This document shows, piece after piece, positions 1-64,000 of a stretch of 64,000 bases of DNA. The position numbers were made by a program, and so were the translations under genes. Source of the DNA: Pseudochryseolinea flava (GTDB lineage: Bacteria; Bacteroidota; Bacteroidia; Cytophagales; Cyclobacteriaceae); the NCBI RefSeq assembly GCF_003286915.1, contig NZ_QMFY01000001.1:744001-808000 (forward strand), written 5' to 3'. Every line of letters begins with the position of its first letter. Within the stretch, counting starts at the first letter, position 1. The notes beneath the pieces were generated by a model that saw only the letters and a program-made list of their open reading frames with translations, was not told the DNA's origin and did not search any database.

Positions 1-1
1 T

Positions 2-352
2 AAACTCGTTCAAATTTTGATCGACAATCCAGAACTCAAGATCGAATTGAGCTCTCATACCGATAGTATCGCTTCTGACTCCTACAATTTGGAACTCTCT
101 CAACGCCGCGCGCAGTCAGCTGTTGACTATATTATTCAACGTGGTATCGCACCAGACCGTCTTGTGCCAAAAGGATATGGTGAATCAAAACCTATTGCAA
201 GGAATACAAATCCCGATGGCAGTGATAACGCTGCAGGGCGGCAAAAGAATAGACGTACAGAATTTAAGATCCTTGAGATCAACGCTATTCCAAAGCCAAT
301 TGAAGACGAAGAAGAATTTGATGAGGATAAATATTTCCGTGGCGGTAATTAG
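2..352 (+). CDS. OmpA-family C-terminal domain protein (5' truncated by window edge)
   Basis: The frame is open from the window edge, so only the last ~116 residues are visible. They form an OmpA-like peptidoglycan-binding domain: an LSSHTDS strand-turn, the helix NLELSQRRAQSAVDYI, the segment RLVPKGYGESKPI and the closing NRRTEFKI. The Asp of HTD and the Arg of QRRA match the pair that contacts diaminopimelate in this family. A short acidic tail follows. The protein presumably anchors the outer membrane to peptidoglycan; Bacteroidota often fuse such domains to repeats (e.g. TPR or WD40-like) further upstream, which cannot be seen here. The stop overlaps the end of the convergent SMR gene by four bases. 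Confident for the domain, unknown for the full architecture. Confidence 0.9.
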   Translation, partial: KLVQILIDNPELKIELSSHTDSIASDSYNLELSQRRAQSAVDYIIQRGIAPDRLVPKGYGESKPIARNTNPDGSDNAAGRQKNRRTEFKILEINAIPKPIEDEEEFDEDKYFRGGN

Positions 353-672
353 TGGGGCTTCGACACGAGTTTAAGCCCCAGAATAGACCCGATCAGTAAG
401 ACTAAAAAAAACAGCCGCCAGAAATCTGAGGGCTCTTTAAAGAATACTATTCCGACGACGGCTGTTCCTACTGCCCCGATGCCTGTCCAAACGGCATAAC
501 CGGTTCCCAATGGAATGGTCTGAATCGCTTTGTTCAAGAACACAAAGCTTAAAGTGATGCTCACCAGAAACGCGACTGCCCAGGGTTTGTGTTGAAAGTT
601 GTTTGAAAATTTCAAGCTCGTTGTAAATCCAACTTCAAATAGACCTGCCAGTACCAAGTAGAGCCACGCCAT
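349..672 (-). CDS. sugE: SMR-family exporter, SugE/Gdx (guanidinium) type
   Basis: A 107-residue protein with four predicted membrane helices, the full length of a small multidrug resistance subunit. The essential Glu13 of helix 1 is present (AGLFEVG). The segment PLGTGYAVWTGIGAVG closely follows the SugE/Gdx subgroup rather than the EmrE subgroup. Family knowledge: Gdx proteins are dual-topology dimers in the inner membrane that export guanidinium in exchange for protons. The gene is single and convergent with the OmpA-domain gene. A GC-rich inverted repeat (GGGGCTT at 354-360, AAGCCCC at 373-379) lies inside its 3' end and could help stop transcription, although no U-tract follows. I see no guanidine riboswitch upstream. 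Confidence 0.88.
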   Translation of the reverse strand: MAWLYLVLAGLFEVGFTTSLKFSNNFQHKPWAVAFLVSITLSFVFLNKAIQTIPLGTGYAVWTGIGAVGTAVVGIVFFKEPSDFWRLFFLVLLIGSILGLKLVSKPH

Positions 673-968
673 AATATTCTTATTTGATTGAACGCAAAGT
701 TAATCAACCCATGTCACGGAAATGAAGGCTCTAATGAAGATCTAACGCTTGGGCTAGTTGTCGCCGAAGGTTCGCAATTTTTTAAGGACTGCTTATTTGA
801 GCGTGAACGCATTCAATTTTGGAAAGCTAGGGCCGCAACGTATTTCTCTCAATTTGCAAATGTTCGAATTTCGCTTGCAAATGCCTGTTTTTCATTTTTA
901 ATCTCTTTTTAAAGTGATTCGAGAACGTTGGCATAGTCGTTGCGTTTAGTATAGGAAAGACAACGACT
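673..968. other. Intergenic region with no convincing gene
   Basis: About 300 bases separate the divergent SMR gene and the small secreted protein. A 74-codon TTG-initiated frame (688-912) has no recognisable content and I do not call it. The stretch holds the 9-bp direct repeats at 854-883 and the inverted repeat at 932-971, both described separately. Confidence 0.6.
854..883. repeat. Two 9-bp direct repeats TTGCAAATG, 21 bp apart
   Basis: TTGCAAATG occurs at 854-862 and 875-883, spaced 21 bp, i.e. two helical turns. The first copy lies in the perfect palindrome ATTTGCAAAT (852-861). The pair is about 90 bp upstream of the ATG at 969, where an operator could lie. No regulator can be assigned. 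Confidence 0.4.
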
Positions 969-971
969 ATG
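932..971 (+). promoter_or_regulatory. 11-bp perfect inverted repeat that includes a start codon
   Basis: CATAGTCGTTG (932-942) is the exact reverse complement of CAACGACTATG (961-971), whose last three bases are the ATG at 969. In RNA this would be an 11-bp stem with an 18-nt loop, pairing the start codon. It may be a translational switch or an operator; nothing else supports a choice. Confidence 0.55.
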
Positions 972-1352
972 AGCAGGGTGATAATGATTGTTTGTTTTTC
1001 CTTTCTATTTTTTACAGCAAAAGGGTACGATTCAGGAATCGCTGTTCAAACAGAACACGGCACACCAATACAAGTTTTTGTAAATGGAAAGTTGTATAAC
1101 AAAACGCCAGGAAGTTTTGTACGCGTGCGTGGATCGCAAGGTCTCTATCACGTTGAAGTAAAATTCTTAAACCCTTACACGAAGAAATGGGCCTCGATCA
1201 AACGAGATGTGAAAACACGGAAGGGCTTTGAATTTGTTTACAAGCTCGCGTTTGTAAACAAGAAGCCGGAACTGCGTGAAGTCAGAAAGAATCCTGTTTA
1301 CTCAAAATACTTTTTGAATCCGGCCCTTTACAATTGGCATCCGCGCAGCTAA
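969..1352 (+). CDS. Small secreted protein of unknown function
   Basis: 127 residues. The N-terminus (SRVIMIVCFSFLFFTAKG) reads as a signal peptide. The mature part contains a stretch, VQTEHGTPIQVFVNGKLYN, resembling the short beta-sandwich found at the N-terminus of DUF4476-type Bacteroidota proteins, where a phrase about an external stimulus or text string seems to be displayed as a strand pair; I cannot assign a function. The C-terminus is basic and aromatic (NPVYSKYFLNPALYNWHPRS). The gene is convergent with the membrane protein that follows, with a single-base gap. Its start codon lies within an 11-bp inverted repeat. Confidence 0.65.
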   Translation: MSRVIMIVCFSFLFFTAKGYDSGIAVQTEHGTPIQVFVNGKLYNKTPGSFVRVRGSQGLYHVEVKFLNPYTKKWASIKRDVKTRKGFEFVYKLAFVNKKPELREVRKNPVYSKYFLNPALYNWHPRS

Positions 1353-1646
1353 TTATTGTTTGCGAGATTTTGACGCGATAATAATAGCAGCTACAATTGC
1401 CATGATTGCCCATACTTCAATATCCCAGCAGAATGGCCACCCAATTGACCAGTTGAAAATCCATCCAAAAAGACCACCAATAATGCCGAAGATGGTACCA
1501 AAGATGCCGGTAATTATTCCGAAGAAGCCACCGATTACGCCACCCACGATTCCAAAGGCGCCGCCTACGATACCTATCCAAATAGGGAACGTGAACAATA
1601 AAATTACTACAATCAACAATGGTGATAATGACTTCTTGGCTTCCAT
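1353..1646 (-). CDS. Small glycine-rich membrane protein
   Basis: 97 residues from the ATG at 1646 (MEAKKSLSPLLIVV); a further-upstream start at 1688 would add 14 residues ahead of the first helix and looks less likely. The sequence is a run of Gly/Ile/Phe-rich membrane segments with GG-x-x-G repeats (IVGGAFGIVGGVIGGFFGIITGI), then a Trp-rich turn and a last helix ending in basic residues. This composition recalls LiaI/phage-shock-type or DUF-type envelope membrane proteins, but no family can be named with confidence. The gene is single; a 16-bp palindrome (1709-1724) lies in its promoter region. The antisense frame here is a composition shadow. Confidence 0.6.
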   Translation of the reverse strand: MEAKKSLSPLLIVVILLFTFPIWIGIVGGAFGIVGGVIGGFFGIITGIFGTIFGIIGGLFGWIFNWSIGWPFCWDIEVWAIMAIVAAIIIASKSRKQ

Positions 1647-1708
1647 AAGTATTCTTTTCAATACTGGCCAAGCATTTACAAATGTCATGCAATATTTTAG
1701 AAGTCCAA

Positions 1709-1724
1709 GAATTTGATCAAATTC
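1709..1724. promoter_or_regulatory. 16-bp perfect palindrome, possible operator
   Basis: GAATTTGATCAAATTC is a perfect palindrome with a TTTGATCAAA core, 63 bases upstream of the ATG at 1646. The half-site TTGAT is FNR-like but without the 4-bp spacer of a real FNR site, so a different regulator would be expected. Confidence 0.35.
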
Positions 1725-1801
1725 AAGGTTTTTCTTTAGCCACCTGGTATAAAGTGTTGAATTTTGAACACTGCTCGTTTACAAATCTGAACACTTCGCA
1801 A

Positions 1802-1836
1802 TAAAAAAGGTCAGAAATTATTCCGACCCTTTTATT
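1802..1836 (-). terminator. Terminator of the beta-oxidation operon
   Basis: On the minus strand a stem formed by AAAAGGGTCGGAA and TTTCTGACCTTTTTT (one bulge, one mismatch) ends in a U-run, 20 bases after the acyl-CoA dehydrogenase stop codon. Confidence 0.6.
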
Positions 1837-1855
1837 CAGTTTAGGCTAGTATTTT

Positions 1856-3658
1856 CTAAAAAGGATATTCTCCCTTTTCAATTACATGATTTGCAACTTT
1901 ACGTCTTGCATCTTTCAAATTGTAGGGATCAATCTTAGTGAAGCGCTTCAATCCCATTAACATAAGACGCTGTTCGTCACCTTGAGCAAAAGCATTGATC
2001 GCTTCTCGTCCAGCAGCTGCGCCTTTATTAACTGCGTAGTGTAAGTAGATCATCGCCATTTCCTTTTCGATCCCACATGCTTTCTCACCACGAAGGGCAA
2101 TTAGTTTTTCCACACGCAGAATTACTGACTCAGCGATGTATCCTTCAATTAACATATCGGCCAGATTCATGAGGATTTCCTGTTCTTCCGACAGCTTCAT
2201 CATGAATTTTTGAACGGCTGCTCCTGAGACCATGAGGCCTGCTTTTTTCAAATTGTTCAACGCCTTTTTCTCTTTTACGAAAATGCCTTCTTCTTCAGAT
2301 GCACCAAAATCAGGAATTGCGAGAAGTTCTTTTTGCACGGCCATCGCCGGCGTCATCAAATCCAACTGACCCTTCATCGCACGTTTCAATAACATGTCGA
2401 TCGTAAGAAGTCTGTTAATTTCATTTGTTCCTTCAAAGATTCGATTAATGCGAGCATCACGATATGCACGATCCATCGGACCTTCCGCGGAGAATCCCAT
2501 TCCCCCGTAAATCTGCACACCCTCGTCAACGACGAAATCAAGAACCTCTGAGCCGTGCACTTTTAATATTGCACATTCAATCGCAAATTCTTCAAGCGAT
2601 TTTAACCGTGCTTTTGCAGAATCCATTCCACCAGCAACAAAGGCGTTGTAAGCGTCATCAATATTTTGACCAGCGCGATAGTGTGCTGACTCCGATGCAA
2701 ACACCTTCGTTACCATGTCGGCAATTTTATGTTTGATAGCACCAAACGTAGCGATGGAAGTTCCAAACTGCTTGCGTTCATTAGCGTATCGCGTAGCTAT
2801 TGAAATTGTTTGTTTACTTCCGCCGAGTGCTGCAATGCCGAGTTTGATACGACCGATGTTGAGAATATTCACGGCGATCTTAAAACCATTCTCACGTTCA
2901 CTCAACATGTTTTCCGCAGGAACCTTGCAGTCATTGAAGAAAATCTGACGCGTCGATGACCCTTTGATACCCATCTTCTTCTCCTCCTCATTCATCGTTA
3001 TTCCGCCAAATGACTTTTCAACAATGAATGCGCTGAGGTTTTTGTCGTTTTCAATTTTTGCAAAAACAACATAAATGTCTGCAAAACCGCCATTGGTTAT
3101 CCACATCTTTTGCCCATTCAAAATGTAGTGCTTGCCATCCGCTGTTGGCATCGCCTTCGTCTTACCGGAATTAGCGTCAGATCCTGAATCCGGTTCGGTT
3201 AAGCAATAGGCTGCTTTCCATTCTCCGGTAGCTAGTTTCGGGATGTACTTCTTTTTTTGTTCTTCATTTCCGTAATACAAAATTGGAAGTGTTCCGATAC
3301 CAGTATGAGCAGAGAGCGCAACAGCTACAGAATGGCCGGCACCAATAACCTCTGCAACAAGCATTGTCGTGTTGAAATCCATTCCGAATCCCCCCAGTTC
3401 CGCTGGTACGGATGTTCCCAATAAACCAAGTTCGCCAGCTTTGTCAAGAATTGATGGCATCAGCTTGGGATCCTTCATCGAATCAATTTCGTCGAGTCGT
3501 GGCCATACTTCTTTTGCAAGGAAATCCTTACACTGTTGCATGATCATCCGTTGTTCCTCGTTGAATTCTTCTGGAATAAAAATTTCCTGTGCCTTTGTTT
3601 CGCGGATGAGAAATTCTCCACCCTTGATCGCTTTGTTGGTTTCAACTGTCGTGCTCAT
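1856..3658 (-). CDS. fadE: Acyl-CoA dehydrogenase, long (VLCAD-like) form
   Basis: A 600-residue acyl-CoA dehydrogenase: FAD-dependent alpha,beta-oxidation of acyl-CoA, first step of beta-oxidation. Visible are the N-terminal helical domain, the YCLTEPDSGSD signature, the KMWITNGGFAD beta domain, ERKQFG, and the YRDARINRIFEGTNEINR segment with the catalytic Glu of EGT. A ~170-residue C-terminal extension after the catalytic core matches the VLCAD/ACAD9-like arrangement, not the ~380-residue short enzymes. It is the last gene of marR-fadB-fadA-fadE, 67 bases after the thiolase start, and is followed by a terminator. Substrate length is an inference. Electron transfer partners (ETF) are not in the window. 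Confidence 0.93.
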   Translation of the reverse strand: MSTTVETNKAIKGGEFLIRETKAQEIFIPEEFNEEQRMIMQQCKDFLAKEVWPRLDEIDSMKDPKLMPSILDKAGELGLLGTSVPAELGGFGMDFNTTMLVAEVIGAGHSVAVALSAHTGIGTLPILYYGNEEQKKKYIPKLATGEWKAAYCLTEPDSGSDANSGKTKAMPTADGKHYILNGQKMWITNGGFADIYVVFAKIENDKNLSAFIVEKSFGGITMNEEEKKMGIKGSSTRQIFFNDCKVPAENMLSERENGFKIAVNILNIGRIKLGIAALGGSKQTISIATRYANERKQFGTSIATFGAIKHKIADMVTKVFASESAHYRAGQNIDDAYNAFVAGGMDSAKARLKSLEEFAIECAILKVHGSEVLDFVVDEGVQIYGGMGFSAEGPMDRAYRDARINRIFEGTNEINRLLTIDMLLKRAMKGQLDLMTPAMAVQKELLAIPDFGASEEEGIFVKEKKALNNLKKAGLMVSGAAVQKFMMKLSEEQEILMNLADMLIEGYIAESVILRVEKLIALRGEKACGIEKEMAMIYLHYAVNKGAAAGREAINAFAQGDEQRLMLMGLKRFTKIDPYNLKDARRKVANHVIEKGEYPF

Positions 3659-3725
3659 AGTCAGTCAATTTTTTTTAAGATGTCGATCGTGAAATTCAGA
3701 CATCGTGATTTAGTTATTGGAAGAA

Positions 3726-4901
3726 TTAGTTCAATAGTTCGTAGATGCCAGCTACACCCTGGCCACCGCCAACGCACGCCGTTACCAAGCCATATTTTTT
3801 GTTACGGCGCCTTAGCTCGTTTAGAAGTGTCAGCGACAAACGTGCACCGGAACTTCCGAGTGGGTGGCCCATCGCAATAGCGCCGCCGTTCACGTTCAGT
3901 ATTTCAGGATTAATATTTAGGTCCCTCACGACGGCGAGTGACTGTGCGGCGAATGCTTCGTTCAGTTCCACCAAGTCCAGATCGCTCATTTTCAAACCAG
4001 CCTTCGCTAATGCTTTGGGAACGGCTGCTACCGGACCAATCCCCATAATTCTTGGATCGACACCCGCAACGGCATAACTCATCATTCTCGCGATCGGTTT
4101 CAAGTTAAGCTGTTTCACGAGTCGCTCACTCATTACAACTGCGAACGCCGCGCCGTCATTCGTTGGCGAGGAATTTCCTGCAGTGACAGATCCGCCCAAA
4201 GCGAATACGGGTTTTAATTTTGAAAGCGCTTCAATTGTGGTATCCGGACGCGGACCTTCGTCAGTATCAACTACCGACTCTTTCGTTTTCTTCTTTCCAC
4301 TTTCATCAACAAATATTTCTTTCACTGTGATGGGATGGATCTCTTCTTTAAAAATGCCCTGCTGTTGTGCTTTGATTGCACGCATGTGTGACTCATACGC
4401 AAACTTGTCTTGCTCTTCGCGTGAGATCTTATATTGTTTTGCAATTTCTTCCGCCGTTAGACCCATACTGGTATAATAGGTCGGGTTATCTTTTGCGATA
4501 TTATAATTCAACGCTGTTTTCCAGCCCATCACGGGAACTAATGACATCGATTCTGTTCCCCCGGCAATGATGCAATCAGCCATACCTGCTTGAATCTTTG
4601 CTGACGCGATATGAATTGCTTCAACACCAGAACCACAATAGCGGTTGATGACCATACCAGCGTTATCAATTCCCAAAGCCATCAAGGCGATGATGCGCCC
4701 CATTTGCATTCCTTGCTCCGCTTCCTGAACAGCGTTACCGACAATGAGATCATCGACCATTTTGTTCTCGAGTCCAGGAACAGATGCCACTAACGCTTTG
4801 ATAATTTCCGTTGCAAAATCATCGGGGCGGGTAAATCGAAATCCACCTTTCTTGGCCCGTGTATTTGCAGTCCTTTTTGCTGCGACAATGTATGCGTCCA
4901 T
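3726..4901 (-). CDS. fadA: Acetyl-CoA C-acyltransferase (beta-ketothiolase)
   Basis: 391 residues, normal thiolase length. The three catalytic residues are present: Cys89 in NRYCGSGVEAI, His346 in GHPLGSSGAR and Cys376 in TACVGGGQG. It cleaves 3-ketoacyl-CoA with CoA to acetyl-CoA and a shortened acyl-CoA, last step of the cycle. The gene starts three bases after the stop of the multifunctional hydratase/dehydrogenase gene, so the two are almost certainly co-translated; together they would form the trifunctional-type complex. Sequence alone does not distinguish a degradative thiolase from a biosynthetic acetoacetyl-CoA thiolase, but the neighbours argue for fatty acid degradation. Confidence 0.95.
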   Translation of the reverse strand: MDAYIVAAKRTANTRAKKGGFRFTRPDDFATEIIKALVASVPGLENKMVDDLIVGNAVQEAEQGMQMGRIIALMALGIDNAGMVINRYCGSGVEAIHIASAKIQAGMADCIIAGGTESMSLVPVMGWKTALNYNIAKDNPTYYTSMGLTAEEIAKQYKISREEQDKFAYESHMRAIKAQQQGIFKEEIHPITVKEIFVDESGKKKTKESVVDTDEGPRPDTTIEALSKLKPVFALGGSVTAGNSSPTNDGAAFAVVMSERLVKQLNLKPIARMMSYAVAGVDPRIMGIGPVAAVPKALAKAGLKMSDLDLVELNEAFAAQSLAVVRDLNINPEILNVNGGAIAMGHPLGSSGARLSLTLLNELRRRNKKYGLVTACVGGGQGVAGIYELLN

Positions 4902-4904
4902 AGT

Positions 4905-7304
4905 TTAATTTCTTAAAGGTTTACCGCCTGTTAATATTGATTGAATTCGTTCAAGAGTTTTTCTTTCACCTGTCAATGAGACAAATGCTTCGCGTTCGAG
5001 ATCCAACAGATATTGCTCACTTACTTCTTGAGGTGACGTGAGATCGCCACCACACATTACGTTAGCAATCCATCGCGCGATTTTCATATCGTGATCGCTT
5101 ATGTAATTACCCATCCGCATACCGTTGATACCGGCCATAAACAAGGCCATACCAGAACGACCTTGCACCTTTATATTTTTTGCGGGTACGGGCATCGTGT
5201 AACCAGCATCATATAAGTCCAGCACTGCCGCTTTTGCATCTAAAATTTGTCTGTCCTTATTGATCGATATTCTGTCTTTGTCTCGCAGTACGCCCATTTC
5301 ACGCGCCTCTTCTGCTGACAATGCTACTTTGGCTGTCGCGATATTCATGAAAGCGTTTTGTAATGCATTCAACTCAACGTCTCCTTCTTGAATAGCATCG
5401 CTTACCCTTTTTGCAAATTCTTTTGTACCACCGCCCCCAGGAATAAGACCAACTCCAACTTCAACCAGACCGATATATGTTTCAGCCGCAGCTTGTGCGA
5501 TGTCGGCGTGCAATGTCATTTCACAGCCACCGCCTAATGTTCTACCCTGTGGACATACGACTACTGGCGATGATGAGTAACGAATTCTCATGACGGAATT
5601 CTGAAACTGTCGAACCATGAAATCAATCTCATCGTATTCTTGTTCAATCGCAAACATAAAGACGAGACCAAGGTTTGCACCCAAAGAAAAATCAGCTCCT
5701 TGGTGACCGACTACCAAACCTTTGAAATCTTTTTCCGAAAGATCAATTGCTTTGTTGAGACCTTCGATAACGGAGCTTCCAAGGGTGTAACTTTTACTAT
5801 GCCAAGAAAAGTTGATGACGCCATCACCAATGTCAGTGATTTTTGATTCGGCATTTTTCCAAACAACGTTGTCGGAGAGATTCTCAAGGATGATAAATGC
5901 GTCTTTACCCGGAATCGTCTTATACGATTTACTGCCAACATCATAAAACTTCCGCTGACCAGCTTCTACTTTGTAAAATGATTTGTGTCCAGCGGCGATC
6001 ATATCATAAACCCATTGATTGGGTTTATATCCCGCGGCCTCCATTGCTTGAACCGTTTTATCTACACCGACAGCATCCCATGTTTGAAACGGACCAAGCT
6101 CCCATCCGAAGCCTGCGCATATAGCGTCGTCGATTTTATAAAGTTCATCTGCTATTTCTGGAATTCGATTGGATACGTATTTGAAGAGCCCGTAAAAAGA
6201 ATCGCGATAAAAATCGCCGGCTTTGTCTTTGCCGCTAAGCAAAATTTTGAAACGATCTTTAAGATTTTCGATCGTCTTCGTTGTTTCAAGCGTTGCAAAT
6301 TTCGCTTTCGCCTTTGGTTTGTATTCGAACGATTTAAGATCGAGTGTTAGGATTTCTGTCTCTCCTTTTGCGTTCTTCGATTTCTTATAAAATCCTTGTC
6401 CTGTTTTATCGCCAAGCCATTTGTTCTGTTCAAGTTTTCCTATTTCAGCAGGAAGCTTAAACATGTCACGACCTTCATCGTTAGGCAGACCGTTGTACAA
6501 ATTTGTTGCTACTTTGATAAGTGTGTCAAGACCAACTAGATCCGATGTTCTAAAAGTCGCGGATTTTGGTCTTCCAATCACAGGGCCTGTGAGTTTATCG
6601 ACCTCATCAATGTTGAGATCCAATTTGCGCATCGAATCAACTACCTTCATGATGGCATAAATTCCAACGCGGTTGGCGATGAATGCTGGCGTGTCTTTAC
6701 AAAGCACCGTAGTCTTGCCAAGATATAAGTCGCCATACTCCATCAAGAATTTTTGTATTTCAGGATCGGTGTCTGGTGTTGGAATAATCTCCAATAATTT
6801 CAGGTAACGTGGCGGGTTAAAAAAGTGCGTACCACAAAAATGCTTTTTAAAATCATCGCTTCTTCCTTCGGCCATTAAATGAATGGGAATTCCAGAAGTG
6901 TTTGACGTGATAAGCGTTCCTGGTTTGCGAAATTTTTCTACTTGCTCATAAACTTTTTTCTTGATGTCGAGATTTTCTACTACCACCTCGATTGTCCAAT
7001 CGTAATCTTTGATGCGATTCATGTCGTCGTCAAAATTGCCGGTTGTGATCCGCGACAAAAACTTTTTGCTGTAGATAGGCCCAGGGCTTGACTTCACGGA
7101 ACGATCTAGCGAACCATTTACGATTCTGTTCTTAACAGCTTTGTGATCTAACGACAGACCTTTTGCTTTTTCTTCATCGGTCAATTCTTTTGGCGCGATA
7201 TCCAGCAGTAGCACTTGACATCCGATGTTAGCAAAATGACAGGCAATGGCGGAACCCATGACTCCTGATCCTAGTACGGCAACTTTGCGGATTGAACGTT
7301 TCAT
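4905..7304 (-). CDS. fadB: 3-hydroxyacyl-CoA dehydrogenase / enoyl-CoA hydratase fusion
   Basis: 799 residues. The N-terminal Rossmann fold has the NAD motif VAVLGSGVMGSAIA; the 3-hydroxyacyl-CoA dehydrogenase part runs to ~residue 470 (HFFNPPRYLKLLEIIP, DTPAFIANRVG). The C-terminal ~250 residues are an enoyl-CoA hydratase with the oxyanion segments GADFSLGANLGL and GRTLGGGCEM and the Glu of VEVGVGLIPGGGG. This dehydrogenase-first order is that of Bacillus FadN, the reverse of E. coli FadB. It performs steps two and three of beta-oxidation. The gene follows the MarR regulator by 48 bases and precedes the thiolase by three. A short split repeat (GCTC, 8 bp, GAGC at 7325-7340) lies between regulator and this gene. 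Confident. Confidence 0.95.
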   Translation of the reverse strand: MKRSIRKVAVLGSGVMGSAIACHFANIGCQVLLLDIAPKELTDEEKAKGLSLDHKAVKNRIVNGSLDRSVKSSPGPIYSKKFLSRITTGNFDDDMNRIKDYDWTIEVVVENLDIKKKVYEQVEKFRKPGTLITSNTSGIPIHLMAEGRSDDFKKHFCGTHFFNPPRYLKLLEIIPTPDTDPEIQKFLMEYGDLYLGKTTVLCKDTPAFIANRVGIYAIMKVVDSMRKLDLNIDEVDKLTGPVIGRPKSATFRTSDLVGLDTLIKVATNLYNGLPNDEGRDMFKLPAEIGKLEQNKWLGDKTGQGFYKKSKNAKGETEILTLDLKSFEYKPKAKAKFATLETTKTIENLKDRFKILLSGKDKAGDFYRDSFYGLFKYVSNRIPEIADELYKIDDAICAGFGWELGPFQTWDAVGVDKTVQAMEAAGYKPNQWVYDMIAAGHKSFYKVEAGQRKFYDVGSKSYKTIPGKDAFIILENLSDNVVWKNAESKITDIGDGVINFSWHSKSYTLGSSVIEGLNKAIDLSEKDFKGLVVGHQGADFSLGANLGLVFMFAIEQEYDEIDFMVRQFQNSVMRIRYSSSPVVVCPQGRTLGGGCEMTLHADIAQAAAETYIGLVEVGVGLIPGGGGTKEFAKRVSDAIQEGDVELNALQNAFMNIATAKVALSAEEAREMGVLRDKDRISINKDRQILDAKAAVLDLYDAGYTMPVPAKNIKVQGRSGMALFMAGINGMRMGNYISDHDMKIARWIANVMCGGDLTSPQEVSEQYLLDLEREAFVSLTGERKTLERIQSILTGGKPLRN

Positions 7305-7352
7305 AATTTTTATTTTGATACATCGCTCGAATTCATGAGCAACACTGAAATT

Positions 7353-7796
7353 TTATTCCGGCTTTTCGTAAATATTTCGATCAATAATTGAATTAATCTT
7401 CCGAAGCACTTCAAAAAATACGTTGATCTTGCTCTCCGGAATCTCTTGACGCACCACTTCATTAAAGCGCAAAACCGTGTCTCTTGCTTTTTCTTTTTTT
7501 TGTTTTCCTTCTTTCGTTAAAAGAATTCGGACCGAGCGCTTATCATTCTTATCAGCTTGGCGATAAATCAATTCCTTTTCCTCCATCGACTTTAGTAATC
7601 GCGTAAGGCTTCTTGCCTCGAGACCCATCAGCGGAGCAATTTTTGTCGCTGGTGTTCCTTCTTCTGAATTAATGTTAAGGAGGACGAAACCCATTGACAT
7701 CGTCGCGTCGTATTTTAACGCTTGCTGGTTGTACATCCTAGCGATGCCATGCCACGCTGTCTTGATATTATGATCGACGGTTTCTTCTCTCCGCAT
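7353..7796 (-). CDS. MarR-family transcriptional regulator of the beta-oxidation operon
   Basis: 147 residues with a winged helix: recognition region TKIAPLMGLEARSLTRLLKSMEE and wing KNDKRSVRILLTKEGK, where DxRS(V)R is the conserved MarR wing. Helical arms flank it for dimerisation. It is the first gene of the operon marR-fadB-fadA-fadE and probably represses it, perhaps responding to acyl-CoA, but ligand and operator are inference. The start ATG gives the usual MarR length. The 150-bp divergent region to the MOSC gene contains a TGCATGCA palindrome (7838-7845) that might be part of an operator. Confidence 0.88.
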   Translation of the reverse strand: MRREETVDHNIKTAWHGIARMYNQQALKYDATMSMGFVLLNINSEEGTPATKIAPLMGLEARSLTRLLKSMEEKELIYRQADKNDKRSVRILLTKEGKQKKEKARDTVLRFNEVVRQEIPESKINVFFEVLRKINSIIDRNIYEKPE

Positions 7797-7947
7797 ACGT
7801 TTTCGATTGGAGTAGACGAAGGTAAAAAAAAATGTTATGCATGCAGAGTATCGGCAGCTTTTTTTTTGGAAGGCGATTTTGCCCTAATTCAGCCAATTTT
7901 TGAAGACATGGCCTGATAATTTTAAGTTAAATGATTTTTTCGACTTC

Positions 7948-8424
7948 ATGATAATGAAAGAACTATTTGCTCAATTCAAACAAAACGGAGTCGTTCAATG
8001 GCTTGGTGTAAGAAGAAAAAGAAAGGAACCGATGTCGATAATCGATCAAGTTCATTTTATGGAAGATGTCGGCATTGACGGAGACCGTTACAAAAGCAAT
8101 GGGGTTCGGCAAGTAACAATCATTCAGCGCGAACATTTGGATGCCGTTGCTTCGTTTTTGTCTATCGAGTCGCTCGATCCGAGTCTTGTCAGAAGAAATG
8201 TAGTTGTAGAAGGAATAAACCTGCTCGCGCTTAAAGGAAAACGTTTTACTATGGGCGAAGCGATATTGGAGTACACTGGCGAGTGTCATCCTTGTTCAAG
8301 AATGGAAGAAGCTTTAGGAGTTGGTGGTTATAATGCCATGCGAGGACATGGTGGAATTACCGCCCGCATAATAAAAAGTGGTCGTGTAAAGATTGGCGAT
8401 GGTGTTTCTGTAACCGGCGATTAA
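7948..8424 (+). CDS. MOSC domain-containing protein
   Basis: About 158 residues from the ATG at 7948; an upstream TTG at 7900 would add 16 unlike residues. The domain shows the MOSC pattern: GIDGDRY near the start, RQVTIIQREHLDAV, RRNVVVEGINLLALKGKRFTMGEAILEYTG, then GECHPCSRMEEALG with the conserved Cys, and GHGGITARIIKSGRVKIGDGV. MOSC domains carry sulfur or bind molybdenum-cofactor thiols; the single-domain forms are of unsettled function. It is divergent from the MarR operon and its stop overlaps the TPR gene's stop tail to tail by four bases. Confidence 0.87.
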   Translation: MIMKELFAQFKQNGVVQWLGVRRKRKEPMSIIDQVHFMEDVGIDGDRYKSNGVRQVTIIQREHLDAVASFLSIESLDPSLVRRNVVVEGINLLALKGKRFTMGEAILEYTGECHPCSRMEEALGVGGYNAMRGHGGITARIIKSGRVKIGDGVSVTGD

Positions 8425-10322
8425 AATTGCGGCGGTGGTTCATTTATAAAATCACCCCGTAGTGTGCGATACCTTTTACGTGCCTCGGCGGCGTAAACAC
8501 TGCCCGGATAGCGGTTAAGAAATTCTCGATACATCTCCTTCGCCTTCTCACTATCTTTAATTTGTCGATCGTAAATTTCTGCTTGCAAAAAATAGGCGTC
8601 GTCGGCAAGTATATCCTCCGAGAATTGATTTAAGATCTGTTGAAGGAGCTCAATCGATTTTTCGAATTCGCCCCGTTTCATTTTCAAGTTCGCCTCTAAC
8701 CACAAAATATCATCGAGCATCGCTGACAATGAAACAGCTTCGCCATTTGGAGCTACTCCCGTTTTCAATCTATCGATTGATTGCATCGCTGCATCAACTT
8801 TATTTTGATAGAGCAGTAACTCTATTCGCGCAAATTCCTTGAGCGCCAGACCCGCAGAGTCAAAGGCAATGTTTTCCTTAATTCTTAAACTTAGATCAAT
8901 GGCATCGTTTGAGATTTCGCGGGTTGTCGCTTCTTTTAGAATATCAAGATGCTCTTGCGCCAGCTGAAAATCCCCTTTGTAGTACGATAGTTTAGCATTT
9001 TTCAATTTTGCTTCGTACCCGACAGGATTTTCCTTTTGCGTTTTTTCCACCTGAGAATATAACAATGTTGATTCCCATGGCTCTCCTTTTAGCAGATAAA
9101 TATCACCCAGATCAAGTTTCGCTTTTGATTTGAGGTAGAGTGATGCGCGCGGATTTAAAATAAGAGATTGAAGAATGGCAATCGCACTATCTTTCTCGTC
9201 AAGATAATTAGCATACAGTGATGCCTCGCTTCGAGCCGCATCTAACGAATTCTGATTATCGGGGTAAAGTGAAATAAAACTTTTGTAATCGCCGACTAAC
9301 ACTTTGACGGAGTCAGCGTTGACCGGAAAGGTTTTCTTAATCCTGGCTTCCCGAGTGCGAATGAGGCCCAACTTCGACAGTAGGAAATTTGGCGAATTCG
9401 GATAGGTACGGATAATGTAGCGATAAATTTTGAGCGCGTTGTCGTAATCTTCGTTGTCGAGTGCCACACGGGCCACTTCCATCGTTTTTTCGCCATCTTG
9501 CTTGTACCGTTTGTCGTACGCACGTGCTTGAATGAACGACGCATTGAAGTCTTTTTGTTGCATCGTAACCCAGATAAGCAAGTCGGCGTAGACCTCGATG
9601 TTCGGAAATTCTTGAACCTTGTCGTAAAGTAGCTTTTCAAGGCTCTGTAGTTCTTCAGGCTTCGTTAAAAGCGCTTGCATGATGTTTTTAACGTACTGAA
9701 TATTGGCGGCGTTCTGGGTCACGTACGTGAGGTATTCCTGCACCATCTTATCCTGGCTGCCCTGAATTCTGTAAAGCATTGCCAAATCCAGGCAATACAG
9801 AAATTCGTTGCCAAGGTGTCGCCTACTTTCGACCATGGCTTTAATGCCGTAGTCGATTAACGACCGGGACATAAAAAAGTCCGACATAAGTTTTATGCGC
9901 TGTACATTTTCTCTATTGTCCTGGATGAGTTTGTTAAAATGATTTTCAGCCTTGCCCATTTCGCCAGCCCTGATCAAGACAAAACCCAGGTCGAGATTGT
10001 ATTGGATGTTGGCCGGGTCTTTTTTCGAAATTTTTTTTAAATACGATTGTGCGTCATCAAAAGCGCCAAGGTCGAGCATCGTGTTGATGTAGTTGTTGTA
10101 GATAAACGGCGTGTTAACATCACTTTTAGAAAGGTCAACAAAAAGCTCAAGCGCTTTTTTTTTGTCGCCCTTTAGCAAGTATTCATTGGCCAATTGTATC
10201 TCTGAAAGGTCCTGGCTAAAAACATCAAATGAGACAAGGAAAAGGAAGCATGCACTTATCCGGAATACATGTCCCTTTATATTATTTATATATATATATA
10301 TATAGTTGTTAATATTAAGCAT
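8421..10322 (-). CDS. Secreted TPR-repeat protein with (TA)9 tract in its 5' end
   Basis: 633 residues. A hydrophobic segment (ISACFLFLVSFDVFSQ, ~residues 22-37) with an SxDVFSQ-type cleavage region suggests export to the periplasm. The rest is helical TPR-like repeats (e.g. ANEYLLKGDKKKALELFVDL, YLKKISKKDPANIQYNLDLG, YRIQGSQDKMV, YYKGDFQLAQEHLDIL) ending in a YfgC/BamD-like pattern, FLNRYPGSVYAAEARKRYR. It is probably a scaffold. Codons 7-12 are TAT/ATA repeats from (TA)9; a change of one unit would shift the frame, and no other in-frame start follows before the signal segment. The start codon abuts a DnaA-box-like sequence. Conserved neighbour of the mnmG cluster; exact role unknown. Confidence 0.8.
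   Translation of the reverse strand: MLNINNYIYIYINNIKGHVFRISACFLFLVSFDVFSQDLSEIQLANEYLLKGDKKKALELFVDLSKSDVNTPFIYNNYINTMLDLGAFDDAQSYLKKISKKDPANIQYNLDLGFVLIRAGEMGKAENHFNKLIQDNRENVQRIKLMSDFFMSRSLIDYGIKAMVESRRHLGNEFLYCLDLAMLYRIQGSQDKMVQEYLTYVTQNAANIQYVKNIMQALLTKPEELQSLEKLLYDKVQEFPNIEVYADLLIWVTMQQKDFNASFIQARAYDKRYKQDGEKTMEVARVALDNEDYDNALKIYRYIIRTYPNSPNFLLSKLGLIRTREARIKKTFPVNADSVKVLVGDYKSFISLYPDNQNSLDAARSEASLYANYLDEKDSAIAILQSLILNPRASLYLKSKAKLDLGDIYLLKGEPWESTLLYSQVEKTQKENPVGYEAKLKNAKLSYYKGDFQLAQEHLDILKEATTREISNDAIDLSLRIKENIAFDSAGLALKEFARIELLLYQNKVDAAMQSIDRLKTGVAPNGEAVSLSAMLDDILWLEANLKMKRGEFEKSIELLQQILNQFSEDILADDAYFLQAEIYDRQIKDSEKAKEMYREFLNRYPGSVYAAEARKRYRTLRGDFINEPPPQF
10287..10304. repeat. (TA)9 dinucleotide tract
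   Basis: Nine uninterrupted TA units lie within codons 7-12 of the TPR gene, just beside the DnaA-box cluster. Such a tract melts easily and is also prone to slippage. Confidence 0.95.
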
Positions 10323-10579
10323 GTCGATTTGTGGATAACTGTGAATAGAAAAGTGTTGTGGAAGTTATGTAGAAATATTGATATACGTAAATTATTGATT
10401 ATCAGATTTGTATAGCGTTGTCCACATGGTTGTATGGTGTGGATAGGAATGCTGTGGAGTACTTTGATGTGATAGAATGTTGGTAAGCGGAAAGTTATCC
10501 ATAAGCAAAATCGTGTTTTTGTTTGTGTCGGAATTTGGCCACGTTTTAGGGTAAGTATTCCACATCGTTTAACAGGTTA
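10323..10579. other. DnaA-box-like cluster, candidate replication origin element A
   Basis: This 257-base gap between two minus-strand genes holds four 9-mers with at most one mismatch to TTATCCACA: 10330-10338 (minus, perfect), 10418-10426 (plus, TTGTCCACA), 10438-10446 (minus, CTATCCACA) and 10495-10503 (plus, TTATCCATA). A weaker TATTCCACA sits at 10556-10564. The (TA)9 tract adjoins the left end, as a DNA unwinding element would. By simple base-frequency arithmetic about 0.05 such matches are expected per 250 bp on both strands, so four is a strong excess. Function is inference; no dnaA gene is in the window. Confidence 0.5.
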
Positions 10580-12268
10580 TCAGTATTTTATCAACATTGG
10601 TCCGAGTTCAAAATTGGCCTTAAGTTTAATTTGTGGGCCTGCTTTTTCAGTGGAATATAAGATGGTTGGTTCCGCGTCCGTGGCGGTAAGGAGATTGCCC
10701 GGTGTCCAAACTCTATCGTTGTTTTTGTCGATGACGAGTCTGAGTTGATAGTCGGCTGGGATGAGGTCTTGAAATGAAAACTTCTTAGCGTTGGCTACAG
10801 ACTGAATGATCTTGAAATTCGAATCCAATAACTCTACTACGAATGACTGTTCGTTAGTTTGTACTTCAACTAAGATGATTCCTGTTTCGTCGAAATATAT
10901 AGGACGGCGGTTTTCTGAGAGTTGCTTTGATGAGTCATTCTCAACTGAGACGAATGCGCCGTGTCCAAGCTTGAATGCGTAGTTGGGTGGCTTTTGTTGT
11001 TGGGGATTTTGGGTCGCGGGAGTATTGGTTGCTGGCGGTTGTGGTTTCGCGATGAGTGTGCGGTCGATTTTTTTGTCAATGAGAATTTTCCGACTTGTTG
11101 AATCTATTCGAATGTCTTGCGATGAGAATTTTATTGTGTTGAGAGAATCGATTTGATATAGAATGCTGTCAGGATTTATTGACATGATTGGTTTATTGAA
11201 TGTGATGGACGCCTTAATGGACGCCTTAGTGTGTACTGCCTGAAAGGTTTCGAGCTTTACGTTGAATGGTTCCTTGGTAATTTTTTTGAAGTTGAATTTG
11301 GCGAACAATGTCGTGTCGATTTTGTTCGATGCGCTATCGATACCTGTTAATCGTATTTTGATACTATCGCCTTCTGCGGTTGATTGATTGTAGATTTTTA
11401 CATTGTCATAAGTGTCGCCGTATACGGCAGCGATTGTAGTTGTGCCGGCGCGCACTGTGAATGCCTTTAGGCTTTTTGAGGTCTTGATGTTAAAGTATGA
11501 GTTGTAAGGTCTTGCAGAAATTAGCTTGAGTGGGCGTGTATCGAGTTTTTGAATCGGTATGGTAACGTCTGGAGTTTTATCTTTTAGCGTGATTGCTTTT
11601 GTGGTAAATCCGTACGATTCATTTTTGCTATCCACGATCAGATTTTTGTTTTTATCGAGAATGGCATAAATGTGATATCTACCTGGTTTTAGATTCTCGA
11701 GTAGAAAGTTTCCTTCGTCGTCTGTTTCTGTCAGGATCGTTGGTTTGTGTTTGAATACATTGAATGTATCTTGTTGGTATAAGGCAACAGTTGCTTGTTT
11801 TACGTCTTTGAAAGTTAGAGGATCTATAATCTTTCCTGCAATTGATAAGGAATCAATGTATGAGCCGGTACTGAATGCGGTTTTGATGTTGCGGGCAGGG
11901 TTGCGTTCGGTGATGTCTTGTATGCTGTTTCGGTAATTTACGGTATAGGTGGTGGTGTCTTTTAGTTTATTTTCAAAGGTGAGTGTAACTCGCTTTTTCT
12001 TTGCGACTACTTCATATTTTTTGTCCACGTCTGGCGTGATGATGATTTGTTCCTTCGGGTTATTGAGTGAGACGTACTCGTCGAATTCAATTTCTACTGT
12101 TTGACCGTTATAGTTTGTGGCTCCAGATTTCGGTATGGATAAGCTCGTTTGTAAGAGCGGTGGTATGGTGTCTTTTGGGCCACCGTTTGGCGTTGTTTGT
12201 CGTGCGCAAGAAACAAGCGATACAGCAAGCGTGATAGCTGAAAGGAAAGTGATATGTCGGTGTCTCAT
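10580..12268 (-). CDS. Ig-like domain lipoprotein (SbsA/Big_5 type)
   Basis: 562 residues. A lipoprotein signal ends in the lipobox LVSC, so the protein is probably tethered to the outer membrane. The segment from ~residue 35 to 135 (PPLLQTSLSIPKSGATNY, VEIEFDEYVSLNN, TYTVNYRNSIQDI, NIKTAFSTG) is an SbsA-type Ig-like domain. A carboxypeptidase-regulatory-like beta sandwich follows (DDEGNFLLENLKPGRYHIYAI). A Pro/Gln/Asn-rich linker (NTPATQNPQQQKPP) precedes a final beta domain. Its ATG overlaps the stop of the methyltransferase gene by four bases, so the two are translationally coupled. Its plus strand is unusually G-rich for a minus-strand gene. Function unknown; this is a common Bacteroidota neighbour of mnmG. 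Confidence 0.82.
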   Translation of the reverse strand: MRHRHITFLSAITLAVSLVSCARQTTPNGGPKDTIPPLLQTSLSIPKSGATNYNGQTVEIEFDEYVSLNNPKEQIIITPDVDKKYEVVAKKKRVTLTFENKLKDTTTYTVNYRNSIQDITERNPARNIKTAFSTGSYIDSLSIAGKIIDPLTFKDVKQATVALYQQDTFNVFKHKPTILTETDDEGNFLLENLKPGRYHIYAILDKNKNLIVDSKNESYGFTTKAITLKDKTPDVTIPIQKLDTRPLKLISARPYNSYFNIKTSKSLKAFTVRAGTTTIAAVYGDTYDNVKIYNQSTAEGDSIKIRLTGIDSASNKIDTTLFAKFNFKKITKEPFNVKLETFQAVHTKASIKASITFNKPIMSINPDSILYQIDSLNTIKFSSQDIRIDSTSRKILIDKKIDRTLIAKPQPPATNTPATQNPQQQKPPNYAFKLGHGAFVSVENDSSKQLSENRRPIYFDETGIILVEVQTNEQSFVVELLDSNFKIIQSVANAKKFSFQDLIPADYQLRLVIDKNNDRVWTPGNLLTATDAEPTILYSTEKAGPQIKLKANFELGPMLIKY

Positions 12269-13149
12269 TTTTTGATAATGTAGATGAGGCTAGAATAATT
12301 GTTAGATCTGCTTGCAGAAATATTGGCCATGAGGCCTGCGATGAATGCCTTTGGTAGGTGGAAGAAGGATGACTTATTACCATTCTTATACTTCTCACTC
12401 AAAAGGCTTATGTAATACGAATCCAATTTCATGGGAATCGTTTTCACAATTCTGAGGCCATGTTTTAGGAAGAGATGTTGTAAACTATGTTGGTTAAAGT
12501 GCCAGAGATGCCTTGGTACGTCGTAGGCTGCCCAGTTTGCTTTGTATTTCTTACGGTCTGGAGAATCATGGTTGGGCACGGCAATCAAAATGATCCCGTT
12601 AGTGGAGAGATGTTTTTTAAGTGTTTCAATGGTTTGGTTTAAATCTGGTACATGCTCCAGAACATGCCATAGGGTGATTACATCGAACATGGATTCATTT
12701 AATTCCGCAATGTCACTAAACACGTCGTTGTGTGTTATGTGTTGAGCGATTTTGCGAGCGGCAGGTGATGGTTCGAACCCGAAGGTGTTCCAACCCTGGG
12801 TTTGCATGTACTGAATAAATGACCCCGTTCCACATCCGAAATCAAGTAAGTCTCTTCCGGAGGAATTTCTGTGAATGATGTTCTTCTTCCAACGTAGTGT
12901 GTATTGTCGTGCGATAAGGTAAAGTCTATCGATAATAGAGTTGGCCTTATTGGTATGCGATATGTAATCCTGTGAGATATAGTAATTCGCGAGATTCGCA
13001 GAGTCCGGCTGGGGATTTGTGAGTATGAATCCGCAGGCTTTACATGCTTCTATTGTGAATTGCTCGCTTGAAACAGTGTAATCGATGCAATTGTCAACGT
13101 GTTTAAATTCGGCGCCACTACAAACTGGGCATTCGATAATCCTTTTCAT
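12265..13149 (-). CDS. Class I SAM-dependent methyltransferase with N-terminal zinc ribbon
   Basis: 294 residues. An N-terminal four-cysteine zinc ribbon (Cys7, Cys10, Cys36, Cys39) is followed by a Rossmann-type methyltransferase with motif I DLLDFGCGTGS at ~100-110 and the acidic FGFEPSPAAR motif II; ITLWHVLEHVPDL is motif IV-like. The tail has no homology I recognise. Such proteins are usually called methyltransferase-domain proteins, related to those acting on sugars or small molecules; the substrate is not evident. The gene overlaps mnmG upstream and the lipoprotein downstream by four bases each, so the three form one coupled unit. Confidence 0.88.
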   Translation of the reverse strand: MKRIIECPVCSGAEFKHVDNCIDYTVSSEQFTIEACKACGFILTNPQPDSANLANYYISQDYISHTNKANSIIDRLYLIARQYTLRWKKNIIHRNSSGRDLLDFGCGTGSFIQYMQTQGWNTFGFEPSPAARKIAQHITHNDVFSDIAELNESMFDVITLWHVLEHVPDLNQTIETLKKHLSTNGIILIAVPNHDSPDRKKYKANWAAYDVPRHLWHFNQHSLQHLFLKHGLRIVKTIPMKLDSYYISLLSEKYKNGNKSSFFHLPKAFIAGLMANISASRSNNYSSLIYIIKK

Positions 13150-15008
13150 TTGCCCATGTATATTGTTAAGACAGATATATCGGAGGGGGAAACGCCGCTG
13201 ATTCTTGCGGCCTGTCCAACAGTTTCAGGTTTTACCCTTTTGAGTTTTTCTCGAGCTTCAGATGATAAAGCTTTTACCCGGTCATAATCGAAGTCCGGCT
13301 TTATTTTGAAATCTTCCAACTCGCCGATCTTTTCCGCTAAACGCTGCTCACGTTCGATATAGCTTTCGTATTTCACCTTTATTTCAACTTGTTCCTGGAT
13401 TTCTAGGGAATTCGATTCCAGGATTGTTTTGAGTTCGTGGTTTAATGTTTTGAGGCTATGAATATCGATTTGTGGTCGCCTTAAAAGATTGAGTGCGATT
13501 GTTTTTTCACTCAGCGTGGATGTGCCTAGTGAGAGCAATTGTTCGTTTACGTCAGGTTCTACTTTATGGCGTTTTAGTGAATTGTATAGATCGTCTGTAC
13601 CTTTTCGCTTGTCGAGCATTTGCTTGTAGCGTTCTTTAGAGGCGAGTCCAATGTTGTGGCCAAACTCGGTTAGTCTTAAGTCAGCATTGTCTTGACGCAG
13701 CAGAATGCGGTATTCCGCACGAGAGGTAAACATTCTATACGGTTCCTGAGTCCCCTTGTTAATAAGGTCGTCAATGAGGACGCCGATGTAGGCGTCGGAG
13801 CGTTTAAGGATGAATGGATCTTTATGAAGGGCTGACAGATGCGCGTTTATGCCGGCCATTAATCCTTGTCCGGCGGCCTCTTCATAACCAGTTGTTCCAT
13901 TGATTTGGCCTGCGAAGAATAGTCCAGCTATAAGATGCGTTTCGAGATTCGATTTTAACTGCGTTGGTGGAAAGAAGTCATATTCGATCGCATAACCAGG
14001 GCGGAACATCTTTGCCCGTTCGAAACCAGGGATCTTTGTTAAAGCTTTGTACTGGACGTCTTCCGGTAGAGAGGTGGAAAATCCGTTAACGTAGATTTCC
14101 ACTGTATTCCAGCCCTCGGGTTCGACGAAGATTTGGTGACGTTCTCTTTCTGCGAATCTGTTTATCTTATCTTCGATGGACGGGCAGTATCGCGGGCCTA
14201 GTCCCTTAATGCGGCCCTGGAACATCGGGGACTTTTCGAATCCCTCTTTAAGTTGTTCGTGAACTGCATCATTCGTGTAGGTGATCCAGCAGCTGACTTG
14301 TTTTTCTAACGGAGATGTTTCATTGCTGTAGGAGAACTTGGATGGGTTTTCGTCTCCCGGTTGCTCCTCCATTTTAGAATAGTCTAAGCTCCTGCCATCG
14401 ATTCTAGGAGGGGTTCCTGTTTTCATTCTTCCCGCTTCGAATCCTAGTCGTATCAGTTGTTCAGTTATACCTGTTGCTGCCTTTTCTGCGGCGCGACCAC
14501 CGCCAAAACTCTTTTCGCCGATATGAATCTTTCCATTGAGGAATGTGCCGTTGGTAAGGACGACGGATTTCGCTTTTATCTCTAAACCGAGGCTTGTCTT
14601 TACTCCTACTGCTCTCCCGTCCTCTACGAGTATTTCTGACACCATCTCCTGCCAGAAGTCGAGGTTTGACGTGCGTTCGAGGGCGAGGCGCCATTCCTCT
14701 GAGAATTTCATTCTGTCGTTTTGAGTACGGGGGCTCCACATGGCGGGACCTTTCGATCTGTTGAGCATTCGAAATTGAATCATCGACTTGTCGGATATAA
14801 TTCCGGACATTCCGCCGAGAGCGTCGATTTCTCGTACAATCTGTCCCTTTGCGACACCGCCCATGGCTGGGTTGCAAGACATTTGAGCGATGGTGTTCAT
14901 ATTCATTGTCACCATGAGTGTTTTCGAACCCATCGTGGCGGCGGCATGCGCGGCCTCACAGCCGGCGTGCCCAGCGCCGACGACAATTACATCATAATCA
15001 GAAAACAT
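13146..15008 (-). CDS. mnmG: tRNA uridine-5-carboxymethylaminomethyl(34) synthesis enzyme MnmG
   Basis: 620 residues from the ATG at 15008 (MFSDYDVIVVGAGHAG). A longer frame to 15074 adds 22 residues (with the PRETSRK stretch) that are encoded by the parS-like DNA and are not part of the family, so I choose 15008. FAD-binding GxGxxG, RMKTGTPPRIDGRSLD, RYCPSIEDKI and GTTGYEEAAGQGLMAG are family signatures; the C-terminal helical tRNA-binding part is complete. With MnmE it adds the carboxymethylaminomethyl group to wobble uridine. mnmG (gidA) commonly lies close to the replication origin, which fits the parS-like sites before it. Confidence 0.97.
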   Translation of the reverse strand: MFSDYDVIVVGAGHAGCEAAHAAATMGSKTLMVTMNMNTIAQMSCNPAMGGVAKGQIVREIDALGGMSGIISDKSMIQFRMLNRSKGPAMWSPRTQNDRMKFSEEWRLALERTSNLDFWQEMVSEILVEDGRAVGVKTSLGLEIKAKSVVLTNGTFLNGKIHIGEKSFGGGRAAEKAATGITEQLIRLGFEAGRMKTGTPPRIDGRSLDYSKMEEQPGDENPSKFSYSNETSPLEKQVSCWITYTNDAVHEQLKEGFEKSPMFQGRIKGLGPRYCPSIEDKINRFAERERHQIFVEPEGWNTVEIYVNGFSTSLPEDVQYKALTKIPGFERAKMFRPGYAIEYDFFPPTQLKSNLETHLIAGLFFAGQINGTTGYEEAAGQGLMAGINAHLSALHKDPFILKRSDAYIGVLIDDLINKGTQEPYRMFTSRAEYRILLRQDNADLRLTEFGHNIGLASKERYKQMLDKRKGTDDLYNSLKRHKVEPDVNEQLLSLGTSTLSEKTIALNLLRRPQIDIHSLKTLNHELKTILESNSLEIQEQVEIKVKYESYIEREQRLAEKIGELEDFKIKPDFDYDRVKALSSEAREKLKRVKPETVGQAARISGVSPSDISVLTIYMGK

Positions 15009-15033
15009 ATATTCGTTTATTCTTTTTCTAGAC

Positions 15034-15047
15034 GTTTCACGTGGAAC
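15034..15047. promoter_or_regulatory. parS-like site 1
   Basis: GTTTCACGTGGAAC is one base from palindromic and matches the core of the bacterial parS consensus TGTTTCACGTGAAACA at 13 of 14 positions. It lies 26 bases upstream of the mnmG start. ParB would load here if it is functional; parA/parB are not in the window. Confidence 0.7.
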
Positions 15048-15054
15048 GCAAATG

Positions 15055-15083
15055 TTCTCCACAAAATTCTCCACATTTCCACA
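15055..15083 (+). other. DnaA-box-like direct repeats between the parS-like sites
   Basis: TTCTCCACA occurs at 15055-15063 and 15067-15075, each one mismatch from TTATCCACA and 12 bp apart in the same orientation; a third, ATTTCCACA (two mismatches), overlaps at 15075-15083. Together with the flanking palindromes this looks like an origin-associated segment, not a plain promoter. Confidence 0.45.
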
Positions 15084-15099
15084 AATCTTTCCGTTTCAC

Positions 15100-15113
15100 G
15101 TTCCACGTGGAAC
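15100..15113. promoter_or_regulatory. parS-like site 2 (perfect palindrome)
   Basis: GTTCCACGTGGAAC is a perfect 14-bp palindrome, a known variant of the parS core. It overlaps a further half-site GTTTCACG (15093-15100) and directly abuts the ybeY stop codon. Confidence 0.7.
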
Positions 15114-15533
15114 CTAACGAAGAGACAGGCATTCATCTTCCTTGTTTGTCATTACCTTCTTCTTTGCTTTGGTCTTGTCGGTGTAACCCAAAAGGTGTAG
15201 CACCCCGTGAATTATCACACGGTGCAATTCTCTGTCGAATTCGTTTTGAAACAGTATGGCGTTTTCTCTAATGCGGTCGATGCTAATAAATATGTCGCCC
15301 TCGATGAGATTCTTTTCTTCGCTGTTGTCGAAGGTGATGATATCAGTATAAGTGTCGTGGTCTAAATATTCGACATTTATGGTATGAAGGTGCTTGTCTG
15401 AGCAGAATATAAAATTGACCTCTCCTAAGGAGAACCCCTCTTGGCCGATAACTTCTTTGATCCAAGTGGTCGTCTTTCGTGGATGTGGTAACTTAAAAAC
15501 GATGTCTTCTGCGAAGTACTTGATGGAAGGCAT
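15114..15533 (-). CDS. ybeY: Endoribonuclease YbeY (rRNA maturation)
   Basis: 139 residues, normal length. The metal motif is HGVLHLLGYTD with His109, His113 and, at the third ligand position, Asp119 instead of the usual His of GYDH; the same substitution is common in Bacteroidota, so this is not decay. YbeY is a single-strand-specific endoribonuclease needed for 16S rRNA 3' processing and ribosome quality control. Its start overlaps the stop of the ATPase gene by one base (TAATG), pointing to coupled translation. The stop lies directly at parS-like site 2. Confidence 0.95.
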   Translation of the reverse strand: MPSIKYFAEDIVFKLPHPRKTTTWIKEVIGQEGFSLGEVNFIFCSDKHLHTINVEYLDHDTYTDIITFDNSEEKNLIEGDIFISIDRIRENAILFQNEFDRELHRVIIHGVLHLLGYTDKTKAKKKVMTNKEDECLSLR

Positions 15534-15937
15534 TAGGAATTCATGTAAAAGCTGAGTTCTACTATTCGCCCACCTTCTTTGAATAGAACCTCATCTGACA
15601 AATGCTTCATGAGGAAAATGCCGCGTCCACCAATCTTTTCTAGGTTCTCGGGGGAAGTCGGGTCTGGAAGATTATCAAAGTTGAATCCTGGGCCCTCATC
15701 CTTTACGGTGAACTTCAATAGACTTTCATCTAAAGAAAGACTTAATGACACATTCTTGGATTTGTTTCCTGAGTTGCCATGCTTGATGGCGTTGTTCACG
15801 GCTTCCGTTACAGCGATCATTATGTTTCCATAAATGTCATCGTCCAAATGAAAACGTTCCTTCGCATTGTCAATGAAACTCTCGATCATTCGGATGTTCT
15901 CGATGATTGATGGAACCTGGATACTAATCGTATTCAT
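15533..15937 (-). CDS. RsbW-type ATP-binding protein (anti-sigma factor kinase family)
   Basis: 134 residues of a single GHKL ATPase fold: N-box TEAVNNAIKHGN (~44-55), G1 box DEGPGF (~80-85), G2 box GGRGIFLMKHL (~104-114). These are the features of RsbW/SpoIIAB-like serine kinases that bind sigma factors, though no cognate anti-anti-sigma or PP2C gene is adjacent. The small size and the absence of a sensor domain argue against a histidine kinase. In Bacteroidota this gene regularly accompanies ybeY, so it may have a housekeeping rather than stress role. An ATG three bases earlier (15940) is equally possible. Confidence 0.85.
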   Translation of the reverse strand: MNTISIQVPSIIENIRMIESFIDNAKERFHLDDDIYGNIMIAVTEAVNNAIKHGNSGNKSKNVSLSLSLDESLLKFTVKDEGPGFNFDNLPDPTSPENLEKIGGRGIFLMKHLSDEVLFKEGGRIVELSFYMNS

Positions 15938-15952
15938 CACTTCAATTTTCGC

Positions 15953-18900
15953 TTATTGGTTGCCCATTCTTTTAAAATACTCACCCACTTCTTTCTTATA
16001 ATAAGGGTATAACTTGGGCGGTACGGTTTTCAGCAATTCTACTTCTTTTTCCTTGAGTCGCAAATATTCTTCGAACGCCTTAGGTATTTCTTTGTCATAA
16101 TCTTTAGCCGTCTCGCCTTTTCTCTCTTCATCCATGTCTTGTTCACGCATAGACTTCTCCGTTTCTAGCAAACGAGTCAAAATATCTTGTTGGCGCTTGA
16201 TCATCTGATCTGTGATTTGTTTGTTGACCAGGTCCATTTCGGTTTGTTCCATTTTCCCCGGTAAATCTCCCCCGGGCATCTTTCCATCATTCATCTTCTC
16301 CTGCATTTCTTCTAACGCCTTTCGAATACGTTCTTGCTCCGCCGCCATCTCAGCTAGTTCTTCAGACAGTTGACGACCTCCCTTCCCACTGTTTTTTAAG
16401 TTTTGGATTTTGTTGTTCAACTGTTGTTGCATCTGTCCAAGACTTTGCTGTTTTCCCTTTTGCTTAGACTTCATTTTCATATTGCCCTTTCCCTTGTTGT
16501 TCGCCATCATCTCCATAAGCATACTTAAATGATCATCAAGCATCAGCGCCAAGTTGTTCATCGCCGTCATCGCTAACTGCATTTCGTTAGAAGCCTGAGG
16601 ACGTTTCCGTTCACGATTTGCCTCTATCACTTTGGAAACATGGCTGTTTAAATCACCAACTTCGCGTGTGATAATAGACCCCATGAAAGGATCCTTCTTT
16701 CCAAGAGCTAACAGGCTGTCTTCCAGCACTTTAGAATCATCCCGGAGTTTAATTTGCTGTTGTGCGAGGATGTTGAAACGCGGATCGCTTTGGGATAATT
16801 CATTAAACTGACGAATAAGATTTTCTTGGTCGTAGGATAATTTGACAAGTCCGTGGAGTATTTGCCGTAGCGATTCAATATTGGCCATATCCATCTCCAT
16901 CATCATCCCCTCTTGTGACTGTTTCATTTGGCTTTGCATATTCTTCATTTTTTGCAATGCCTTCTGTTGAGATGATTTTGACTTCGATGGATTATTCTGT
17001 TTTAAGTCTTCTTCACTTTGTTCTTGATCCTTCTGAATTTCTTCCGATTCTTCCTTATCAGGTAACGACTCCTCTTTCTCTAATTCTTCACCGAGTTTCT
17101 TGAGGTCATCAAGATCCTCAGATGTTTTTTTAAATTCTTCTTTTACCTCTTCCTGTTCTGTTGCCAACTGCTCACTCTCTGAATTTTTTTCATCGCCTTC
17201 AACGTTCTTGTTGTCATTCTTTTTGTCCGACTTCTTGTTATCAGATTTTGTCTCTTTCTCAAAGTTTTCAGTTTTTTTCAGAAGTGCATCTTGCCTTTGG
17301 ATGTTTTCATCCAATTGTTTTAGCGCTTGGTCTAGTTTGAAATCGTACTGCAGCTCTTTGAATAATTCAAGTGTCCTTTCCAATTCCTTTTCTAGGTTAT
17401 TGGTATTCTGATTCATTTTGTCGAGTAGCTTTTGGATCTGGTTGAGCTCTGCGTTTTCTTGCAAGAGCTTCTGCAATTCCTCGAATAATTTTTTCGTTTC
17501 TTCATCCAACAACTCCTCCATAAGTTTTTGGATCTGTTTTGCTTTCTCCCGAATGCGTTCGTCTTGTTCAGTAAAGTTGTCTTTCTTCTGATCTAACAAT
17601 TTGTTTTCCTCCTTAAGTTGTTCGACCATTTGATCTAACCCTTTCTTCTGTTGAATGATGTCTTCCAACATTTTTTTATCCTGCCAATCCATTGATTGCT
17701 TGCCCTTTAACTTCTGATTGGCCTGTTCTATTTGATCTTGCAGCTTTGTTGCCTTGTTTGAACTTTCATCAAGTTTCTGCTCTGTTTGAGCTTGTGATTT
17801 GCTGATTTCGGCGATAAGATTGTCTGCCGTCGGAATTAAGAATGTATAGCGCGTTGTCTTTGTAGACTTCCTTCCATTCACGCCGTCGTTGTCCCACACT
17901 TGTAAAAAGTAATCGAGCTGATCTCCTGGATTTAATTTCAGAGAATCTACAGACCAATTGTAAAAGAAACTTTGTTGAAGTTGATTGCTGCTGATAGGAA
18001 TGTTAACAGCGCGCGATAGAACTTCTTTTTGTTTCTCATTCATAATCCTGAAATGCAGTGTAAGCTGACTTACACCGTAGTCATCTCCGATCGATCCACC
18101 CAAAATTATGCGCTTGTATAAAATTGAATCTCTGAAGTTATTGACAGCAATTTGCGGATACTGGTCCTTTAACACATCGACGTGATAAAGAATCTTCTCT
18201 TTGTTTTTGCTTTGCGCATTATTCAAGCTGATTTCATATTGGTCTGGATTTTTGAAAGTTTTTTCAAACGAAAACGCTTGATTGTCATCGGCAGTGAAGA
18301 AATGCTGCGATGAGTCTCCGGAGAAATAAATAGCGGCACGTTCTGTATTGGCCGCCGAAAGATTCCATTTTACAAGAGTTCCCTCAGGAATTTCCAAATT
18401 TCCAGCGTTGACAAGTTTTTGGTTTTGGCGTCGTAAGTATCGAGGGTATTGCAGTTCAACATTAAACTGAAGTAACTCGGGACGGTTTATAAGATTCACG
18501 TGAAAAACTTCTGAGTAGAAGCCAGCTGCTTCAAACTGAAAGTCAAATGCTTTCTGAATATTCTCGACTTTGTATGAGAAGAGTCCACCCGATTCGCTCA
18601 CCAATTTCGTTCTTTGATTTTCACTGACGAGATAAACATCGGCAGGTATCGCATGTCCTTTTAACAGAACATTGATTGTGAAATCTTCATTGTAGTAAGC
18701 ATTGAGTTTGCTCGCGTCTATTGTAAAAGCGAATGGTGCTTCAGGTGAATACTGCCTGCTAAAATGGACAATGCGATCGGCACTTTGCGTTATAATGCTG
18801 CTGTTGAAGGCCAGTATAACTACTATAGCGGCGATCGGTGCAATTAGAAAACGCAGATACTTTTTATTGTCATTCAGTCTAATGACTTCATCAAAAGAAA

Positions 18901-19324
18901 TTGGTTCAAACTCCCTAGACTTTTGTGCGATTGACGCGTATGCCAAGGCGGAATTCTTTTGTTCCGAGTAAGCAAGTTGGATGAGATTTAACAGCCTGTC
19001 ATTAATTGACGGGATGTATTGACCAATCATTCGGGCGCTCTGTTCTTCCGAAAGACCACGCTTAGCGATCCACCAGGAAATAGGCTCTTTGAGAAATCGG
19101 AACAAGCAGAAAGCGGCGGTCGCAAAAAATGCAAGAAAGATCAGGAATCGCATCCATGGACCAAGCCATAGATTATGTTCGACCACGGTGGCGAGTACTA
19201 AGTATGAAATGAGGATGGAGAGCGAAAGTATACTTCCTTTTAGAAACAGGTTGAGATAATACTTCCTCTTAAAGGAATGGATCTTCTTCTGGATATTATC
19301 AACACCTGCATCCACCATAGTCAT
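15953..19324 (-). CDS. DUF4175 large membrane-anchored coiled-coil protein
   Basis: About 1123 residues. Two membrane helices near the N-terminus (LNLFLKGSILSLSILISYLV; WMRFLIFLAFFATAAFCLF), a third near residue 160 (FLIAPIAAIVVILAF), a beta-rich central part, and from ~residue 520 on a very long Gln/Lys/Glu-rich coiled coil with Met/Lys/Gly-rich stretches, e.g. MKMKSKQKGKQQ. This is the DUF4175 architecture typical of Bacteroidota. Function unknown; the size suggests a structural role at the inner membrane. I start at the ATG at 19324; one at 19351 adds a hydrophobic nonapeptide and one at 19318 is also possible. A parS-like TTCACGTGAA core occurs inside at 18495-18504. Confidence 0.85.
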   Translation of the reverse strand: MTMVDAGVDNIQKKIHSFKRKYYLNLFLKGSILSLSILISYLVLATVVEHNLWLGPWMRFLIFLAFFATAAFCLFRFLKEPISWWIAKRGLSEEQSARMIGQYIPSINDRLLNLIQLAYSEQKNSALAYASIAQKSREFEPISFDEVIRLNDNKKYLRFLIAPIAAIVVILAFNSSIITQSADRIVHFSRQYSPEAPFAFTIDASKLNAYYNEDFTINVLLKGHAIPADVYLVSENQRTKLVSESGGLFSYKVENIQKAFDFQFEAAGFYSEVFHVNLINRPELLQFNVELQYPRYLRRQNQKLVNAGNLEIPEGTLVKWNLSAANTERAAIYFSGDSSQHFFTADDNQAFSFEKTFKNPDQYEISLNNAQSKNKEKILYHVDVLKDQYPQIAVNNFRDSILYKRIILGGSIGDDYGVSQLTLHFRIMNEKQKEVLSRAVNIPISSNQLQQSFFYNWSVDSLKLNPGDQLDYFLQVWDNDGVNGRKSTKTTRYTFLIPTADNLIAEISKSQAQTEQKLDESSNKATKLQDQIEQANQKLKGKQSMDWQDKKMLEDIIQQKKGLDQMVEQLKEENKLLDQKKDNFTEQDERIREKAKQIQKLMEELLDEETKKLFEELQKLLQENAELNQIQKLLDKMNQNTNNLEKELERTLELFKELQYDFKLDQALKQLDENIQRQDALLKKTENFEKETKSDNKKSDKKNDNKNVEGDEKNSESEQLATEQEEVKEEFKKTSEDLDDLKKLGEELEKEESLPDKEESEEIQKDQEQSEEDLKQNNPSKSKSSQQKALQKMKNMQSQMKQSQEGMMMEMDMANIESLRQILHGLVKLSYDQENLIRQFNELSQSDPRFNILAQQQIKLRDDSKVLEDSLLALGKKDPFMGSIITREVGDLNSHVSKVIEANRERKRPQASNEMQLAMTAMNNLALMLDDHLSMLMEMMANNKGKGNMKMKSKQKGKQQSLGQMQQQLNNKIQNLKNSGKGGRQLSEELAEMAAEQERIRKALEEMQEKMNDGKMPGGDLPGKMEQTEMDLVNKQITDQMIKRQQDILTRLLETEKSMREQDMDEERKGETAKDYDKEIPKAFEEYLRLKEKEVELLKTVPPKLYPYYKKEVGEYFKRMGNQ

Positions 19325-19423
19325 CGGAATTACATAAATGAAAACGCACAACGATTATATAAAGTTGAGCACGACTAAGATAGTTGGTAAACATGTCGCA
19401 AACAAAACGCATATTCCTGGGTA

Positions 19424-19810
19424 TTATTCTGCGGGTGGCATGCCCAGGTCTGGGGGAATCCAGTTGAATTCTTTTTCAAAATACTCCATGACGTGCATCT
19501 TCAGCAGCTTTTCTTGTTCCAATAGGTCGAAGTGCGGAAGTTTCTTAATCATTTTCCAGTGCGGCCAACCGTCATTATCCAAGAATTCCAACTGGTAGTA
19601 GCCCGAATAGCTCAGCACTTTGCATATACCAATGTGCATCAGGTCCTGTTTTTCTTCTTTGGAAAAGACTTGCTGTCCTTTTCCGAGTTCCTGCACACCA
19701 ATCAAGAATAGAACCGCGTTTAAATCCTTAGGCTTTTTGCCAATCATGGTCTCTAATTCAGAGATTAGGGCATGCCATCGTCGGTCCAGATCTAAATCAC
19801 GCTTAAACAT
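19424..19810 (-). CDS. Conserved hypothetical protein, 128 residues
   Basis: From the ATG at 19810 (MFKRDLDLDRRWHALISELETMIG) the protein overlaps the stop of the CMD gene by eight bases; the upstream start at 19834 is less natural. It is mostly helical with a motif IGVQELGKGQQVFSKEEKQDLMHIGICKVLS and a Trp-rich end, EFNWIPPDLGMPPAE. No family that I can name. Similar proteins in Bacteroidota appear next to this AhpD-like gene, so the pair is probably an operon, but no function follows. Confidence 0.7.
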   Translation of the reverse strand: MFKRDLDLDRRWHALISELETMIGKKPKDLNAVLFLIGVQELGKGQQVFSKEEKQDLMHIGICKVLSYSGYYQLEFLDNDGWPHWKMIKKLPHFDLLEQEKLLKMHVMEYFEKEFNWIPPDLGMPPAE

Positions 19811-20144
19811 TTTGCAATTCCTCCCAAAATTCAAAGGCGCGGCGAAGGTGTGGTATTACGATGGTACCGCCAATTAAAGTAGCAATTCCCATAGCTTCCT
19901 GAACTTGGTCTGTGGTTAACCCAACGTCTTTGCATTTTCCCAAGTGATATTTAACACAATCATCACAGCGGAGAACTAACGAGCAAGTGAGTCCGATGAG
20001 TTCCTTGGACTTGATATCCAAGTGGCCTTCTTGATAGGCGTTGGTATCGAGGTTGAAAATTCGCTTGATAATTAAACTATCAGAACTCAAAATCTTCTCA
20101 TTCATTTTGCTTCTGTAACCATTGAAGTCTTCGACAAGTCCCAT
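19803..20144 (-). CDS. AhpD-like carboxymuconolactone decarboxylase family protein
   Basis: 113 residues, all-helical CMD fold. The CxxC...H active-site motif RCDDCVKYH (Cys60, Cys63, His67) identifies the AhpD-like subgroup, whose members are thiol-disulfide reductases or peroxidases. The segment GLTTDQVQEAMGIATLIGG follows in the usual place. It starts a two-gene unit with the hypothetical protein downstream and is divergent from comF across 90 bp. An antioxidant function is likely; the protein substrate is not known. Confidence 0.87.
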   Translation of the reverse strand: MGLVEDFNGYRSKMNEKILSSDSLIIKRIFNLDTNAYQEGHLDIKSKELIGLTCSLVLRCDDCVKYHLGKCKDVGLTTDQVQEAMGIATLIGGTIVIPHLRRAFEFWEELQNV

Positions 20145-20234
20145 TTTTTTAAGATCTTAGATTGCTACTAATTTTTGAAGCGAAACCAAAGCTTTAGGAT
20201 TTAGTTCACCGTTGTCGGCAAATATATCTTTTAT

Positions 20235-20936
20235 ATGAGAACTTCTGATTTTAACACAGTTGTTAACGACTTCGTCTCGTTGTTTTTTCCGCGGTATTGC
20301 CTCGCTTGCCAAGGTCCTTTAGTAAAAGGAGAAGACATGATCTGCACGGTTTGTATGTTGGAAATGCCCCAGACAAATTTCCACATGAAACATGATAATA
20401 GTCTTCGCGAGCGACTTCACGTTAGAATGCCGTTGCTATATGCAATGGCACTTTTCAGATTTTCAAAAAGTGGTCGTGTGCAGGAACTCCTTCATACATT
20501 GAAATACAAGAACCAACCAGAATTGGGAATTTCAATCGGTAAAATGTACGGCGAAAAACTCGCTACTTCTGGTTACGTTGGACAATGGGATTCCATCATA
20601 CCTGTTCCGTTGCACGAGTCGCGTTTTCGAAAGCGGGGTTACAATCAAAGCTCGAAATTTGCAGAAGGTCTTTCAGACAAATTGCATTTACCCATTCTTG
20701 AGGATGTATTGTTTAGAAAAGTGAAGACAGACACACAGACAAAAAAGACAAAATTGAATCGTTGGGAAAACGTGCGAACTGTATTCGAGATGAACTCACA
20801 AGGAATGGCGCCCAATAATAGAGTGCTTTTGGTTGACGATGTTGTTACAACAGGCGCTACATTAGAAGCTTGCGCGCAAACGTTAATGGAGTCGGGGTGT
20901 TCTTCGGTGAGCATTGCCTGTATAGCCGAGGCATAA
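20235..20936 (+). CDS. comF: ComF family phosphoribosyltransferase-like protein
   Basis: 233 residues. The N-terminal zinc-ribbon has four Cys (Cys22, Cys25, Cys37, Cys40). The C-terminal phosphoribosyltransferase fold has the PRPP loop VLLVDDVVTTGAT (~196-208) and the preceding IIPVPLHESRFRKRGYNQ. ComF proteins take part in DNA uptake and recombination in naturally competent bacteria; its enzymatic role remains unclear. It is the first plus-strand gene after a long minus-strand run, and is followed by a bidirectional terminator. Other competence genes are not in the window. Confidence 0.93.
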   Translation: MRTSDFNTVVNDFVSLFFPRYCLACQGPLVKGEDMICTVCMLEMPQTNFHMKHDNSLRERLHVRMPLLYAMALFRFSKSGRVQELLHTLKYKNQPELGISIGKMYGEKLATSGYVGQWDSIIPVPLHESRFRKRGYNQSSKFAEGLSDKLHLPILEDVLFRKVKTDTQTKKTKLNRWENVRTVFEMNSQGMAPNNRVLLVDDVVTTGATLEACAQTLMESGCSSVSIACIAEA

Positions 20937-20965
20937 AAAAAGGGACACCCACGCGCCCCTTTTCC
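20935..20965. terminator. Bidirectional terminator between comF and the peroxiredoxin-like gene
   Basis: AAAAAGGG and CCCCTTTT form a short stem around a GC-rich loop, with A- and T-runs on the two sides, between convergent genes. Confidence 0.65.
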
Positions 20966-20982
20966 TTGGATATAAAAAATCC

Positions 20983-21600
20983 TTAAGAATTTTTCCATTT
21001 GATTGTACATCCAATGGCTTTTGTTTTAGCGACTGGAATTTCTTTTCCTTCAATCAACGCATTGACGGCATCTTCCACATATTTTTTGTCGGCAGCGCTA
21101 CCGTCGCGTGAGTTGTTGTCTATCGCGCCGATGTACGCGACTTTAAATTTGTCGCCATCTTTTTTCAACACGAAAACGTGTGGTGTGTTAGATGCACCAA
21201 ACGCTGTCGCTACTTCCTGATTTTCATCGGCGAGATAAGCAAAGGTGTATTTCTTCTTTTTTGCATAAGAAACCATTTCATCGAAACCATCACCCGGCGA
21301 AACTTCGGGGCTATTCGGATTCACGGCTACTACAGGAAATCCTTTTGATGCAAATTTTTGATCAAGGGCGAGAATTCGCTCATTGTATCCCTTCGAAACA
21401 GGGCAAGTGTTACAATCAAAAATGAGAATTACACCTTTTCCCGTTTTGTAATCACTGAGCGATACGGATTTACCGTCGACATTTTTCAGTTTGAAATCAG
21501 CTACCGTGTCGCCGACATTATAACCCATTGGACGTGCAGCCAAGAGTACAACGACGCTTAAAATCAAAAGCATTGCAGGTTTAATTTTTTTAAGATTCAT
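20983..21600 (-). CDS. Secreted thioredoxin-fold / AhpC-TSA family protein
   Basis: 205 residues from the ATG at 21600 (MNLKKIKPAMLLILS), with a signal peptide or membrane anchor at the N-terminus; an upstream start at 21636 would run into the previous gene. The redoxin domain has VGDTVADFKLKNVDGKSVSL and a CNTC pair (Cys63, Cys66, motif FDCNTCPVSKGYNERIL), typical of thioredoxin-like AhpC/TSA proteins of Bacteroidota. AFGASNTPHVFVL carries the cis-Pro loop. It follows the TlpA-like gene by ~22 bases and both are likely periplasmic thiol proteins in an operon. The substrate is unknown. Confidence 0.86.
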   Translation of the reverse strand: MNLKKIKPAMLLILSVVVLLAARPMGYNVGDTVADFKLKNVDGKSVSLSDYKTGKGVILIFDCNTCPVSKGYNERILALDQKFASKGFPVVAVNPNSPEVSPGDGFDEMVSYAKKKKYTFAYLADENQEVATAFGASNTPHVFVLKKDGDKFKVAYIGAIDNNSRDGSAADKKYVEDAVNALIEGKEIPVAKTKAIGCTIKWKNS

Positions 21601-21622
21601 GCGGCTTAAATTTATCGTTGGT

Positions 21623-22093
21623 TTAAAGTAGTTCATTCACGAGCAATTCAAGATCTCCTTCTTTTAATTCTTTTTCAACGAATTTTCTACGACCGGTTTT
21701 TGGATTAATAATAATGGTGGCCGGGATCGCACCACCCCATGATGGTTCAACTTTATCGATCCATGAATTTCCATCAGTTTCGTCGAGCAGAAGGACTTCA
21801 CACTTCAAGTTCTTCTTTTTGACAAACGCATTTACTTTATCGACTTTGTCGGCGTAGTCCAAACTGATAAGTATAACATGTGCATTGCCAGCGTTTGCCT
21901 GTTGATATTGTTCAAAAATTGGAAGCTCCTTGACGCAAGGGGCACACCACGTTGCCCAAAAATTCACGATTTGGATTTTGTCACGAGTTCTGTCAGCCAA
22001 CAATTTTTCGAGATGATCAAACTTTACGATGGTTGTCTGCGCTGATGCAAGACTTGCGAGAAGAATGATAGGAAGTAGTGTAAGAAATTTCAT
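21623..22093 (-). CDS. TlpA-like thioredoxin (periplasmic thiol-disulfide reductase)
   Basis: 156 residues from the ATG at 22093 (MKFLTLLPII). A signal peptide (LLPIILLASLASAQ) precedes a TlpA/ResA-like fold with the active site WCAPC at ~residues 49-53 and the cis-Pro loop GGAIPATIIINPKTG. Such proteins keep periplasmic cysteines reduced, often for cytochrome c maturation. It is upstream of, and co-directional with, the AhpC/TSA-like protein. A TTG at 22099 is the alternative start. The divergent gap upstream contains DnaA-box-like repeats. Confidence 0.88.
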   Translation of the reverse strand: MKFLTLLPIILLASLASAQTTIVKFDHLEKLLADRTRDKIQIVNFWATWCAPCVKELPIFEQYQQANAGNAHVILISLDYADKVDKVNAFVKKKNLKCEVLLLDETDGNSWIDKVEPSWGGAIPATIIINPKTGRRKFVEKELKEGDLELLVNELL

Positions 22094-22413
22094 AATCAAT
22101 TAATATATCGATGTGTCACAAAATTTATGCTGGGTTACAAAAACCTTAGAATACAGGTAGTTAGAAATATCCAAAAAGTGGTCAAAAAAGTATTCCACAA
22201 AAATCTTCATTTATCCACATTAACGATACATTAACACTTAACATATTGATGAATAATGATTTAGGAGGCTATTTGAGAATCAATTCTTTGTGGACAACTT
22301 AAAACCGTTTAAAAACCTCAAATAGTCTACTGGACATTTCTCTCAAAACATAAACGTCGATAATTGAATTTGCAAGCCGATATTTGAACTCGGATGATTA
22401 AATTTTTTAATGT
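22094..22413. other. DnaA-box-like cluster, candidate origin element B
   Basis: A 320-base AT-rich gap between divergent genes. It has a perfect TTATCCACA (22211-22219, plus), TATTCCACA (22191-22199, two mismatches) and TTGTCCACA read on the minus strand (22289-22297, one mismatch). No gene is visible and no promoter stands out. It lies at the point where gene direction turns from mostly minus to mostly plus. Perfect single boxes also occur inside two genes of this window (25068, 61660), so only the clustering carries weight. Confidence 0.4.
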
Positions 22414-23367
22414 ATGACAGGAGACGAAAACCGCATCAAAAAGCTCTTTAACATTAGTGTTCCAATCATACAAGCGGGTATGGTATGGTGTAGTGGTTGG
22501 GAACTTGCGTCTGCCGTTAGTGAAGCTGGAGGTTTGGGAATAATCGGCGCGGGATCCATGTATCCGGAAGTTTTGCGAACGCATATTCAGAAATGTAAGA
22601 ACGCAACGAATAAACCCTTCGGTGTGAACGTGCCATTATTATATCCCGACATCGATAAGGTTATTCAAATCATCGAAGAGGAACAAGTCCGAATAGTATT
22701 TACTTCAGCCGGGAATCCGGGAACTTGGACATCAAGATTGCACGATCATGGCATCAAGGTCGTGCATGTTGTTTCCAGTGTGAAGTTCGCGAAAAAAGCA
22801 GAGCAAGCTGGTGTAGATGCAGTAGTTGCTGAAGGCTTTGAAGCCGGTGGACACAATGGACGCGAAGAGACGACGTCGATGGTCTTAATTCCTCTGGTTA
22901 GCAAGGCCGTTAAAATTCCGGTAATTGCTGCAGGCGGAATTGCGTCGGGAAGAGCGATGTTGGCAGCCGAAGCGCTTGGCGCCGAGGGTGTTCAAATAGG
23001 CAGTCGTTTTGCAGCGAGTATTGAATCATCAGCCCATCAAAGTTTTAAACAACGTGTTGTTAATGTAGTTGAAGGAGAAACAATGCTGACTTTAAAACAG
23101 CTTACCCCCGTGAGATTAATTAAGAACAAATTCTACGAGGAAGTTTTGAAAGCGGAACGATCTGGTGCTAGTAATGAGGCATTAGAGGATTTACTCGGAA
23201 AACGCCGCGCAAAATTTGGAATCTTTGAAGGAGATTTAGAAGAAGGTGAGTTAGAAATAGGGCAGGTAGCTGCCGCAATCGATAGCATTCAACCTGCGGC
23301 AGAAATCTTAAAAGAAATTTGGGATGAATACCTTACCGTTCGAAAATCGATCACTGCTGCTTCGTGA
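22414..23367 (+). CDS. Nitronate monooxygenase / FabK-like flavoenzyme
   Basis: 317 residues, a FMN-dependent TIM barrel. Early motif VPIIQAGMVWCSGWELASAVSEAGGLG, then GVNVPL, and the signature EGFEAGGHNGREETTSM followed by PVIAAGGIASGRAM and GAEGVQIGSRF. NMO and the enoyl-ACP reductase FabK share this fold; the AEAGGH-type His is the catalytic residue of NMO. The GR-EETTSM segment and the phosphate-binding part look close to FabK, so either nitronate oxidation or enoyl-ACP reduction is possible. It is a single plus-strand gene, convergent with a small hypothetical gene. Confidence 0.85.
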   Translation: MTGDENRIKKLFNISVPIIQAGMVWCSGWELASAVSEAGGLGIIGAGSMYPEVLRTHIQKCKNATNKPFGVNVPLLYPDIDKVIQIIEEEQVRIVFTSAGNPGTWTSRLHDHGIKVVHVVSSVKFAKKAEQAGVDAVVAEGFEAGGHNGREETTSMVLIPLVSKAVKIPVIAAGGIASGRAMLAAEALGAEGVQIGSRFAASIESSAHQSFKQRVVNVVEGETMLTLKQLTPVRLIKNKFYEEVLKAERSGASNEALEDLLGKRRAKFGIFEGDLEEGELEIGQVAAAIDSIQPAAEILKEIWDEYLTVRKSITAAS

Positions 23368-23420
23368 TAATCGGCAGTTTTAAGCGAGCAGTCAACGACA
23401 TAAATTTATGAGAGAAAGCA

Positions 23421-23684
23421 TCAATGTTGAAAAGCCAGATTCACGACCTCAGCTTCGCTCTCGGATTTCTGCAAACGATTTTTTGACGTTTCCTTGTAGA
23501 TGTTTTCGTACCAAAAAGAGTAATCGGTGTATTGAAGGCAGTTACTAATAACTTTTCCGTCGATTAGAATTTTTATGAGATAATCACGATCAAGGCTTTC
23601 AAGTATTTTGCTGCGCTGCTCGTCTGGCAACTGGTTGAGTTGAATGTACTCGATGCCTTTGAAGTTCTCTGAATTAATTTTCAT
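23421..23684 (-). CDS. Small hypothetical protein, 87 residues
   Basis: A highly charged, helical-plus-strand protein (MKINSENFKGIEYIQLNQL, then PDEQRSKILESLDRDYLIKILIDGKVISNCLQYTDYSFWYENIY). The ILIDGKVISNCLQYTDY stretch looks like a beta hairpin. It has no signal peptide or membrane segment and no family that I recognise. Codon use and length suggest a real gene in the gap between the NMO-like gene and recG; it is convergent with the former and divergent from the latter. Confidence 0.6.
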   Translation of the reverse strand: MKINSENFKGIEYIQLNQLPDEQRSKILESLDRDYLIKILIDGKVISNCLQYTDYSFWYENIYKETSKNRLQKSESEAEVVNLAFQH

Positions 23685-23820
23685 ACGTTGTGGCCGGTTG
23701 ATAACATTTGATCAAGATTTGTAACCTTAGCGCCGCCTGCATAACGATGTGGTTCAAATCGAAAAAAATTTTAATGTTTAACTGAAATTACGTTAACTAT
23801 ATTAGGTTTCGTTTATACGG

Positions 23821-25914
23821 ATGACAGGATTTTTTGATACACCGATTGAATATCTAAAAGGAGTAGGCCCTCAACGCGCAGCCCTCTTAAATAAAGAACT
23901 GAACATTTTCACCTTCGGTGACTTAATACAACATTATCCATTTCGATACGAAGACCGCACAAAATTTGTGACCGTCAAAATGCTTGACGATGAGATGCTG
24001 AATGCACAGCTGAAAGGGACTGTGAAAAGCATCGGGGAAATTGCGTCGGGAAAAAAGAAACGGTTGTCGGTGGTCATGGTAGATGAAACGGGTGAATTGG
24101 AATTAGTATGGTTTCAAGGAATTCAATGGACGAAGGACCGCTTAAAAATTGGTGCCAACTATGTTGTGTTTGGAAAACCCGCTCGATATGGGTCGAAGTG
24201 GAGTATCGCGCATCCAGATATCGAGCCTGTAAACCCTCAAAATGAAAAAGGCCTTGCATTGCATCCGGTGTATCCCCTGACGGAAAAATTACGAGCACGC
24301 CACTTTGATAGTAAGTCTCTATCGAAACTGGTTTCCTTACTTTTTACGATGGCAACTAACAAGTTTCGCGAAACGTTGCCAAGCGAATTGTTATCAACGG
24401 AAAAACTACTTTTTAAGGAGCAGGCGATTCAGCAAATACATTTTCCAACAGATACGAAAATGTTACAGGAAGCACAACGCCGATTAAAGTTTGAAGAACT
24501 CTTTTACATCCAGCTGAGATTACTCAAGTTGAAATTAGTAAGAGAAGACAAATTCAAAGGACATGTTTACCAAGACGTTTCAGTGCTCACACAATTTTAT
24601 AATGATCATCTCCCCTTCCCACTAACAGACGCGCAAAAAAAAGTTATTCGCGAAATTTACGCTGATCTCAAATCTGGTAAACAGATGAATCGTCTGCTGC
24701 AAGGTGATGTTGGTAGTGGAAAGACGATCGTAGCATTTATTTGTATGCTCATCGTGATCAGTGGAAAGTCACAAGCGGCATTGATGGCTCCGACGGAAAT
24801 TCTCGCGCAGCAACATTTTAACAACCTGAAAAAGTTTGCTGACTTGATGTCGTTACCGATTGCCCTGCTTACAGGCTCAACAAAAAAATCAGCACGTCGC
24901 GAATTACACGCGCAGTTGCAAAGTGGTGAGCTGAAAATTTTGATAGGAACACATGCGTTGTTAGAGGAAGAGGTTCAGTTTCATCATTTAGGTTTAGCGA
25001 TTATTGATGAGCAACATCGCTTTGGTGTGGCGCAACGATCGAAGCTTTGGCAAAAGAACACCACGAGTTATCCACATGTGTTGGTTATGACAGCCACGCC
25101 TATACCGCGCACGTTAGCGATGACGCTTTATGGCGATTTAAATATTTCAACAATAGATCAACTGCCTGCAGGTCGCAAGCCGATTAAGACTATTCATAAG
25201 TTTGATTCGCATAGACTCCAAGTGAATCAATTTTTACGTGATCAAATCTCGATCGGTCGGCAAGTATATATGGTGTATCCATTGATCGAGGAATCGGAAA
25301 AAATGGATTTGAAACATTTGATGGATGGATACGAAAGCGTTTGTCGTGCTTTCCCCGATGTCGCGGTAAGTATTGTTCATGGAAAAATGAAACCCGAGGC
25401 GAAAGACTACGAGATGGCGCGCTTTAAAAAAGGTGAAACCAAAATAATGGTAGCCACAACGGTGATCGAAGTTGGCGTCGATGTTCCCAACGCATCGGTT
25501 ATGGTGATCGAAAACGCTGAGCGATTCGGATTATCGCAACTTCATCAGCTTCGTGGCCGTGTCGGTCGTGGCGCGGAACAATCATATTGTATTTTAATGA
25601 GTGGTTTCAAACTTGGCGCAGATTCGAAAACCAGAATTGAAACCATGGTGCGTACAAATAATGGTTTTGAGATTGCCGAGACAGATTTGAAACTGCGTGG
25701 CCCTGGCGATTTAACCGGCACACAACAAAGCGGGGCACTTGATCTTATGATCGCGAACCTTTCCACAGATGGGGAAATATTGCAACAAGCTCGCGATGCG
25801 GCAATTCGAATTCTTCAAAATGATCCTGATCTTACAACGCCTCAGAATCAGGCGATTCGATTGCAAATTGATTCAGCGCGTAAAACTGTAGTGAACTGGA
25901 GCAAAATCAGCTGA
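23821..25914 (+). CDS. recG: ATP-dependent DNA helicase RecG
   Basis: 697 residues, full length. The N-terminal wedge (oligonucleotide-binding) region FFDTPIEYLKGVGPQRAALL precedes the superfamily-2 motor: Walker A LLQGDVGSGKTIVA, DEAH-like DEQHRFGVAQR, TATPIPRTLAMT, and the C-terminal motifs VATTVIEVGVDVPNA and LRGRVGRGAEQSYC. RecG remodels stalled replication forks and Holliday junctions. It is a single plus-strand gene with near-consensus TAnnTTTG missing; a TAggTTTc at ~23801 could serve. A perfect TTATCCACA occurs by chance within its coding part (25068-25076). Confidence 0.97.
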   Translation: MTGFFDTPIEYLKGVGPQRAALLNKELNIFTFGDLIQHYPFRYEDRTKFVTVKMLDDEMLNAQLKGTVKSIGEIASGKKKRLSVVMVDETGELELVWFQGIQWTKDRLKIGANYVVFGKPARYGSKWSIAHPDIEPVNPQNEKGLALHPVYPLTEKLRARHFDSKSLSKLVSLLFTMATNKFRETLPSELLSTEKLLFKEQAIQQIHFPTDTKMLQEAQRRLKFEELFYIQLRLLKLKLVREDKFKGHVYQDVSVLTQFYNDHLPFPLTDAQKKVIREIYADLKSGKQMNRLLQGDVGSGKTIVAFICMLIVISGKSQAALMAPTEILAQQHFNNLKKFADLMSLPIALLTGSTKKSARRELHAQLQSGELKILIGTHALLEEEVQFHHLGLAIIDEQHRFGVAQRSKLWQKNTTSYPHVLVMTATPIPRTLAMTLYGDLNISTIDQLPAGRKPIKTIHKFDSHRLQVNQFLRDQISIGRQVYMVYPLIEESEKMDLKHLMDGYESVCRAFPDVAVSIVHGKMKPEAKDYEMARFKKGETKIMVATTVIEVGVDVPNASVMVIENAERFGLSQLHQLRGRVGRGAEQSYCILMSGFKLGADSKTRIETMVRTNNGFEIAETDLKLRGPGDLTGTQQSGALDLMIANLSTDGEILQQARDAAIRILQNDPDLTTPQNQAIRLQIDSARKTVVNWSKIS

Positions 25915-25966
25915 TGCCAAAGTAATATTACATTAAAAGGCGTGTAACCTCTTCTTTGTCTTTAGG

Positions 25967-25993
25967 TTGTATATTTTTCATTTGCTAACTTTG
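25967..25993 (+). promoter_or_regulatory. Putative promoter of the propeller-sensor gene
   Basis: A -7 box TAACTTTG (25986-25993) fits the Bacteroidota TAnnTTTG consensus, with TTG at 25967-25969 at the -33 position (spacing 16, slightly short), just before the gene at 26010. Confidence 0.45.
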
Positions 25994-26009
25994 ACGGAAG
26001 CCCATCTTC

Positions 26010-28742
26010 ATGCGTAAGATTTTTTTATTTATTGCCCTTCTCTGGTGCTTTCAAGCTGCTGCGCAAAATGGAAACTATTTCCTGTCGCACTATTCACCTG
26101 GTGAAAATCATTCCGATAACGTTTGTTTCGACATGGTGCAAGATCCCAGCGGGATGGTGTATTTCGCTACGCGTCGTGGCATTCAACGCTTCGATGGACG
26201 TAACTGGAAGATGATCACCGGGCAAGGTTCGGTTTATTCGTTGCAGCTTACTTCGGATGGCCAAATCGTTTGGGCCGGTGCTGCAGGTTTCGGAAAATTA
26301 GAAAGTAATGGCTTCGGCGACCAACGACTAGTAACCCTTTCGTCTGAAACACGCGATGTATTTGAATGTGTCGTCATTCAACGCACTGCATACTTTGTTA
26401 CCGAAACGCAGGTTTTCGTTTATAACCTTGATAGTAATAAGACTGATATTATTCCGTCAACAAATTTGACGGGCGCACTGGTGGGAATATTCGAGCTGTT
26501 TGGTTCTGCATACTTGAATACTGAACGTGGTGGTGTTATTAAAATCGATGGGCAAAAATTTTCGAAGAGTGGTTTCAAATTTCCGGAAAATGAAGAAGTG
26601 ATTTTTTCATGCGCGGGAGATCGACAGTATTTGATTGCCTTGTCGGACAACCGCATTTTGTTGTGTAACGAAAATCAAAAAATACGCGAGATCAAAATTC
26701 AGGATAGCAGCTATGTTGATGCGAGCGTAATTGTATCAGGAAGTTTTGTCAACAAGGATCTTTTTGTCTTAGGGACATTGCGTGGCGGAATGATTTTCAT
26801 CCAAACAGCAACCGGACGAACACAAGAAATCATCAATTACAACACGGGCCTTCCAGATAATGAAGTTTATGCGTTGATGATCGATCGGAGTCAAGGAATT
26901 TGGGCTTCGCATGAATATGGTTTCACTCGCGTCGCTCCTTACTTACCGTTTCGCTCCTTTGGACACTATCCGGGACTATCCGGAAATTTACTTTGTGCAA
27001 CGTCGTTTGAAGGTAATGTATATGTTGGTACTTCATTGGGTTTATTCAAGTTGGAGAAGCAAGATGTCTATGATGAAATTGTCTACTATGTAGATGTTGA
27101 AATTAAGCGTTCGGGAAAAACGTCGGAGCCAGTCCACGAAAAGGATTTACCAGAAACACCGCCGACCACGGAGACAGAATCGAAAAAGAAAAGTTTTTGG
27201 AAATTCTTTAAAAAAAGCAAAACAACTTCACCCGTAGAAGACAAAGCACCACTTAAAAAGGACAACGAAACAACCGCACCAAAATCTGAAGAAGCTCCAC
27301 GGTATCAGAAGATAAAAAAGACTGAGCGCGTCCTTCGTGCTTCGCAGTTTGTTTATAAAAAAGTTTCAGGTGTTGATGCCAAAGTAACGCAACTTGTTTC
27401 AATTAATAATTCGCTGATAGCGATTGGACTGGGAGGAGCATATGAGATAAATGGCGTTGCTGCGAAACCTATACTAGAGGAGCCGGTGCGAATGGCTTAT
27501 GCTTCCCGCGAGCGACAAACACTTTTCCTATCAACGTACGCGGATGAATTGAAAACCTACCAATCCGTTAATGGCGCATGGTTGTATAGTGATGCTCTAG
27601 AAAATTTAGATGATAGGATTACCTCCATTATGGAGGGAGAAAGAGATGAGCTTTGGTTTCTATCGATCAATAAAGTTTATCGACTTCAGTTTAGCGGCAA
27701 AACAGTGGCCGAAATAGAAACGATCGATGTTTCCAATCCAAAATTTGACGAGCAGCTTGGTGTGCATCTTGGACGCGATATCTATTTGGTGAATTCGGAA
27801 GGCTTTTTCAAACTCGATCGTTCAAAATCAAGCTTTGCACTTCTTGACTCCTTGCCGAAACCACTGCATTACTTTGCTGGAGATGGCGGTATTTTTTTTA
27901 ATGATAGTCATACGTGGTCTACATTCGGATTGGAAGGTCAGCAGAATTTGAAGTTGATGAATCTGCTGCATGATATACGTTATGTTAATCAAGAACGCAA
28001 TACCGAAAATTTATGGGTGATTACGAGTGAGAACGAACTGTACAAGTTTTTTGGAAATCGGTTTACGCCATATGAAGATGGCTTTCCTCTAAAATTGAAA
28101 TCTGTCACGGGTAATGTGACGATTAACAAACGCGAGGTTTTCGAATTAGATCAAGAGAAAAGTGCACTCAATATCGAATTTGTTCAACCCGACTTTCTTG
28201 CAGCACAAGCGATCGAGTATCGATACCAATTAAAAGGGCTCGACAAAACATGGTCCGACTGGTCTTCACAGAATGACGCCGTAGATTTTGCCTATTTGCC
28301 GGCCGGCGATTATTCATTTAATGTGCAATCGCGCGACATTTTCGGCAATATTAAAGAGTTTGGTGCTGTTCCGTTTGAAGTACTCCCACCGTATTGGAAA
28401 CGCCCTTGGTTTTATGCGCTAGAATTTTTTGTATTTGCGGCGCTGGTAATGCTTTCATTTCGCTTGAGTACCAGGTTCAGAATCATCAGTAGGTTGTTGT
28501 CATTGCTAACAATCATCATGCTGATTCAATTTATCCAAACCGTGATCGGTGAAATGTTCTCGACAAAGACCAGTCCGGTGATAGACTTTTTTGTGCAAGT
28601 TGTTGTGGCATTCATGATCCTTCCAGTGGAAGGATACCTAAGAAATTTGATGCTTCGCTCACTCGACTCAAAAAGTCGACTTCACAAGTTCCTTTCACCC
28701 AAGTCTAATCTGGCGTCGGGAGGAGATGAAGCGGTGCCATAA
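26010..28742 (+). CDS. Beta-propeller plus Y_Y_Y sensor without kinase domain
   Basis: 910 residues. A signal peptide (LFIALLWCFQAAAQ) precedes a periplasmic propeller region (Reg_prop-like repeats such as DMVQDPSGMVYFATRRGIQRFDG and LPDNEVYALMIDRSQGIWAS). A Lys/Glu/Pro/Thr-rich insert lies at ~366-445 (KEKDLPETPPTTETESKKK...), then more propeller blades, and a Y_Y_Y domain (~720-790: YRYQLKGLDKTWSDWSSQN, PAGDYSFNVQSRDIFGN, PPYWKRPWFYALEF). At the C-terminus are three membrane helices, with no histidine kinase, response regulator or GGDEF domain. That is the periplasmic half of a hybrid two-component system without its output. The lipoprotein and the PAS kinase that follow may supply it; this is inference. 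Confidence 0.85.
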   Translation: MRKIFLFIALLWCFQAAAQNGNYFLSHYSPGENHSDNVCFDMVQDPSGMVYFATRRGIQRFDGRNWKMITGQGSVYSLQLTSDGQIVWAGAAGFGKLESNGFGDQRLVTLSSETRDVFECVVIQRTAYFVTETQVFVYNLDSNKTDIIPSTNLTGALVGIFELFGSAYLNTERGGVIKIDGQKFSKSGFKFPENEEVIFSCAGDRQYLIALSDNRILLCNENQKIREIKIQDSSYVDASVIVSGSFVNKDLFVLGTLRGGMIFIQTATGRTQEIINYNTGLPDNEVYALMIDRSQGIWASHEYGFTRVAPYLPFRSFGHYPGLSGNLLCATSFEGNVYVGTSLGLFKLEKQDVYDEIVYYVDVEIKRSGKTSEPVHEKDLPETPPTTETESKKKSFWKFFKKSKTTSPVEDKAPLKKDNETTAPKSEEAPRYQKIKKTERVLRASQFVYKKVSGVDAKVTQLVSINNSLIAIGLGGAYEINGVAAKPILEEPVRMAYASRERQTLFLSTYADELKTYQSVNGAWLYSDALENLDDRITSIMEGERDELWFLSINKVYRLQFSGKTVAEIETIDVSNPKFDEQLGVHLGRDIYLVNSEGFFKLDRSKSSFALLDSLPKPLHYFAGDGGIFFNDSHTWSTFGLEGQQNLKLMNLLHDIRYVNQERNTENLWVITSENELYKFFGNRFTPYEDGFPLKLKSVTGNVTINKREVFELDQEKSALNIEFVQPDFLAAQAIEYRYQLKGLDKTWSDWSSQNDAVDFAYLPAGDYSFNVQSRDIFGNIKEFGAVPFEVLPPYWKRPWFYALEFFVFAALVMLSFRLSTRFRIISRLLSLLTIIMLIQFIQTVIGEMFSTKTSPVIDFFVQVVVAFMILPVEGYLRNLMLRSLDSKSRLHKFLSPKSNLASGGDEAVP

Positions 28743-28780
28743 TTTTCTTAAATTCACAAAAACGAAACCCAGACCCTCTT

Positions 28781-29494
28781 ATGATAAAGTATTTTAAAGG
28801 CGCCATGCTGTTGGCGACTGTTTTTTGCACAATTATTTCGTGTAGTTCTCCGAAAGAAAAGCGCCAACCCTTACCCTTTGATCCATCGCACTCAGACCCC
28901 GCTGCTGTAGAGTTGGTGGATAGTGTTGTGTCCGCTGCGGGTGGTGTGAAGGCGTGGGATGATGCCCGTTACTTTTCATGGACTTCAGCCGCAGAGAGAA
29001 AAATTTTTTGGGACAAACATAACTCGAAGGTTCGTATCGAATCGGCTAACGAACTTTATTTGATTGATCTCAACGACAGCATTGTTCAAATAAAAGGAAA
29101 AGAGAAAACGACGCTAGAAGATGTGTCTAATGCGTTCGCAGTTTTTAACGAATGTGCGCAAGAACTTGCCCTTCCATTTCTACTAAAACAATTCGGCTCA
29201 ACATTGGTGTACTTAGGCGAGGACAGTTTGTCGGACGGCACGCGTGTGAATGTATTGAATCACAAACCGGCCAGTGATACAAGTTTGACTTTGACGGTGC
29301 ACATTGGCGTGAAGGATAATCTCATCAAACAGGTTGTAAAAAATCGGAAAGGAGAGACAACAACAAATAGTGGCTTCTGGGATAATTACAAAGAATATAA
29401 TAACCTTTTGCTTTCCGTTGATCGGACAAGTGGTAGCGGTCCGAAAAATCTTAGCACTGAAGCAATCGACGAAAATAAATTCGTGAACTTTTAA
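28781..29494 (+). CDS. Lipoprotein of unknown function
   Basis: 237 residues with a lipoprotein signal ending in TIISC (lipobox Ile-Ile-Ser-Cys). The mature part is beta-rich (AARYFSWTSAAERKIFWDKHNSKVRIESA, LYLIDLNDSIVQIKGKEKTTLED), the pattern of LolA/LppX-like lipid-carrier folds or of outer-membrane lipoprotein-sorting proteins, but I would not assert that. It lies 38 bases after the propeller sensor and 13 bases before the PAS kinase, so it is probably co-transcribed with both and may be part of the same signal chain. Confidence 0.7.
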   Translation: MIKYFKGAMLLATVFCTIISCSSPKEKRQPLPFDPSHSDPAAVELVDSVVSAAGGVKAWDDARYFSWTSAAERKIFWDKHNSKVRIESANELYLIDLNDSIVQIKGKEKTTLEDVSNAFAVFNECAQELALPFLLKQFGSTLVYLGEDSLSDGTRVNVLNHKPASDTSLTLTVHIGVKDNLIKQVVKNRKGETTTNSGFWDNYKEYNNLLLSVDRTSGSGPKNLSTEAIDENKFVNF

Positions 29495-29507
29495 GGATCG
29501 CTGGGTA

Positions 29508-32180
29508 ATGAAGCCAGTAAAGAAAAAAATAAAGGAAACGGAATTGAACGAAAAGCGCTTTCGTGCATTAATAGAAAACGCGCACGAAGGTATTGTGCTG
29601 TATGATGTGCAAGGAAACATTGTATTTGGAAGTAAATCGATAAAAACCATTTGTGGATTTTCTGAGAAAGAAATCCTTGGTAAATCAGGGATATCTTTCA
29701 TCCATCCCGATGATCATGAATTAACACGGGCGACGTTTTTTAAATTATTGAAGAAGCCTGGAAAGAGTGCTACCATTGTGCAACGCATTCGAAAAAAGAA
29801 AGGTGGCTACATTTGGGCGGAGTCTCTTCTAACTAATTTTTCTCACATTCCAGAAATCAACGGTATCGTCTCTAACTTCAAGGATATTACCGAAAAGAAA
29901 GAATCGGAAGAGAAAATATTTCAGACACAGGAGCTACTTCAAACGATCACGCGAAACCTATCGGAAGGATTATACCTTGGCGAGATAGGAACACGTCTCA
30001 TGTACGTGAATGATGGATTCTTGAAACTTCTCGGCTATAAATCATTTAAAGAAGTAGAGAAAATTAAGCCGTCGGAGTTTTATGCCGATCAGCAACAGCG
30101 CGCCGAAATTGTGGAGGCGTTGAAGAAGCACCACGTTGTTGAAAATAAAGAAACGATTTTTAGGAAAAAGAACGGTGGACTGCTTCCGGTAATTCTAAAT
30201 GTAAGGTTGTTAGTCAACGAAGGGAAGCCAACGTATTTTGTTGGAACAGTTCGTGACATTACGCGTGACAAAGCTGTTGAACAAGAGCTTACCTCGTCAA
30301 GGTCGTTTTTACGAAATATTGTTAACACTGTTGCCGCACCAATTTTTGTTAAGGACGCACGTCACCGTTGGGTCATGACTAATGAAAAATTTCAGCACCT
30401 GTTAGGTCAAACGGAAGAAGCGTTACTCGGTAAAACGGACAAACATTTTGTACCACCTGAGGAGGCAAAAGTTTTTTGGGATGTTGATGCTACGGTCTTG
30501 AAGACGGGAAAAACAATTGTCAATCTCGAAAAAATAACATCTTCTAAAGGTGAATCGCTGGAGTTGATGACGGTGAAGTCACGATTTGTGAATGAGAAGA
30601 AGGAAAAGTTTATTATAGGTTTTATTACCGACATCACCGAGCTACGAAAACGTGAGGATAGAATCCATCAACTGAATGCTACGCTTCAGGGAGTGCTCGA
30701 AAGTACAAAGGAGTCAGTCTATGCAGTTGACCGTGATTTGAATTATATCATGTTCAATAAGAATCATCGAAAGGTGATGAAAGATTTGTACAATGCTGAT
30801 ATCAAAGTTGGCGTGAACAAAATTCATTTTCTGAAAGGCTCGGATGAATTCAAGTGGGTGAAGACGGAACTTGAAAAGGCAATGAAAGGAAATCACTTTG
30901 CGACTGAGCACTACCTCGATCATCCCAAGTTTAAAGGTCATATCCAAACGACATATAATCCAATTTACGATCAGCAAAAGAAAGTTAAAGGTGTTGCGAT
31001 CTTTGTAAACAATATAACTCAGCGTAAGGAATACGAATCAATCATCAAATCGATGAACGCAAATCTTTCGGCGGTAATCGAAAACACATCGGATCGTATC
31101 GTGTCGCTCGATAAAAACTACCGTTACATCTTATTCAATAGTGCGCACGCTGCTGCGATGAAAAGGTTATTTGGAAGGGACATTAAACTAGGTGATAGTT
31201 TTGTCGAGATTATTCCACCGCATCTGGGTGAGTCGGCAAAACAAGATATTGATCGAGCCTTGCGAGGCGAACAGTTTACACTTGAAACAGAACTCCAGCA
31301 CGGAACAAGCATCGAAGCCACTTACAATCCAATTTATAACGATGCAAAGAAGGTTACTGGGGCTGCGATTTTCGTTCGTGAAATTTCAGAGCGGAAGCGT
31401 ATCGAGGTAATGATGAAACATCTGAATGAAGAATTGATTCATCAGAACAATCAACTTGCCATGCAAGAGGAGGAGTTAAAGGTAACACTCGAGGAACTTT
31501 CGGAACGCAACTTTGAACTTGATCAATTGATGTACAAAACATCTCATGATTTACGGTCGCCGTTAAGTTCAATTATGGGTTTGGTAAATCTCGCACGTAT
31601 AGATCAAGCTGATGGACACCAAACGGGTTATCTAAACAAGATCGAGGATCGTATCAAAAAGCTTGATGAGTTTATTCGTTCAATGCTTAACTACGCTCGC
31701 GTTAATCGTGTTGAGCTTTCGTACGAAAATGTTGATTTGCGTGCGATCATAAAGAGCTGTCTTAAGGAATTGGAGTACTTGGAGAATTTTCACGACGTCC
31801 ATACGACCATCGATGTTGTCGGAGATGATTCAATGATGGTTACGGATCCGTTAAGGATAAATATAATCTTTAGCAACATTATCTCGAACGCCTACAAGTA
31901 TACAAATCCTGAGGAGGCGTGTTATCTGAATATTCGTATCGAACCGCTGCCGGCGTTAACGCGGATTACCTTTAGTGACAATGGTATTGGTATAAAAGAA
32001 GAGTATCTCGATAAGATTTGCAACATGTTTTTCCGCGCGACGGAAAGATCACAAGGGTCGGGCCTTGGGATGTACATCGTTCAACAAGCGTTAGAAAAAC
32101 TTCACGGCACATTAAAGATCGAGAGTCAATATGGCAAAGGAACCAGTATCATAATCAGTCTACCGAAAAGAAAGAATTGA
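29508..32180 (+). CDS. Five-PAS-domain sensor histidine kinase
   Basis: 890 residues, cytosolic (no signal peptide or membrane helix). Five PAS/PAC units run from ~15-125, ~140-250, ~265-375, ~385-505 and ~515-640, each closing with an ITEK/ITRD/ITEL/ITQR/ISER type PAC end. The fourth and fifth are clearly a tandem duplication (both contain A-x-NPIYxxxKKVxGxAIFV). After a coiled coil comes HisKA with H680 in MYKTSHDLRSPLSS, then HATPase_c with the N-box and GIGIKEEYLDKI, RSQGSGLGMYIV. There is no receiver domain and no response regulator adjacent, so the phosphotransfer partner is encoded elsewhere. Confidence 0.93.
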   Translation: MKPVKKKIKETELNEKRFRALIENAHEGIVLYDVQGNIVFGSKSIKTICGFSEKEILGKSGISFIHPDDHELTRATFFKLLKKPGKSATIVQRIRKKKGGYIWAESLLTNFSHIPEINGIVSNFKDITEKKESEEKIFQTQELLQTITRNLSEGLYLGEIGTRLMYVNDGFLKLLGYKSFKEVEKIKPSEFYADQQQRAEIVEALKKHHVVENKETIFRKKNGGLLPVILNVRLLVNEGKPTYFVGTVRDITRDKAVEQELTSSRSFLRNIVNTVAAPIFVKDARHRWVMTNEKFQHLLGQTEEALLGKTDKHFVPPEEAKVFWDVDATVLKTGKTIVNLEKITSSKGESLELMTVKSRFVNEKKEKFIIGFITDITELRKREDRIHQLNATLQGVLESTKESVYAVDRDLNYIMFNKNHRKVMKDLYNADIKVGVNKIHFLKGSDEFKWVKTELEKAMKGNHFATEHYLDHPKFKGHIQTTYNPIYDQQKKVKGVAIFVNNITQRKEYESIIKSMNANLSAVIENTSDRIVSLDKNYRYILFNSAHAAAMKRLFGRDIKLGDSFVEIIPPHLGESAKQDIDRALRGEQFTLETELQHGTSIEATYNPIYNDAKKVTGAAIFVREISERKRIEVMMKHLNEELIHQNNQLAMQEEELKVTLEELSERNFELDQLMYKTSHDLRSPLSSIMGLVNLARIDQADGHQTGYLNKIEDRIKKLDEFIRSMLNYARVNRVELSYENVDLRAIIKSCLKELEYLENFHDVHTTIDVVGDDSMMVTDPLRINIIFSNIISNAYKYTNPEEACYLNIRIEPLPALTRITFSDNGIGIKEEYLDKICNMFFRATERSQGSGLGMYIVQQALEKLHGTLKIESQYGKGTSIIISLPKRKN

Positions 32181-32290
32181 TTTTGATCTAAATCTTTACA
32201 TTTACACATGGCCAAACTAGATTTTGCATTAAGTCCATTCTGCAAGCAAGTTTATTTCGGGAATGTATTGAAAGAACGCTATTCCGAAAT

Positions 32291-33586
32291 GTGATGATGC
32301 GTCCACTGATAATACTTGTTGTTGTTGCCTCACTGTTTTCATCCTGTGTGTCAAGCATTCGGGTGGCGTTGGATAAAAATCTCGCCGCTACGGAAGCACG
32401 TTTTAAAGATCACACCGGGTTTGTTCTATTCGATCCGACTACCAATGAAGAATTGTATGCGTATAATGGTGATCGTTATTTTACGCCAGCGTCAAACACA
32501 AAGATCTTTACATTTTATACTTGCCTAAAAATCTTAGGTGATTCGATTCCCGGGCTTCGATACATAGAGAAAGGTGACTCTACTATCTTTTGGGGTACGG
32601 GTGATCCTTCATTCCTTTATAAATATGTTTATCAAAATCAACGCACCTGGAATTTATTAAAGACGGCGCCGGGGAGTTTGTATTTTTCTAACAGCAACTT
32701 TAATACTGCACACTTTGGTCCGGGTTGGGCTTGGGATGACTATAACGATTACTATTCTGCGGAGAGATCGCCGTTCCCGATATACGGGAATATTTTTTCG
32801 GTGGAAATCGATGAAGGCGGAAGCCACTTGAAGCCGCGCTATTTTAAAAACTTTCAATCTGTAGGTACTCGTCAATATCGCCCAAAGGTTGAGAGAAAGT
32901 TGGAGAGCAATGATTTTACATATTTTCCGGGAAGGAAATTAGATACGTTAGATGTTCCATTTAAAGTTGATGCCGACTTCATTACGACATTGTTAGCCGA
33001 TACATTGCAACGGAAGGTAACATTGGTAAATAAGAGGATGGTTCATGGTGCGAAGACAACCTATAGTGCACCCGCCGACTCTATTTATAAAGTGATGATG
33101 GTTGATAGCGATAATTTCCTTGCGGAACAGTTGTTGCTTGTTTGCGCTGGTGTGATCAGTGATACGCTTCAGCCGGAGATAGCCATCAAGTATGCCAAGA
33201 AAAATCTCCTTGCCGATTTGAAAGACTCGCCAGTTTGGGTTGATGGTTCTGGTTTGTCGCGCTATAATCTTTTTACCCCGCGCACGTTGGTGGCGATCTG
33301 GGATAAAATTTATGATCTTGCTCCAAAAGTGCGTTTGTTTTCTCTCCTGCCTGTCGGCGGACAAACAGGAACGATCAAAAATTGGTATAGAGGAAAAAAT
33401 GGAAAACCTTATGTCTTTGCTAAAACCGGTACACTAAGCAACAATCATAGTTTGAGCGGATATCTGGTTGCTAAGTCGGGACGGACGCTGATTTTTTCTT
33501 TTATGAGTAGTAACTATGTAGCATCAACGTCGGATGTTAGGAGGCAAATGCAAATTGTATTGGAAGAAGTTTATGAACATTATTAA
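32291..33586 (+). CDS. dacB: PBP4-family D-Ala-D-Ala carboxypeptidase/endopeptidase (DacB)
   Basis: 431 residues. A lipoprotein-like signal (LFSSC) suggests membrane tethering. The three active-site motifs of PBP4 are visible: SxxK as TPASNTK (Ser68, Lys71), SxN as VDSDNFLAE, and KTG as FAKTGTLSN. The large domain between the first two motifs is shorter than in E. coli PBP4. It cleaves peptidoglycan cross-bridges and stem peptides. The start could be GTG at 32291 or ATG at 32294/32297. A 28-codon frame (32208-32294) precedes it and ends in TGATG overlapping this start. It overlaps the GH3 gene by 14 bases. Good TAnnTTTA box at 32197-32204. Confidence 0.94.
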   Translation: MMMRPLIILVVVASLFSSCVSSIRVALDKNLAATEARFKDHTGFVLFDPTTNEELYAYNGDRYFTPASNTKIFTFYTCLKILGDSIPGLRYIEKGDSTIFWGTGDPSFLYKYVYQNQRTWNLLKTAPGSLYFSNSNFNTAHFGPGWAWDDYNDYYSAERSPFPIYGNIFSVEIDEGGSHLKPRYFKNFQSVGTRQYRPKVERKLESNDFTYFPGRKLDTLDVPFKVDADFITTLLADTLQRKVTLVNKRMVHGAKTTYSAPADSIYKVMMVDSDNFLAEQLLLVCAGVISDTLQPEIAIKYAKKNLLADLKDSPVWVDGSGLSRYNLFTPRTLVAIWDKIYDLAPKVRLFSLLPVGGQTGTIKNWYRGKNGKPYVFAKTGTLSNNHSLSGYLVAKSGRTLIFSFMSSNYVASTSDVRRQMQIVLEEVYEHY

Positions 33587-34871
33587 CAGTTTAGTTGTGG
33601 GAAGAAAATTGAAACGAAATTTATTTTTGGCGCTGACGATAGTATTGTCATGGCAACAGATGAAAGCAAATGCTCAAGCTGTCGATAGTCTTGATATAAA
33701 AATTGGTCAGATGATTCTGATCGGTTTCGCCAAGCCAGACATCGACTCTGCAGTGCTCAAAGAAATTCGAAGTGGGAAGGCCGGTTCGTTATTGATTTTC
33801 GAAAAGAATATCCCAGCGAAAAGTTCATTTGCATCGCTTAAGAAGATTATTTGGACGTATCAAAAAGCAGCGCCTATTCCATTAATCGTTGCCATTGATC
33901 AAGAAGGAGGCAGAGTTAATCGCTTGAAAGAGAAATATGGTTTTACACGTTCGATTACAGCACAGGCCATGGGGAAATCACCATCGCTTGATTCTGTTCA
34001 GTTTTATGCCGATGCCACAGCGGCCACGCTCGCGGGATTGGGCATCAACTTAAATTTTGCGCCCGTCGTCGATTTAGGATCAAATCCCGATAACCCGATC
34101 ATTGCAAAAGTAGGAAGAGCTTTTTCTAGTCGTGAAGATTCTGTAACGCTGCTCGCGAAAGAATTCATTAAGCAACACCGAAAATATAATGTGCTCACTT
34201 CGCTGAAGCATTTTCCTGGACATGGAAGTTCCAAGGCAGATACACACTTGGGTATGGCAGACGTGACCGCTACCTGGGAAGAACGTGAGTTGAAACCGTA
34301 CAAAGACCTTATCGACTCTGGTTATGTTGACGCCATTATGTCGGCACATATTGTGAACAAAAAATTAGATTCTATTGGTAACCCTGGAACATTATCGAAA
34401 GCAATTCTCACAGGGATATTGAGACAGCGACTTCATTTTAATGGTGTGATCTTTTCTGACGATATGCAGATGCATGCGATTACGAAACATTACGGTTTTG
34501 AAGAAGCGGTGAAGTTGGCCATTCAAGGTGGTGTTGATATTATGATATTCTCAAACAACATTTCCGGAAGCGATGTACGCACGGTGGACAAAGTACATGC
34601 TATCATACGATCACTCGTTGATCGCGGCATAATTTCACCCGCACGAATTGATGAGAGCTTTCGTCGCGTAATGCGACTGAAGAAACAAATTGTTGCTCCT
34701 GAAAAAACGGCGACACTGAAAAAATCTTTAAATCAAAAGGACGTTGAAATCGCTACGTTAAAGCAACAACTAGCCGAAAAGGAAGCAGAGGTTAGCAAGT
34801 TGAAGTCGGTGCAGGAATCAGAAAAGGAATCGACGTCTAAAAAGAAGCGTAAGAAGAAAAACAAAAAGTAA
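33573..34871 (+). CDS. nagZ: GH3 beta-N-acetylhexosaminidase-like protein with coiled-coil tail
   Basis: 432 residues from the ATG at 33573, overlapping dacB by 14 bases. A signal peptide (NLFLALTIVLSWQQMKANAQA) puts it in the periplasm or outer membrane. The GH3 barrel has KHFPGHGSSKADTH with the Asp-His dyad of the general acid/base (~residues 208-225) and the nucleophile Asp of FSDDMQM at ~295. Cytosolic NagZ of E. coli acts on N-acetylglucosaminyl-anhydromuropeptides; the exported form here may cleave peptidoglycan directly. The C-terminal ~60 residues are a Lys/Glu coiled coil ending in KKKRKKKNKK, not part of the family. Confidence 0.9.
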   Translation: MNIINSLVVGRKLKRNLFLALTIVLSWQQMKANAQAVDSLDIKIGQMILIGFAKPDIDSAVLKEIRSGKAGSLLIFEKNIPAKSSFASLKKIIWTYQKAAPIPLIVAIDQEGGRVNRLKEKYGFTRSITAQAMGKSPSLDSVQFYADATAATLAGLGINLNFAPVVDLGSNPDNPIIAKVGRAFSSREDSVTLLAKEFIKQHRKYNVLTSLKHFPGHGSSKADTHLGMADVTATWEERELKPYKDLIDSGYVDAIMSAHIVNKKLDSIGNPGTLSKAILTGILRQRLHFNGVIFSDDMQMHAITKHYGFEEAVKLAIQGGVDIMIFSNNISGSDVRTVDKVHAIIRSLVDRGIISPARIDESFRRVMRLKKQIVAPEKTATLKKSLNQKDVEIATLKQQLAEKEAEVSKLKSVQESEKESTSKKKRKKKNKK

Positions 34872-34887
34872 TTATCGGATTGGCGGA

Positions 34888-35691
34888 ATGACTCCCTATA
34901 AAATCATATCACCAACAGCATCGGAGGTTCCGATTATTGTAAGCGTTCCGCATTGTGGTGTTTTGTTTCCTGATGAGATTAAAGCACAATATCATTCGTC
35001 ATTAATAGAATCACCCGACGATACGGATTGGTTTGTGCATCAGCTTTACGATTTTGTTTCGTCGATGGGCATGACGATGATTCATGCAGTGTATAGCCGG
35101 TGGGTAATTGATTTAAATCGTGATCCGAAGAGCAAACCATTGTATAACGACGGAAGGATTATCACGGCACTTTGTCCAACAACAAATTTCATCGGAAATC
35201 CATTATATACTGATGAGCGAAAAGAAGTCGATTCAGCGGAAGTAGAACGACGACTGAAAGTTTACTACAACCCTTATCACGAAAAAATTCAAGAGCTTTT
35301 GCAAGTCAAGCAAAAGAAATTTGGTAAGGCCTTGCTTTGGGATTGTCATTCCATTCGAGAATATGTGCTTACCATTCAGAAAGAAAAATTTCCAGATCTA
35401 ATACTCGGTGACGTCGACGGAACTTCTGCTGACAGTAAACTAATCGATAGAACACTTGAGGCCCTCAATGGTAGTCGATATACCGTCAACCACAATCACC
35501 CTTTCAAGGGAGGATACATCACACGACATTTCGGAAAACCGGCGCAGAATATTCATGCACTACAACTTGAAATGACCAAGGTGAACTACATGGACGACGC
35601 TGAGAAAAAGTATGACGAGCAACGTGCGTCGCAAATGCGCACATTGCTGATGAAAACATTTCAATCACTGATTGACCAACTGAAGTTGTGA
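34888..35691 (+). CDS. hutG: N-formylglutamate amidohydrolase (HutG type)
   Basis: 267 residues of the FGase family: the N-terminal VSVPHCGVLFPDE and DDTDWFVHQLYD, the SRWVIDLNRDP segment, LLWDCHS and VNHNHPFKGGYITRHFGKP with metal-binding His residues. It hydrolyses N-formyl-L-glutamate to formate and glutamate. Its stop overlaps the GTG start of the HutF gene (GTGA), and HutF makes its substrate, so the pair forms the last two steps of histidine degradation pathway II. hutH, hutU and hutI are not in the window. Confident for the family, quite confident for the pathway because of the neighbour. Confidence 0.93.
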   Translation: MTPYKIISPTASEVPIIVSVPHCGVLFPDEIKAQYHSSLIESPDDTDWFVHQLYDFVSSMGMTMIHAVYSRWVIDLNRDPKSKPLYNDGRIITALCPTTNFIGNPLYTDERKEVDSAEVERRLKVYYNPYHEKIQELLQVKQKKFGKALLWDCHSIREYVLTIQKEKFPDLILGDVDGTSADSKLIDRTLEALNGSRYTVNHNHPFKGGYITRHFGKPAQNIHALQLEMTKVNYMDDAEKKYDEQRASQMRTLLMKTFQSLIDQLKL

Positions 35692-37052
35692 ACCCTATAA
35701 AAAAATATTATTCGTTCGATTCGCTATTGTTATCCACTGGATGGCTTTCACCTGGGTATGTTGGTGTCGATGGGGTTGGAACGATTCAATATCTATCGGA
35801 CAAATCACCAGTGGACAGTGTGGCGATAGAGTCTATTCATGGTTTTGCGTTGCCAGGTTTTCGTAATGCACATTCTCATGCATTTCAATTTGGAATGGCA
35901 GGCATGGCTGAGAAACATAGGCCAGGAACGAACGATGACTTTTGGAGTTGGCGCGAAGCGATGTATCGATGCGCGTTAAGTTTAGATCCTACAGCGGTCG
36001 AACACATTGCGGCGATGTTATACGCTGAGCTATTGAAGAAAGGTTATACGCATGTGGCTGAATTTCAGTATTTGCATCACGACAAAGACGGAAAGCCATA
36101 CGCAAATTATGCAGAGATGGGAGAACGCCTCGTTGCAGCTGCAGAAACAGCTGGAATAAGAATTACATTGATTCCTGTTTTTTATCAGCAAGGAAATTTT
36201 GGAAAAGAACCGTTTCCTGAGCAACGTCGTTTTATCTCGAAAACGATAGATGAATATTTTCAATTGCTCGACGACTCTGCGCATGTTGTCGCACATGCAC
36301 CACATGCGCGTTTAGGATTTAGTGTTCATTCGTTGCGAGCAGTAAAACCAAATGATGTCGTAAGAACTTTTGAGCAAGGACCATCTACTATTCCGTTTCA
36401 TTTGCATGCCGCGGAACAAAAAAAGGAAGTAGCAGATTGTTTTTTATTTCATAAACAAACACCGATTGAATGGCTTTTAAACAATTTGCCGGTGAATGAA
36501 AGATTTCACATCGTTCATTGTACACACTTAACAGATCATGAGGTTGCGGCACTCGCGAAATCAAGGGCCCATGTAGTACTGTGTCCCGGAACAGAGGGAA
36601 ATTTAGGTGACGGCATTTTCCGACTTACTGACTTTGCTTCACAGGGTGGTCAATGGTCGATTGGTACGGACAGTCATATTAGTTTAAATCCCCTCGAAGA
36701 TCTTCGCTGGCTAGATTATGCCCAGCGATTCACGACACACAAGCGTAACACCTTTGATGACGGAGCGGCAATACTCGTCGATAAAACTTTTCATGCTGGA
36801 AATTCTGCGATGGGTTTTTCGTCGTCGGAATATTTTTCAGTCGGCCAAAAACTAGATGCCGTGATCTACGACGCTCATCGACCGTTGTTAAGTCAGGCAA
36901 GGCGAGAACATTTGCTTTCGGCCATTATCTACACTGCTTCGCCTGCTGAAATTTTAGGGACAATGATAGATGGTAAATGGATTGTGAAAAACAATTATCA
37001 TTTCCGTGAAGGTGAAATATTTAAATCGTTCACATCAACGCATGCGAAGTGA
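35688..37052 (+). CDS. hutF: Formimidoylglutamate deiminase (HutF)
   Basis: 454 residues, amidohydrolase superfamily. Metal-binding residues are His62 and His64 in NAHSHAFQ, the His of FHLHAAEQ, and the Asp of GTDSHISLNPLEDLRW, with the HCTH motif between. The DDFWSWREAMY stretch is characteristic of HutF. It converts N-formimidoyl-L-glutamate to N-formyl-L-glutamate and ammonia. GTG start codon overlapping the upstream stop. It is the last gene of the dacB-nagZ-hutG-hutF run, convergent with the DUF3500 pseudogene with a seven-base gap and no visible terminator. Confidence 0.94.
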   Translation: MNPIKKYYSFDSLLLSTGWLSPGYVGVDGVGTIQYLSDKSPVDSVAIESIHGFALPGFRNAHSHAFQFGMAGMAEKHRPGTNDDFWSWREAMYRCALSLDPTAVEHIAAMLYAELLKKGYTHVAEFQYLHHDKDGKPYANYAEMGERLVAAAETAGIRITLIPVFYQQGNFGKEPFPEQRRFISKTIDEYFQLLDDSAHVVAHAPHARLGFSVHSLRAVKPNDVVRTFEQGPSTIPFHLHAAEQKKEVADCFLFHKQTPIEWLLNNLPVNERFHIVHCTHLTDHEVAALAKSRAHVVLCPGTEGNLGDGIFRLTDFASQGGQWSIGTDSHISLNPLEDLRWLDYAQRFTTHKRNTFDDGAAILVDKTFHAGNSAMGFSSSEYFSVGQKLDAVIYDAHRPLLSQARREHLLSAIIYTASPAEILGTMIDGKWIVKNNYHFREGEIFKSFTSTHAK

Positions 37053-37058
37053 TTGCTT

Positions 37059-38065
37059 CTAATGATCGTTTTGGTAATGTTCTTTTAGAATGTCTTCTGC
37101 AAAATCATTGGTGAGATCGCGAACAGCTGTGTGAATGTGATTGCCGCCGTTTTGAGTGTTGTCATACTCTATTAAGAGCATCGGCCCCTGGATGCGATAG
37201 TAGTGGCCGCCATTTTCAGGCGTTGTCGTTCCCGCCCAAGCGAAACTTAAATTCTCAATGCCAGCGTTCTTAATCTTTTTCATTAACGTGCTTGAGAATC
37301 CGAGTTCATAGTTATTCACATAGGTTTCCACAAGCTGAAGAAAAATCTTCCGCTGTATTTCATTCATACTGCTGTAGCCAATACCGATTGGTGTTAACGT
37401 TTCTGCTTTGCGTTTGTTAAAAGAAAGAATTTCTGGAAGGGCCTTATCGGAGAATTTTGCAATTGAAAGCTGCGATGGCGTAAATGAGTTGACCAGTTGA
37501 AAAGCAAGATCCATTTCTAATTTTAAAACCTGTACACCACGTTTCGGCCCTTCTTTTACAATAGCAGGGTTGCATCCAAAAAAACTTGGCGTGCTAGATT
37601 GCATTTGGCCATTTGAAAAAGCAAAGTTCAGCGAGATATGATGTCCTTCAAATCGCCAACCCCATGGTTCAGTTTGATCCGGTGCACCGAAGATTGTAAA
37701 GTGATAATTTTCAGGATCTCGGTAAGTATCATTGGGCCCACGATTTTCTACTTGCCGTAATACATTTTCCAATGCCACAATGCCAGTAGCTTTTGTATAT
37801 CCTGGGAGCTCAAACTGGACTTTAATAAGTTGTAAGCTGCCTCCCGTTGTGATTTTGAAAGGGAGTGAAATGATATTCCTAATCTTTCTCTAGGAACAAA
37901 ATGCCAGTTGAAACGTTCGGCGCTTGAAAAATTGAAAACCGTTTTTGCTTTTTGGTTTTGCTCCAATTGCGCGATAAACTCTTTCGCGTCGACAACAGTT
38001 TGATTTTGTGCGTGGGATCTAAATGAAATTATACATAGCAATGATACGAGAAACCAATATTTCAT
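37059..38065 (-). pseudogene. DUF3500 family protein, single-base frameshift
   Basis: Two overlapping frames on the minus strand make one protein. The upstream part (38065 to ~37804) has a signal peptide and the DUF3500 start (RFNWHFVPRERLGISFHSLSKSQREAAYNLLKSSLS). The downstream part continues with DPENYHFTIFGAPD and WGWRFEGHHISLNFAFSN, a hallmark of the family. At 37801-37804 the upstream frame continues as SQDIQKLLALWHWK and soon stops, whereas a -1 shift gives SQ-GYTKATGIVALENVL, in phase with the rest. The whole is 1007 bases; one added base makes 1008, i.e. 335 residues, the normal size. So it is a one-base deletion, a sequencing error, or an unusual programmed shift. Function of the family unknown. 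Confidence 0.85.
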
Positions 38066-38088
38066 CGGCGATTGTTTTGGATTGCGAT

Positions 38089-41000
38089 CTAGAAACCGTC
38101 GTCCTCTTCTTTCTTCTTCTCCTCTGTGTTTTCTTCTTTTTTCTGAGTTGGACCTTGTTCTTGCGGAGGTCCTTCTTCTTTAGCAGGTGTTGCGCTCGAT
38201 AAATCGCTCAGACTGTACGGGAAATCAATACCATAATATTGTTGCCTGAACTTGTTAATGAATGCCAACACTTCTTCATCTGTTCCGGGTATGAAAGCAA
38301 CTTCACCAACCTTCGCTTTGCCAGCATTCGTTTTCTTTGAAACGATTCCATTGATCTCTCCATTGGATGTGTGTACCATTAAGCGAGCATCTTCATATCC
38401 GAAGTAATACCAAGCTTCTGGCGACACCTTCACAAAAACGTGAAATACAGAAGCACCGTCTTCATTTTTTCTTATTTCCATGAACCCTTCGAAGCCGCCG
38501 TTTACATCGGTGCGTCCGATGTTCGACATCCCAATGTTTCCCTCACTAAAGAATGATTTGTGCTTCGGTGACCACTTGAGATTTACATTCGAAAAGACCA
38601 GTGGTTTTGCCAATTGGGGAATCGTCGCGAGTGATACGTAACCCTGTAAGCTTTTTTGCTCGAAGTCTTTAGCAGCGCGTTCACCCACAATGTCTGCGAT
38701 TTTGTAGAGGAGCTCTGTTTGATCACCTAATCCATCAGCAGCACCTTCATTTTTAATGACATCTGCAATTTGTCTGGCCATCAAATCGAAAACAGTTACC
38801 GGCACATTACTTTCTACAACGAGCAAGGAATTCATTTTTACATCATGACTTTCCATATTGGCTTGTCCAATCGCTGTAGAAATGATGTTAAAATCTTTCG
38901 ATCCATTAAACAGTTTCACTGGGCCTTCGAAACGAACTTGTTGGTTTTCGTCTTTATACGCAAACACTTTTCCAGACAGTGCGTTGCCAGCAGCCTTCTC
39001 CAAGTTTTCGATTTTAAATTCATGCGAAGCAGTATCATAATAAAGCGTACCACTCGGTGTGAAGAAATCTTCGTCTTCCTCATGACGTTTGTCGCTGGCA
39101 AACGAAACGTATAAACTGTTGTCTGTACTTTCGAAGTGTAATCCGGCGTTCACACGTTTTCCGTCTTCTGTTACTGCTTCGTCGAAATTGATGTGTACAT
39201 CAGTTTCATCGCCCGACTGACTATACTGAATCCAGGTGTTGTAGTTCTTTATTTTTTGGATGTCGAGTTTGACGTATCCTTTGAGCATCAATGCTGGTCT
39301 TGTTGCGTACATCACCATGTCGCCTTTGTAGAACATACCAGCTCCTAATACGAGGTTTTCTTTTTCATCGACTGCACCTGTGCCTACTGTTTGCTGTGTG
39401 GCAGCAGTTTCTTTTCGCTGCGCGCGGCGCGATGTATTTTCAGTTTGTTCGATTTGCTCAAGGTGAAAATCCGTCATCTTGATAGCAAAGGTGTCTTTCA
39501 ATAAATTAACATATTGATATGTCGCATATCCACTGAACTCTTTTCGCGATACGATATCAACAACGCCGTCGGTTAAGCGGTGATAACCATTTAATGTATC
39601 GAGAACAATCACCGTATTTTTCAACGTGCCGATTTTTGCGTTTTCGAGAATGAGGACTTCATTGTTCTCTGGTGTAATCTTCGCGTCGGCGACAATGATA
39701 TAGGGAATACCACTTACCTTTAGTTCTTGTTTTTTAAGATCGTACTCCGCTTTTTCAGCGAGGAAATTTAGAGAGTCAAGATCCTTTCGCGTTGTATAGA
39801 AGTAGGAGTTTTCGAGCGGCACATCTGGATCTTTATTCATCGTGATCTTCTGCTCTGTGATATCCCAATGCATTTCGGGAATGGACGTCTTAAATTGTGC
39901 GAATGGAAAATCGATCGCTGCAACGCCGGCCACCTCCGGACTAACATCTGCGTAATTTTTTTCAAGGTTAAACTTCACACGCACATCCGTACCTGTTAAA
40001 AGAGGTTTGTTAGGATCATCACTTTTAACCCGGAATTTTCCATGACGTGCGCCGAAATCTGTAGCAGTGAAGTTCATGTTTCGCGAAACTAGTTCGGTAC
40101 CACGCGTCTCTAGTTTTCCTGCACCCGCCACACCTTCTTTTGAAACAGTCAACGTACCTCGCATTTGTGCGGTGGAATCGTAAAAGTTAAAGGGCTCTCC
40201 TTTATTCTTGAGCTTCATCTGATCCGACTTCGGATACCACTTCATCTCAAAGTCCGGCAATGAAGCTTGCGGAAATACGACCGAACCAAATTGTTTTTGA
40301 GCAATCGTAGCACGGTCACCCTTTGTAATTACAGAATCGGGATAGTAAACAAAATCAGGAGACGACACAGTTACCGCGAGGTATTCTATTTTACCCGTTC
40401 CTCTTAATCCACGATTATCCATGGTGAGGGATCCTGTCATTTTACCATCGCCATTGTAGAGTTGATATCCTTTCTTTGGAATGGTATGTTCAAAACCGAG
40501 TGACTTATCGGGTTGTGAATGAAGTTTTTCTTTGAACGCCGGGAACATTCCGCTCGATACGAAAGTACCTTCGAAGTTTATCGACGCCGGATCTGCATCA
40601 TTTAAACTATCAAGCTTAAACGGCGGCACGACGAAAAACATGGATCGATCATATACGCCACCGAGAACCTCTTGTCTGTCAAAATAAATAACGCCACCAG
40701 CGCTCGCATCGAGTCGCGGATAATTCGGAATTTTTCTTTTCCCGGATTTATTATTTCCCCTACTGATAAAGAGTGTTCCCGATTTTTTTGAAGTGTCTCC
40801 CATGCCCCCTGCCTGCGCTGCCGTACTATCGGCGCCGACCATGGAGTTGTTCAGCTTTCTTCTGATGGATTGCCCCTTGGCATTTTTTTCCATCACAAAA
40901 AAGTTAATCGAATCGATGTGCGCCAGGCTAATAAAGAAGCTGTCATATTTAAGTGTAAACCCCTTCCCGCTGATTTCGAAATTACCTGCCCGTACGGTAC

Positions 41001-42924
41001 CGTCGAATTTAATATCACGGTTTTGCATCAACGTGATGACACTACTATCTGGATCGATCCTCACGTTCAACGAATCACTAACGCGGAATTCTCCAACACC
41101 ACGTACCGTCATGTAACCTTTTTTGAAATTCAGCGATGCATTTGCGGAGCTATCAATAACAGAATGAATTTTCAGATTGTCGTAATCCATCTCCCCTTTC
41201 GAAGCTTTGTAGAGAAGAATTGCCTTCTCTTTTACGCGCACTACATCCGTTTTCGGATCGTAGGTTAACATTCCTTTCTCCGCAAGAAATTCTATCGCGC
41301 CTTTTACCTCACGACCGTCTTTGTTTACAACGGAAGCCAATTCTCCTGAATAGAACTCACGCACTTTGTTTTTAATACAGTAGTTTGCTACCAATGACAG
41401 TGGATGAAAACTAAAGCCCTCACCTTTCAAGAGTCGGAAATCCTCGGGATCGTAAAAATCTACCGATTCGATAATCATCGGCACATCGTTTCGGCCGCCA
41501 TCGGTAAGTAAGTCTAAGCTGTCAGAATATAAATTCCATTTGATGATGTCAGATGAAAAATCGATGTTGAAGAATGATGCAGAGTATGGCGTATTTTTCT
41601 TCGATCCTTTATCCTTGATGAGCATTAATCGCTGCGTACTGTCTGCTCCAAACCAATAACGCATACGTACAGAAGTATGTGTGATGGAATCATTTCTTTG
41701 GAGAAGACTAACCTTTGTTACGTTCGCGCTAATCGTGGAGTCAGTAAAGATGAAGTTTGGCGATTTTGCGATAAATTTCTTTTCGCCCGCATGGAACACT
41801 TCGATAGTAGAATAGTCATTGTCGACAGACGCGCCCGATACTTTTCGCCCGTTGAGTGAGAAACCACCGCGGTAACGAACATTCTCGTCGCCAATTCCTT
41901 TGATCTCTAAATTACTTTGAAATGATTTAAAGGTTGGGTACGACGACGGGACAGAATCTTTTCTCGGTTGAGATTTAAACTCAAATGTTCCCGGAATCGC
42001 GCCAGGTGTTTTTCCCACGTAATTCAGCTTAACGAGATCCGACTTCAATTCAGCTTTGTTTGCGTTGAAATTGTATTGCGTTAATGTGCAGTATACACTG
42101 TCCGGACTAAGTCCTGCCGATGTCCAGTCGAATGTTCCATTCTCACCTACAAATAAACTGTTTCGAAGAGATAGCGACCCTTTCGTATTCTTTAGTTGAA
42201 CGGAATCGTATTTGGTGACAAAGAGTAGCGATACTTTGTTGAATTTTAATACAGGTCCGTCGAGAAACGGCTGAGGCGGAGGATTCATCCACAACGGCGC
42301 GTCAACAAATACGGAGTCCATCGGAGGTTCATTGCTGTCGGCATACTCATCAACAGTCTCCGAAGGGGCTTGTTCTTCACCCGTTGTTGGAATACTCGTC
42401 GTGTCGTTCATGTCAAACGTAGCAACAGGCGCGATGTAATCGAAGGTGTAGTCATCGTCTTTTGCATAAAGACGAAATGATTTCTCGTAGTGCAGGGCGT
42501 GATTTTGGAAGAAAATGCGGCTGATTTGAAAAAATGACTGCGCTTTTTGCGTAGGGTCATTGGCGATTACTTGTCCGGCAACTTTTAAAAATGCATCAAT
42601 CTTTGAAGCTTCTGCTCTTTCCACACTAACGGCGTTAGCTAAGCAACCGAAGTAATTTACCAGTGCAGGTTTTGTCGGGTATTTCTTCTTCCGCATTTGA
42701 AATGCCTGTCGCTGAATAATCATTTGTTGGTCAACCGTAAAGGAAGTCCAAGCCGAGGCGAAGCTCGTTCCGATCACCGTTGCGTCGACATTCTTTGTGT
42801 TTTCAAAAACGATGCGAACACTGTCTGGAAAACTGAGCGGAATGGAAGTAGTTGCTTTTTGAGCTGTTGCTTGAAAAGTCAAAAACAGCACACAAAAGAA
42901 AAAATATGGTCTAACCTTCTTCAC
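38089..42924 (-). CDS. Very large secreted protein of unknown function (1611 residues)
   Basis: Signal peptide (PYFFFCVLFLTFQATAQ), an N-terminal helical region to ~residue 150, an Asp/Glu/Ser/Pro-rich linker (~165-205), then a very long beta-strand-rich region (~230-1500). At least two copies of a GTLT-type strand pattern with a GxGKLE turn occur (~825-850, ~915-940), e.g. GSLTMDNRGLRGTGKIEY and GTLTVSKEGVAGAGKLE, so the fold is probably built of repeats. The C-terminus is a Pro/Glu/Lys-rich acidic tail. I recognise no domain; the long amphipathic beta content brings lipid-transport (AsmA/LptD-like) or surface proteins to mind, but this is only a suggestion. Single gene, 37 bases from DUF3500. 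Confidence 0.8.
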   Translation of the reverse strand: MKKVRPYFFFCVLFLTFQATAQKATTSIPLSFPDSVRIVFENTKNVDATVIGTSFASAWTSFTVDQQMIIQRQAFQMRKKKYPTKPALVNYFGCLANAVSVERAEASKIDAFLKVAGQVIANDPTQKAQSFFQISRIFFQNHALHYEKSFRLYAKDDDYTFDYIAPVATFDMNDTTSIPTTGEEQAPSETVDEYADSNEPPMDSVFVDAPLWMNPPPQPFLDGPVLKFNKVSLLFVTKYDSVQLKNTKGSLSLRNSLFVGENGTFDWTSAGLSPDSVYCTLTQYNFNANKAELKSDLVKLNYVGKTPGAIPGTFEFKSQPRKDSVPSSYPTFKSFQSNLEIKGIGDENVRYRGGFSLNGRKVSGASVDNDYSTIEVFHAGEKKFIAKSPNFIFTDSTISANVTKVSLLQRNDSITHTSVRMRYWFGADSTQRLMLIKDKGSKKNTPYSASFFNIDFSSDIIKWNLYSDSLDLLTDGGRNDVPMIIESVDFYDPEDFRLLKGEGFSFHPLSLVANYCIKNKVREFYSGELASVVNKDGREVKGAIEFLAEKGMLTYDPKTDVVRVKEKAILLYKASKGEMDYDNLKIHSVIDSSANASLNFKKGYMTVRGVGEFRVSDSLNVRIDPDSSVITLMQNRDIKFDGTVRAGNFEISGKGFTLKYDSFFISLAHIDSINFFVMEKNAKGQSIRRKLNNSMVGADSTAAQAGGMGDTSKKSGTLFISRGNNKSGKRKIPNYPRLDASAGGVIYFDRQEVLGGVYDRSMFFVVPPFKLDSLNDADPASINFEGTFVSSGMFPAFKEKLHSQPDKSLGFEHTIPKKGYQLYNGDGKMTGSLTMDNRGLRGTGKIEYLAVTVSSPDFVYYPDSVITKGDRATIAQKQFGSVVFPQASLPDFEMKWYPKSDQMKLKNKGEPFNFYDSTAQMRGTLTVSKEGVAGAGKLETRGTELVSRNMNFTATDFGARHGKFRVKSDDPNKPLLTGTDVRVKFNLEKNYADVSPEVAGVAAIDFPFAQFKTSIPEMHWDITEQKITMNKDPDVPLENSYFYTTRKDLDSLNFLAEKAEYDLKKQELKVSGIPYIIVADAKITPENNEVLILENAKIGTLKNTVIVLDTLNGYHRLTDGVVDIVSRKEFSGYATYQYVNLLKDTFAIKMTDFHLEQIEQTENTSRRAQRKETAATQQTVGTGAVDEKENLVLGAGMFYKGDMVMYATRPALMLKGYVKLDIQKIKNYNTWIQYSQSGDETDVHINFDEAVTEDGKRVNAGLHFESTDNSLYVSFASDKRHEEDEDFFTPSGTLYYDTASHEFKIENLEKAAGNALSGKVFAYKDENQQVRFEGPVKLFNGSKDFNIISTAIGQANMESHDVKMNSLLVVESNVPVTVFDLMARQIADVIKNEGAADGLGDQTELLYKIADIVGERAAKDFEQKSLQGYVSLATIPQLAKPLVFSNVNLKWSPKHKSFFSEGNIGMSNIGRTDVNGGFEGFMEIRKNEDGASVFHVFVKVSPEAWYYFGYEDARLMVHTSNGEINGIVSKKTNAGKAKVGEVAFIPGTDEEVLAFINKFRQQYYGIDFPYSLSDLSSATPAKEEGPPQEQGPTQKKEENTEEKKKEEDDGF

Positions 42925-43022
42925 AAAAAAAATTGGAACCTTGAAATTCGGAAATAAAGCTTAAATAAACTAAGCCGGAATCGATGGTTTAACGATATGA
43001 GGTAAGTTCCGGTATAACATCG

Positions 43023-43235
43023 CTAGTTTTTATAACGGTTAATGAAATAGAATATCAGCGACAGCAATAAGCTTATCAGTATAGACGAGGTTATGGGGAG
43101 GAAAAGTTTAAAGTTCTCTTTTTCTATCACGACGTCGCCTGGAAGTTTGCCAGGTAACGGCAGCTTCGGGATGAAGATGACAATCAGTCCTACGATGATG
43201 AATACTATTCCGACAATTATCAGCAACTTGCCCAT
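43023..43235 (-). CDS. DUF2905 small membrane protein
   Basis: 70 residues from the ATG at 43235 (MGKLLIIVGIVFIIVGLIVIF). Two membrane helices flank the loop KLPGDVVIEKENFKLFLPITSS, which is the signature of DUF2905. A longer frame to 43316 adds 27 residues that overlap the divergent gene and are not family-like. Function unknown. It is divergent from the RsmI-like methylase, with 21 bases between starts, so the two promoters must overlap. Confidence 0.88.
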   Translation of the reverse strand: MGKLLIIVGIVFIIVGLIVIFIPKLPLPGKLPGDVVIEKENFKLFLPITSSILISLLLSLIFYFINRYKN

Positions 43236-43256
43236 TGGAAAAAGCGCAATTAAATC

Positions 43257-43967
43257 ATGAATAAAGGCATTTTGTATTTGATCCCCAACCTTATCGCACC
43301 CGATACGCATGACCAAGCATTGCCACCCGATATGAAAAGAACGCTTGCCACCTTGAAAGATTTTCTCGCCGAAGACGTTCGTAGCGCGCGAAGATTTCTC
43401 AGCAGCTTAAAGATCTATGAAAGTATAGAAGCGTTAAATTTTCAAATTCTGGACAAAGAAACGCGTTTCGAAACAATGGGGGCACTTTTGGATCCATTGT
43501 TGAAAGGAAATTCGATGGGTGTTCTTTCTGAATCGGGTTGCCCTGGCATTGCCGATCCTGGTGCCTTGGCGGCGCGATGGGCCCATGAGAACGGCGTAAA
43601 GGTTATTCCGTTGGTTGGTCCATCCTCTATATTATTAGCATTAATGGCCTCTGGATTAAATGGACAGCGTTTTGCGTTTCACGGCTACCTTCCGATCGAC
43701 GCTAAAGATGCCGCGCAAGCAATCAAAACATTGGAAAAGGAATCGCGTTCGCGTGATCAGACGCAGATATTCATCGAGACCCCTTACCGGAATAACACCG
43801 TGTTTTCGAATCTGATCAAATCGTTGCAAGATCAGACCCGTTTGTGTGTTGCAGCAGATGTTACCGGAAAGGGGGAACTCATCATTTCTCTTCCGGTCAA
43901 AAAATGGAAGACGATTAACATCACGTTTCCGAAAACGCCTGCGGTATTTTTATTTCTGGCGTCTTAA
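43257..43967 (+). CDS. RsmI-like SAM-dependent methyltransferase (tetrapyrrole methylase family)
   Basis: 236 residues. The start (MNKGILYLIPNLI) and the motif GVLSESGCPGIADPGA follow the TP_methylase fold; ETPYRNN and VAADVTGKGE are near the end. RsmI proper, which 2'-O-methylates C1402 of 16S rRNA, is ~285 residues with SDAGTPxISDPG; this shorter variant with CPGIADPG is a distinct Bacteroidota group whose target is not established. It is divergent from DUF2905 and upstream of metK, the gene for its cosubstrate, although metK has its own promoter. Confidence 0.87.
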   Translation: MNKGILYLIPNLIAPDTHDQALPPDMKRTLATLKDFLAEDVRSARRFLSSLKIYESIEALNFQILDKETRFETMGALLDPLLKGNSMGVLSESGCPGIADPGALAARWAHENGVKVIPLVGPSSILLALMASGLNGQRFAFHGYLPIDAKDAAQAIKTLEKESRSRDQTQIFIETPYRNNTVFSNLIKSLQDQTRLCVAADVTGKGELIISLPVKKWKTINITFPKTPAVFLFLAS

Positions 43968-43989
43968 AATCTATTGGCCTAATGGGGTT

Positions 43990-44018
43990 TTGCTTTTAGA
44001 GTTTTCAACCTAAATTTG
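43990..44018 (+). promoter_or_regulatory. Putative metK promoter
   Basis: TTG at 43990-43992 and TAAATTTG at 44011-44018 with 18 bp between them fit the Bacteroidota -33/-7 pattern and lead to a ~28-nt leader before the ATG at 44052. Confidence 0.7.
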
Positions 44019-44051
44019 CCCGCTTACAATCAAAAATTATTTCACAATACT

Positions 44052-45308
44052 ATGCCCTATCTATTTACTTCAGAGTCAGTTTCCGAAGGACACCCGGACA
44101 AAGTTGCAGATCAGATTTCTGATGCGCTCATCGATTATTTCTTAGCCTATGATCCGAGCTCTAAAGTAGCTTGCGAAACACTGGTAACGACTGGTCAGGT
44201 GGTGTTGGCTGGTGAAGTAAAATCACAGGCATATCTTGATGTTCAAGACATCGCGCGTGAAGTAATCCGCAAAATCGGTTACACCAAGAGCGAGTACATG
44301 TTCGAAGCAAATTCTTGCGGGATCTTTTCAGCGATCCACGAACAATCTGCTGACATCAATCAAGGGGTAGAACGTAAGAAAAAAGAAGATCAAGGCGCTG
44401 GCGACCAAGGGATGATGTTCGGCTACGCGACAAACGAAACGGATAACTACATGCCGCTTCCGCTTGAACTTGCCCATCTTCTTCTTCGTGAACTTTCTGC
44501 GATTCGTAGAGAAGGAAAAGTAATGACATACCTCCGCCCTGATGCGAAATCGCAAGTGACGATTGAGTATGGTGATGATAACAAACCATCACGTATCGAT
44601 ACCATCGTGATCTCGACACAGCACGATGAGTTTGGTAAAGATGCTGCCATGTTGAAACAAATTAAAGAAGACGTTATCAACATCGTGGTTCCAAGAATTA
44701 AGAAGAAACTTCCGAAACGCGTTCAGAATCTTTTCGGAGATGATATCAAATATCACGTAAACCCGACTGGTAAATTCGTAATCGGTGGACCACACGGCGA
44801 CACCGGGTTAACAGGTCGTAAAATCATTGTCGACACATATGGTGGAAAAGGTGCACACGGTGGTGGTGCTTTCTCAGGAAAAGATCCATCGAAAGTTGAC
44901 CGTTCTGCTGCATATGCTACACGTCACATTGCAAAAAATCTTGTCGCTGCAGGATTGTGTGATGAAGTGCTTGTACAGGTTGCTTATGCGATCGGTGTTG
45001 CTAAACCAGTTGGTTTATATGTCAATACTTATGGCACTGCAAAAACATCATTGAGCGACGGTGAGATTGCAGAAAAGGTAGCGAAGATCTTTGACATGCG
45101 TCCTTACTTTATTGAAGAGCGCTTTGGTTTGAGAACGCCAATTTATGCAGAAACTGCGGCATACGGCCACATGGGTCGTGAACCAAAAACTGTTGAGAAG
45201 ATTTTCAACAAAGGAAAAAACAACGAGAAGAAAGTAAAAGTGGAATTGTTCCCTTGGGAAAAACTTGATTTTGTTGATCAGGTGAAGAAGACTTTTAAAT
45301 TGAATTAA
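44052..45308 (+). CDS. metK: S-adenosylmethionine synthetase
   Basis: 418 residues from the ATG at 44052 ([21 protein letters not shown]); an upstream frame start at 44016 lies inside the -7 box and is rejected. Family signatures are [12 protein letters not shown] and [16 protein letters not shown]. The enzyme makes S-adenosylmethionine from ATP and methionine. The protein has a Lys-rich insertion near the C-terminus ([19 protein letters not shown]) that is common in Bacteroidota. It is a monocistronic gene with its own promoter and terminator. An SAM riboswitch was looked for and not seen. Confidence 0.97.
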
Positions 45309-45316
45309 GAAAAAGT

Positions 45317-45369
45317 CCGGAAGCTTGCCTGCCGTAGTGATACGAAGGCATGGATGGAAAATCCGGAAG
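45317..45369. repeat. REP-like hairpin element bounded by 8-bp direct repeats
   Basis: TCCGGAAG occurs at 45317-45324 and 45362-45369. Between them is a two-part stem: TGCCT (45327-45331) with AGGCA (45347-45351), and CGTA (45334-45337) with TACG (45342-45345) around a 4-nt loop. The stem resembles short palindromic elements scattered in Bacteroidota genomes. The direct repeats could be a target duplication or part of an outer stem (TCCGGA is palindromic). It lies between metK and its terminator. Confidence 0.5.
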
Positions 45370-45376
45370 AAAAAAC

Positions 45377-45415
45377 AAGCTGCTCTTAATTTTTTTAGGA
45401 GCAGCTTTATTTTTG
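45377..45415 (+). terminator. metK terminator
   Basis: AAGCTGCTCTTAA pairs with TTAGGAGCAGCTT (13 bp, one G-U) around a T-loop, followed by TATTTTTG. Confidence 0.85.
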
Positions 45416-45491
45416 TTAACGATTAACGATTAACGATTTAACGATTAACGATTAACGATTAACGATTAACGATTAACGATTAACGATTAAC
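45416..45491. repeat. Heptamer tandem array (GATTAAC)10
   Basis: Ten copies of GATTAAC (45421-45491), preceded by a partial TTAAC; the third unit (45435-45442) has one extra T. The array ends exactly at the stop codon of the convergent acyl-CoA dehydrogenase gene. Perfect units other than one suggest recent slippage expansion. There are no spacers, so it is not CRISPR. Confidence 0.97.
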
Positions 45492-46847
45492 CTAAACAAA
45501 AGCACTCTGCCCCGTAATCGCTCTTCCAACAATGAGTGTGTTGATTTCTTTCGTGCCCTCATATGAATAAATTGCTTCTGCGTCGGCAACGAAACGCGCA
45601 ATATCATGCTCAATGAGTATACCATTGCCACCAAACAACTCACGCGCATGACTCACAACGTCGCGCGTTCTTAACGTACAGAACACTTTCGCGAGAGAAG
45701 CTTGTTCATCGGTAAGCTTGCCGGCATCTTGAAGTTGAGACAGGCGACACACCATCGTTTGCATGGCTGTAAGGTTGCTAAGCATTTCAACCAAAAGATC
45801 TTGTACCATTTGAAAGCTGCTAATCGTTCTTCCAAACTGTTTCCTTTCGTTTGTGTATGCGAGTGCGCTTTCGTAAGCACCACGCGCACAACCAACCGCT
45901 TGCCATGCTACGCCAGCGCGCGTCATGCGAAGTACCTTAGCAGTGTCTTTAAAACCATTCGCTTCTTGCAGTCGATTAACTTCTGAAACTTTGCAATCTG
46001 TTAGCGTAATGAGCGCATTTTGAACAATGCGCAATGCCATTTTGCCCTTTATCTTTTCAGCTTTGAACCCAGGATTTCCTTTTTCAATAATAAATCCTTT
46101 CACGTTTCCATCATCAAGGTCGCGTGCCCAAATAATGACAAGGTCAGCAAATGTTGCATTGCCGATCCACTTCTTTTGTCCGTTCAGAATCCAAGAATCG
46201 CCCTCTCTTTTGCACGTACACGTTAGTCCACCCGCTGCGCCGGAACCCACTTCAGGTTCGGTCAATCCGAAAGCGCCGATTAACTCCATTCGTTGCATCG
46301 GAGGAAGCCATTTTTGTTTTTGTTCTTCTGATCCGCAGAAATAAATAGAGCCCATCGCCAATCCGCTTTGCACGCCGAAGAATGTAGAAATAGAACAATC
46401 AACTCTCGCCATTTCCATCGCTAGAAATCCCTCTAACAAAGAAGATCTCCCTGGGCAACCGTATCCTTGATAAGTCAATCCGGTGATGTTAAGCTTGGCG
46501 ACCTCGGGAATAATATGATGAGGGAATTCATCTTTTAGCCAATACTCGTTGGCAATTGGTTTGATCGTTTTCTGCATGAACTCGCGTACGCTCAATTGAA
46601 TGGCGCGTTCTTCAGGCGATAGCAGTTGGTGCAAGTCGTAGAAGTCGCCATCGATGTCAGGAAACTCATGCTTCTTTTTTCCGCCTTCCATAAACTTCAT
46701 CAATTTCTGAAGATCCTCGCTCTTCATGCTGCTTACGAGTCCAACCATTTTGTTGAGATCAACTTTTTCTGAAAGCTTGGCAATTTTGTCCATATCGAGC
46801 TGTTGAAGCAGATTCAGCGACGATTTTATTTTTTTGAAGAACGACAT
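45492..46847 (-). CDS. Acyl-CoA dehydrogenase, glutaryl-CoA dehydrogenase-like
   Basis: 451 residues. The core (from ~75) has the ACAD pattern: FGLTEPEVGSGAAGGLTCT, QKKWIGNATFADLVIIWA, ERKQFGRTISSFQ and the catalytic Glu in YSYEGTKEINTLIVGRAITGQ, whose ending agrees with the glutaryl-CoA dehydrogenase clade. About 75 residues at the N-terminus (FKKIKSSLNLLQQLDMDKIAK and following) are an added helical, Lys/Met-rich extension not found in GCDH. Substrate undetermined: GCDH-like relatives oxidise glutaryl-, isovaleryl- or other short acyl-CoA. Single minus-strand gene, separated from the beta-oxidation operon by ~40 kb. Confidence 0.9.
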   Translation of the reverse strand: MSFFKKIKSSLNLLQQLDMDKIAKLSEKVDLNKMVGLVSSMKSEDLQKLMKFMEGGKKKHEFPDIDGDFYDLHQLLSPEERAIQLSVREFMQKTIKPIANEYWLKDEFPHHIIPEVAKLNITGLTYQGYGCPGRSSLLEGFLAMEMARVDCSISTFFGVQSGLAMGSIYFCGSEEQKQKWLPPMQRMELIGAFGLTEPEVGSGAAGGLTCTCKREGDSWILNGQKKWIGNATFADLVIIWARDLDDGNVKGFIIEKGNPGFKAEKIKGKMALRIVQNALITLTDCKVSEVNRLQEANGFKDTAKVLRMTRAGVAWQAVGCARGAYESALAYTNERKQFGRTISSFQMVQDLLVEMLSNLTAMQTMVCRLSQLQDAGKLTDEQASLAKVFCTLRTRDVVSHARELFGGNGILIEHDIARFVADAEAIYSYEGTKEINTLIVGRAITGQSAFV

Positions 46848-47301
46848 CTTTTATTGTTTAATGAATAACAAATTGATTAACTCCCGCCAGGATATCAAGT
46901 GAATTGATAACTTTAATGCCAACCTAATCTCGATTGTGATATCGTATGTGTCAGCCAAAATCAAAGTATATAGTTTTACGATTTCACCTACATCATCGAG
47001 TCCATGCCTAGTGTTTCTATGGTTTTCTACTAGTGTTCCTCCAGTCATCTTGTACTTATCCTATACTCTTCCTGCACTTATCTTACACAAAGAGAGTATA
47101 GCTAACTGGCGCATCTTTGCGGCTTCAACGGCAGAACAAGCTACTAATGCTTTCTACTACTTACTTCTTGCTTCTTCATGATCTTAAAACTGGTGTCACT
47201 TCGGAGCCGAACAGTTGAATAAATAAGAACACAGGCGGATAAAATAGTGTGATGATGCTAACGCGTTGTTTATTAATTTAGATTAACCTAAACAGATCGT
47301 T
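46848..47301. other. 454-base intergenic region without a convincing gene
   Basis: Two opposite-strand frames (46851-47048 minus, 46936-47181 plus) have no recognisable content. There is an inverted repeat CTATACTCT (47061-47069) / AGAGTATAG (47093-47101) with a 23-nt loop, and a local repetition of CTTATC. It contains the divergent promoters of the acyl-CoA dehydrogenase and the M2 peptidase; no clear TAnnTTTG box was found for the latter. Confidence 0.6.
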
Positions 47302-49110
47302 ATGAAAAGCCTTCTCAAGTATTTCATTTTATCAGGTGTTGCCGTTTTGATGTCATGCGGGAAAAAGTCGGAGGAAGATGCGAATACGTCCTATCAAGAT
47401 CGCGCCGATGCTTACCTTTCGGCCTATAGTGCTGAATACAAAAAGCTATACACGGCCTCGGGTGAAAAATCTTGGAACCTCAATACGAAAATTGTTGACG
47501 GCGATACGATCACGCAGCGCGAATACGAGGAAGCTACTAACAAGCTTAATCACTTTACTGGAAGCGACGCCAATATCGACTCCATTCAAAATCTACTGGC
47601 GATAAAGGAAAAACTTACCACGATTCAAGTAAGGCAGCTCAATCAAATGTTGTTTATGGCGGGTGGCAATCCTGCGAAAGCGGCCGAGATCGTCAAGGCC
47701 CTGACAAAAGAAAACGCGACGCAAACGCAGGTGTTGTTTGGTTTTGATTTTAAGATCGATGGAAAATCTGTTACCAAGAATGACATCAACGACGTGCTTA
47801 CATCATCATCAAAACTTACTGAAAGATTGAAAGCGTGGAATGCGAGTAAAGAGGTTGGTGTGCCGCTAAAGAAAGGCCTTGTTCAGCTACGCGATCTTCG
47901 GAACAAAAGTGTGCAAGCATTAGGCTATGATGATTTCTTCAGTTACCAGGTTTCAGAATTTGGCATGACACGCGAAGAAATGACTGCGATGACAGAAGGA
48001 TTTATCAAAGAAATCTGGCCGTTGTATCGTGAACTTCATACGTGGGCCCGCTACACATTAGCAAAAAAATATAAGCAACCAGTTCCCGAATATTTGCCGG
48101 CGCATTGGGTTACGAATCAATGGGGACAAGATTGGACGGCGATGGTATCCGTTGAAGGATTGAACATTGACGATACTTTAAAAAAGAAATCACCAGAATG
48201 GATTGTGAAGAAGGGTGAGGAGTTTTATGTGTCGTTGGGTTTTGATCCGTTGCCGAAATCATTTTATGAAAAGTCAAGTTTATATCCCCTTCCTGCCGAC
48301 GCAACATACAAAAAAAATAATCATGCATCGGCGTGGCATGTCGATCTCGATCAGGATGTACGTTCATTGATGAGTATTCAAACCAATACGGAATGGTGGG
48401 AGACAACGCTGCATGAGTTAGGTCACATCTACTACTACCAAGCATACACAAGACCAGAAGTTCCGCTCGTGCTAAGAGCCGGTGCAAACCGAGCTTTCCA
48501 TGAAGCGATCGGAACCCAAATAGGCTTGGCATCTTTGCAAAAGCCACTGTTAGAAAATGTAAAATTAATTCCGCCAGGCACAGCGACGAACGATACACTC
48601 AAGCTTTTGTCAGATGCGCTTCAACATATTGTGGTGATTCCATGGGGTGCCGGCGTGATGACGCAGTTTGAACATGATCTATACAGTAAGAATCTTCCTG
48701 AGACCGAATTCAATAAACGGTGGTGGGAACTGGTGAAAAAATATCAAGGAATTGTTCCTCCCACTGATCGCGATGAAAAATATTGTGACGCTTGTTCTAA
48801 AACACACATCATCGACGACGCGGCGCAATACTATGACTATTCTATTGCAGAAATTTTGCTGTTTCAATTTCATGAACACATCGCAAAAAACATTTTGAAA
48901 CAAGATGTCCACGCAACGAATTATTGGGGAAGTAAAGAAGCCGGCGCATTCCTAAAGCAACTCACAAGCCCAGGCGCAACGGTCGATTGGAGAGAACATT
49001 TAAAAGCAACCATTGGGTCAGAAGTTAGTGCGAAGCCCTTGCTGAATTATTTTGCTCCGTTGATGACATGGTTGCAGAAAGAAAATAAAGGGCGGAGGTA
49101 CACGCTTTAG
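47302..49110 (+). CDS. M2 family peptidyl-dipeptidase (ACE-like) lipoprotein
   Basis: 602 residues. A lipoprotein signal ends in VLMSC. The zinc site is HELGH (His371, Glu372, His375) with the third ligand Glu401 in FHEAIGTQIGLAS, the spacing of angiotensin-converting enzyme plus two residues; upstream is WETTLHELGHIYYYQAYTRPEVPLVLRAGANRAFHE. It removes C-terminal dipeptides in the periplasm or at the surface. The length is that of bacterial ACE homologues. It is a single gene; its stop is followed closely by the convergent TrmH-family gene without an obvious terminator. Confidence 0.93.
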   Translation: MKSLLKYFILSGVAVLMSCGKKSEEDANTSYQDRADAYLSAYSAEYKKLYTASGEKSWNLNTKIVDGDTITQREYEEATNKLNHFTGSDANIDSIQNLLAIKEKLTTIQVRQLNQMLFMAGGNPAKAAEIVKALTKENATQTQVLFGFDFKIDGKSVTKNDINDVLTSSSKLTERLKAWNASKEVGVPLKKGLVQLRDLRNKSVQALGYDDFFSYQVSEFGMTREEMTAMTEGFIKEIWPLYRELHTWARYTLAKKYKQPVPEYLPAHWVTNQWGQDWTAMVSVEGLNIDDTLKKKSPEWIVKKGEEFYVSLGFDPLPKSFYEKSSLYPLPADATYKKNNHASAWHVDLDQDVRSLMSIQTNTEWWETTLHELGHIYYYQAYTRPEVPLVLRAGANRAFHEAIGTQIGLASLQKPLLENVKLIPPGTATNDTLKLLSDALQHIVVIPWGAGVMTQFEHDLYSKNLPETEFNKRWWELVKKYQGIVPPTDRDEKYCDACSKTHIIDDAAQYYDYSIAEILLFQFHEHIAKNILKQDVHATNYWGSKEAGAFLKQLTSPGATVDWREHLKATIGSEVSAKPLLNYFAPLMTWLQKENKGRRYTL

Positions 49111-49132
49111 CAGAGCATTCGCTGATCTTTGT

Positions 49133-49663
49133 TCAAAGTCGGAGTTTGCGAAAGATTTCCCAGAGCACGATTCCCATACACACCGACACATTGAAAGAGT
49201 GTTTGGTTCCTGTCTGTGGAATTTCAATCGCCTCATCGCCCTGTTCGATTGCTTCTTCGCTTACGCCGTTCACCTCATTGCCGAAGACCAGGCAATATTT
49301 TTCATGTGGTTCTGGTGTGAAGTGATGCAGCGGTATGCTGCTGGAGGTTTGCTCAACAATTAAAATTTTGTAGCCTTCTGATTTTAAAGTTCTTAGGGCC
49401 TCCTCCGTTTTCTCGGCATATACCCATTCAACGGACTCGGTAGCGCCCAGCGCGGTTTTTTGAATTTCACGGTGCGGCGGAGTGCCGGTGATTCCTGTTA
49501 GATAAATTTTCTCCAAACGAAATGCATCGGCGGTCCTGAAAGCCGAGCCGACGTTGTGCAGGCTGCGAATGTTGTCGAGTAAAATACAAACCGGCAGTTT
49601 CTCCGCGGTTTTAAAATCATCCACACTCATTCTTCCCAGCTCTTCAAGTTTTAGTTTTTTCAT
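49133..49663 (-). CDS. TrmH/SpoU-family RNA methyltransferase
   Basis: 176 residues from the ATG at 49663 (MKKLKLEELGRMS). SPOUT trefoil-knot motifs: LLDNIRSLHNVGSAFRTADAF (motif 1), LVFGNEVNGVSEEAI (motif 2) and IEIPQTGTKHSFNVSVCMGIVLWEIFRK (motif 3). It 2'-O-methylates ribose of tRNA or rRNA; position is not predictable here. Length is short, as in TrmL or TrmH-like single-domain forms. Convergent with the M2 peptidase and divergent from the GAF protein. Confidence 0.92.
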   Translation of the reverse strand: MKKLKLEELGRMSVDDFKTAEKLPVCILLDNIRSLHNVGSAFRTADAFRLEKIYLTGITGTPPHREIQKTALGATESVEWVYAEKTEEALRTLKSEGYKILIVEQTSSSIPLHHFTPEPHEKYCLVFGNEVNGVSEEAIEQGDEAIEIPQTGTKHSFNVSVCMGIVLWEIFRKLRL

Positions 49664-49746
49664 ATTCACCGTTGTAATCCGCACGCGAAATATAGGGCGT
49701 TATCTTCTTATTCTGTAATTTCGGACGAAACCCGTTTGCTCGTGCT

Positions 49747-51153
49747 ATGACCATGGAAGAAAAATCACTCTGGAAAAAAGTCTCCTGTCTCGGTGTAAAA
49801 CTCGACATGGATTTCAGATTGTCGCGCAGGATCATTTTGTCGAATCGTTTTGGAATGCTCATCGCCTTCCTCACATCCTGCTTTATGATCGTATTTCTTT
49901 TCCGCGAGAACTCTGCGGTGTTGCCATTTTTGGGAATGCTTGTAGTCGCCCTTAGTATTCCTTTTTTTAACGCGCTGGATATGATTCATACCTCGCGTTT
50001 AATTGTAAGCATTATTCCTGCACTTGGAATTTTCATTTTGAATATCTCGCAAAAATTTGATGGTGCCGAAGGAATCGATATTCTCCATTATGCCACACCG
50101 AGAATGATAATCATCGGCTCGGTGGTGCTTCCTTTCACCATGTTTACCGCCGCCGAAAAACTCTATGTTTGGTTTTCGGTCGTCTTTATCGTGTCGCTTG
50201 GTGTTGGGTATGATTGGATTCATGAAGCGATGGATATCGATTATGTTTCACTCGGTTTAAAAAATGATCATTATGCAATCATCTTCGAAGATTCGCTGGT
50301 GATGACAATCATGACGCTTGCCGCAGCGGGTTTTATGTTTGGTATGGGCAACCAGTACGATTTGAAGGTGAAAAAAATGCTCGATGAAGCATTGGCGCAA
50401 ACGGACTCGCTGAAGAAAAATGAAGAGTCGCTTCGGAAAACATTATCGGAATTAGAAGAGGCGCGCACAAAAGATGACCAACGAAATTGGGTTGCTAAAG
50501 GCGTAGCCGAGCTGAGTGTAATTCTGCAGTCGGAAAAAAGTGAGACGGTGTTCGATACATGGCTTTCGGCATTGGTCAAGTTCATGAAGGTTAATCAAGG
50601 CGGACTTTTTATTGCCGAGGAGAAGGATGATAAGGTTGTTGAGTTGAAACAGGTAGCAAGTTATGCTTACGAGCGAAAAAAATATTTGCAGCGTGCGGTA
50701 AAACCCGGTGAAGGTCTTCTGGGCCAGGTATTTATTGAAGGGCACAAAATGTATTTGAAGAAAGTGCCGAACGATTATGTTCATATTACATCGGGTTTAG
50801 GCGATGCTGCGCCTCGCGTTCTTGTTGTGATGCCGATTAAAAATGCCGGCGGGATTGAAGGCGTATTGGAGCTGGCCTCATTTCATCCAATGGAAGAACA
50901 TCATTTTGAATTACTTGAAACGTTAAGCGAATCGCTGGCGACATTTATCAGCAATAGCAAGATAAATGAACGTACGCGCAAGTTACTTCAGCAAGCGCAG
51001 ACCATGTCGGAAGAACTGCGTTCAAACGAGGAGGAGATGCGTCAAAACCTTGAGGAACTCACCGCAACACAAGAGGCCGTTGCGCGCAAAGAACGAGAAT
51101 ATCTTGACCGCATTGCGCAGCTGGAAGAGGAGTTGGCGCTTGTGAAATCCTGA
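49747..51153 (+). CDS. Membrane GAF-domain protein without output domain
   Basis: 468 residues. An N-terminal membrane domain of six or seven helices (~30-205) is followed by a coiled coil (~210-245), a GAF domain (~250-405: GGLFIAEEKDDKVVELKQVAS, PGEGLLGQVFIEG, VMPIKNAGGIEGVLELAS) and a second coiled coil to the end (LRSNEEEMRQNLEELTATQEA). A histidine kinase, cyclase or PP2C domain is missing. Bacteroidota often place such GAF plus coiled-coil proteins next to separate partner kinases; none is adjacent. It is 114 bases before mutS in the same direction. Real gene; role unknown. Confidence 0.85.
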   Translation: MTMEEKSLWKKVSCLGVKLDMDFRLSRRIILSNRFGMLIAFLTSCFMIVFLFRENSAVLPFLGMLVVALSIPFFNALDMIHTSRLIVSIIPALGIFILNISQKFDGAEGIDILHYATPRMIIIGSVVLPFTMFTAAEKLYVWFSVVFIVSLGVGYDWIHEAMDIDYVSLGLKNDHYAIIFEDSLVMTIMTLAAAGFMFGMGNQYDLKVKKMLDEALAQTDSLKKNEESLRKTLSELEEARTKDDQRNWVAKGVAELSVILQSEKSETVFDTWLSALVKFMKVNQGGLFIAEEKDDKVVELKQVASYAYERKKYLQRAVKPGEGLLGQVFIEGHKMYLKKVPNDYVHITSGLGDAAPRVLVVMPIKNAGGIEGVLELASFHPMEEHHFELLETLSESLATFISNSKINERTRKLLQQAQTMSEELRSNEEEMRQNLEELTATQEAVARKEREYLDRIAQLEEELALVKS

Positions 51154-51254
51154 TTCTTTTTGCCTTAAACGATAGCATTATCCAACACTTTAATGCGCGA
51201 AAGTTGAAGCGCTATTTTCTTTTGCAGTAGCATTTTACATCTGAAAGTCAGCCT

Positions 51255-51262
51255 TATATTTG
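51255..51262 (+). promoter_or_regulatory. Possible -7 box of mutS
   Basis: TATATTTG fits TAnnTTTG, but it ends only five bases before the ATG at 51268 and has no clear -33 partner; if used, the transcript would be leaderless. Confidence 0.3.
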
Positions 51263-51267
51263 CCGTT

Positions 51268-53877
51268 ATGGCTGAAACTAAATCCCCTGTAGAAACCCCG
51301 CTGATGAAGCAATACAATGTCATTAAGGCAAAGTATCCCGGCGCGTTGTTATTATTTAGAGTTGGAGATTTTTATGAGACTTTTGGCGAGGATGCCGTGA
51401 AAGCCAGCAAGGTGCTAGACATCGTCTTGACTAAACGTGGCGCAGGGTCTTCATCTGAAATCGAACTGGCGGGATTTCCCCACCATTCACTCGATACCTA
51501 CCTTCCGAAACTTGTACGCGCGGGCCATCGCGTAGCCATTTGCGATCAGCTGGAAGATCCGAAAATGGTAAAAGGTATTGTGAAGCGCGGCGTGACAGAG
51601 CTTGTTACACCAGGACTTTCCTTTAATGACAACGTCCTCGAACGAAAACAAAATAATTTTTTGGCTTCGGTTTTTGGCGGGAAGAATGCATTCGGCGTTT
51701 CATTTTTGGATTTGTCGACAGGTGAGTTTTTTGCCGCTCAGGGCAATGAAAATTATGTGATGAAACTCATCCAGGGTTTTGCGCCCTCGGAAATAATTTT
51801 CAGCAAACAGTCGCGCGAAAAATTCGAACTCCTGTTTTCTGAAGAATATAGCACCTACGCACTTGAGGATTGGGTGTACGGATATGATTACGCCTATGAA
51901 AAACTCATCACGCAATTTAAGACGGCGTCGTTAAAAGGATTTGGTGTCGAAGATTTCGGTGAGTCAATTATCGCTGCCGGCGCAATTCTGCATTATCTGG
52001 AGGATACAGAACACAAAGATACGTCTCACATTTCTTCGATCTCACGCTTGGATGAAGATCGCTACGTCTGGCTCGATAAGTTTACAATCCGAAACCTGGA
52101 GATTGTACATTCACAGCAAGATGGTGGCGTGCCATTGATAGAGATTCTCGATCGTACTGTTACGCCGATGGGATCTCGCCAATTGCGTAAATGGATGATC
52201 CTACCTTTGAAAGATAAAGTCGCCATCGACGAACGTTTATCAATCGTTGACACATTTTATACCGACCATTTTCTTTCGGACAAAGTCTGTGATCCGCTAA
52301 AACAAATTGGCGACCTCGAGCGATTAATTTCAAAAGTCGCGGTGAACCGGATCAATCCGCGTGAGATGTTGCAACTCAAACGTTCTCTAAAATGTATTGA
52401 GCCAGTAAAGCAAGCACTTGCTTCTCACAACTCGGATGCTTTAAAAAAGCTTGCCGACCAACTTCACCCCTGTGAATTTCTTCTTGAGAAGATTGAAAAA
52501 GAACTGCGCGAAGATGTTTCCATTAACAGCAATCAAGGCGGTCTCATTAAGGAAGGAATTGATGCTGAACTTGACGAGTTGAGCAAAATTGCTTTTTCAG
52601 GAAAGGATTATCTCATGCAAATTCAAAAGCGTGAGGTTGAAAGGACAGGAATTGGCTCACTTAAAATTTCTTATAATAAAGTTTTTGGCTACTACTTGGA
52701 AGTGAGTAATGCCAATAAAGATAAAGTACCGCAAGATTGGATTCGTAAACAGACGTTGGTGAACGCGGAGCGCTACATCACTGAGGAGCTGAAAGTTTAT
52801 GAAGAAAAGATCTTACATGCCGAAGAAAAACTTTTTGTAATTGAACAACGCATTTTTAATGCGCTCGTCACGACTGCCGCCGATTTCATTCCGCAGATTC
52901 AGCAGAATGCACGTGTGTTAGCAACGATTGATTGCCTGTTGTCATTCGCTGTTGTGGCGAAAGCCAACAAGTATGCTAAGCCCGTCGTCGATGACTCTCT
53001 TATTACTGATATTAAGGCTGGACGACATCCGGTTATTGAGAAAAAATTGCCGATTGGTGAATCGTATGTCCCGAATGATATTTTCTTAGACAGCGACAAG
53101 CAACAGATTATGATCATCACGGGTCCTAACATGGCTGGTAAATCGGCGTTGCTCAGACAAGTTGCATTGATTACACTGATGGCACAGATTGGAAGTTTTG
53201 TTCCTGCAACGTCTGCGTCGGTAGGTATTGTTGATAAAGTATTTACGCGCGTTGGCGCTTCCGATAATTTATCGAAGGGCGAATCAACGTTTATGGTTGA
53301 GATGACAGAGACGGCAAGTATTTTGAACAACCTCAGTCATCGCAGTTTAATCTTGATGGATGAAATTGGTCGTGGTACGAGCACGTATGATGGTGTATCG
53401 ATCGCATGGTCTATCGTGGAGTATCTTCACAACCATAAGGACTTCAAACCGAAAACGCTTTTTGCAACGCATTATCATGAGCTTAATCAACTGGAAGAAG
53501 ATCTTCCACGCGTGAAAAACTTTAATGTGTCGGTTAAAGAGGTGGGTGATAAAATTATCTTCATGCGAAAGTTGAAGGAAGGTGGCAGCGAACACAGCTT
53601 TGGTATTCACGTAGCGCAGATTGCCGGAATGCCAAATCGTGTTGTGTTGCGATCAAATGAGATTCTTCACTTTTTGGAGAAAGACAAACACAAGAATGAA
53701 GGCAAGCGTAAGATTGCAGAAATTCCGAAACCAACACCGCAAATGAACTTGTTTGAAATGGATCCGCGGCTGAAAGAAGTTCAAGAGATGATTGATAAGC
53801 TTGATATCAATACAATAAGTCCAGTGGAGGCGCTGCTCAAACTGAATGAAGTAATAACGCTGATGAAGAGAAAGTAG
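51268..53877 (+). CDS. mutS: DNA mismatch repair protein MutS
   Basis: 869 residues, full length. Mismatch-reading Phe-x-Glu is in the N-terminal LFRVGDFYETFGEDA; the connector, lever and clamp domains follow; the C-terminal ATPase has Walker A ITGPNMAGKSALLRQ, DEIGRGTSTYDGVSIAWS (Walker B/ABC signature) and TLFATHYHEL. It recognises mismatches and, with MutL, starts repair. The C-terminal helix-turn-helix tail is complete. Terminated by a stem-loop at 53902. mutL is not in the window. Confidence 0.98.
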   Translation: MAETKSPVETPLMKQYNVIKAKYPGALLLFRVGDFYETFGEDAVKASKVLDIVLTKRGAGSSSEIELAGFPHHSLDTYLPKLVRAGHRVAICDQLEDPKMVKGIVKRGVTELVTPGLSFNDNVLERKQNNFLASVFGGKNAFGVSFLDLSTGEFFAAQGNENYVMKLIQGFAPSEIIFSKQSREKFELLFSEEYSTYALEDWVYGYDYAYEKLITQFKTASLKGFGVEDFGESIIAAGAILHYLEDTEHKDTSHISSISRLDEDRYVWLDKFTIRNLEIVHSQQDGGVPLIEILDRTVTPMGSRQLRKWMILPLKDKVAIDERLSIVDTFYTDHFLSDKVCDPLKQIGDLERLISKVAVNRINPREMLQLKRSLKCIEPVKQALASHNSDALKKLADQLHPCEFLLEKIEKELREDVSINSNQGGLIKEGIDAELDELSKIAFSGKDYLMQIQKREVERTGIGSLKISYNKVFGYYLEVSNANKDKVPQDWIRKQTLVNAERYITEELKVYEEKILHAEEKLFVIEQRIFNALVTTAADFIPQIQQNARVLATIDCLLSFAVVAKANKYAKPVVDDSLITDIKAGRHPVIEKKLPIGESYVPNDIFLDSDKQQIMIITGPNMAGKSALLRQVALITLMAQIGSFVPATSASVGIVDKVFTRVGASDNLSKGESTFMVEMTETASILNNLSHRSLILMDEIGRGTSTYDGVSIAWSIVEYLHNHKDFKPKTLFATHYHELNQLEEDLPRVKNFNVSVKEVGDKIIFMRKLKEGGSEHSFGIHVAQIAGMPNRVVLRSNEILHFLEKDKHKNEGKRKIAEIPKPTPQMNLFEMDPRLKEVQEMIDKLDINTISPVEALLKLNEVITLMKRK

Positions 53878-53901
53878 CTCTTCGACATCTCCTAAAAAAT
53901 G

Positions 53902-53932
53902 ACCACTGCCCTTGAAGAGAGCAGTGGTTTTT
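53902..53932 (+). terminator. mutS terminator
   Basis: ACCACTGC and GCAGTGGT form an 8-bp stem followed by TTTTT, 24 bases after the mutS stop. An A-run on the other side suggests it also serves the convergent TonB receptor gene. Confidence 0.75.
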
Positions 53933-53949
53933 ACAATCCGGTTTTGCAG

Positions 53950-56364
53950 TTAGAAAGTGAATCTCACAAAAGGCACCGGAAAGAATCCTTGTTGATATTG
54001 CGTAACGGTAGAGTTTGTCTTTACATTGTAGTTCTGGGAAAACACGTTTTGGTTATTGGTTACGTTTTGCAAATCCATAGCAATTTCTAACGTGCTTCGT
54101 TTGTACTCTTTTCTGTAAGAAAGTTTAAGATCAGTTCTGAAATAAGGATCTTGTTTGTCGCTGTAGGCCTGTCCATCTTTATAAATGGTTCGCTGATACT
54201 GTTGAGAGCGTGCAACATCAACAGGTGTCAAATATTTTCCACCGATTGTTGTCACTTTCAAACTCACTGAAAAGAATTTTCCATTCGATCCGATTTTCCA
54301 TTCTTTTCCAGCCAGCACATTTAATACATAGCCCGTATTGAATGCTGTGTTCCGCTCAATGCCATCACTGCCTTTATATTTTGAATCAAAGATTGACGTC
54401 GTCACGAGGTAATAAAATCCTCGGTTATAGAATCGTTCGAGGGTTAATTCAATCCCATAGTTTGTACCTGTTCCATTGTTCACTAGACTGTCTTCGTCAA
54501 CTGGACCAAAGCTTGCACCGGTGTTGAGGGCAGAGAATGATGATCGATGCGCTTCGACGGGTGCTTTATCGATGTTTTGGTAGTACGCTTCTGCTTTTAG
54601 TCTTGAGTTGGGTGTCACGTTCCAATCATATGTAAGCACATAGTGTTGGCTTCGTGTGAAATCTAAATCTTTATTTGTGAGTATTGGACCCGTCAGTGTT
54701 TTTGTCTGCATAAACGACGTTGTGATATTTTGCACTTGATGATGCAGACCATAACCTAAACTCAATGAGTGTTTCGGATTAACAATGTATTGAACGCTTA
54801 CACGAGGTTCAACCGCCCACTGTTCATTAAGGGTATAGTACTGTGTATGAACACCCGTGTTAACGGAGAAGTTGTTGTTGAACCGATGGCGCCAGGTTGA
54901 AAATCCCTGAAAGAGTGTGGCAGATTCGTCTACATCTAAACGCACTGTATCTCGGCCTAGATTGGCATACGCTTCGCGGTTGTATAAACCGAATTGCATA
55001 GCATCTACCGTAACACCCGATGTAATGCTGTTCTTTGCACTAAACTTTGTTCGTGTTAAGAAATTAACGGAATATTTCGTGGTTGTGAATTTCGCCTCGC
55101 CTTCAAGATGTTTGCCGATCACGATGTTGTCCTGATTTCTCACGAGCGAATCGGAGTGCCAGTTTTCTTCAGTACTACTAATGCCTGCTGTAAACTTCGC
55201 GAATGTTTTGTCTGATAGATTTGTTTCATAGCTAAGACCAACGATGCCGGTTTGATATCGTGGATATGCATCAGCATTGGCGTCACCGTATAAATCATCG
55301 TCGCCTTCGATCTCGGCTTCGCTTCCCAGAAGATCAATTTCGCTTTTTCCACCGAGTCCGAACAACGTCCACTTGCCATTTCCGCTAGATGGTAGCGAGA
55401 TTTTAAAATTCAAATCTTGATAATAAGGAATGTTTGATCCTGTACCGAACTCCATTCCCAATGCGTTGAATATGGCAAGCGTCGAGTACCTGTAGTTAAC
55501 AATGTATGAAGCATCGGAATTTTTTTTGAATGGACCTTCTGCACCGAACTCAAATCCATTGAAGCCGACTTGTCCGATGAACTCAGTTTGTTGATTATTA
55601 CCATCACGAAGTTTTAAATCGAACACACCAGCCGTAGCATTTCCATATTGTGCAGGGAACGCACTTGTCATAAAATCGGATTTATCGATATTATTATTAT
55701 TGAGGATGCTAACGGGACCTCCGGTGCTAACGAGTGCTCCGAAGTGATTTGGATTTGGGATGTTTAATCCTTCGAGCTGCCATAGCATGCCTGTAGGGGA
55801 ATTTCCGCGTACAACGATATCATTGCGTGAGTCGTCGCCACCGATTACGCCGGCGAAATTTGCTGCCATTCTTGATGGATCACCCAACGCACCGGCATAG
55901 CGCTTTGTGTCATCCACGTTGAATGATCGAGCACTTACAACAGCAAGATCATTATTCGTAGCAGTTTTATCCTCCTTACCATCTCCCGTAACAACAACTT
56001 CATTAAGATTATTGACATTCTCTACAAGCGATACGTTGAGAACAACTTCTTTTCCTGCAGTGACTACAGTGTTTGGAATGGTTTGTTCCTGAAAACCAAC
56101 ATAGGTAATCTTTAAAATTTGTCGTCCTACAGGTACGTTATCGATTCGGAAATTTCCCTCGGCATCGGTTATTGTTCCAAGTAATTTATCTGTTGATGTA
56201 GTGATCGTGATACTCACACCGACCAATGGTGTTTGCGTAACTTCATCGACAATGCGACCACGAATTGTTTGCGTTGACTGCGCCACGACATCATTGTAGT
56301 GCACGAGAAGAAGCATCGTGATTACAATGGAAATGGATGAGAAAAGGTTAAAGGTTTTTTTCAT
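53950..56364 (-). CDS. TonB-dependent receptor with carboxypeptidase-regulatory-like N-terminus
   Basis: 804 residues. Signal peptide, then a CarboxypepD_reg-like beta sandwich (~30-115: TIRGRIVDEVTQTPLVGVSI, GTITDAEGNFRIDNVPVG), the plug domain (~130-240: NDIVVRGNSPTGMLWQLEGLNIPNPNHFG), and a beta-barrel ending in the outer-membrane C-terminal signal FFPVPFVRFTF. No partner SusD gene is adjacent, so it is not a SusC/D polysaccharide locus. The cargo is unknown. A perfect FNR-type palindrome lies ~86 bases before its start, so it is probably controlled by a Crp/Fnr regulator; the gene directly upstream encodes one. Confidence 0.92.
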   Translation of the reverse strand: MKKTFNLFSSISIVITMLLLVHYNDVVAQSTQTIRGRIVDEVTQTPLVGVSITITTSTDKLLGTITDAEGNFRIDNVPVGRQILKITYVGFQEQTIPNTVVTAGKEVVLNVSLVENVNNLNEVVVTGDGKEDKTATNNDLAVVSARSFNVDDTKRYAGALGDPSRMAANFAGVIGGDDSRNDIVVRGNSPTGMLWQLEGLNIPNPNHFGALVSTGGPVSILNNNNIDKSDFMTSAFPAQYGNATAGVFDLKLRDGNNQQTEFIGQVGFNGFEFGAEGPFKKNSDASYIVNYRYSTLAIFNALGMEFGTGSNIPYYQDLNFKISLPSSGNGKWTLFGLGGKSEIDLLGSEAEIEGDDDLYGDANADAYPRYQTGIVGLSYETNLSDKTFAKFTAGISSTEENWHSDSLVRNQDNIVIGKHLEGEAKFTTTKYSVNFLTRTKFSAKNSITSGVTVDAMQFGLYNREAYANLGRDTVRLDVDESATLFQGFSTWRHRFNNNFSVNTGVHTQYYTLNEQWAVEPRVSVQYIVNPKHSLSLGYGLHHQVQNITTSFMQTKTLTGPILTNKDLDFTRSQHYVLTYDWNVTPNSRLKAEAYYQNIDKAPVEAHRSSFSALNTGASFGPVDEDSLVNNGTGTNYGIELTLERFYNRGFYYLVTTSIFDSKYKGSDGIERNTAFNTGYVLNVLAGKEWKIGSNGKFFSVSLKVTTIGGKYLTPVDVARSQQYQRTIYKDGQAYSDKQDPYFRTDLKLSYRKEYKRSTLEIAMDLQNVTNNQNVFSQNYNVKTNSTVTQYQQGFFPVPFVRFTF

Positions 56365-56449
56365 GAAGAAGTTTTGATTTTTAGCAAGACAAAAATGATC
56401 GTAAGTACCCCTACGTGCATTGATGTGAATTAACTAAAACCAACACTTT

Positions 56450-56467
56450 TGTTGATCTAGATCAACA
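56450..56467. promoter_or_regulatory. FNR-type operator upstream of the TonB receptor
   Basis: TGTTGATCTAGATCAACA is a perfect 18-bp palindrome that contains TTGATCTAGATCAA, a full match to the FNR consensus TTGAT-N4-ATCAA. It lies between the Crp/Fnr gene stop (56522) and the TonB receptor start (56364). Confidence 0.75.
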
Positions 56468-56521
56468 GGTCACCAGGAGAATCCTCGGCGGAAGCGTGCG
56501 TTGAAAGTTGCAACACCGTTT

Positions 56522-57133
56522 TTAAACGGTTGTTGTCTGCGCTTGCTGGGATATTTTTCTGCGTACTCGACTCAGCGTTTCGGGCTCTATTCCGAGGTAT
56601 GAAGCGATCATGTGTTGCGGCACGCGCTCAATAACATTTGGTCGTGATTCCAAAAGTTGCAGATAAGCTGCTTCAGCGGAGTCCTTCATATAAGCGATTT
56701 TTTGAATGCAAAGACCCCACAACGCACTTTCTGCCATGATGCGACCGAAGCGTTCGAATTTTGGTAGCTCTTTGTAGAGCCTTTCAAGGTCGCGAAAGTT
56801 AATGAGTAGTAGCTCGGCATTTTCTACTGCATCTACGCCGAAGGTTGTTGGGGACTTGCCAAGCCATGTCGAGTAGTCTGTGTACCACTCGTTCTCAAAG
56901 AAGAATTGGCCGCTGCGTTCGTTCCCATCTTTCATTAAGTACGTTCGTACACAACCACTCACGACAAACGCTACTTCGTTGCAAGCACTACCGGCTGTGA
57001 ACCACGGCTCGCGTTTTTTCAAGCGCATCGGAAAAAAATATTGCAGCACTAGTTTCCACTCATCGTCATTTATATCAATAACTCTTGAGATGCTTGCTCT
57101 AAGCAGATTCGTGGATTCGGTACGGACAGTCAT
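56522..57133 (-). CDS. Crp/Fnr-family transcriptional regulator
   Basis: 203 residues: N-terminal cyclic-nucleotide-binding-like beta barrel (WFTAGSACNEVAFVVSGCVRTYLM) and a C-terminal helix-turn-helix (RVPQHMIASYLGIEPETLSRVRRKI). The recognition helix has Glu185, Ser188 and Arg189 in E-T-L-S-R, the combination FNR uses to read TTGAT. The N-terminal cysteine cluster of FNR is absent, so it should not carry an oxygen-sensing Fe-S cluster; the ligand is unknown. It is followed by the FNR-type site and the TonB receptor, a likely target. Strong family assignment; targets are inferred. Confidence 0.9.
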   Translation of the reverse strand: MTVRTESTNLLRASISRVIDINDDEWKLVLQYFFPMRLKKREPWFTAGSACNEVAFVVSGCVRTYLMKDGNERSGQFFFENEWYTDYSTWLGKSPTTFGVDAVENAELLLINFRDLERLYKELPKFERFGRIMAESALWGLCIQKIAYMKDSAEAAYLQLLESRPNVIERVPQHMIASYLGIEPETLSRVRRKISQQAQTTTV

Positions 57134-57171
57134 AGAGAGGGGGTTTCTATCACGTAAAGACGACGGAACAA

Positions 57172-58401
57172 CTATTTTGTTGTACTTCCGCCAGATTGTT
57201 TCTTAAAATTTTTCTTGAAGTTCTTTCGACGAAATGGCTTCTTCGTTTTCACTTCTGGCGTATACTCTGGTCCCGGTCCTAGCCCTTCTGGTAGTGGCAA
57301 TTTTGTGATCGAGTCGCCAATTAGATTTTCGATTGCGAAGAACTTCCGTTGGTCTTTTTGGTTGATCAACGTAACGGCGGTTCCTGTGGTAGCCGCGCGC
57401 GCAGTTCGTCCAATGCGGTGAACATAATCTTCTGGATCCGGAGGTACATCCCAGTTGATTACCAAGCTAATTCCTTCAACATCGATACCGCGCGATAACA
57501 CATCAGTGCCGATGAGCATTGTAATTTGTTTGTTCTTGAATCCGCGGAGAATTTCTTCACGCTCGGCTTGCTCTAGATCAGAATGAAAAGCGCGCGCCGG
57601 AAGCTTTCCTTTTTGAAAAGCATGATCTAATTTTTTCACCGTCTCTTTTGTCGATGCGAATATGATCACGCTATTCCAGGGAATAGTTTTCAAAATGTGT
57701 TTTAGTACGGCGCCCTTCTGCTCATCATGAACAACATATGCTTGTTGCAGAATTCCAGATGCTGGCTTTGCAATCGCGATGTTGATCTCTTGTGGTTGGT
57801 TGAGAATTTTATTTGCGAGCTGACGAATTTTAGGAGGCATCGTTGCTGAGAACAACAACGTTTGTCGCTCTTTTGGAAGATAATTAATAATCTTCACGAT
57901 GTCGTCATAGAAACCCATGTCGAGCATCCTATCGGCTTCGTCGAGTACAAGATGTTCAAGATGGTCGAGTACAATCTTTCCCGTTGCTAATAGTGCGATT
58001 AATCTACCCGGCGTAGCAATGATAATATCTGCACCTTCTTCCAGCGCTTTTCGCTGTTGGTCCCACGTTGCTCCGTCGCCGCCGCCATAAACTGGAATGG
58101 AACTTACGCCGAGAAAGTATGCAAAACCTTCAATCTGTTGATCGATCTGTTGTGCCAACTCTCGTGTCGGTGCGATGACCAATGTATTCAGGTGGCGCTT
58201 TTCTGCTTGAACGATGTTATTAAGAATAGGAAGTATATAAGCAGCGGTTTTTCCAGTACCTGTTTGAGCGCATGCAATAACATCTTTGTTATCTAGAATG
58301 AGCGGAATTGCCTGTTCTTGAATAGGCGTAGGCTTTGAATAGCCCATCGACAGTAACCCCTCTAGCAGTTTCGGGTCGAAATTAAAATCCTCAAATGTCA
58401 A
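57172..58401 (-). CDS. rhlE: DEAD-box RNA helicase, RhlE type
   Basis: 409 residues. Motifs: Q-motif PTPIQEQAIP, Walker A AQTGTGKT (~45-52), DEAD at Asp154-Asp157 (LVLDEADRML), SAT at ~185, and HRIGRTARA in the second RecA domain. The C-terminal tail is short and basic (KKPFRRKNFKKNFKKQSG), as in RhlE/CsdA-like proteins that unwind RNA during ribosome assembly or decay. It is 38 bases from the Crp/Fnr gene, so both may be co-transcribed, although the helicase is upstream. RhlE versus another DEAD subgroup is not certain. Confidence 0.94.
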   Translation of the reverse strand: MTFEDFNFDPKLLEGLLSMGYSKPTPIQEQAIPLILDNKDVIACAQTGTGKTAAYILPILNNIVQAEKRHLNTLVIAPTRELAQQIDQQIEGFAYFLGVSSIPVYGGGDGATWDQQRKALEEGADIIIATPGRLIALLATGKIVLDHLEHLVLDEADRMLDMGFYDDIVKIINYLPKERQTLLFSATMPPKIRQLANKILNQPQEINIAIAKPASGILQQAYVVHDEQKGAVLKHILKTIPWNSVIIFASTKETVKKLDHAFQKGKLPARAFHSDLEQAEREEILRGFKNKQITMLIGTDVLSRGIDVEGISLVINWDVPPDPEDYVHRIGRTARAATTGTAVTLINQKDQRKFFAIENLIGDSITKLPLPEGLGPGPEYTPEVKTKKPFRRKNFKKNFKKQSGGSTTK

Positions 58402-58482
58402 CGTATATAGTATTAGTCAAGTGCAAAGATCACGTATTCAAGCTGATAAAAAAAGCTGAATGTTTCGGGCGGTAATGGGTTG

Positions 58483-58515
58483 AAAAAAAGAAAGGACACC
58501 GAAGCGTCCTTCTTT
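58483..58515 (-). terminator. Terminator of the minus-strand desaturase gene
   Basis: AAGAAAGGAC and GTCCTTCTTT pair over 10 bp (one mismatch) around a short loop, with U-runs on both strands. Confidence 0.65.
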
Positions 58516-58542
58516 TTATGATTTGTAAAGGGTCAGACCTTC

Positions 58543-59313
58543 TTACGCTGCTTTCTTCACATTGTCGACACGCAGCTCGCGCTGTGATGCAATCTGGATA
58601 ATGTTAAACTTGTTAAGCACCTTGATCACAATGTAAGTCGGGTCAATCTCGTGCCAGCGGATACCGCCAAAGTTTGCGCGGCCACCGTTTTTGTGGTGAT
58701 TGTTGTGATAACTTTCGCCCATCATCAGAAAATCTACTGGAAGGAAGTTCTTTGACGTATCGCCTACTTCGAAGTTTCTATAGCCATATTTATGTGCGAA
58801 CCAGTTGATGATTGCACCATGAATAGGGCTCATTAGGAAATGAATCGGCAAAAGAAGCCATAACCACCAAGCGGTAGCGAATTGCGCATAAATCGCGATG
58901 TAGATGGCGCCCCAGAAAATTCTAGACGGCCATGAACGAGCGATTTTATCGAAAGTAGACCAATCAGGAACACCTTCAGTGAAGCGCTTGTCAACTTCAA
59001 TACGGCGGTTGGCAATATCAGAATAGATGGTTTTGGTTTTCCACATCATCGCCCAGATGCTTTCATCGTACTTAGGCGAATGTGGATCGTTTTCTGTGTC
59101 TGCGAAAGCGTGGTGCATGCGGTGCATAACACCATAACCGTACGGGCTTAAATAATTTGATCCTTGGAAAATCCACGTTAAGACGTAAAAAACCTTTTCG
59201 GTCGTCTTATTCATGGTAAATGCTTTGTGAGACGCATACCGGTGAAGGAAAAAAGTCTGGAAAAAAAGCGACAGATACCAGTGTGCCACAAAAAATGCAA
59301 GAATGATAGTCAT
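58543..59313 (-). CDS. Acyl-CoA desaturase (delta-9 type), 256 residues
   Basis: An integral-membrane di-iron desaturase with the three histidine boxes: HRYASH (His24-His29), HRMHH (His64-His68) and HNNHH (His203-His207). Membrane helices lie between the boxes. It introduces a double bond into fatty acyl chains, adjusting membrane fluidity. It is shorter than the other desaturase in the window (319 residues) and only distantly similar, so the two are not a recent duplication. Preceded by the ECF sigma factor gene 106 bases upstream in the same direction. Confidence 0.92.
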   Translation of the reverse strand: MTIILAFFVAHWYLSLFFQTFFLHRYASHKAFTMNKTTEKVFYVLTWIFQGSNYLSPYGYGVMHRMHHAFADTENDPHSPKYDESIWAMMWKTKTIYSDIANRRIEVDKRFTEGVPDWSTFDKIARSWPSRIFWGAIYIAIYAQFATAWWLWLLLPIHFLMSPIHGAIINWFAHKYGYRNFEVGDTSKNFLPVDFLMMGESYHNNHHKNGGRANFGGIRWHEIDPTYIVIKVLNKFNIIQIASQRELRVDNVKKAA

Positions 59314-59419
59314 GCGAAAGTCTAGGTTTCAGTGAAAAATGTTTACGAATAGGTCCTTTGGGCTCTACAACATGTAAGACCGGCTAGGCGCGATTCTGTG
59401 ACAGAAATGTTGAAGTTTT

Positions 59420-60016
59420 TTAGAATTTTTTTTCGGTGAAGGCAGAAATGTCCTTTTTGAGATCCTGAACGAGATCCGCGACATTTCCAAGGTGACAAGC
59501 TTTTTTAAAGCTGTCAATCCAACGGCTGGTATCGGGAAGCGTGATGCGCGAAGTTTCCTCGGTCAACTTTTGCTTGGCGCGGCACACGAGTTGTCGGCAA
59601 TGCTCTTTCTTTTTGTCTAGTGCATGCTGAATATCATCATAATCGAAGTCAAAAACCTCTTTTAAAACAAATACGGCGCGTTCGAGGGGTTCTAACTTGG
59701 CCTGCAACACATGAATGGCAGCATCAAAATCTAAGTGTGCAAAGTTGTTTTCCTTAAAGCGCTGAAAGGCCTCAGAAACGTTGTCGAGATATTCCTCTTT
59801 TTTCTTACGGAGCGAGTCAAGGTGATTTAGGCAGTTATTCGTAACGGCGCGAATCAAGTACGCTTTTGTGTTTTGAATTTTTTGATGATCAACAGATAAC
59901 CACTTAGTGAAGGTCTCCTGCACGATGTCTTCTGCATCTTCTTTACAACGCACGAGGTTGTATGCGATCGTGTGGAGCATCGGCTGGTAAAGCGCTATGG
60001 TTTGTGCGTGATTCAT
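59420..60016 (-). CDS. ECF-type RNA polymerase sigma factor
   Basis: 198 residues. Sigma-70 region 2 (LYQPMLHTIAYNLVRCKEDAEDIVQETFTKWLS) and region 4 (LEPLERAVFVLKEVFDFDYDDIQHALDKKKEHCRQLVCRAKQKL) are both visible with ~60 linker residues, as in ECF factors of the SigJ/ECF41-like kind, where a C-terminal SnoaL-like extension would usually follow; here only ~30 residues remain. There is no anti-sigma gene next to it. Flanked by two desaturases, so it may control membrane lipid composition; that is inference. Divergent from the 319-residue desaturase. Confidence 0.87.
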   Translation of the reverse strand: MNHAQTIALYQPMLHTIAYNLVRCKEDAEDIVQETFTKWLSVDHQKIQNTKAYLIRAVTNNCLNHLDSLRKKKEEYLDNVSEAFQRFKENNFAHLDFDAAIHVLQAKLEPLERAVFVLKEVFDFDYDDIQHALDKKKEHCRQLVCRAKQKLTEETSRITLPDTSRWIDSFKKACHLGNVADLVQDLKKDISAFTEKKF

Positions 60017-60158
60017 CCTGCTATAAGTCTACAAAGATAACGCTTTGAATCGACACATTCAGGATGATGTTATGCATGCCGCATAATATTATGGCTACCA
60101 TACAGTTGTTTGTAATCAAACTGGGTGTCAGTCGGATACGGCATTCGCAATTATGGAT

Positions 60159-60166
60159 TAACTTTG
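60159..60166 (+). promoter_or_regulatory. Possible -7 box of the 319-residue desaturase
   Basis: TAACTTTG fits TAnnTTTG and leaves a leader of ~65 nt before 60234; a -33 TTG at the right distance is not evident. Confidence 0.4.
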
Positions 60167-60233
60167 TGTGAAATATCACTTTTTTAACAAGCGACGGTGA
60201 ATCAATTTTCGCTGTTCTGATGTTTGAAAAATC

Positions 60234-61193
60234 ATGGCAACAACTTCTTCTTCACTACAACCTGAAATTCGCAATAAGCCGATCCTTAAACAGGAGGTTG
60301 CTTTTGCAATTGTTCACTTGGTTCCCCTGGCGGCGTTCTTTGTTCCTGTTACCACATTCGATTGGATCGTATGTGCTGTGCTCTACTTGATCCGCATGTT
60401 TTGGGTAACAGGTGGCTACCATCGATATTTCGCCCATAAGTCTTATAAGACGTCAAGATTTTTTCAATTCATTATCGCATTCATGTCGCAAACTTCTGCT
60501 CAGAAGGGCGCACTTTGGTGGGCTGCTCATCACCGCCATCATCACCGCCATAGCGACACGCCGGCGGATCCTCACTCGATGAAAATCTACGGATTCTGGT
60601 ATTCACATATCGGGTGGATTGTTGGCCCAGACTTCAAGAAGACAGATTATAAAACGATTGGCGATTATGCAAAATATCCAGAGTTGGTATGGCTTAACAA
60701 GTATCACTTCGTTCCCCCATTGGCCCTGGCATTATTTGTAACGGCACTTGGTGGTATTGTTAATGGCGGTAGCATTACGGAAATGTTTACGCACCACGGT
60801 ATGTCTACCCTTCTCGTTGGATTTTTCTTGAGTACCGTGATTCTGTATCATGCGACCTTCTCGATCAATTCCATTATGCACAAGATTGGTTTTCAGCGTT
60901 ACGAATCCAATGATGAGTCTCGTAACAGTATCTGGCTTGCCCTTCTCACTTTAGGCGAAGGCTGGCACAACAATCACCACTATTATGAAACAGCGTCACG
61001 TCAAGGGTTTTTCTGGTGGGAAATTGATATTACATATTACATCTTGAGAAGCTTTGCTGCTGTGGGGTTAATCTGGGATTTGAAAGGTGTCCCCAATCAC
61101 GTTAAGTATTCAAAGAACAAAGCGCACGCGGCACAACTTCGTAAGGAGTATGAAGTGAAGAAGGAGGAAATGGAGTTACAAAAATCTGCGTGA
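60234..61193 (+). CDS. Acyl-CoA desaturase (delta-9 type), 319 residues
   Basis: Three His boxes: HRYFAHKS (His63-His68), HHRHHHRH (~His99-106) and HNNHH (His245-His249, GEGWHNNHHYYETASRQG). The region EIDITYYILRSFAAVGLIWDLKGVP and the Lys/Glu-rich C-terminus are typical of membrane-bound stearoyl-CoA desaturases. It inserts cis double bonds in acyl-CoA. Divergent from the ECF sigma gene by 217 bp and followed by a strong terminator. Together with the minus-strand enzyme it makes this a lipid-desaturation locus. Confidence 0.94.
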   Translation: MATTSSSLQPEIRNKPILKQEVAFAIVHLVPLAAFFVPVTTFDWIVCAVLYLIRMFWVTGGYHRYFAHKSYKTSRFFQFIIAFMSQTSAQKGALWWAAHHRHHHRHSDTPADPHSMKIYGFWYSHIGWIVGPDFKKTDYKTIGDYAKYPELVWLNKYHFVPPLALALFVTALGGIVNGGSITEMFTHHGMSTLLVGFFLSTVILYHATFSINSIMHKIGFQRYESNDESRNSIWLALLTLGEGWHNNHHYYETASRQGFFWWEIDITYYILRSFAAVGLIWDLKGVPNHVKYSKNKAHAAQLRKEYEVKKEEMELQKSA

Positions 61194-61213
61194 TTCGAAA
61201 ACTTATTTGTTAG

Positions 61214-61248
61214 AAAGCCGTCCTGAGTCATTGGGACGGCTTTTTTTA
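61214..61248 (+). terminator. Terminator of the 319-residue desaturase
   Basis: AAAGCCGTCC pairs with GGACGGCTTT over 10 bp, followed by a T-run. Confidence 0.88.
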
Positions 61249-61261
61249 TGGCCATGATTGT

Positions 61262-61816
61262 ATGAATGAAAATTTTCTCACCAGCACCCGGAAGCTTTTC
61301 CTTTATTACAAATCGCTCGGCGACAAAGCCATTGCGCAAGTGAATGATCAACAAATAAACTGGCGTCCAAATGAAGTAAGTAATAGCATCGCGTTGATCG
61401 TACCCCACCTGAGCGGAAATATGATTTCGCGGTTCACAGATTTTTTAACAAGTGATGGAGAGAAGCCTTGGCGTAATCGTGAGGAGGAATTTGAAAAGGC
61501 CTTTTCTACGAAATCAGAAATGTTGGTGGCGTGGGAGAATGGATGGCGAGTTCTATTGGATGCGCTAGCGAACTTGAAAGGACCAGATCTTGATAAAGTT
61601 GTTTTCATCCGGAATGAAGGGCATACTGTTTTGGATGCGCTGCAACGCCAGTTGGCACATTATCCACATCACGTTGGCCAAATTGTTTACTTGGCAAAAA
61701 TGTTGAAGGAGAGAGAATGGCAAAGTTTATCGATACCGAAAGGAGAATCAGCGAGTTACAACGCGGAAAAGTTTTCAGAGGATAAAGGAATGCGTCATTT
61801 TACAGATAAAGCGTAG
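61262..61816 (+). CDS. DinB-superfamily protein (DUF1572)
   Basis: 184 residues, a four-helix bundle. NSIALIVPHLSGNM provides the first metal-binding His and ALQRQLAHYPHHVGQIVYLAKML the other two, the pattern of DUF1572 within the DinB/metal-binding superfamily. Such proteins are thiol-transferase-like or of unknown function. The last ~25 residues are charged. Located 20 bases after the desaturase terminator; it probably has its own promoter. A perfect TTATCCACA falls in its coding part by chance (61660-61668). Confidence 0.87.
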   Translation: MNENFLTSTRKLFLYYKSLGDKAIAQVNDQQINWRPNEVSNSIALIVPHLSGNMISRFTDFLTSDGEKPWRNREEEFEKAFSTKSEMLVAWENGWRVLLDALANLKGPDLDKVVFIRNEGHTVLDALQRQLAHYPHHVGQIVYLAKMLKEREWQSLSIPKGESASYNAEKFSEDKGMRHFTDKA

Positions 61817-61823
61817 CCACAGA

Positions 61824-61854
61824 TTTGGAAATTTAAAATCGAGCTTTAAATTTG
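61824..61854 (+). promoter_or_regulatory. Promoter of the tRNA genes
   Basis: TTTG (61824-61827), 19 bp, TAAATTTG (61847-61854): a full match to the Bacteroidota promoter consensus, ~65 bases before tRNA-Gly. Confidence 0.85.
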
Positions 61855-61918
61855 CAGTCCCTTTCGGGGAATAAGTCGCTGAAAAAGAGGTTTAGCCTCA
61901 AGATAGGCGGTTTTAAAA

Positions 61919-61992
<74 letters not shown>

Positions 61993-62026
61993 AAAAAGTG
62001 TGAGAGTAGTCTCGCACTTTTTTATT
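61993..62026 (+). terminator. Terminator after tRNA-Gly
   Basis: AAAAAGTGTGAGA pairs with TCTCGCACTTTTTT through a GTAG loop, followed by TATTT. tRNA-Leu therefore probably has its own promoter or depends on read-through. Confidence 0.8.
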
Positions 62027-62071
62027 TAAAGGCCATACGTTTACGTTGCGCGTCAACAACAAACGGCAACC

Positions 62072-62157
62072 GCCCTGGTGGTGGAATTGGTAGACACGCA
62101 GGACTTAAAATCCTGTGGCTAGTAATAGTCGTGCGGGTTCAAGTCCCGCCCGGGGTA
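62072..62157 (+). tRNA. tRNA-Leu (anticodon TAA)
   Basis: 86 nt including a long variable arm; acceptor GCCCTGG/CCGGGGT, anticodon stem CAGGA/TCCTG with loop CTTAAAA (anticodon TAA, reads UUA/UUG), T arm GCGGG-TTCAAGT-CCCGC, discriminator A. CCA is not encoded. Confidence 0.96.
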
Positions 62158-62164
62158 CAAAAAG

Positions 62165-62197
62165 AAACCTGATGGATTAATCATCAGGTTTTTTTAT
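62165..62197 (+). terminator. Terminator after tRNA-Leu
   Basis: AAACCTGATG pairs with CATCAGGTTT (10 bp), followed by TTTTT. Confidence 0.88.
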
Positions 62198-62238
62198 GCC
62201 CATGCACGGCGATGAAATGCAATATGAGCTACCGTTGG

Positions 62239-62745
62239 CTATGTCGTAACGGGAAGAGAATTTCTTTCGATAATTGTTGTCACCCATTCGTCTGGTTCAT
62301 TCACGATAAACTTATGCTTCTTGCCGTTGAACGTTACAAACAAAACGTTCTTTAAGAATACGAGGGACTTGTCAATCGAAAGCGATTCAATCTGGTTTAG
62401 CGGAATGTTTAGCTGATGTGTTTGTACGTTTAGTTTGTGCGACTTGAAAACTAACCTGTGATTTGTGAGTGCAAGCTTTCCACCAACGCCTTCATACTTT
62501 AAGATGTGATTGGCGCCACCTTCTTTCAACATGTCTTCCCCATCTTGCAATTCTACCTCGATGTTTTTCATCTGTCTCTTTGCAAACCATTCTGAAAACC
62601 ACGTAAATGTTATTCCGAATAGTATCCCGTTGATGATCGCACTCACGACTAGCCCTGCAGAGAAGTCATCAAAGATCAACCTCAATCCAAACTGCAGGAT
62701 AATGGTTGGAAGGCCAATGACTAAAACAGTTTTCCAAAATTTCAT
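62239..62745 (-). CDS. GRAM/PH-like membrane protein
   Basis: 168 residues from the ATG at 62745 (MKFWKTVLVIGLP); a longer frame to 62805 adds 20 residues without a membrane segment. Two N-terminal helices (~5-60) are followed by a GRAM-like domain: EGVGGKLALTNHRLVFKSHKLNVQTHQLNIPLNQIESL, with strands to the end (VLFVTFNGKKHKFIV). GRAM domains bind lipids or proteins at the membrane. The real function is unknown. Single minus-strand gene between tRNA-Leu and the amine oxidase, 75 bases from the latter. Confidence 0.8.
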   Translation of the reverse strand: MKFWKTVLVIGLPTIILQFGLRLIFDDFSAGLVVSAIINGILFGITFTWFSEWFAKRQMKNIEVELQDGEDMLKEGGANHILKYEGVGGKLALTNHRLVFKSHKLNVQTHQLNIPLNQIESLSIDKSLVFLKNVLFVTFNGKKHKFIVNEPDEWVTTIIERNSLPVTT

Positions 62746-62820
62746 GTCACACAATTTTTGAGGAAGATACGCTTTGTGTAGCGTTGATCCAAAAGCGATG
62801 ATCACCGGGCGTTTTAGACT

Positions 62821-64000
62821 TTAGCGATTATCACCGTTGATATTGCGTGCAACCAATTCGCTGCTCTGAAACGCAGCCTCTACAGTACCCATCGCAGGAC
62901 CATCGTAATATGCTTCGCCGGCAAAGTAAATGGTATCTTGAATTGGCTGTGATAATATTTTCAATGTCTTGTTTCCCTCAACAGATCGATAAGCATACGC
63001 ACCACCCGCGAGCGGATCATTACTCCAGTCGATAATCTTTATCCCCCGGATGTGTGACACCAATGCAGCTTTAGAGCAATTCAACAAATACATCAGTGAC
63101 CGCTGACATCTCGCAAGCAGGGCCTCTGGAGAACGATCAATCTCTTTCAACACTGGCCCTGCAAGCCATCCGGTAAGAAGCGGAACATCTTTAGGTTTCT
63201 GCGTCCACCATGTTGGAATTTCTGCATCTGAAAAAAGAAAATGAAGATTGTTCATGGTTCTGAATCGATAGTCATCTTTTTCCCAATAAGCTTCTTTGAA
63301 CTCGACAACAAATTTTATCACACCTCCAGTTTCAATTTTTTGAATTGCATCTAACTGTTGTGGAATATCTGGAGAAAAGATAATAGGCTTCGCTTTCAGC
63401 ACTGCGGGTGGAACTGTTATTAGTACTCTTCTTCCTTCGAAGAAAGAGCCATCACTTAGCATTACCATCCCCTCACCTTTCTTCCATGTGATCGCGACTA
63501 CTTCTTGATTTAGTTTGAAAGTGACATTCTGTTTTAAACATTCGTCATACAGAAAATTTATTAGGCCACCGTATCCTCCTTCAGGATGATATCCTGTAAG
63601 GTCTTCTTCAGCTAGCCACTCATCGCGCAATGATAATGCACTCGCTTTCTCAGGATCAGCGGCATCGTAGCCAGATACAAACTGTACTACCGATTCGCGC
63701 AGGTCTTTGTATTTTTCGTCATTGAAATAACGTTGTAAAAATTCGTTGATGCTGATGTCTTCTTGTAGTGCTTTTAATTTGGCAAGCATATCATCCCACC
63801 CTTCTGTGTAGAATTCCCCTTCGCTCAATTTTCCAGCATACACGTTCCAAACCTTACCCTCGCCTTTCCGTGATTTAATGCTCGCTTCTTCAAGCAAGGA
63901 TTTCGTCACGGGTAGATCGCCGTGAATAAATTCAGCACCATACTCGATCGGCACTGAGAAGGTTTTGTCGTGAACAGTATGAATGCGACCACCGATACGG
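62821..64000 (-). CDS. FAD-dependent amine oxidase (5' end beyond window)
   Basis: The frame is open to the window edge; the first visible codons read RIGGRIHTVHD, the FAD-binding GGR motif of the flavin amine oxidase family, so the N-terminal ~40 residues with GxGxxG are missing. Visible are IEYGAEFIHG, WDDMLAKLKAL, a substrate domain (FLQRYFNDEKYKDLRE), VLITVPPAVLKAKPIIFSP, and the C-terminal FAD motif YFAGEAYYDGPAMGTVEAAFQSSE. Such enzymes are monoamine/polyamine oxidases or protoporphyrinogen-like desaturases; no closer call is possible. No neighbour helps. Confidence 0.9.
   Translation of the reverse strand, partial: RIGGRIHTVHDKTFSVPIEYGAEFIHGDLPVTKSLLEEASIKSRKGEGKVWNVYAGKLSEGEFYTEGWDDMLAKLKALQEDISINEFLQRYFNDEKYKDLRESVVQFVSGYDAADPEKASALSLRDEWLAEEDLTGYHPEGGYGGLINFLYDECLKQNVTFKLNQEVVAITWKKGEGMVMLSDGSFFEGRRVLITVPPAVLKAKPIIFSPDIPQQLDAIQKIETGGVIKFVVEFKEAYWEKDDYRFRTMNNLHFLFSDAEIPTWWTQKPKDVPLLTGWLAGPVLKEIDRSPEALLARCQRSLMYLLNCSKAALVSHIRGIKIIDWSNDPLAGGAYAYRSVEGNKTLKILSQPIQDTIYFAGEAYYDGPAMGTVEAAFQSSELVARNINGDNR

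Follow-up and report, generated by a model that had tools for sequence, protein, structure and literature searches.

Two palindromes upstream of mnmG in Pseudochryseolinea flava are almost certainly parS sites, at which the chromosomal ParB CTPase nucleates, and would together form the centromere of the chromosome. In the 64,000-nucleotide stretch of DNA analysed, referred to here as the window, site 1 (GTTTCACGTGGAAC, positions 15034–15047, unstranded) is an exact 14-bp core whose position is kept in relatives, and site 2 (GTTCCACGTGGAAC, 15100–15113, unstranded) is a perfect palindrome that abuts the stop codon of ybeY. As a sequence-only reading of the window had placed them, both lie in the 105-bp gap (15009–15113) between mnmG (gidA; 13146–15008, minus strand; TIGR00136, 851.7 bits) and ybeY (15114–15533, minus strand; TIGR00043, 103.2 bits), a gap bounded by the mnmG ATG at 15008–15006 on the minus strand and the ybeY stop at 15114. 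The sites are 66 bp apart, start to start, and 25 bp (15009–15033) separate site 1 from the mnmG start codon. The suspicion that the longer, annotated MnmG start is wrong is supported by the relatives, all 30 of which align from residue 1 of the 620-residue protein that begins with the ATG at 15008. A half-parS-like GTTTCACG (15093–15100, plus strand), read by eye, runs straight into site 2.

The parS element itself is known, with the consensus TGTTTCACGTGAAACA for chromosomal ParABS systems in the accessible text of PMC10197239. Both sites in the window match the 14-bp core; the outer T…A of the 16-bp consensus is absent from both, with C…G and C…C in its place. A genome search for the same word, proposed as a check on the palindromes, found the exact 14-mer GTTYCACGTGRAAC only twice in 6.54 Mb, as GTTTCACGTGGAAC and GTTCCACGTGGAAC, and the reversed control word not at all; by an arithmetic estimate, about 0.1 exact copies per genome would be expected by chance. 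Among the matches listed, in which exact copies ranked first, there were no one-mismatch copies in this genome. At up to two mismatches, 67 places for the 14-mer compare with 77 for the control word, which is background, and that search therefore carries no weight. The contig that holds the sites is 1.17 Mb long, and they lie more than 400 kb from either end.

Conservation of the palindrome at this position, on which the sequence-only reading had staked its case, is evident within the GTDB family: parS sites lie between ybeY and mnmG at all 30 loci examined (the first 30 extracted). The exact 14-mer is present in 140 of 148 sampled family genomes, 100 of which carry exactly two copies; eight have none, 12 have one, 20 three, six four and two five. 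These 306 sites compare with 11 sites, counted by eye, of the control word in the same genomes. Seven of the eight family genomes lacking the 14-mer (all but G062, which is 52% complete) were queried for mnmG and none gave a match; their assemblies apparently lack the locus. Five of these seven genomes, G024, G048, G069, G087, G115, G144 and G145, are 90–96% complete, and it is the origin region that seems to be missing.

The Bacteroidota sampled mostly carry parS sites and, where position was checked, carry them mostly beside mnmG. The exact 14-mer occurs in 359 of 392 genomes of the phylum sample, a count of genome-wide presence in which a minority of sites was placed relative to mnmG. Placement was mapped at 80 named mnmG loci, the best 80 of at least 590; within 500 bp upstream of the gene, 61 have a site with at most one mismatch and 55 have an exact site. 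The density of exact sites at these loci is 2.7 per kb in those 500 bp, 0.15–0.21 per kb in the next 500-bp bins upstream and downstream, and 0.005–0.015 per kb inside mnmG or further out. The 117 upstream sites with at most one mismatch read T-GTTYCACGTGRAAC-A, with the outer T/A at 75%. A shuffled-palindrome control reached up to 31 of the 80 loci; because the shuffling could produce words that fit the motif itself, this control was not relied on. Among the 19 loci where no site, even with one mismatch allowed, falls in the 500 bp ahead of mnmG are Lewinella/Saprospiraceae and Hymenobacter entries. No site at this tolerance was found anywhere in the fetched mnmG locus of L114 and L119 (Hymenobacter), of L118, L123, L124, L128, L138–L140, L145, L150 and L164 (mostly Lewinella/Saprospiraceae), or of L127, L141, L143, L158 and L162.

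Genomes with no exact copy were queried for ParB and mnmG in 30 of 41 cases (7 of 8 from the family, 23 of 33 from the phylum sample). The mnmG gene was full in 20 of them, partial in one (L343) and without a match in nine. A one-mismatch site lay within 300 bp of the full gene in 16 of the 20, upstream in 14 of those 16, and was not found within that distance in L328, L329, L339 and L341. All 30 genomes retain ParB, and a coupling of parS loss to ParB loss was rejected on that count.

The palindromes could also serve to regulate mnmG, as an operator or a leader-RNA element, and have nothing to do with a centromere. Their placement is compatible with such a role: among 60 near-relative regions with a site, the last site ends 10–27 bp before the mnmG ATG in 53. 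In 24 of the 60 regions, compared with about 2% of shuffles, the word TANNTTTG, the Bacteroidota -7 promoter element, occurs no more than 60 bp ahead of the first site, and this enrichment suggests that the sites may fall within a transcribed leader. However, the stretch that holds the word is the 3′ end of ybeY, where coding conservation could yield the same word. The palindromes moreover have the canonical parS core in a genome with a matching ParB, and ParB was present in all 51 genomes searched. Nor would a leader element of mnmG need sites at both ends of the gene (L121, L131), only downstream of it (L157), far upstream (L115) or in a cluster of nine (L135). We therefore judge a purely regulatory element very unlikely. 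The parS reading itself leaves room for an effect on the gene, as site 1 ends 25 bp ahead of the mnmG start, with 7–35 bp for this distance in 56 of the 60 near-relative regions, and ParB occupancy could also damp mnmG transcription.

Beyond naming the sites centromere-like, which the canonical core present twice, the ParA-ParB operon and the conserved position all support, the sequence-only reading had called the element origin-linked. The link to the origin is supported as well; the origin itself is better sought elsewhere in the window. A replication origin is predicted, probably at 10280–10600 (unstranded), where a TA-rich tract at about 10280–10304 is followed by five DnaA boxes with at most one mismatch, at 10330 (minus strand, exact TTATCCACA), 10418 (plus), 10438 (minus), 10495 (plus) and 10588 (plus). 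This cluster (10330–10596, five boxes in 300 bp) is the densest in the 800 kb of the contig examined, a stretch with 251 boxes in total, and a Poisson model puts the chance of such a cluster anywhere in the 800 kb at about 8e-4. The GC content at 10250–10399 is 26%. The gap between open reading frames spans 10323–10579; as called, a TPR open reading frame runs with its first codons into the TA tract, and an Ig-like lipoprotein open reading frame reaches the last box with its 3′ end. With the parS sites beside mnmG and the box cluster about 4.5 kb away, the element appears to be an origin-linked centromere, and proximity of the pair to oriC, itself a prediction, is supported.

This arrangement recurs in near relatives. 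Most of the 26 nearest named relatives (L089–L114) retain all or much of the gene order rsbW-like, ybeY, [parS], mnmG, methyltransferase, Ig-like lipoprotein, [DnaA boxes], TPR protein, and 23 of the 26 have at least four DnaA boxes in 350 bp at 2.1–3.1 kb past mnmG: 21 at 2.5–2.7 kb, L109 at 2.1 kb and L114 at 3.1 kb. Such a cluster was not found in L100, L106 and L107. Among the fetched flanks of the other 54 named loci it was present in only six (L119, L125, L149, L152, L155 and L166), two of them with the cluster upstream of mnmG, so near relatives alone show the box-based link to the origin. The two Hymenobacter loci without a parS-like site, L114 and L119, have a group of 11–12 DnaA boxes within 350 bp at a distance of about 3 kb beyond mnmG. 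Nucleotide skews, a further indicator, lean towards an origin in this region without marking it sharply. On the home contig, where the skew signals all fall within about 0.1 Mb of parS at 759 kb, the keto minimum at 750 kb and the third-codon change at 720–760 kb agree better with the sites; the cumulative G-C minimum lies at 660–675 kb, about 90 kb from parS. With 20 sample points per genome, the best GC-skew origin boundary coincides with parS in three of four single-contig relatives (G114, G030 and G411), and in G085 it is one or two samples (0.3–0.6 Mb) off.

The interval 15034–15113 might itself have been the replication origin, since three DnaA-box-like repeats stand between the two sites. 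The repeats are there as the sequence-only reading described them: two copies of TTCTCCACA at 15055 and 15067, 12 bp apart, and a degenerate third, ATTTCCACA, at 15075–15083, these plus-strand 9-mers having one, one and two mismatches to TTATCCACA. Read on the minus strand, they form a spacer element, TGTGGAAATGTGGAGAATTTTGTGG (15059–15083), of three TGTGG-led DnaA-box-like repeats, and the corresponding pattern TGTGGAAATGTGG...TTTTGTGG has its single match in the genome here. Between their last two parS sites, six genomes of two genera retain the element, namely our own, G074 and G127 of the same genus, and G136, G093 and G015 of genus g16, with one unit changed in G136; the homologous units in the five relatives have one to three mismatches to TTATCCACA. 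It was not found in the other near-relative and family loci scanned. The spacer repeats are a real element, these two genera being the only ones in which they were seen, and they may bind DnaA weakly. As an origin they have been replaced by the cluster at 10280–10600, which is stronger, is accompanied by the TA-rich tract about 4.5 kb away, and has a matching cluster in 23 of 26 near relatives; that the interval between the palindromes is the origin now seems highly improbable.

The parS reading calls for a ParB partner, and the genome provides one, which disposes of the objection that parB might be absent. The ParB model TIGR00180 matches a single gene, which lies on contig C1 immediately after that of a ParA-type ATPase, and the two make up a single ParA-ParB operon (L016). 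By sequence, this ParB is closest to solved Spo0J/ParB chains (6sdk, 173 bits). Its motifs include GERR and ENIQRE, which match the CTP motifs of ParB, GERR and ENxQRE, as well as a GKNR...N helix and SMG. In Caulobacter numbering it has R173 and G201, the recognition residues of the parS type; in the accessible text of PMC7383237 ParB orthologues keep this pair without exception, and Noc has different residues (Q173/R201). Of 31 ParB helices compared, 27 were readable and four unread, and the context of residue 201 lacks G in L223 and, in what may be an erroneous match, in L222.

These residues bear on whether the palindromes are Noc-type sites, serving nucleoid occlusion, instead of parS. 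The noc model TIGR04285 is indeed the top NCBIfam match of the home ParB, at 231 bits; this score is nevertheless below the model cut-off of 315, and the protein carries R173/G201 in place of Q173/R201. The two sites are clustered, as opposed to the genome-wide spread of Noc sites described in the accessible text of PMC7383237. A Noc identity is accordingly one to which we give hardly any credence. Chance palindromes, which have nothing beyond the short word length in their favour, are ruled out by the control words (306 sites versus 11 in 148 genomes) and the fixed position beside mnmG.

The partner genes lie away from the sites. In the home genome parAB is on another contig than parS, behind a YidC-like fragment that was identified by eye ahead of parA, and dnaA is on a third contig; a yidC match was seen at 6 of 31 ParB loci, for which the flanks spanned only 1.5 kb. 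In 12 single-contig or nearly single-contig relatives the distance from parB to parS is 0.74–3.14 Mb, measured from mnmG in four without exact sites and with the lengths of four rounded. In ten of these 12, dnaA is 0.66–3.55 Mb away, and in two it is close (0.02 and 0.15 Mb). In the accessible text of PMC4755523, oriC is commonly far from dnaA in Bacteroidetes; that of PMC10197239 likewise describes dnaA as not always an origin marker and reports a large origin domain in B. caecimuris.

The spacing of paired sites shows a pattern of its own. Upstream of mnmG, the starts of neighbouring sites tend to be separated by about 34–39, 43–48, 54–58 or 66–71 bp, the home pair standing at 66. Fitting to 69 spacings gave a period of about 10 bp, which was then tested against 35 spacings from other GTDB genera and scored 0.31–0.33 there, compared with near 0 for a jitter null (p about 0.001–0.002, periods 9.8–10.5). 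The preferred periods differ between the two sets, at 9.8 and 10.8–10.9 bp. The second set comprises the spacings of at most 100 bp among the matches listed, which come from 32 of 47 genomes and exclude the far copies of G022 and G027 as well as the larger spacings found in G029 and G038. Its genera differ from those of the G genomes in the first set, some may overlap the named loci, and spacings from related genomes include shared ancestry. Tentatively, the pair spacing looks helically phased; given the shared ancestry and the incomplete second set, this is a lead.

ParABS systems act through ParB dimers that load at parS as CTP clamps and slide, and through ParA, which moves the complexes apart. 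By analogy, ParB dimers would load on both sites in the window as CTP-dependent clamps and slide over neighbouring DNA, reaching the putative oriC about 4.5 kb away, and nucleoid-bound ParA would then separate the freshly replicated origin regions. Compared with the parS of chromosomal ParABS systems, the element has the same 14-bp core, is origin-proximal and is accompanied in the genome by a ParA-ParB operon. It differs in the loss of the outer T…A, in comprising just two sites as a close pair beside mnmG, in the distance of parB from the sites or from mnmG in relatives and, tentatively, in the phasing of the pair. In other bacteria, gidA-linked origin regions hold mnmG/gidA, parS and oriC together. 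The same three are together here, but parAB is elsewhere, behind the YidC-like fragment seen by eye, and a separate contig carries dnaA. For 12 gut genomes, including two from Bacteroidetes, the accessible text of PMC10197239 describes locating the origin by parS clusters together with GC skew; Bacteroides caecimuris and Muribaculum intestinale, treated there, are likewise Bacteroidetes chromosomes with clustered parS, but belong to other families, and neither mnmG/gidA nor a pair is mentioned in that text.

Among the matches listed from the open PMC literature, in the text accessible, we found no mention of parS anchored beside mnmG across much of the phylum or of a phased pair; an earlier mention is possible, for example in the parS survey of Livny et al. 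2007, to which PMC10197239 refers. The combination of mnmG with adjoining GTTYCACGTGRAAC sites offers a simple landmark to test for the origin in Bacteroidota, and makes chromosome segregation testable in a phylum of which two sequenced members have ParABS and no recognisable known condensin, according to the accessible text of PMC10197239. Helical phasing, if true, would suggest that ParB dimers load in pairs with a set geometry, a behaviour not predicted by single-site models. A bolder proposal, which we consider rather unlikely, is a Bacteroidota centromere rule: ParB sites would be anchored beside mnmG next to oriC, mostly as a pair on a fixed helix face, with parAB and usually dnaA moved away, and in genera g1 and g16 a DnaA-binding array between the sites would make a composite switch that couples initiation directly to centromere loading.

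Other arrangements of the sites were also recorded. Copies were located in 11 family genomes, most of them chosen for extra copies; all copies lie at most 600 bp apart in eight, and G019 has one distant copy. In G049 and G147 (genus g50), parS groups are spread over 31 and 37 kb rather than forming one pair. Among the named loci, L157 has sites downstream of mnmG only and L115 far upstream. In Vicingaceae, Flavobacteriales and Chryseobacterium records (L121, L131, L137 and L152), parS sites bracket mnmG, with one just upstream and one 10–13 bp past its end, and Terrimonas ferruginea (L135) has nine exact sites in the 950 bp upstream of the gene.
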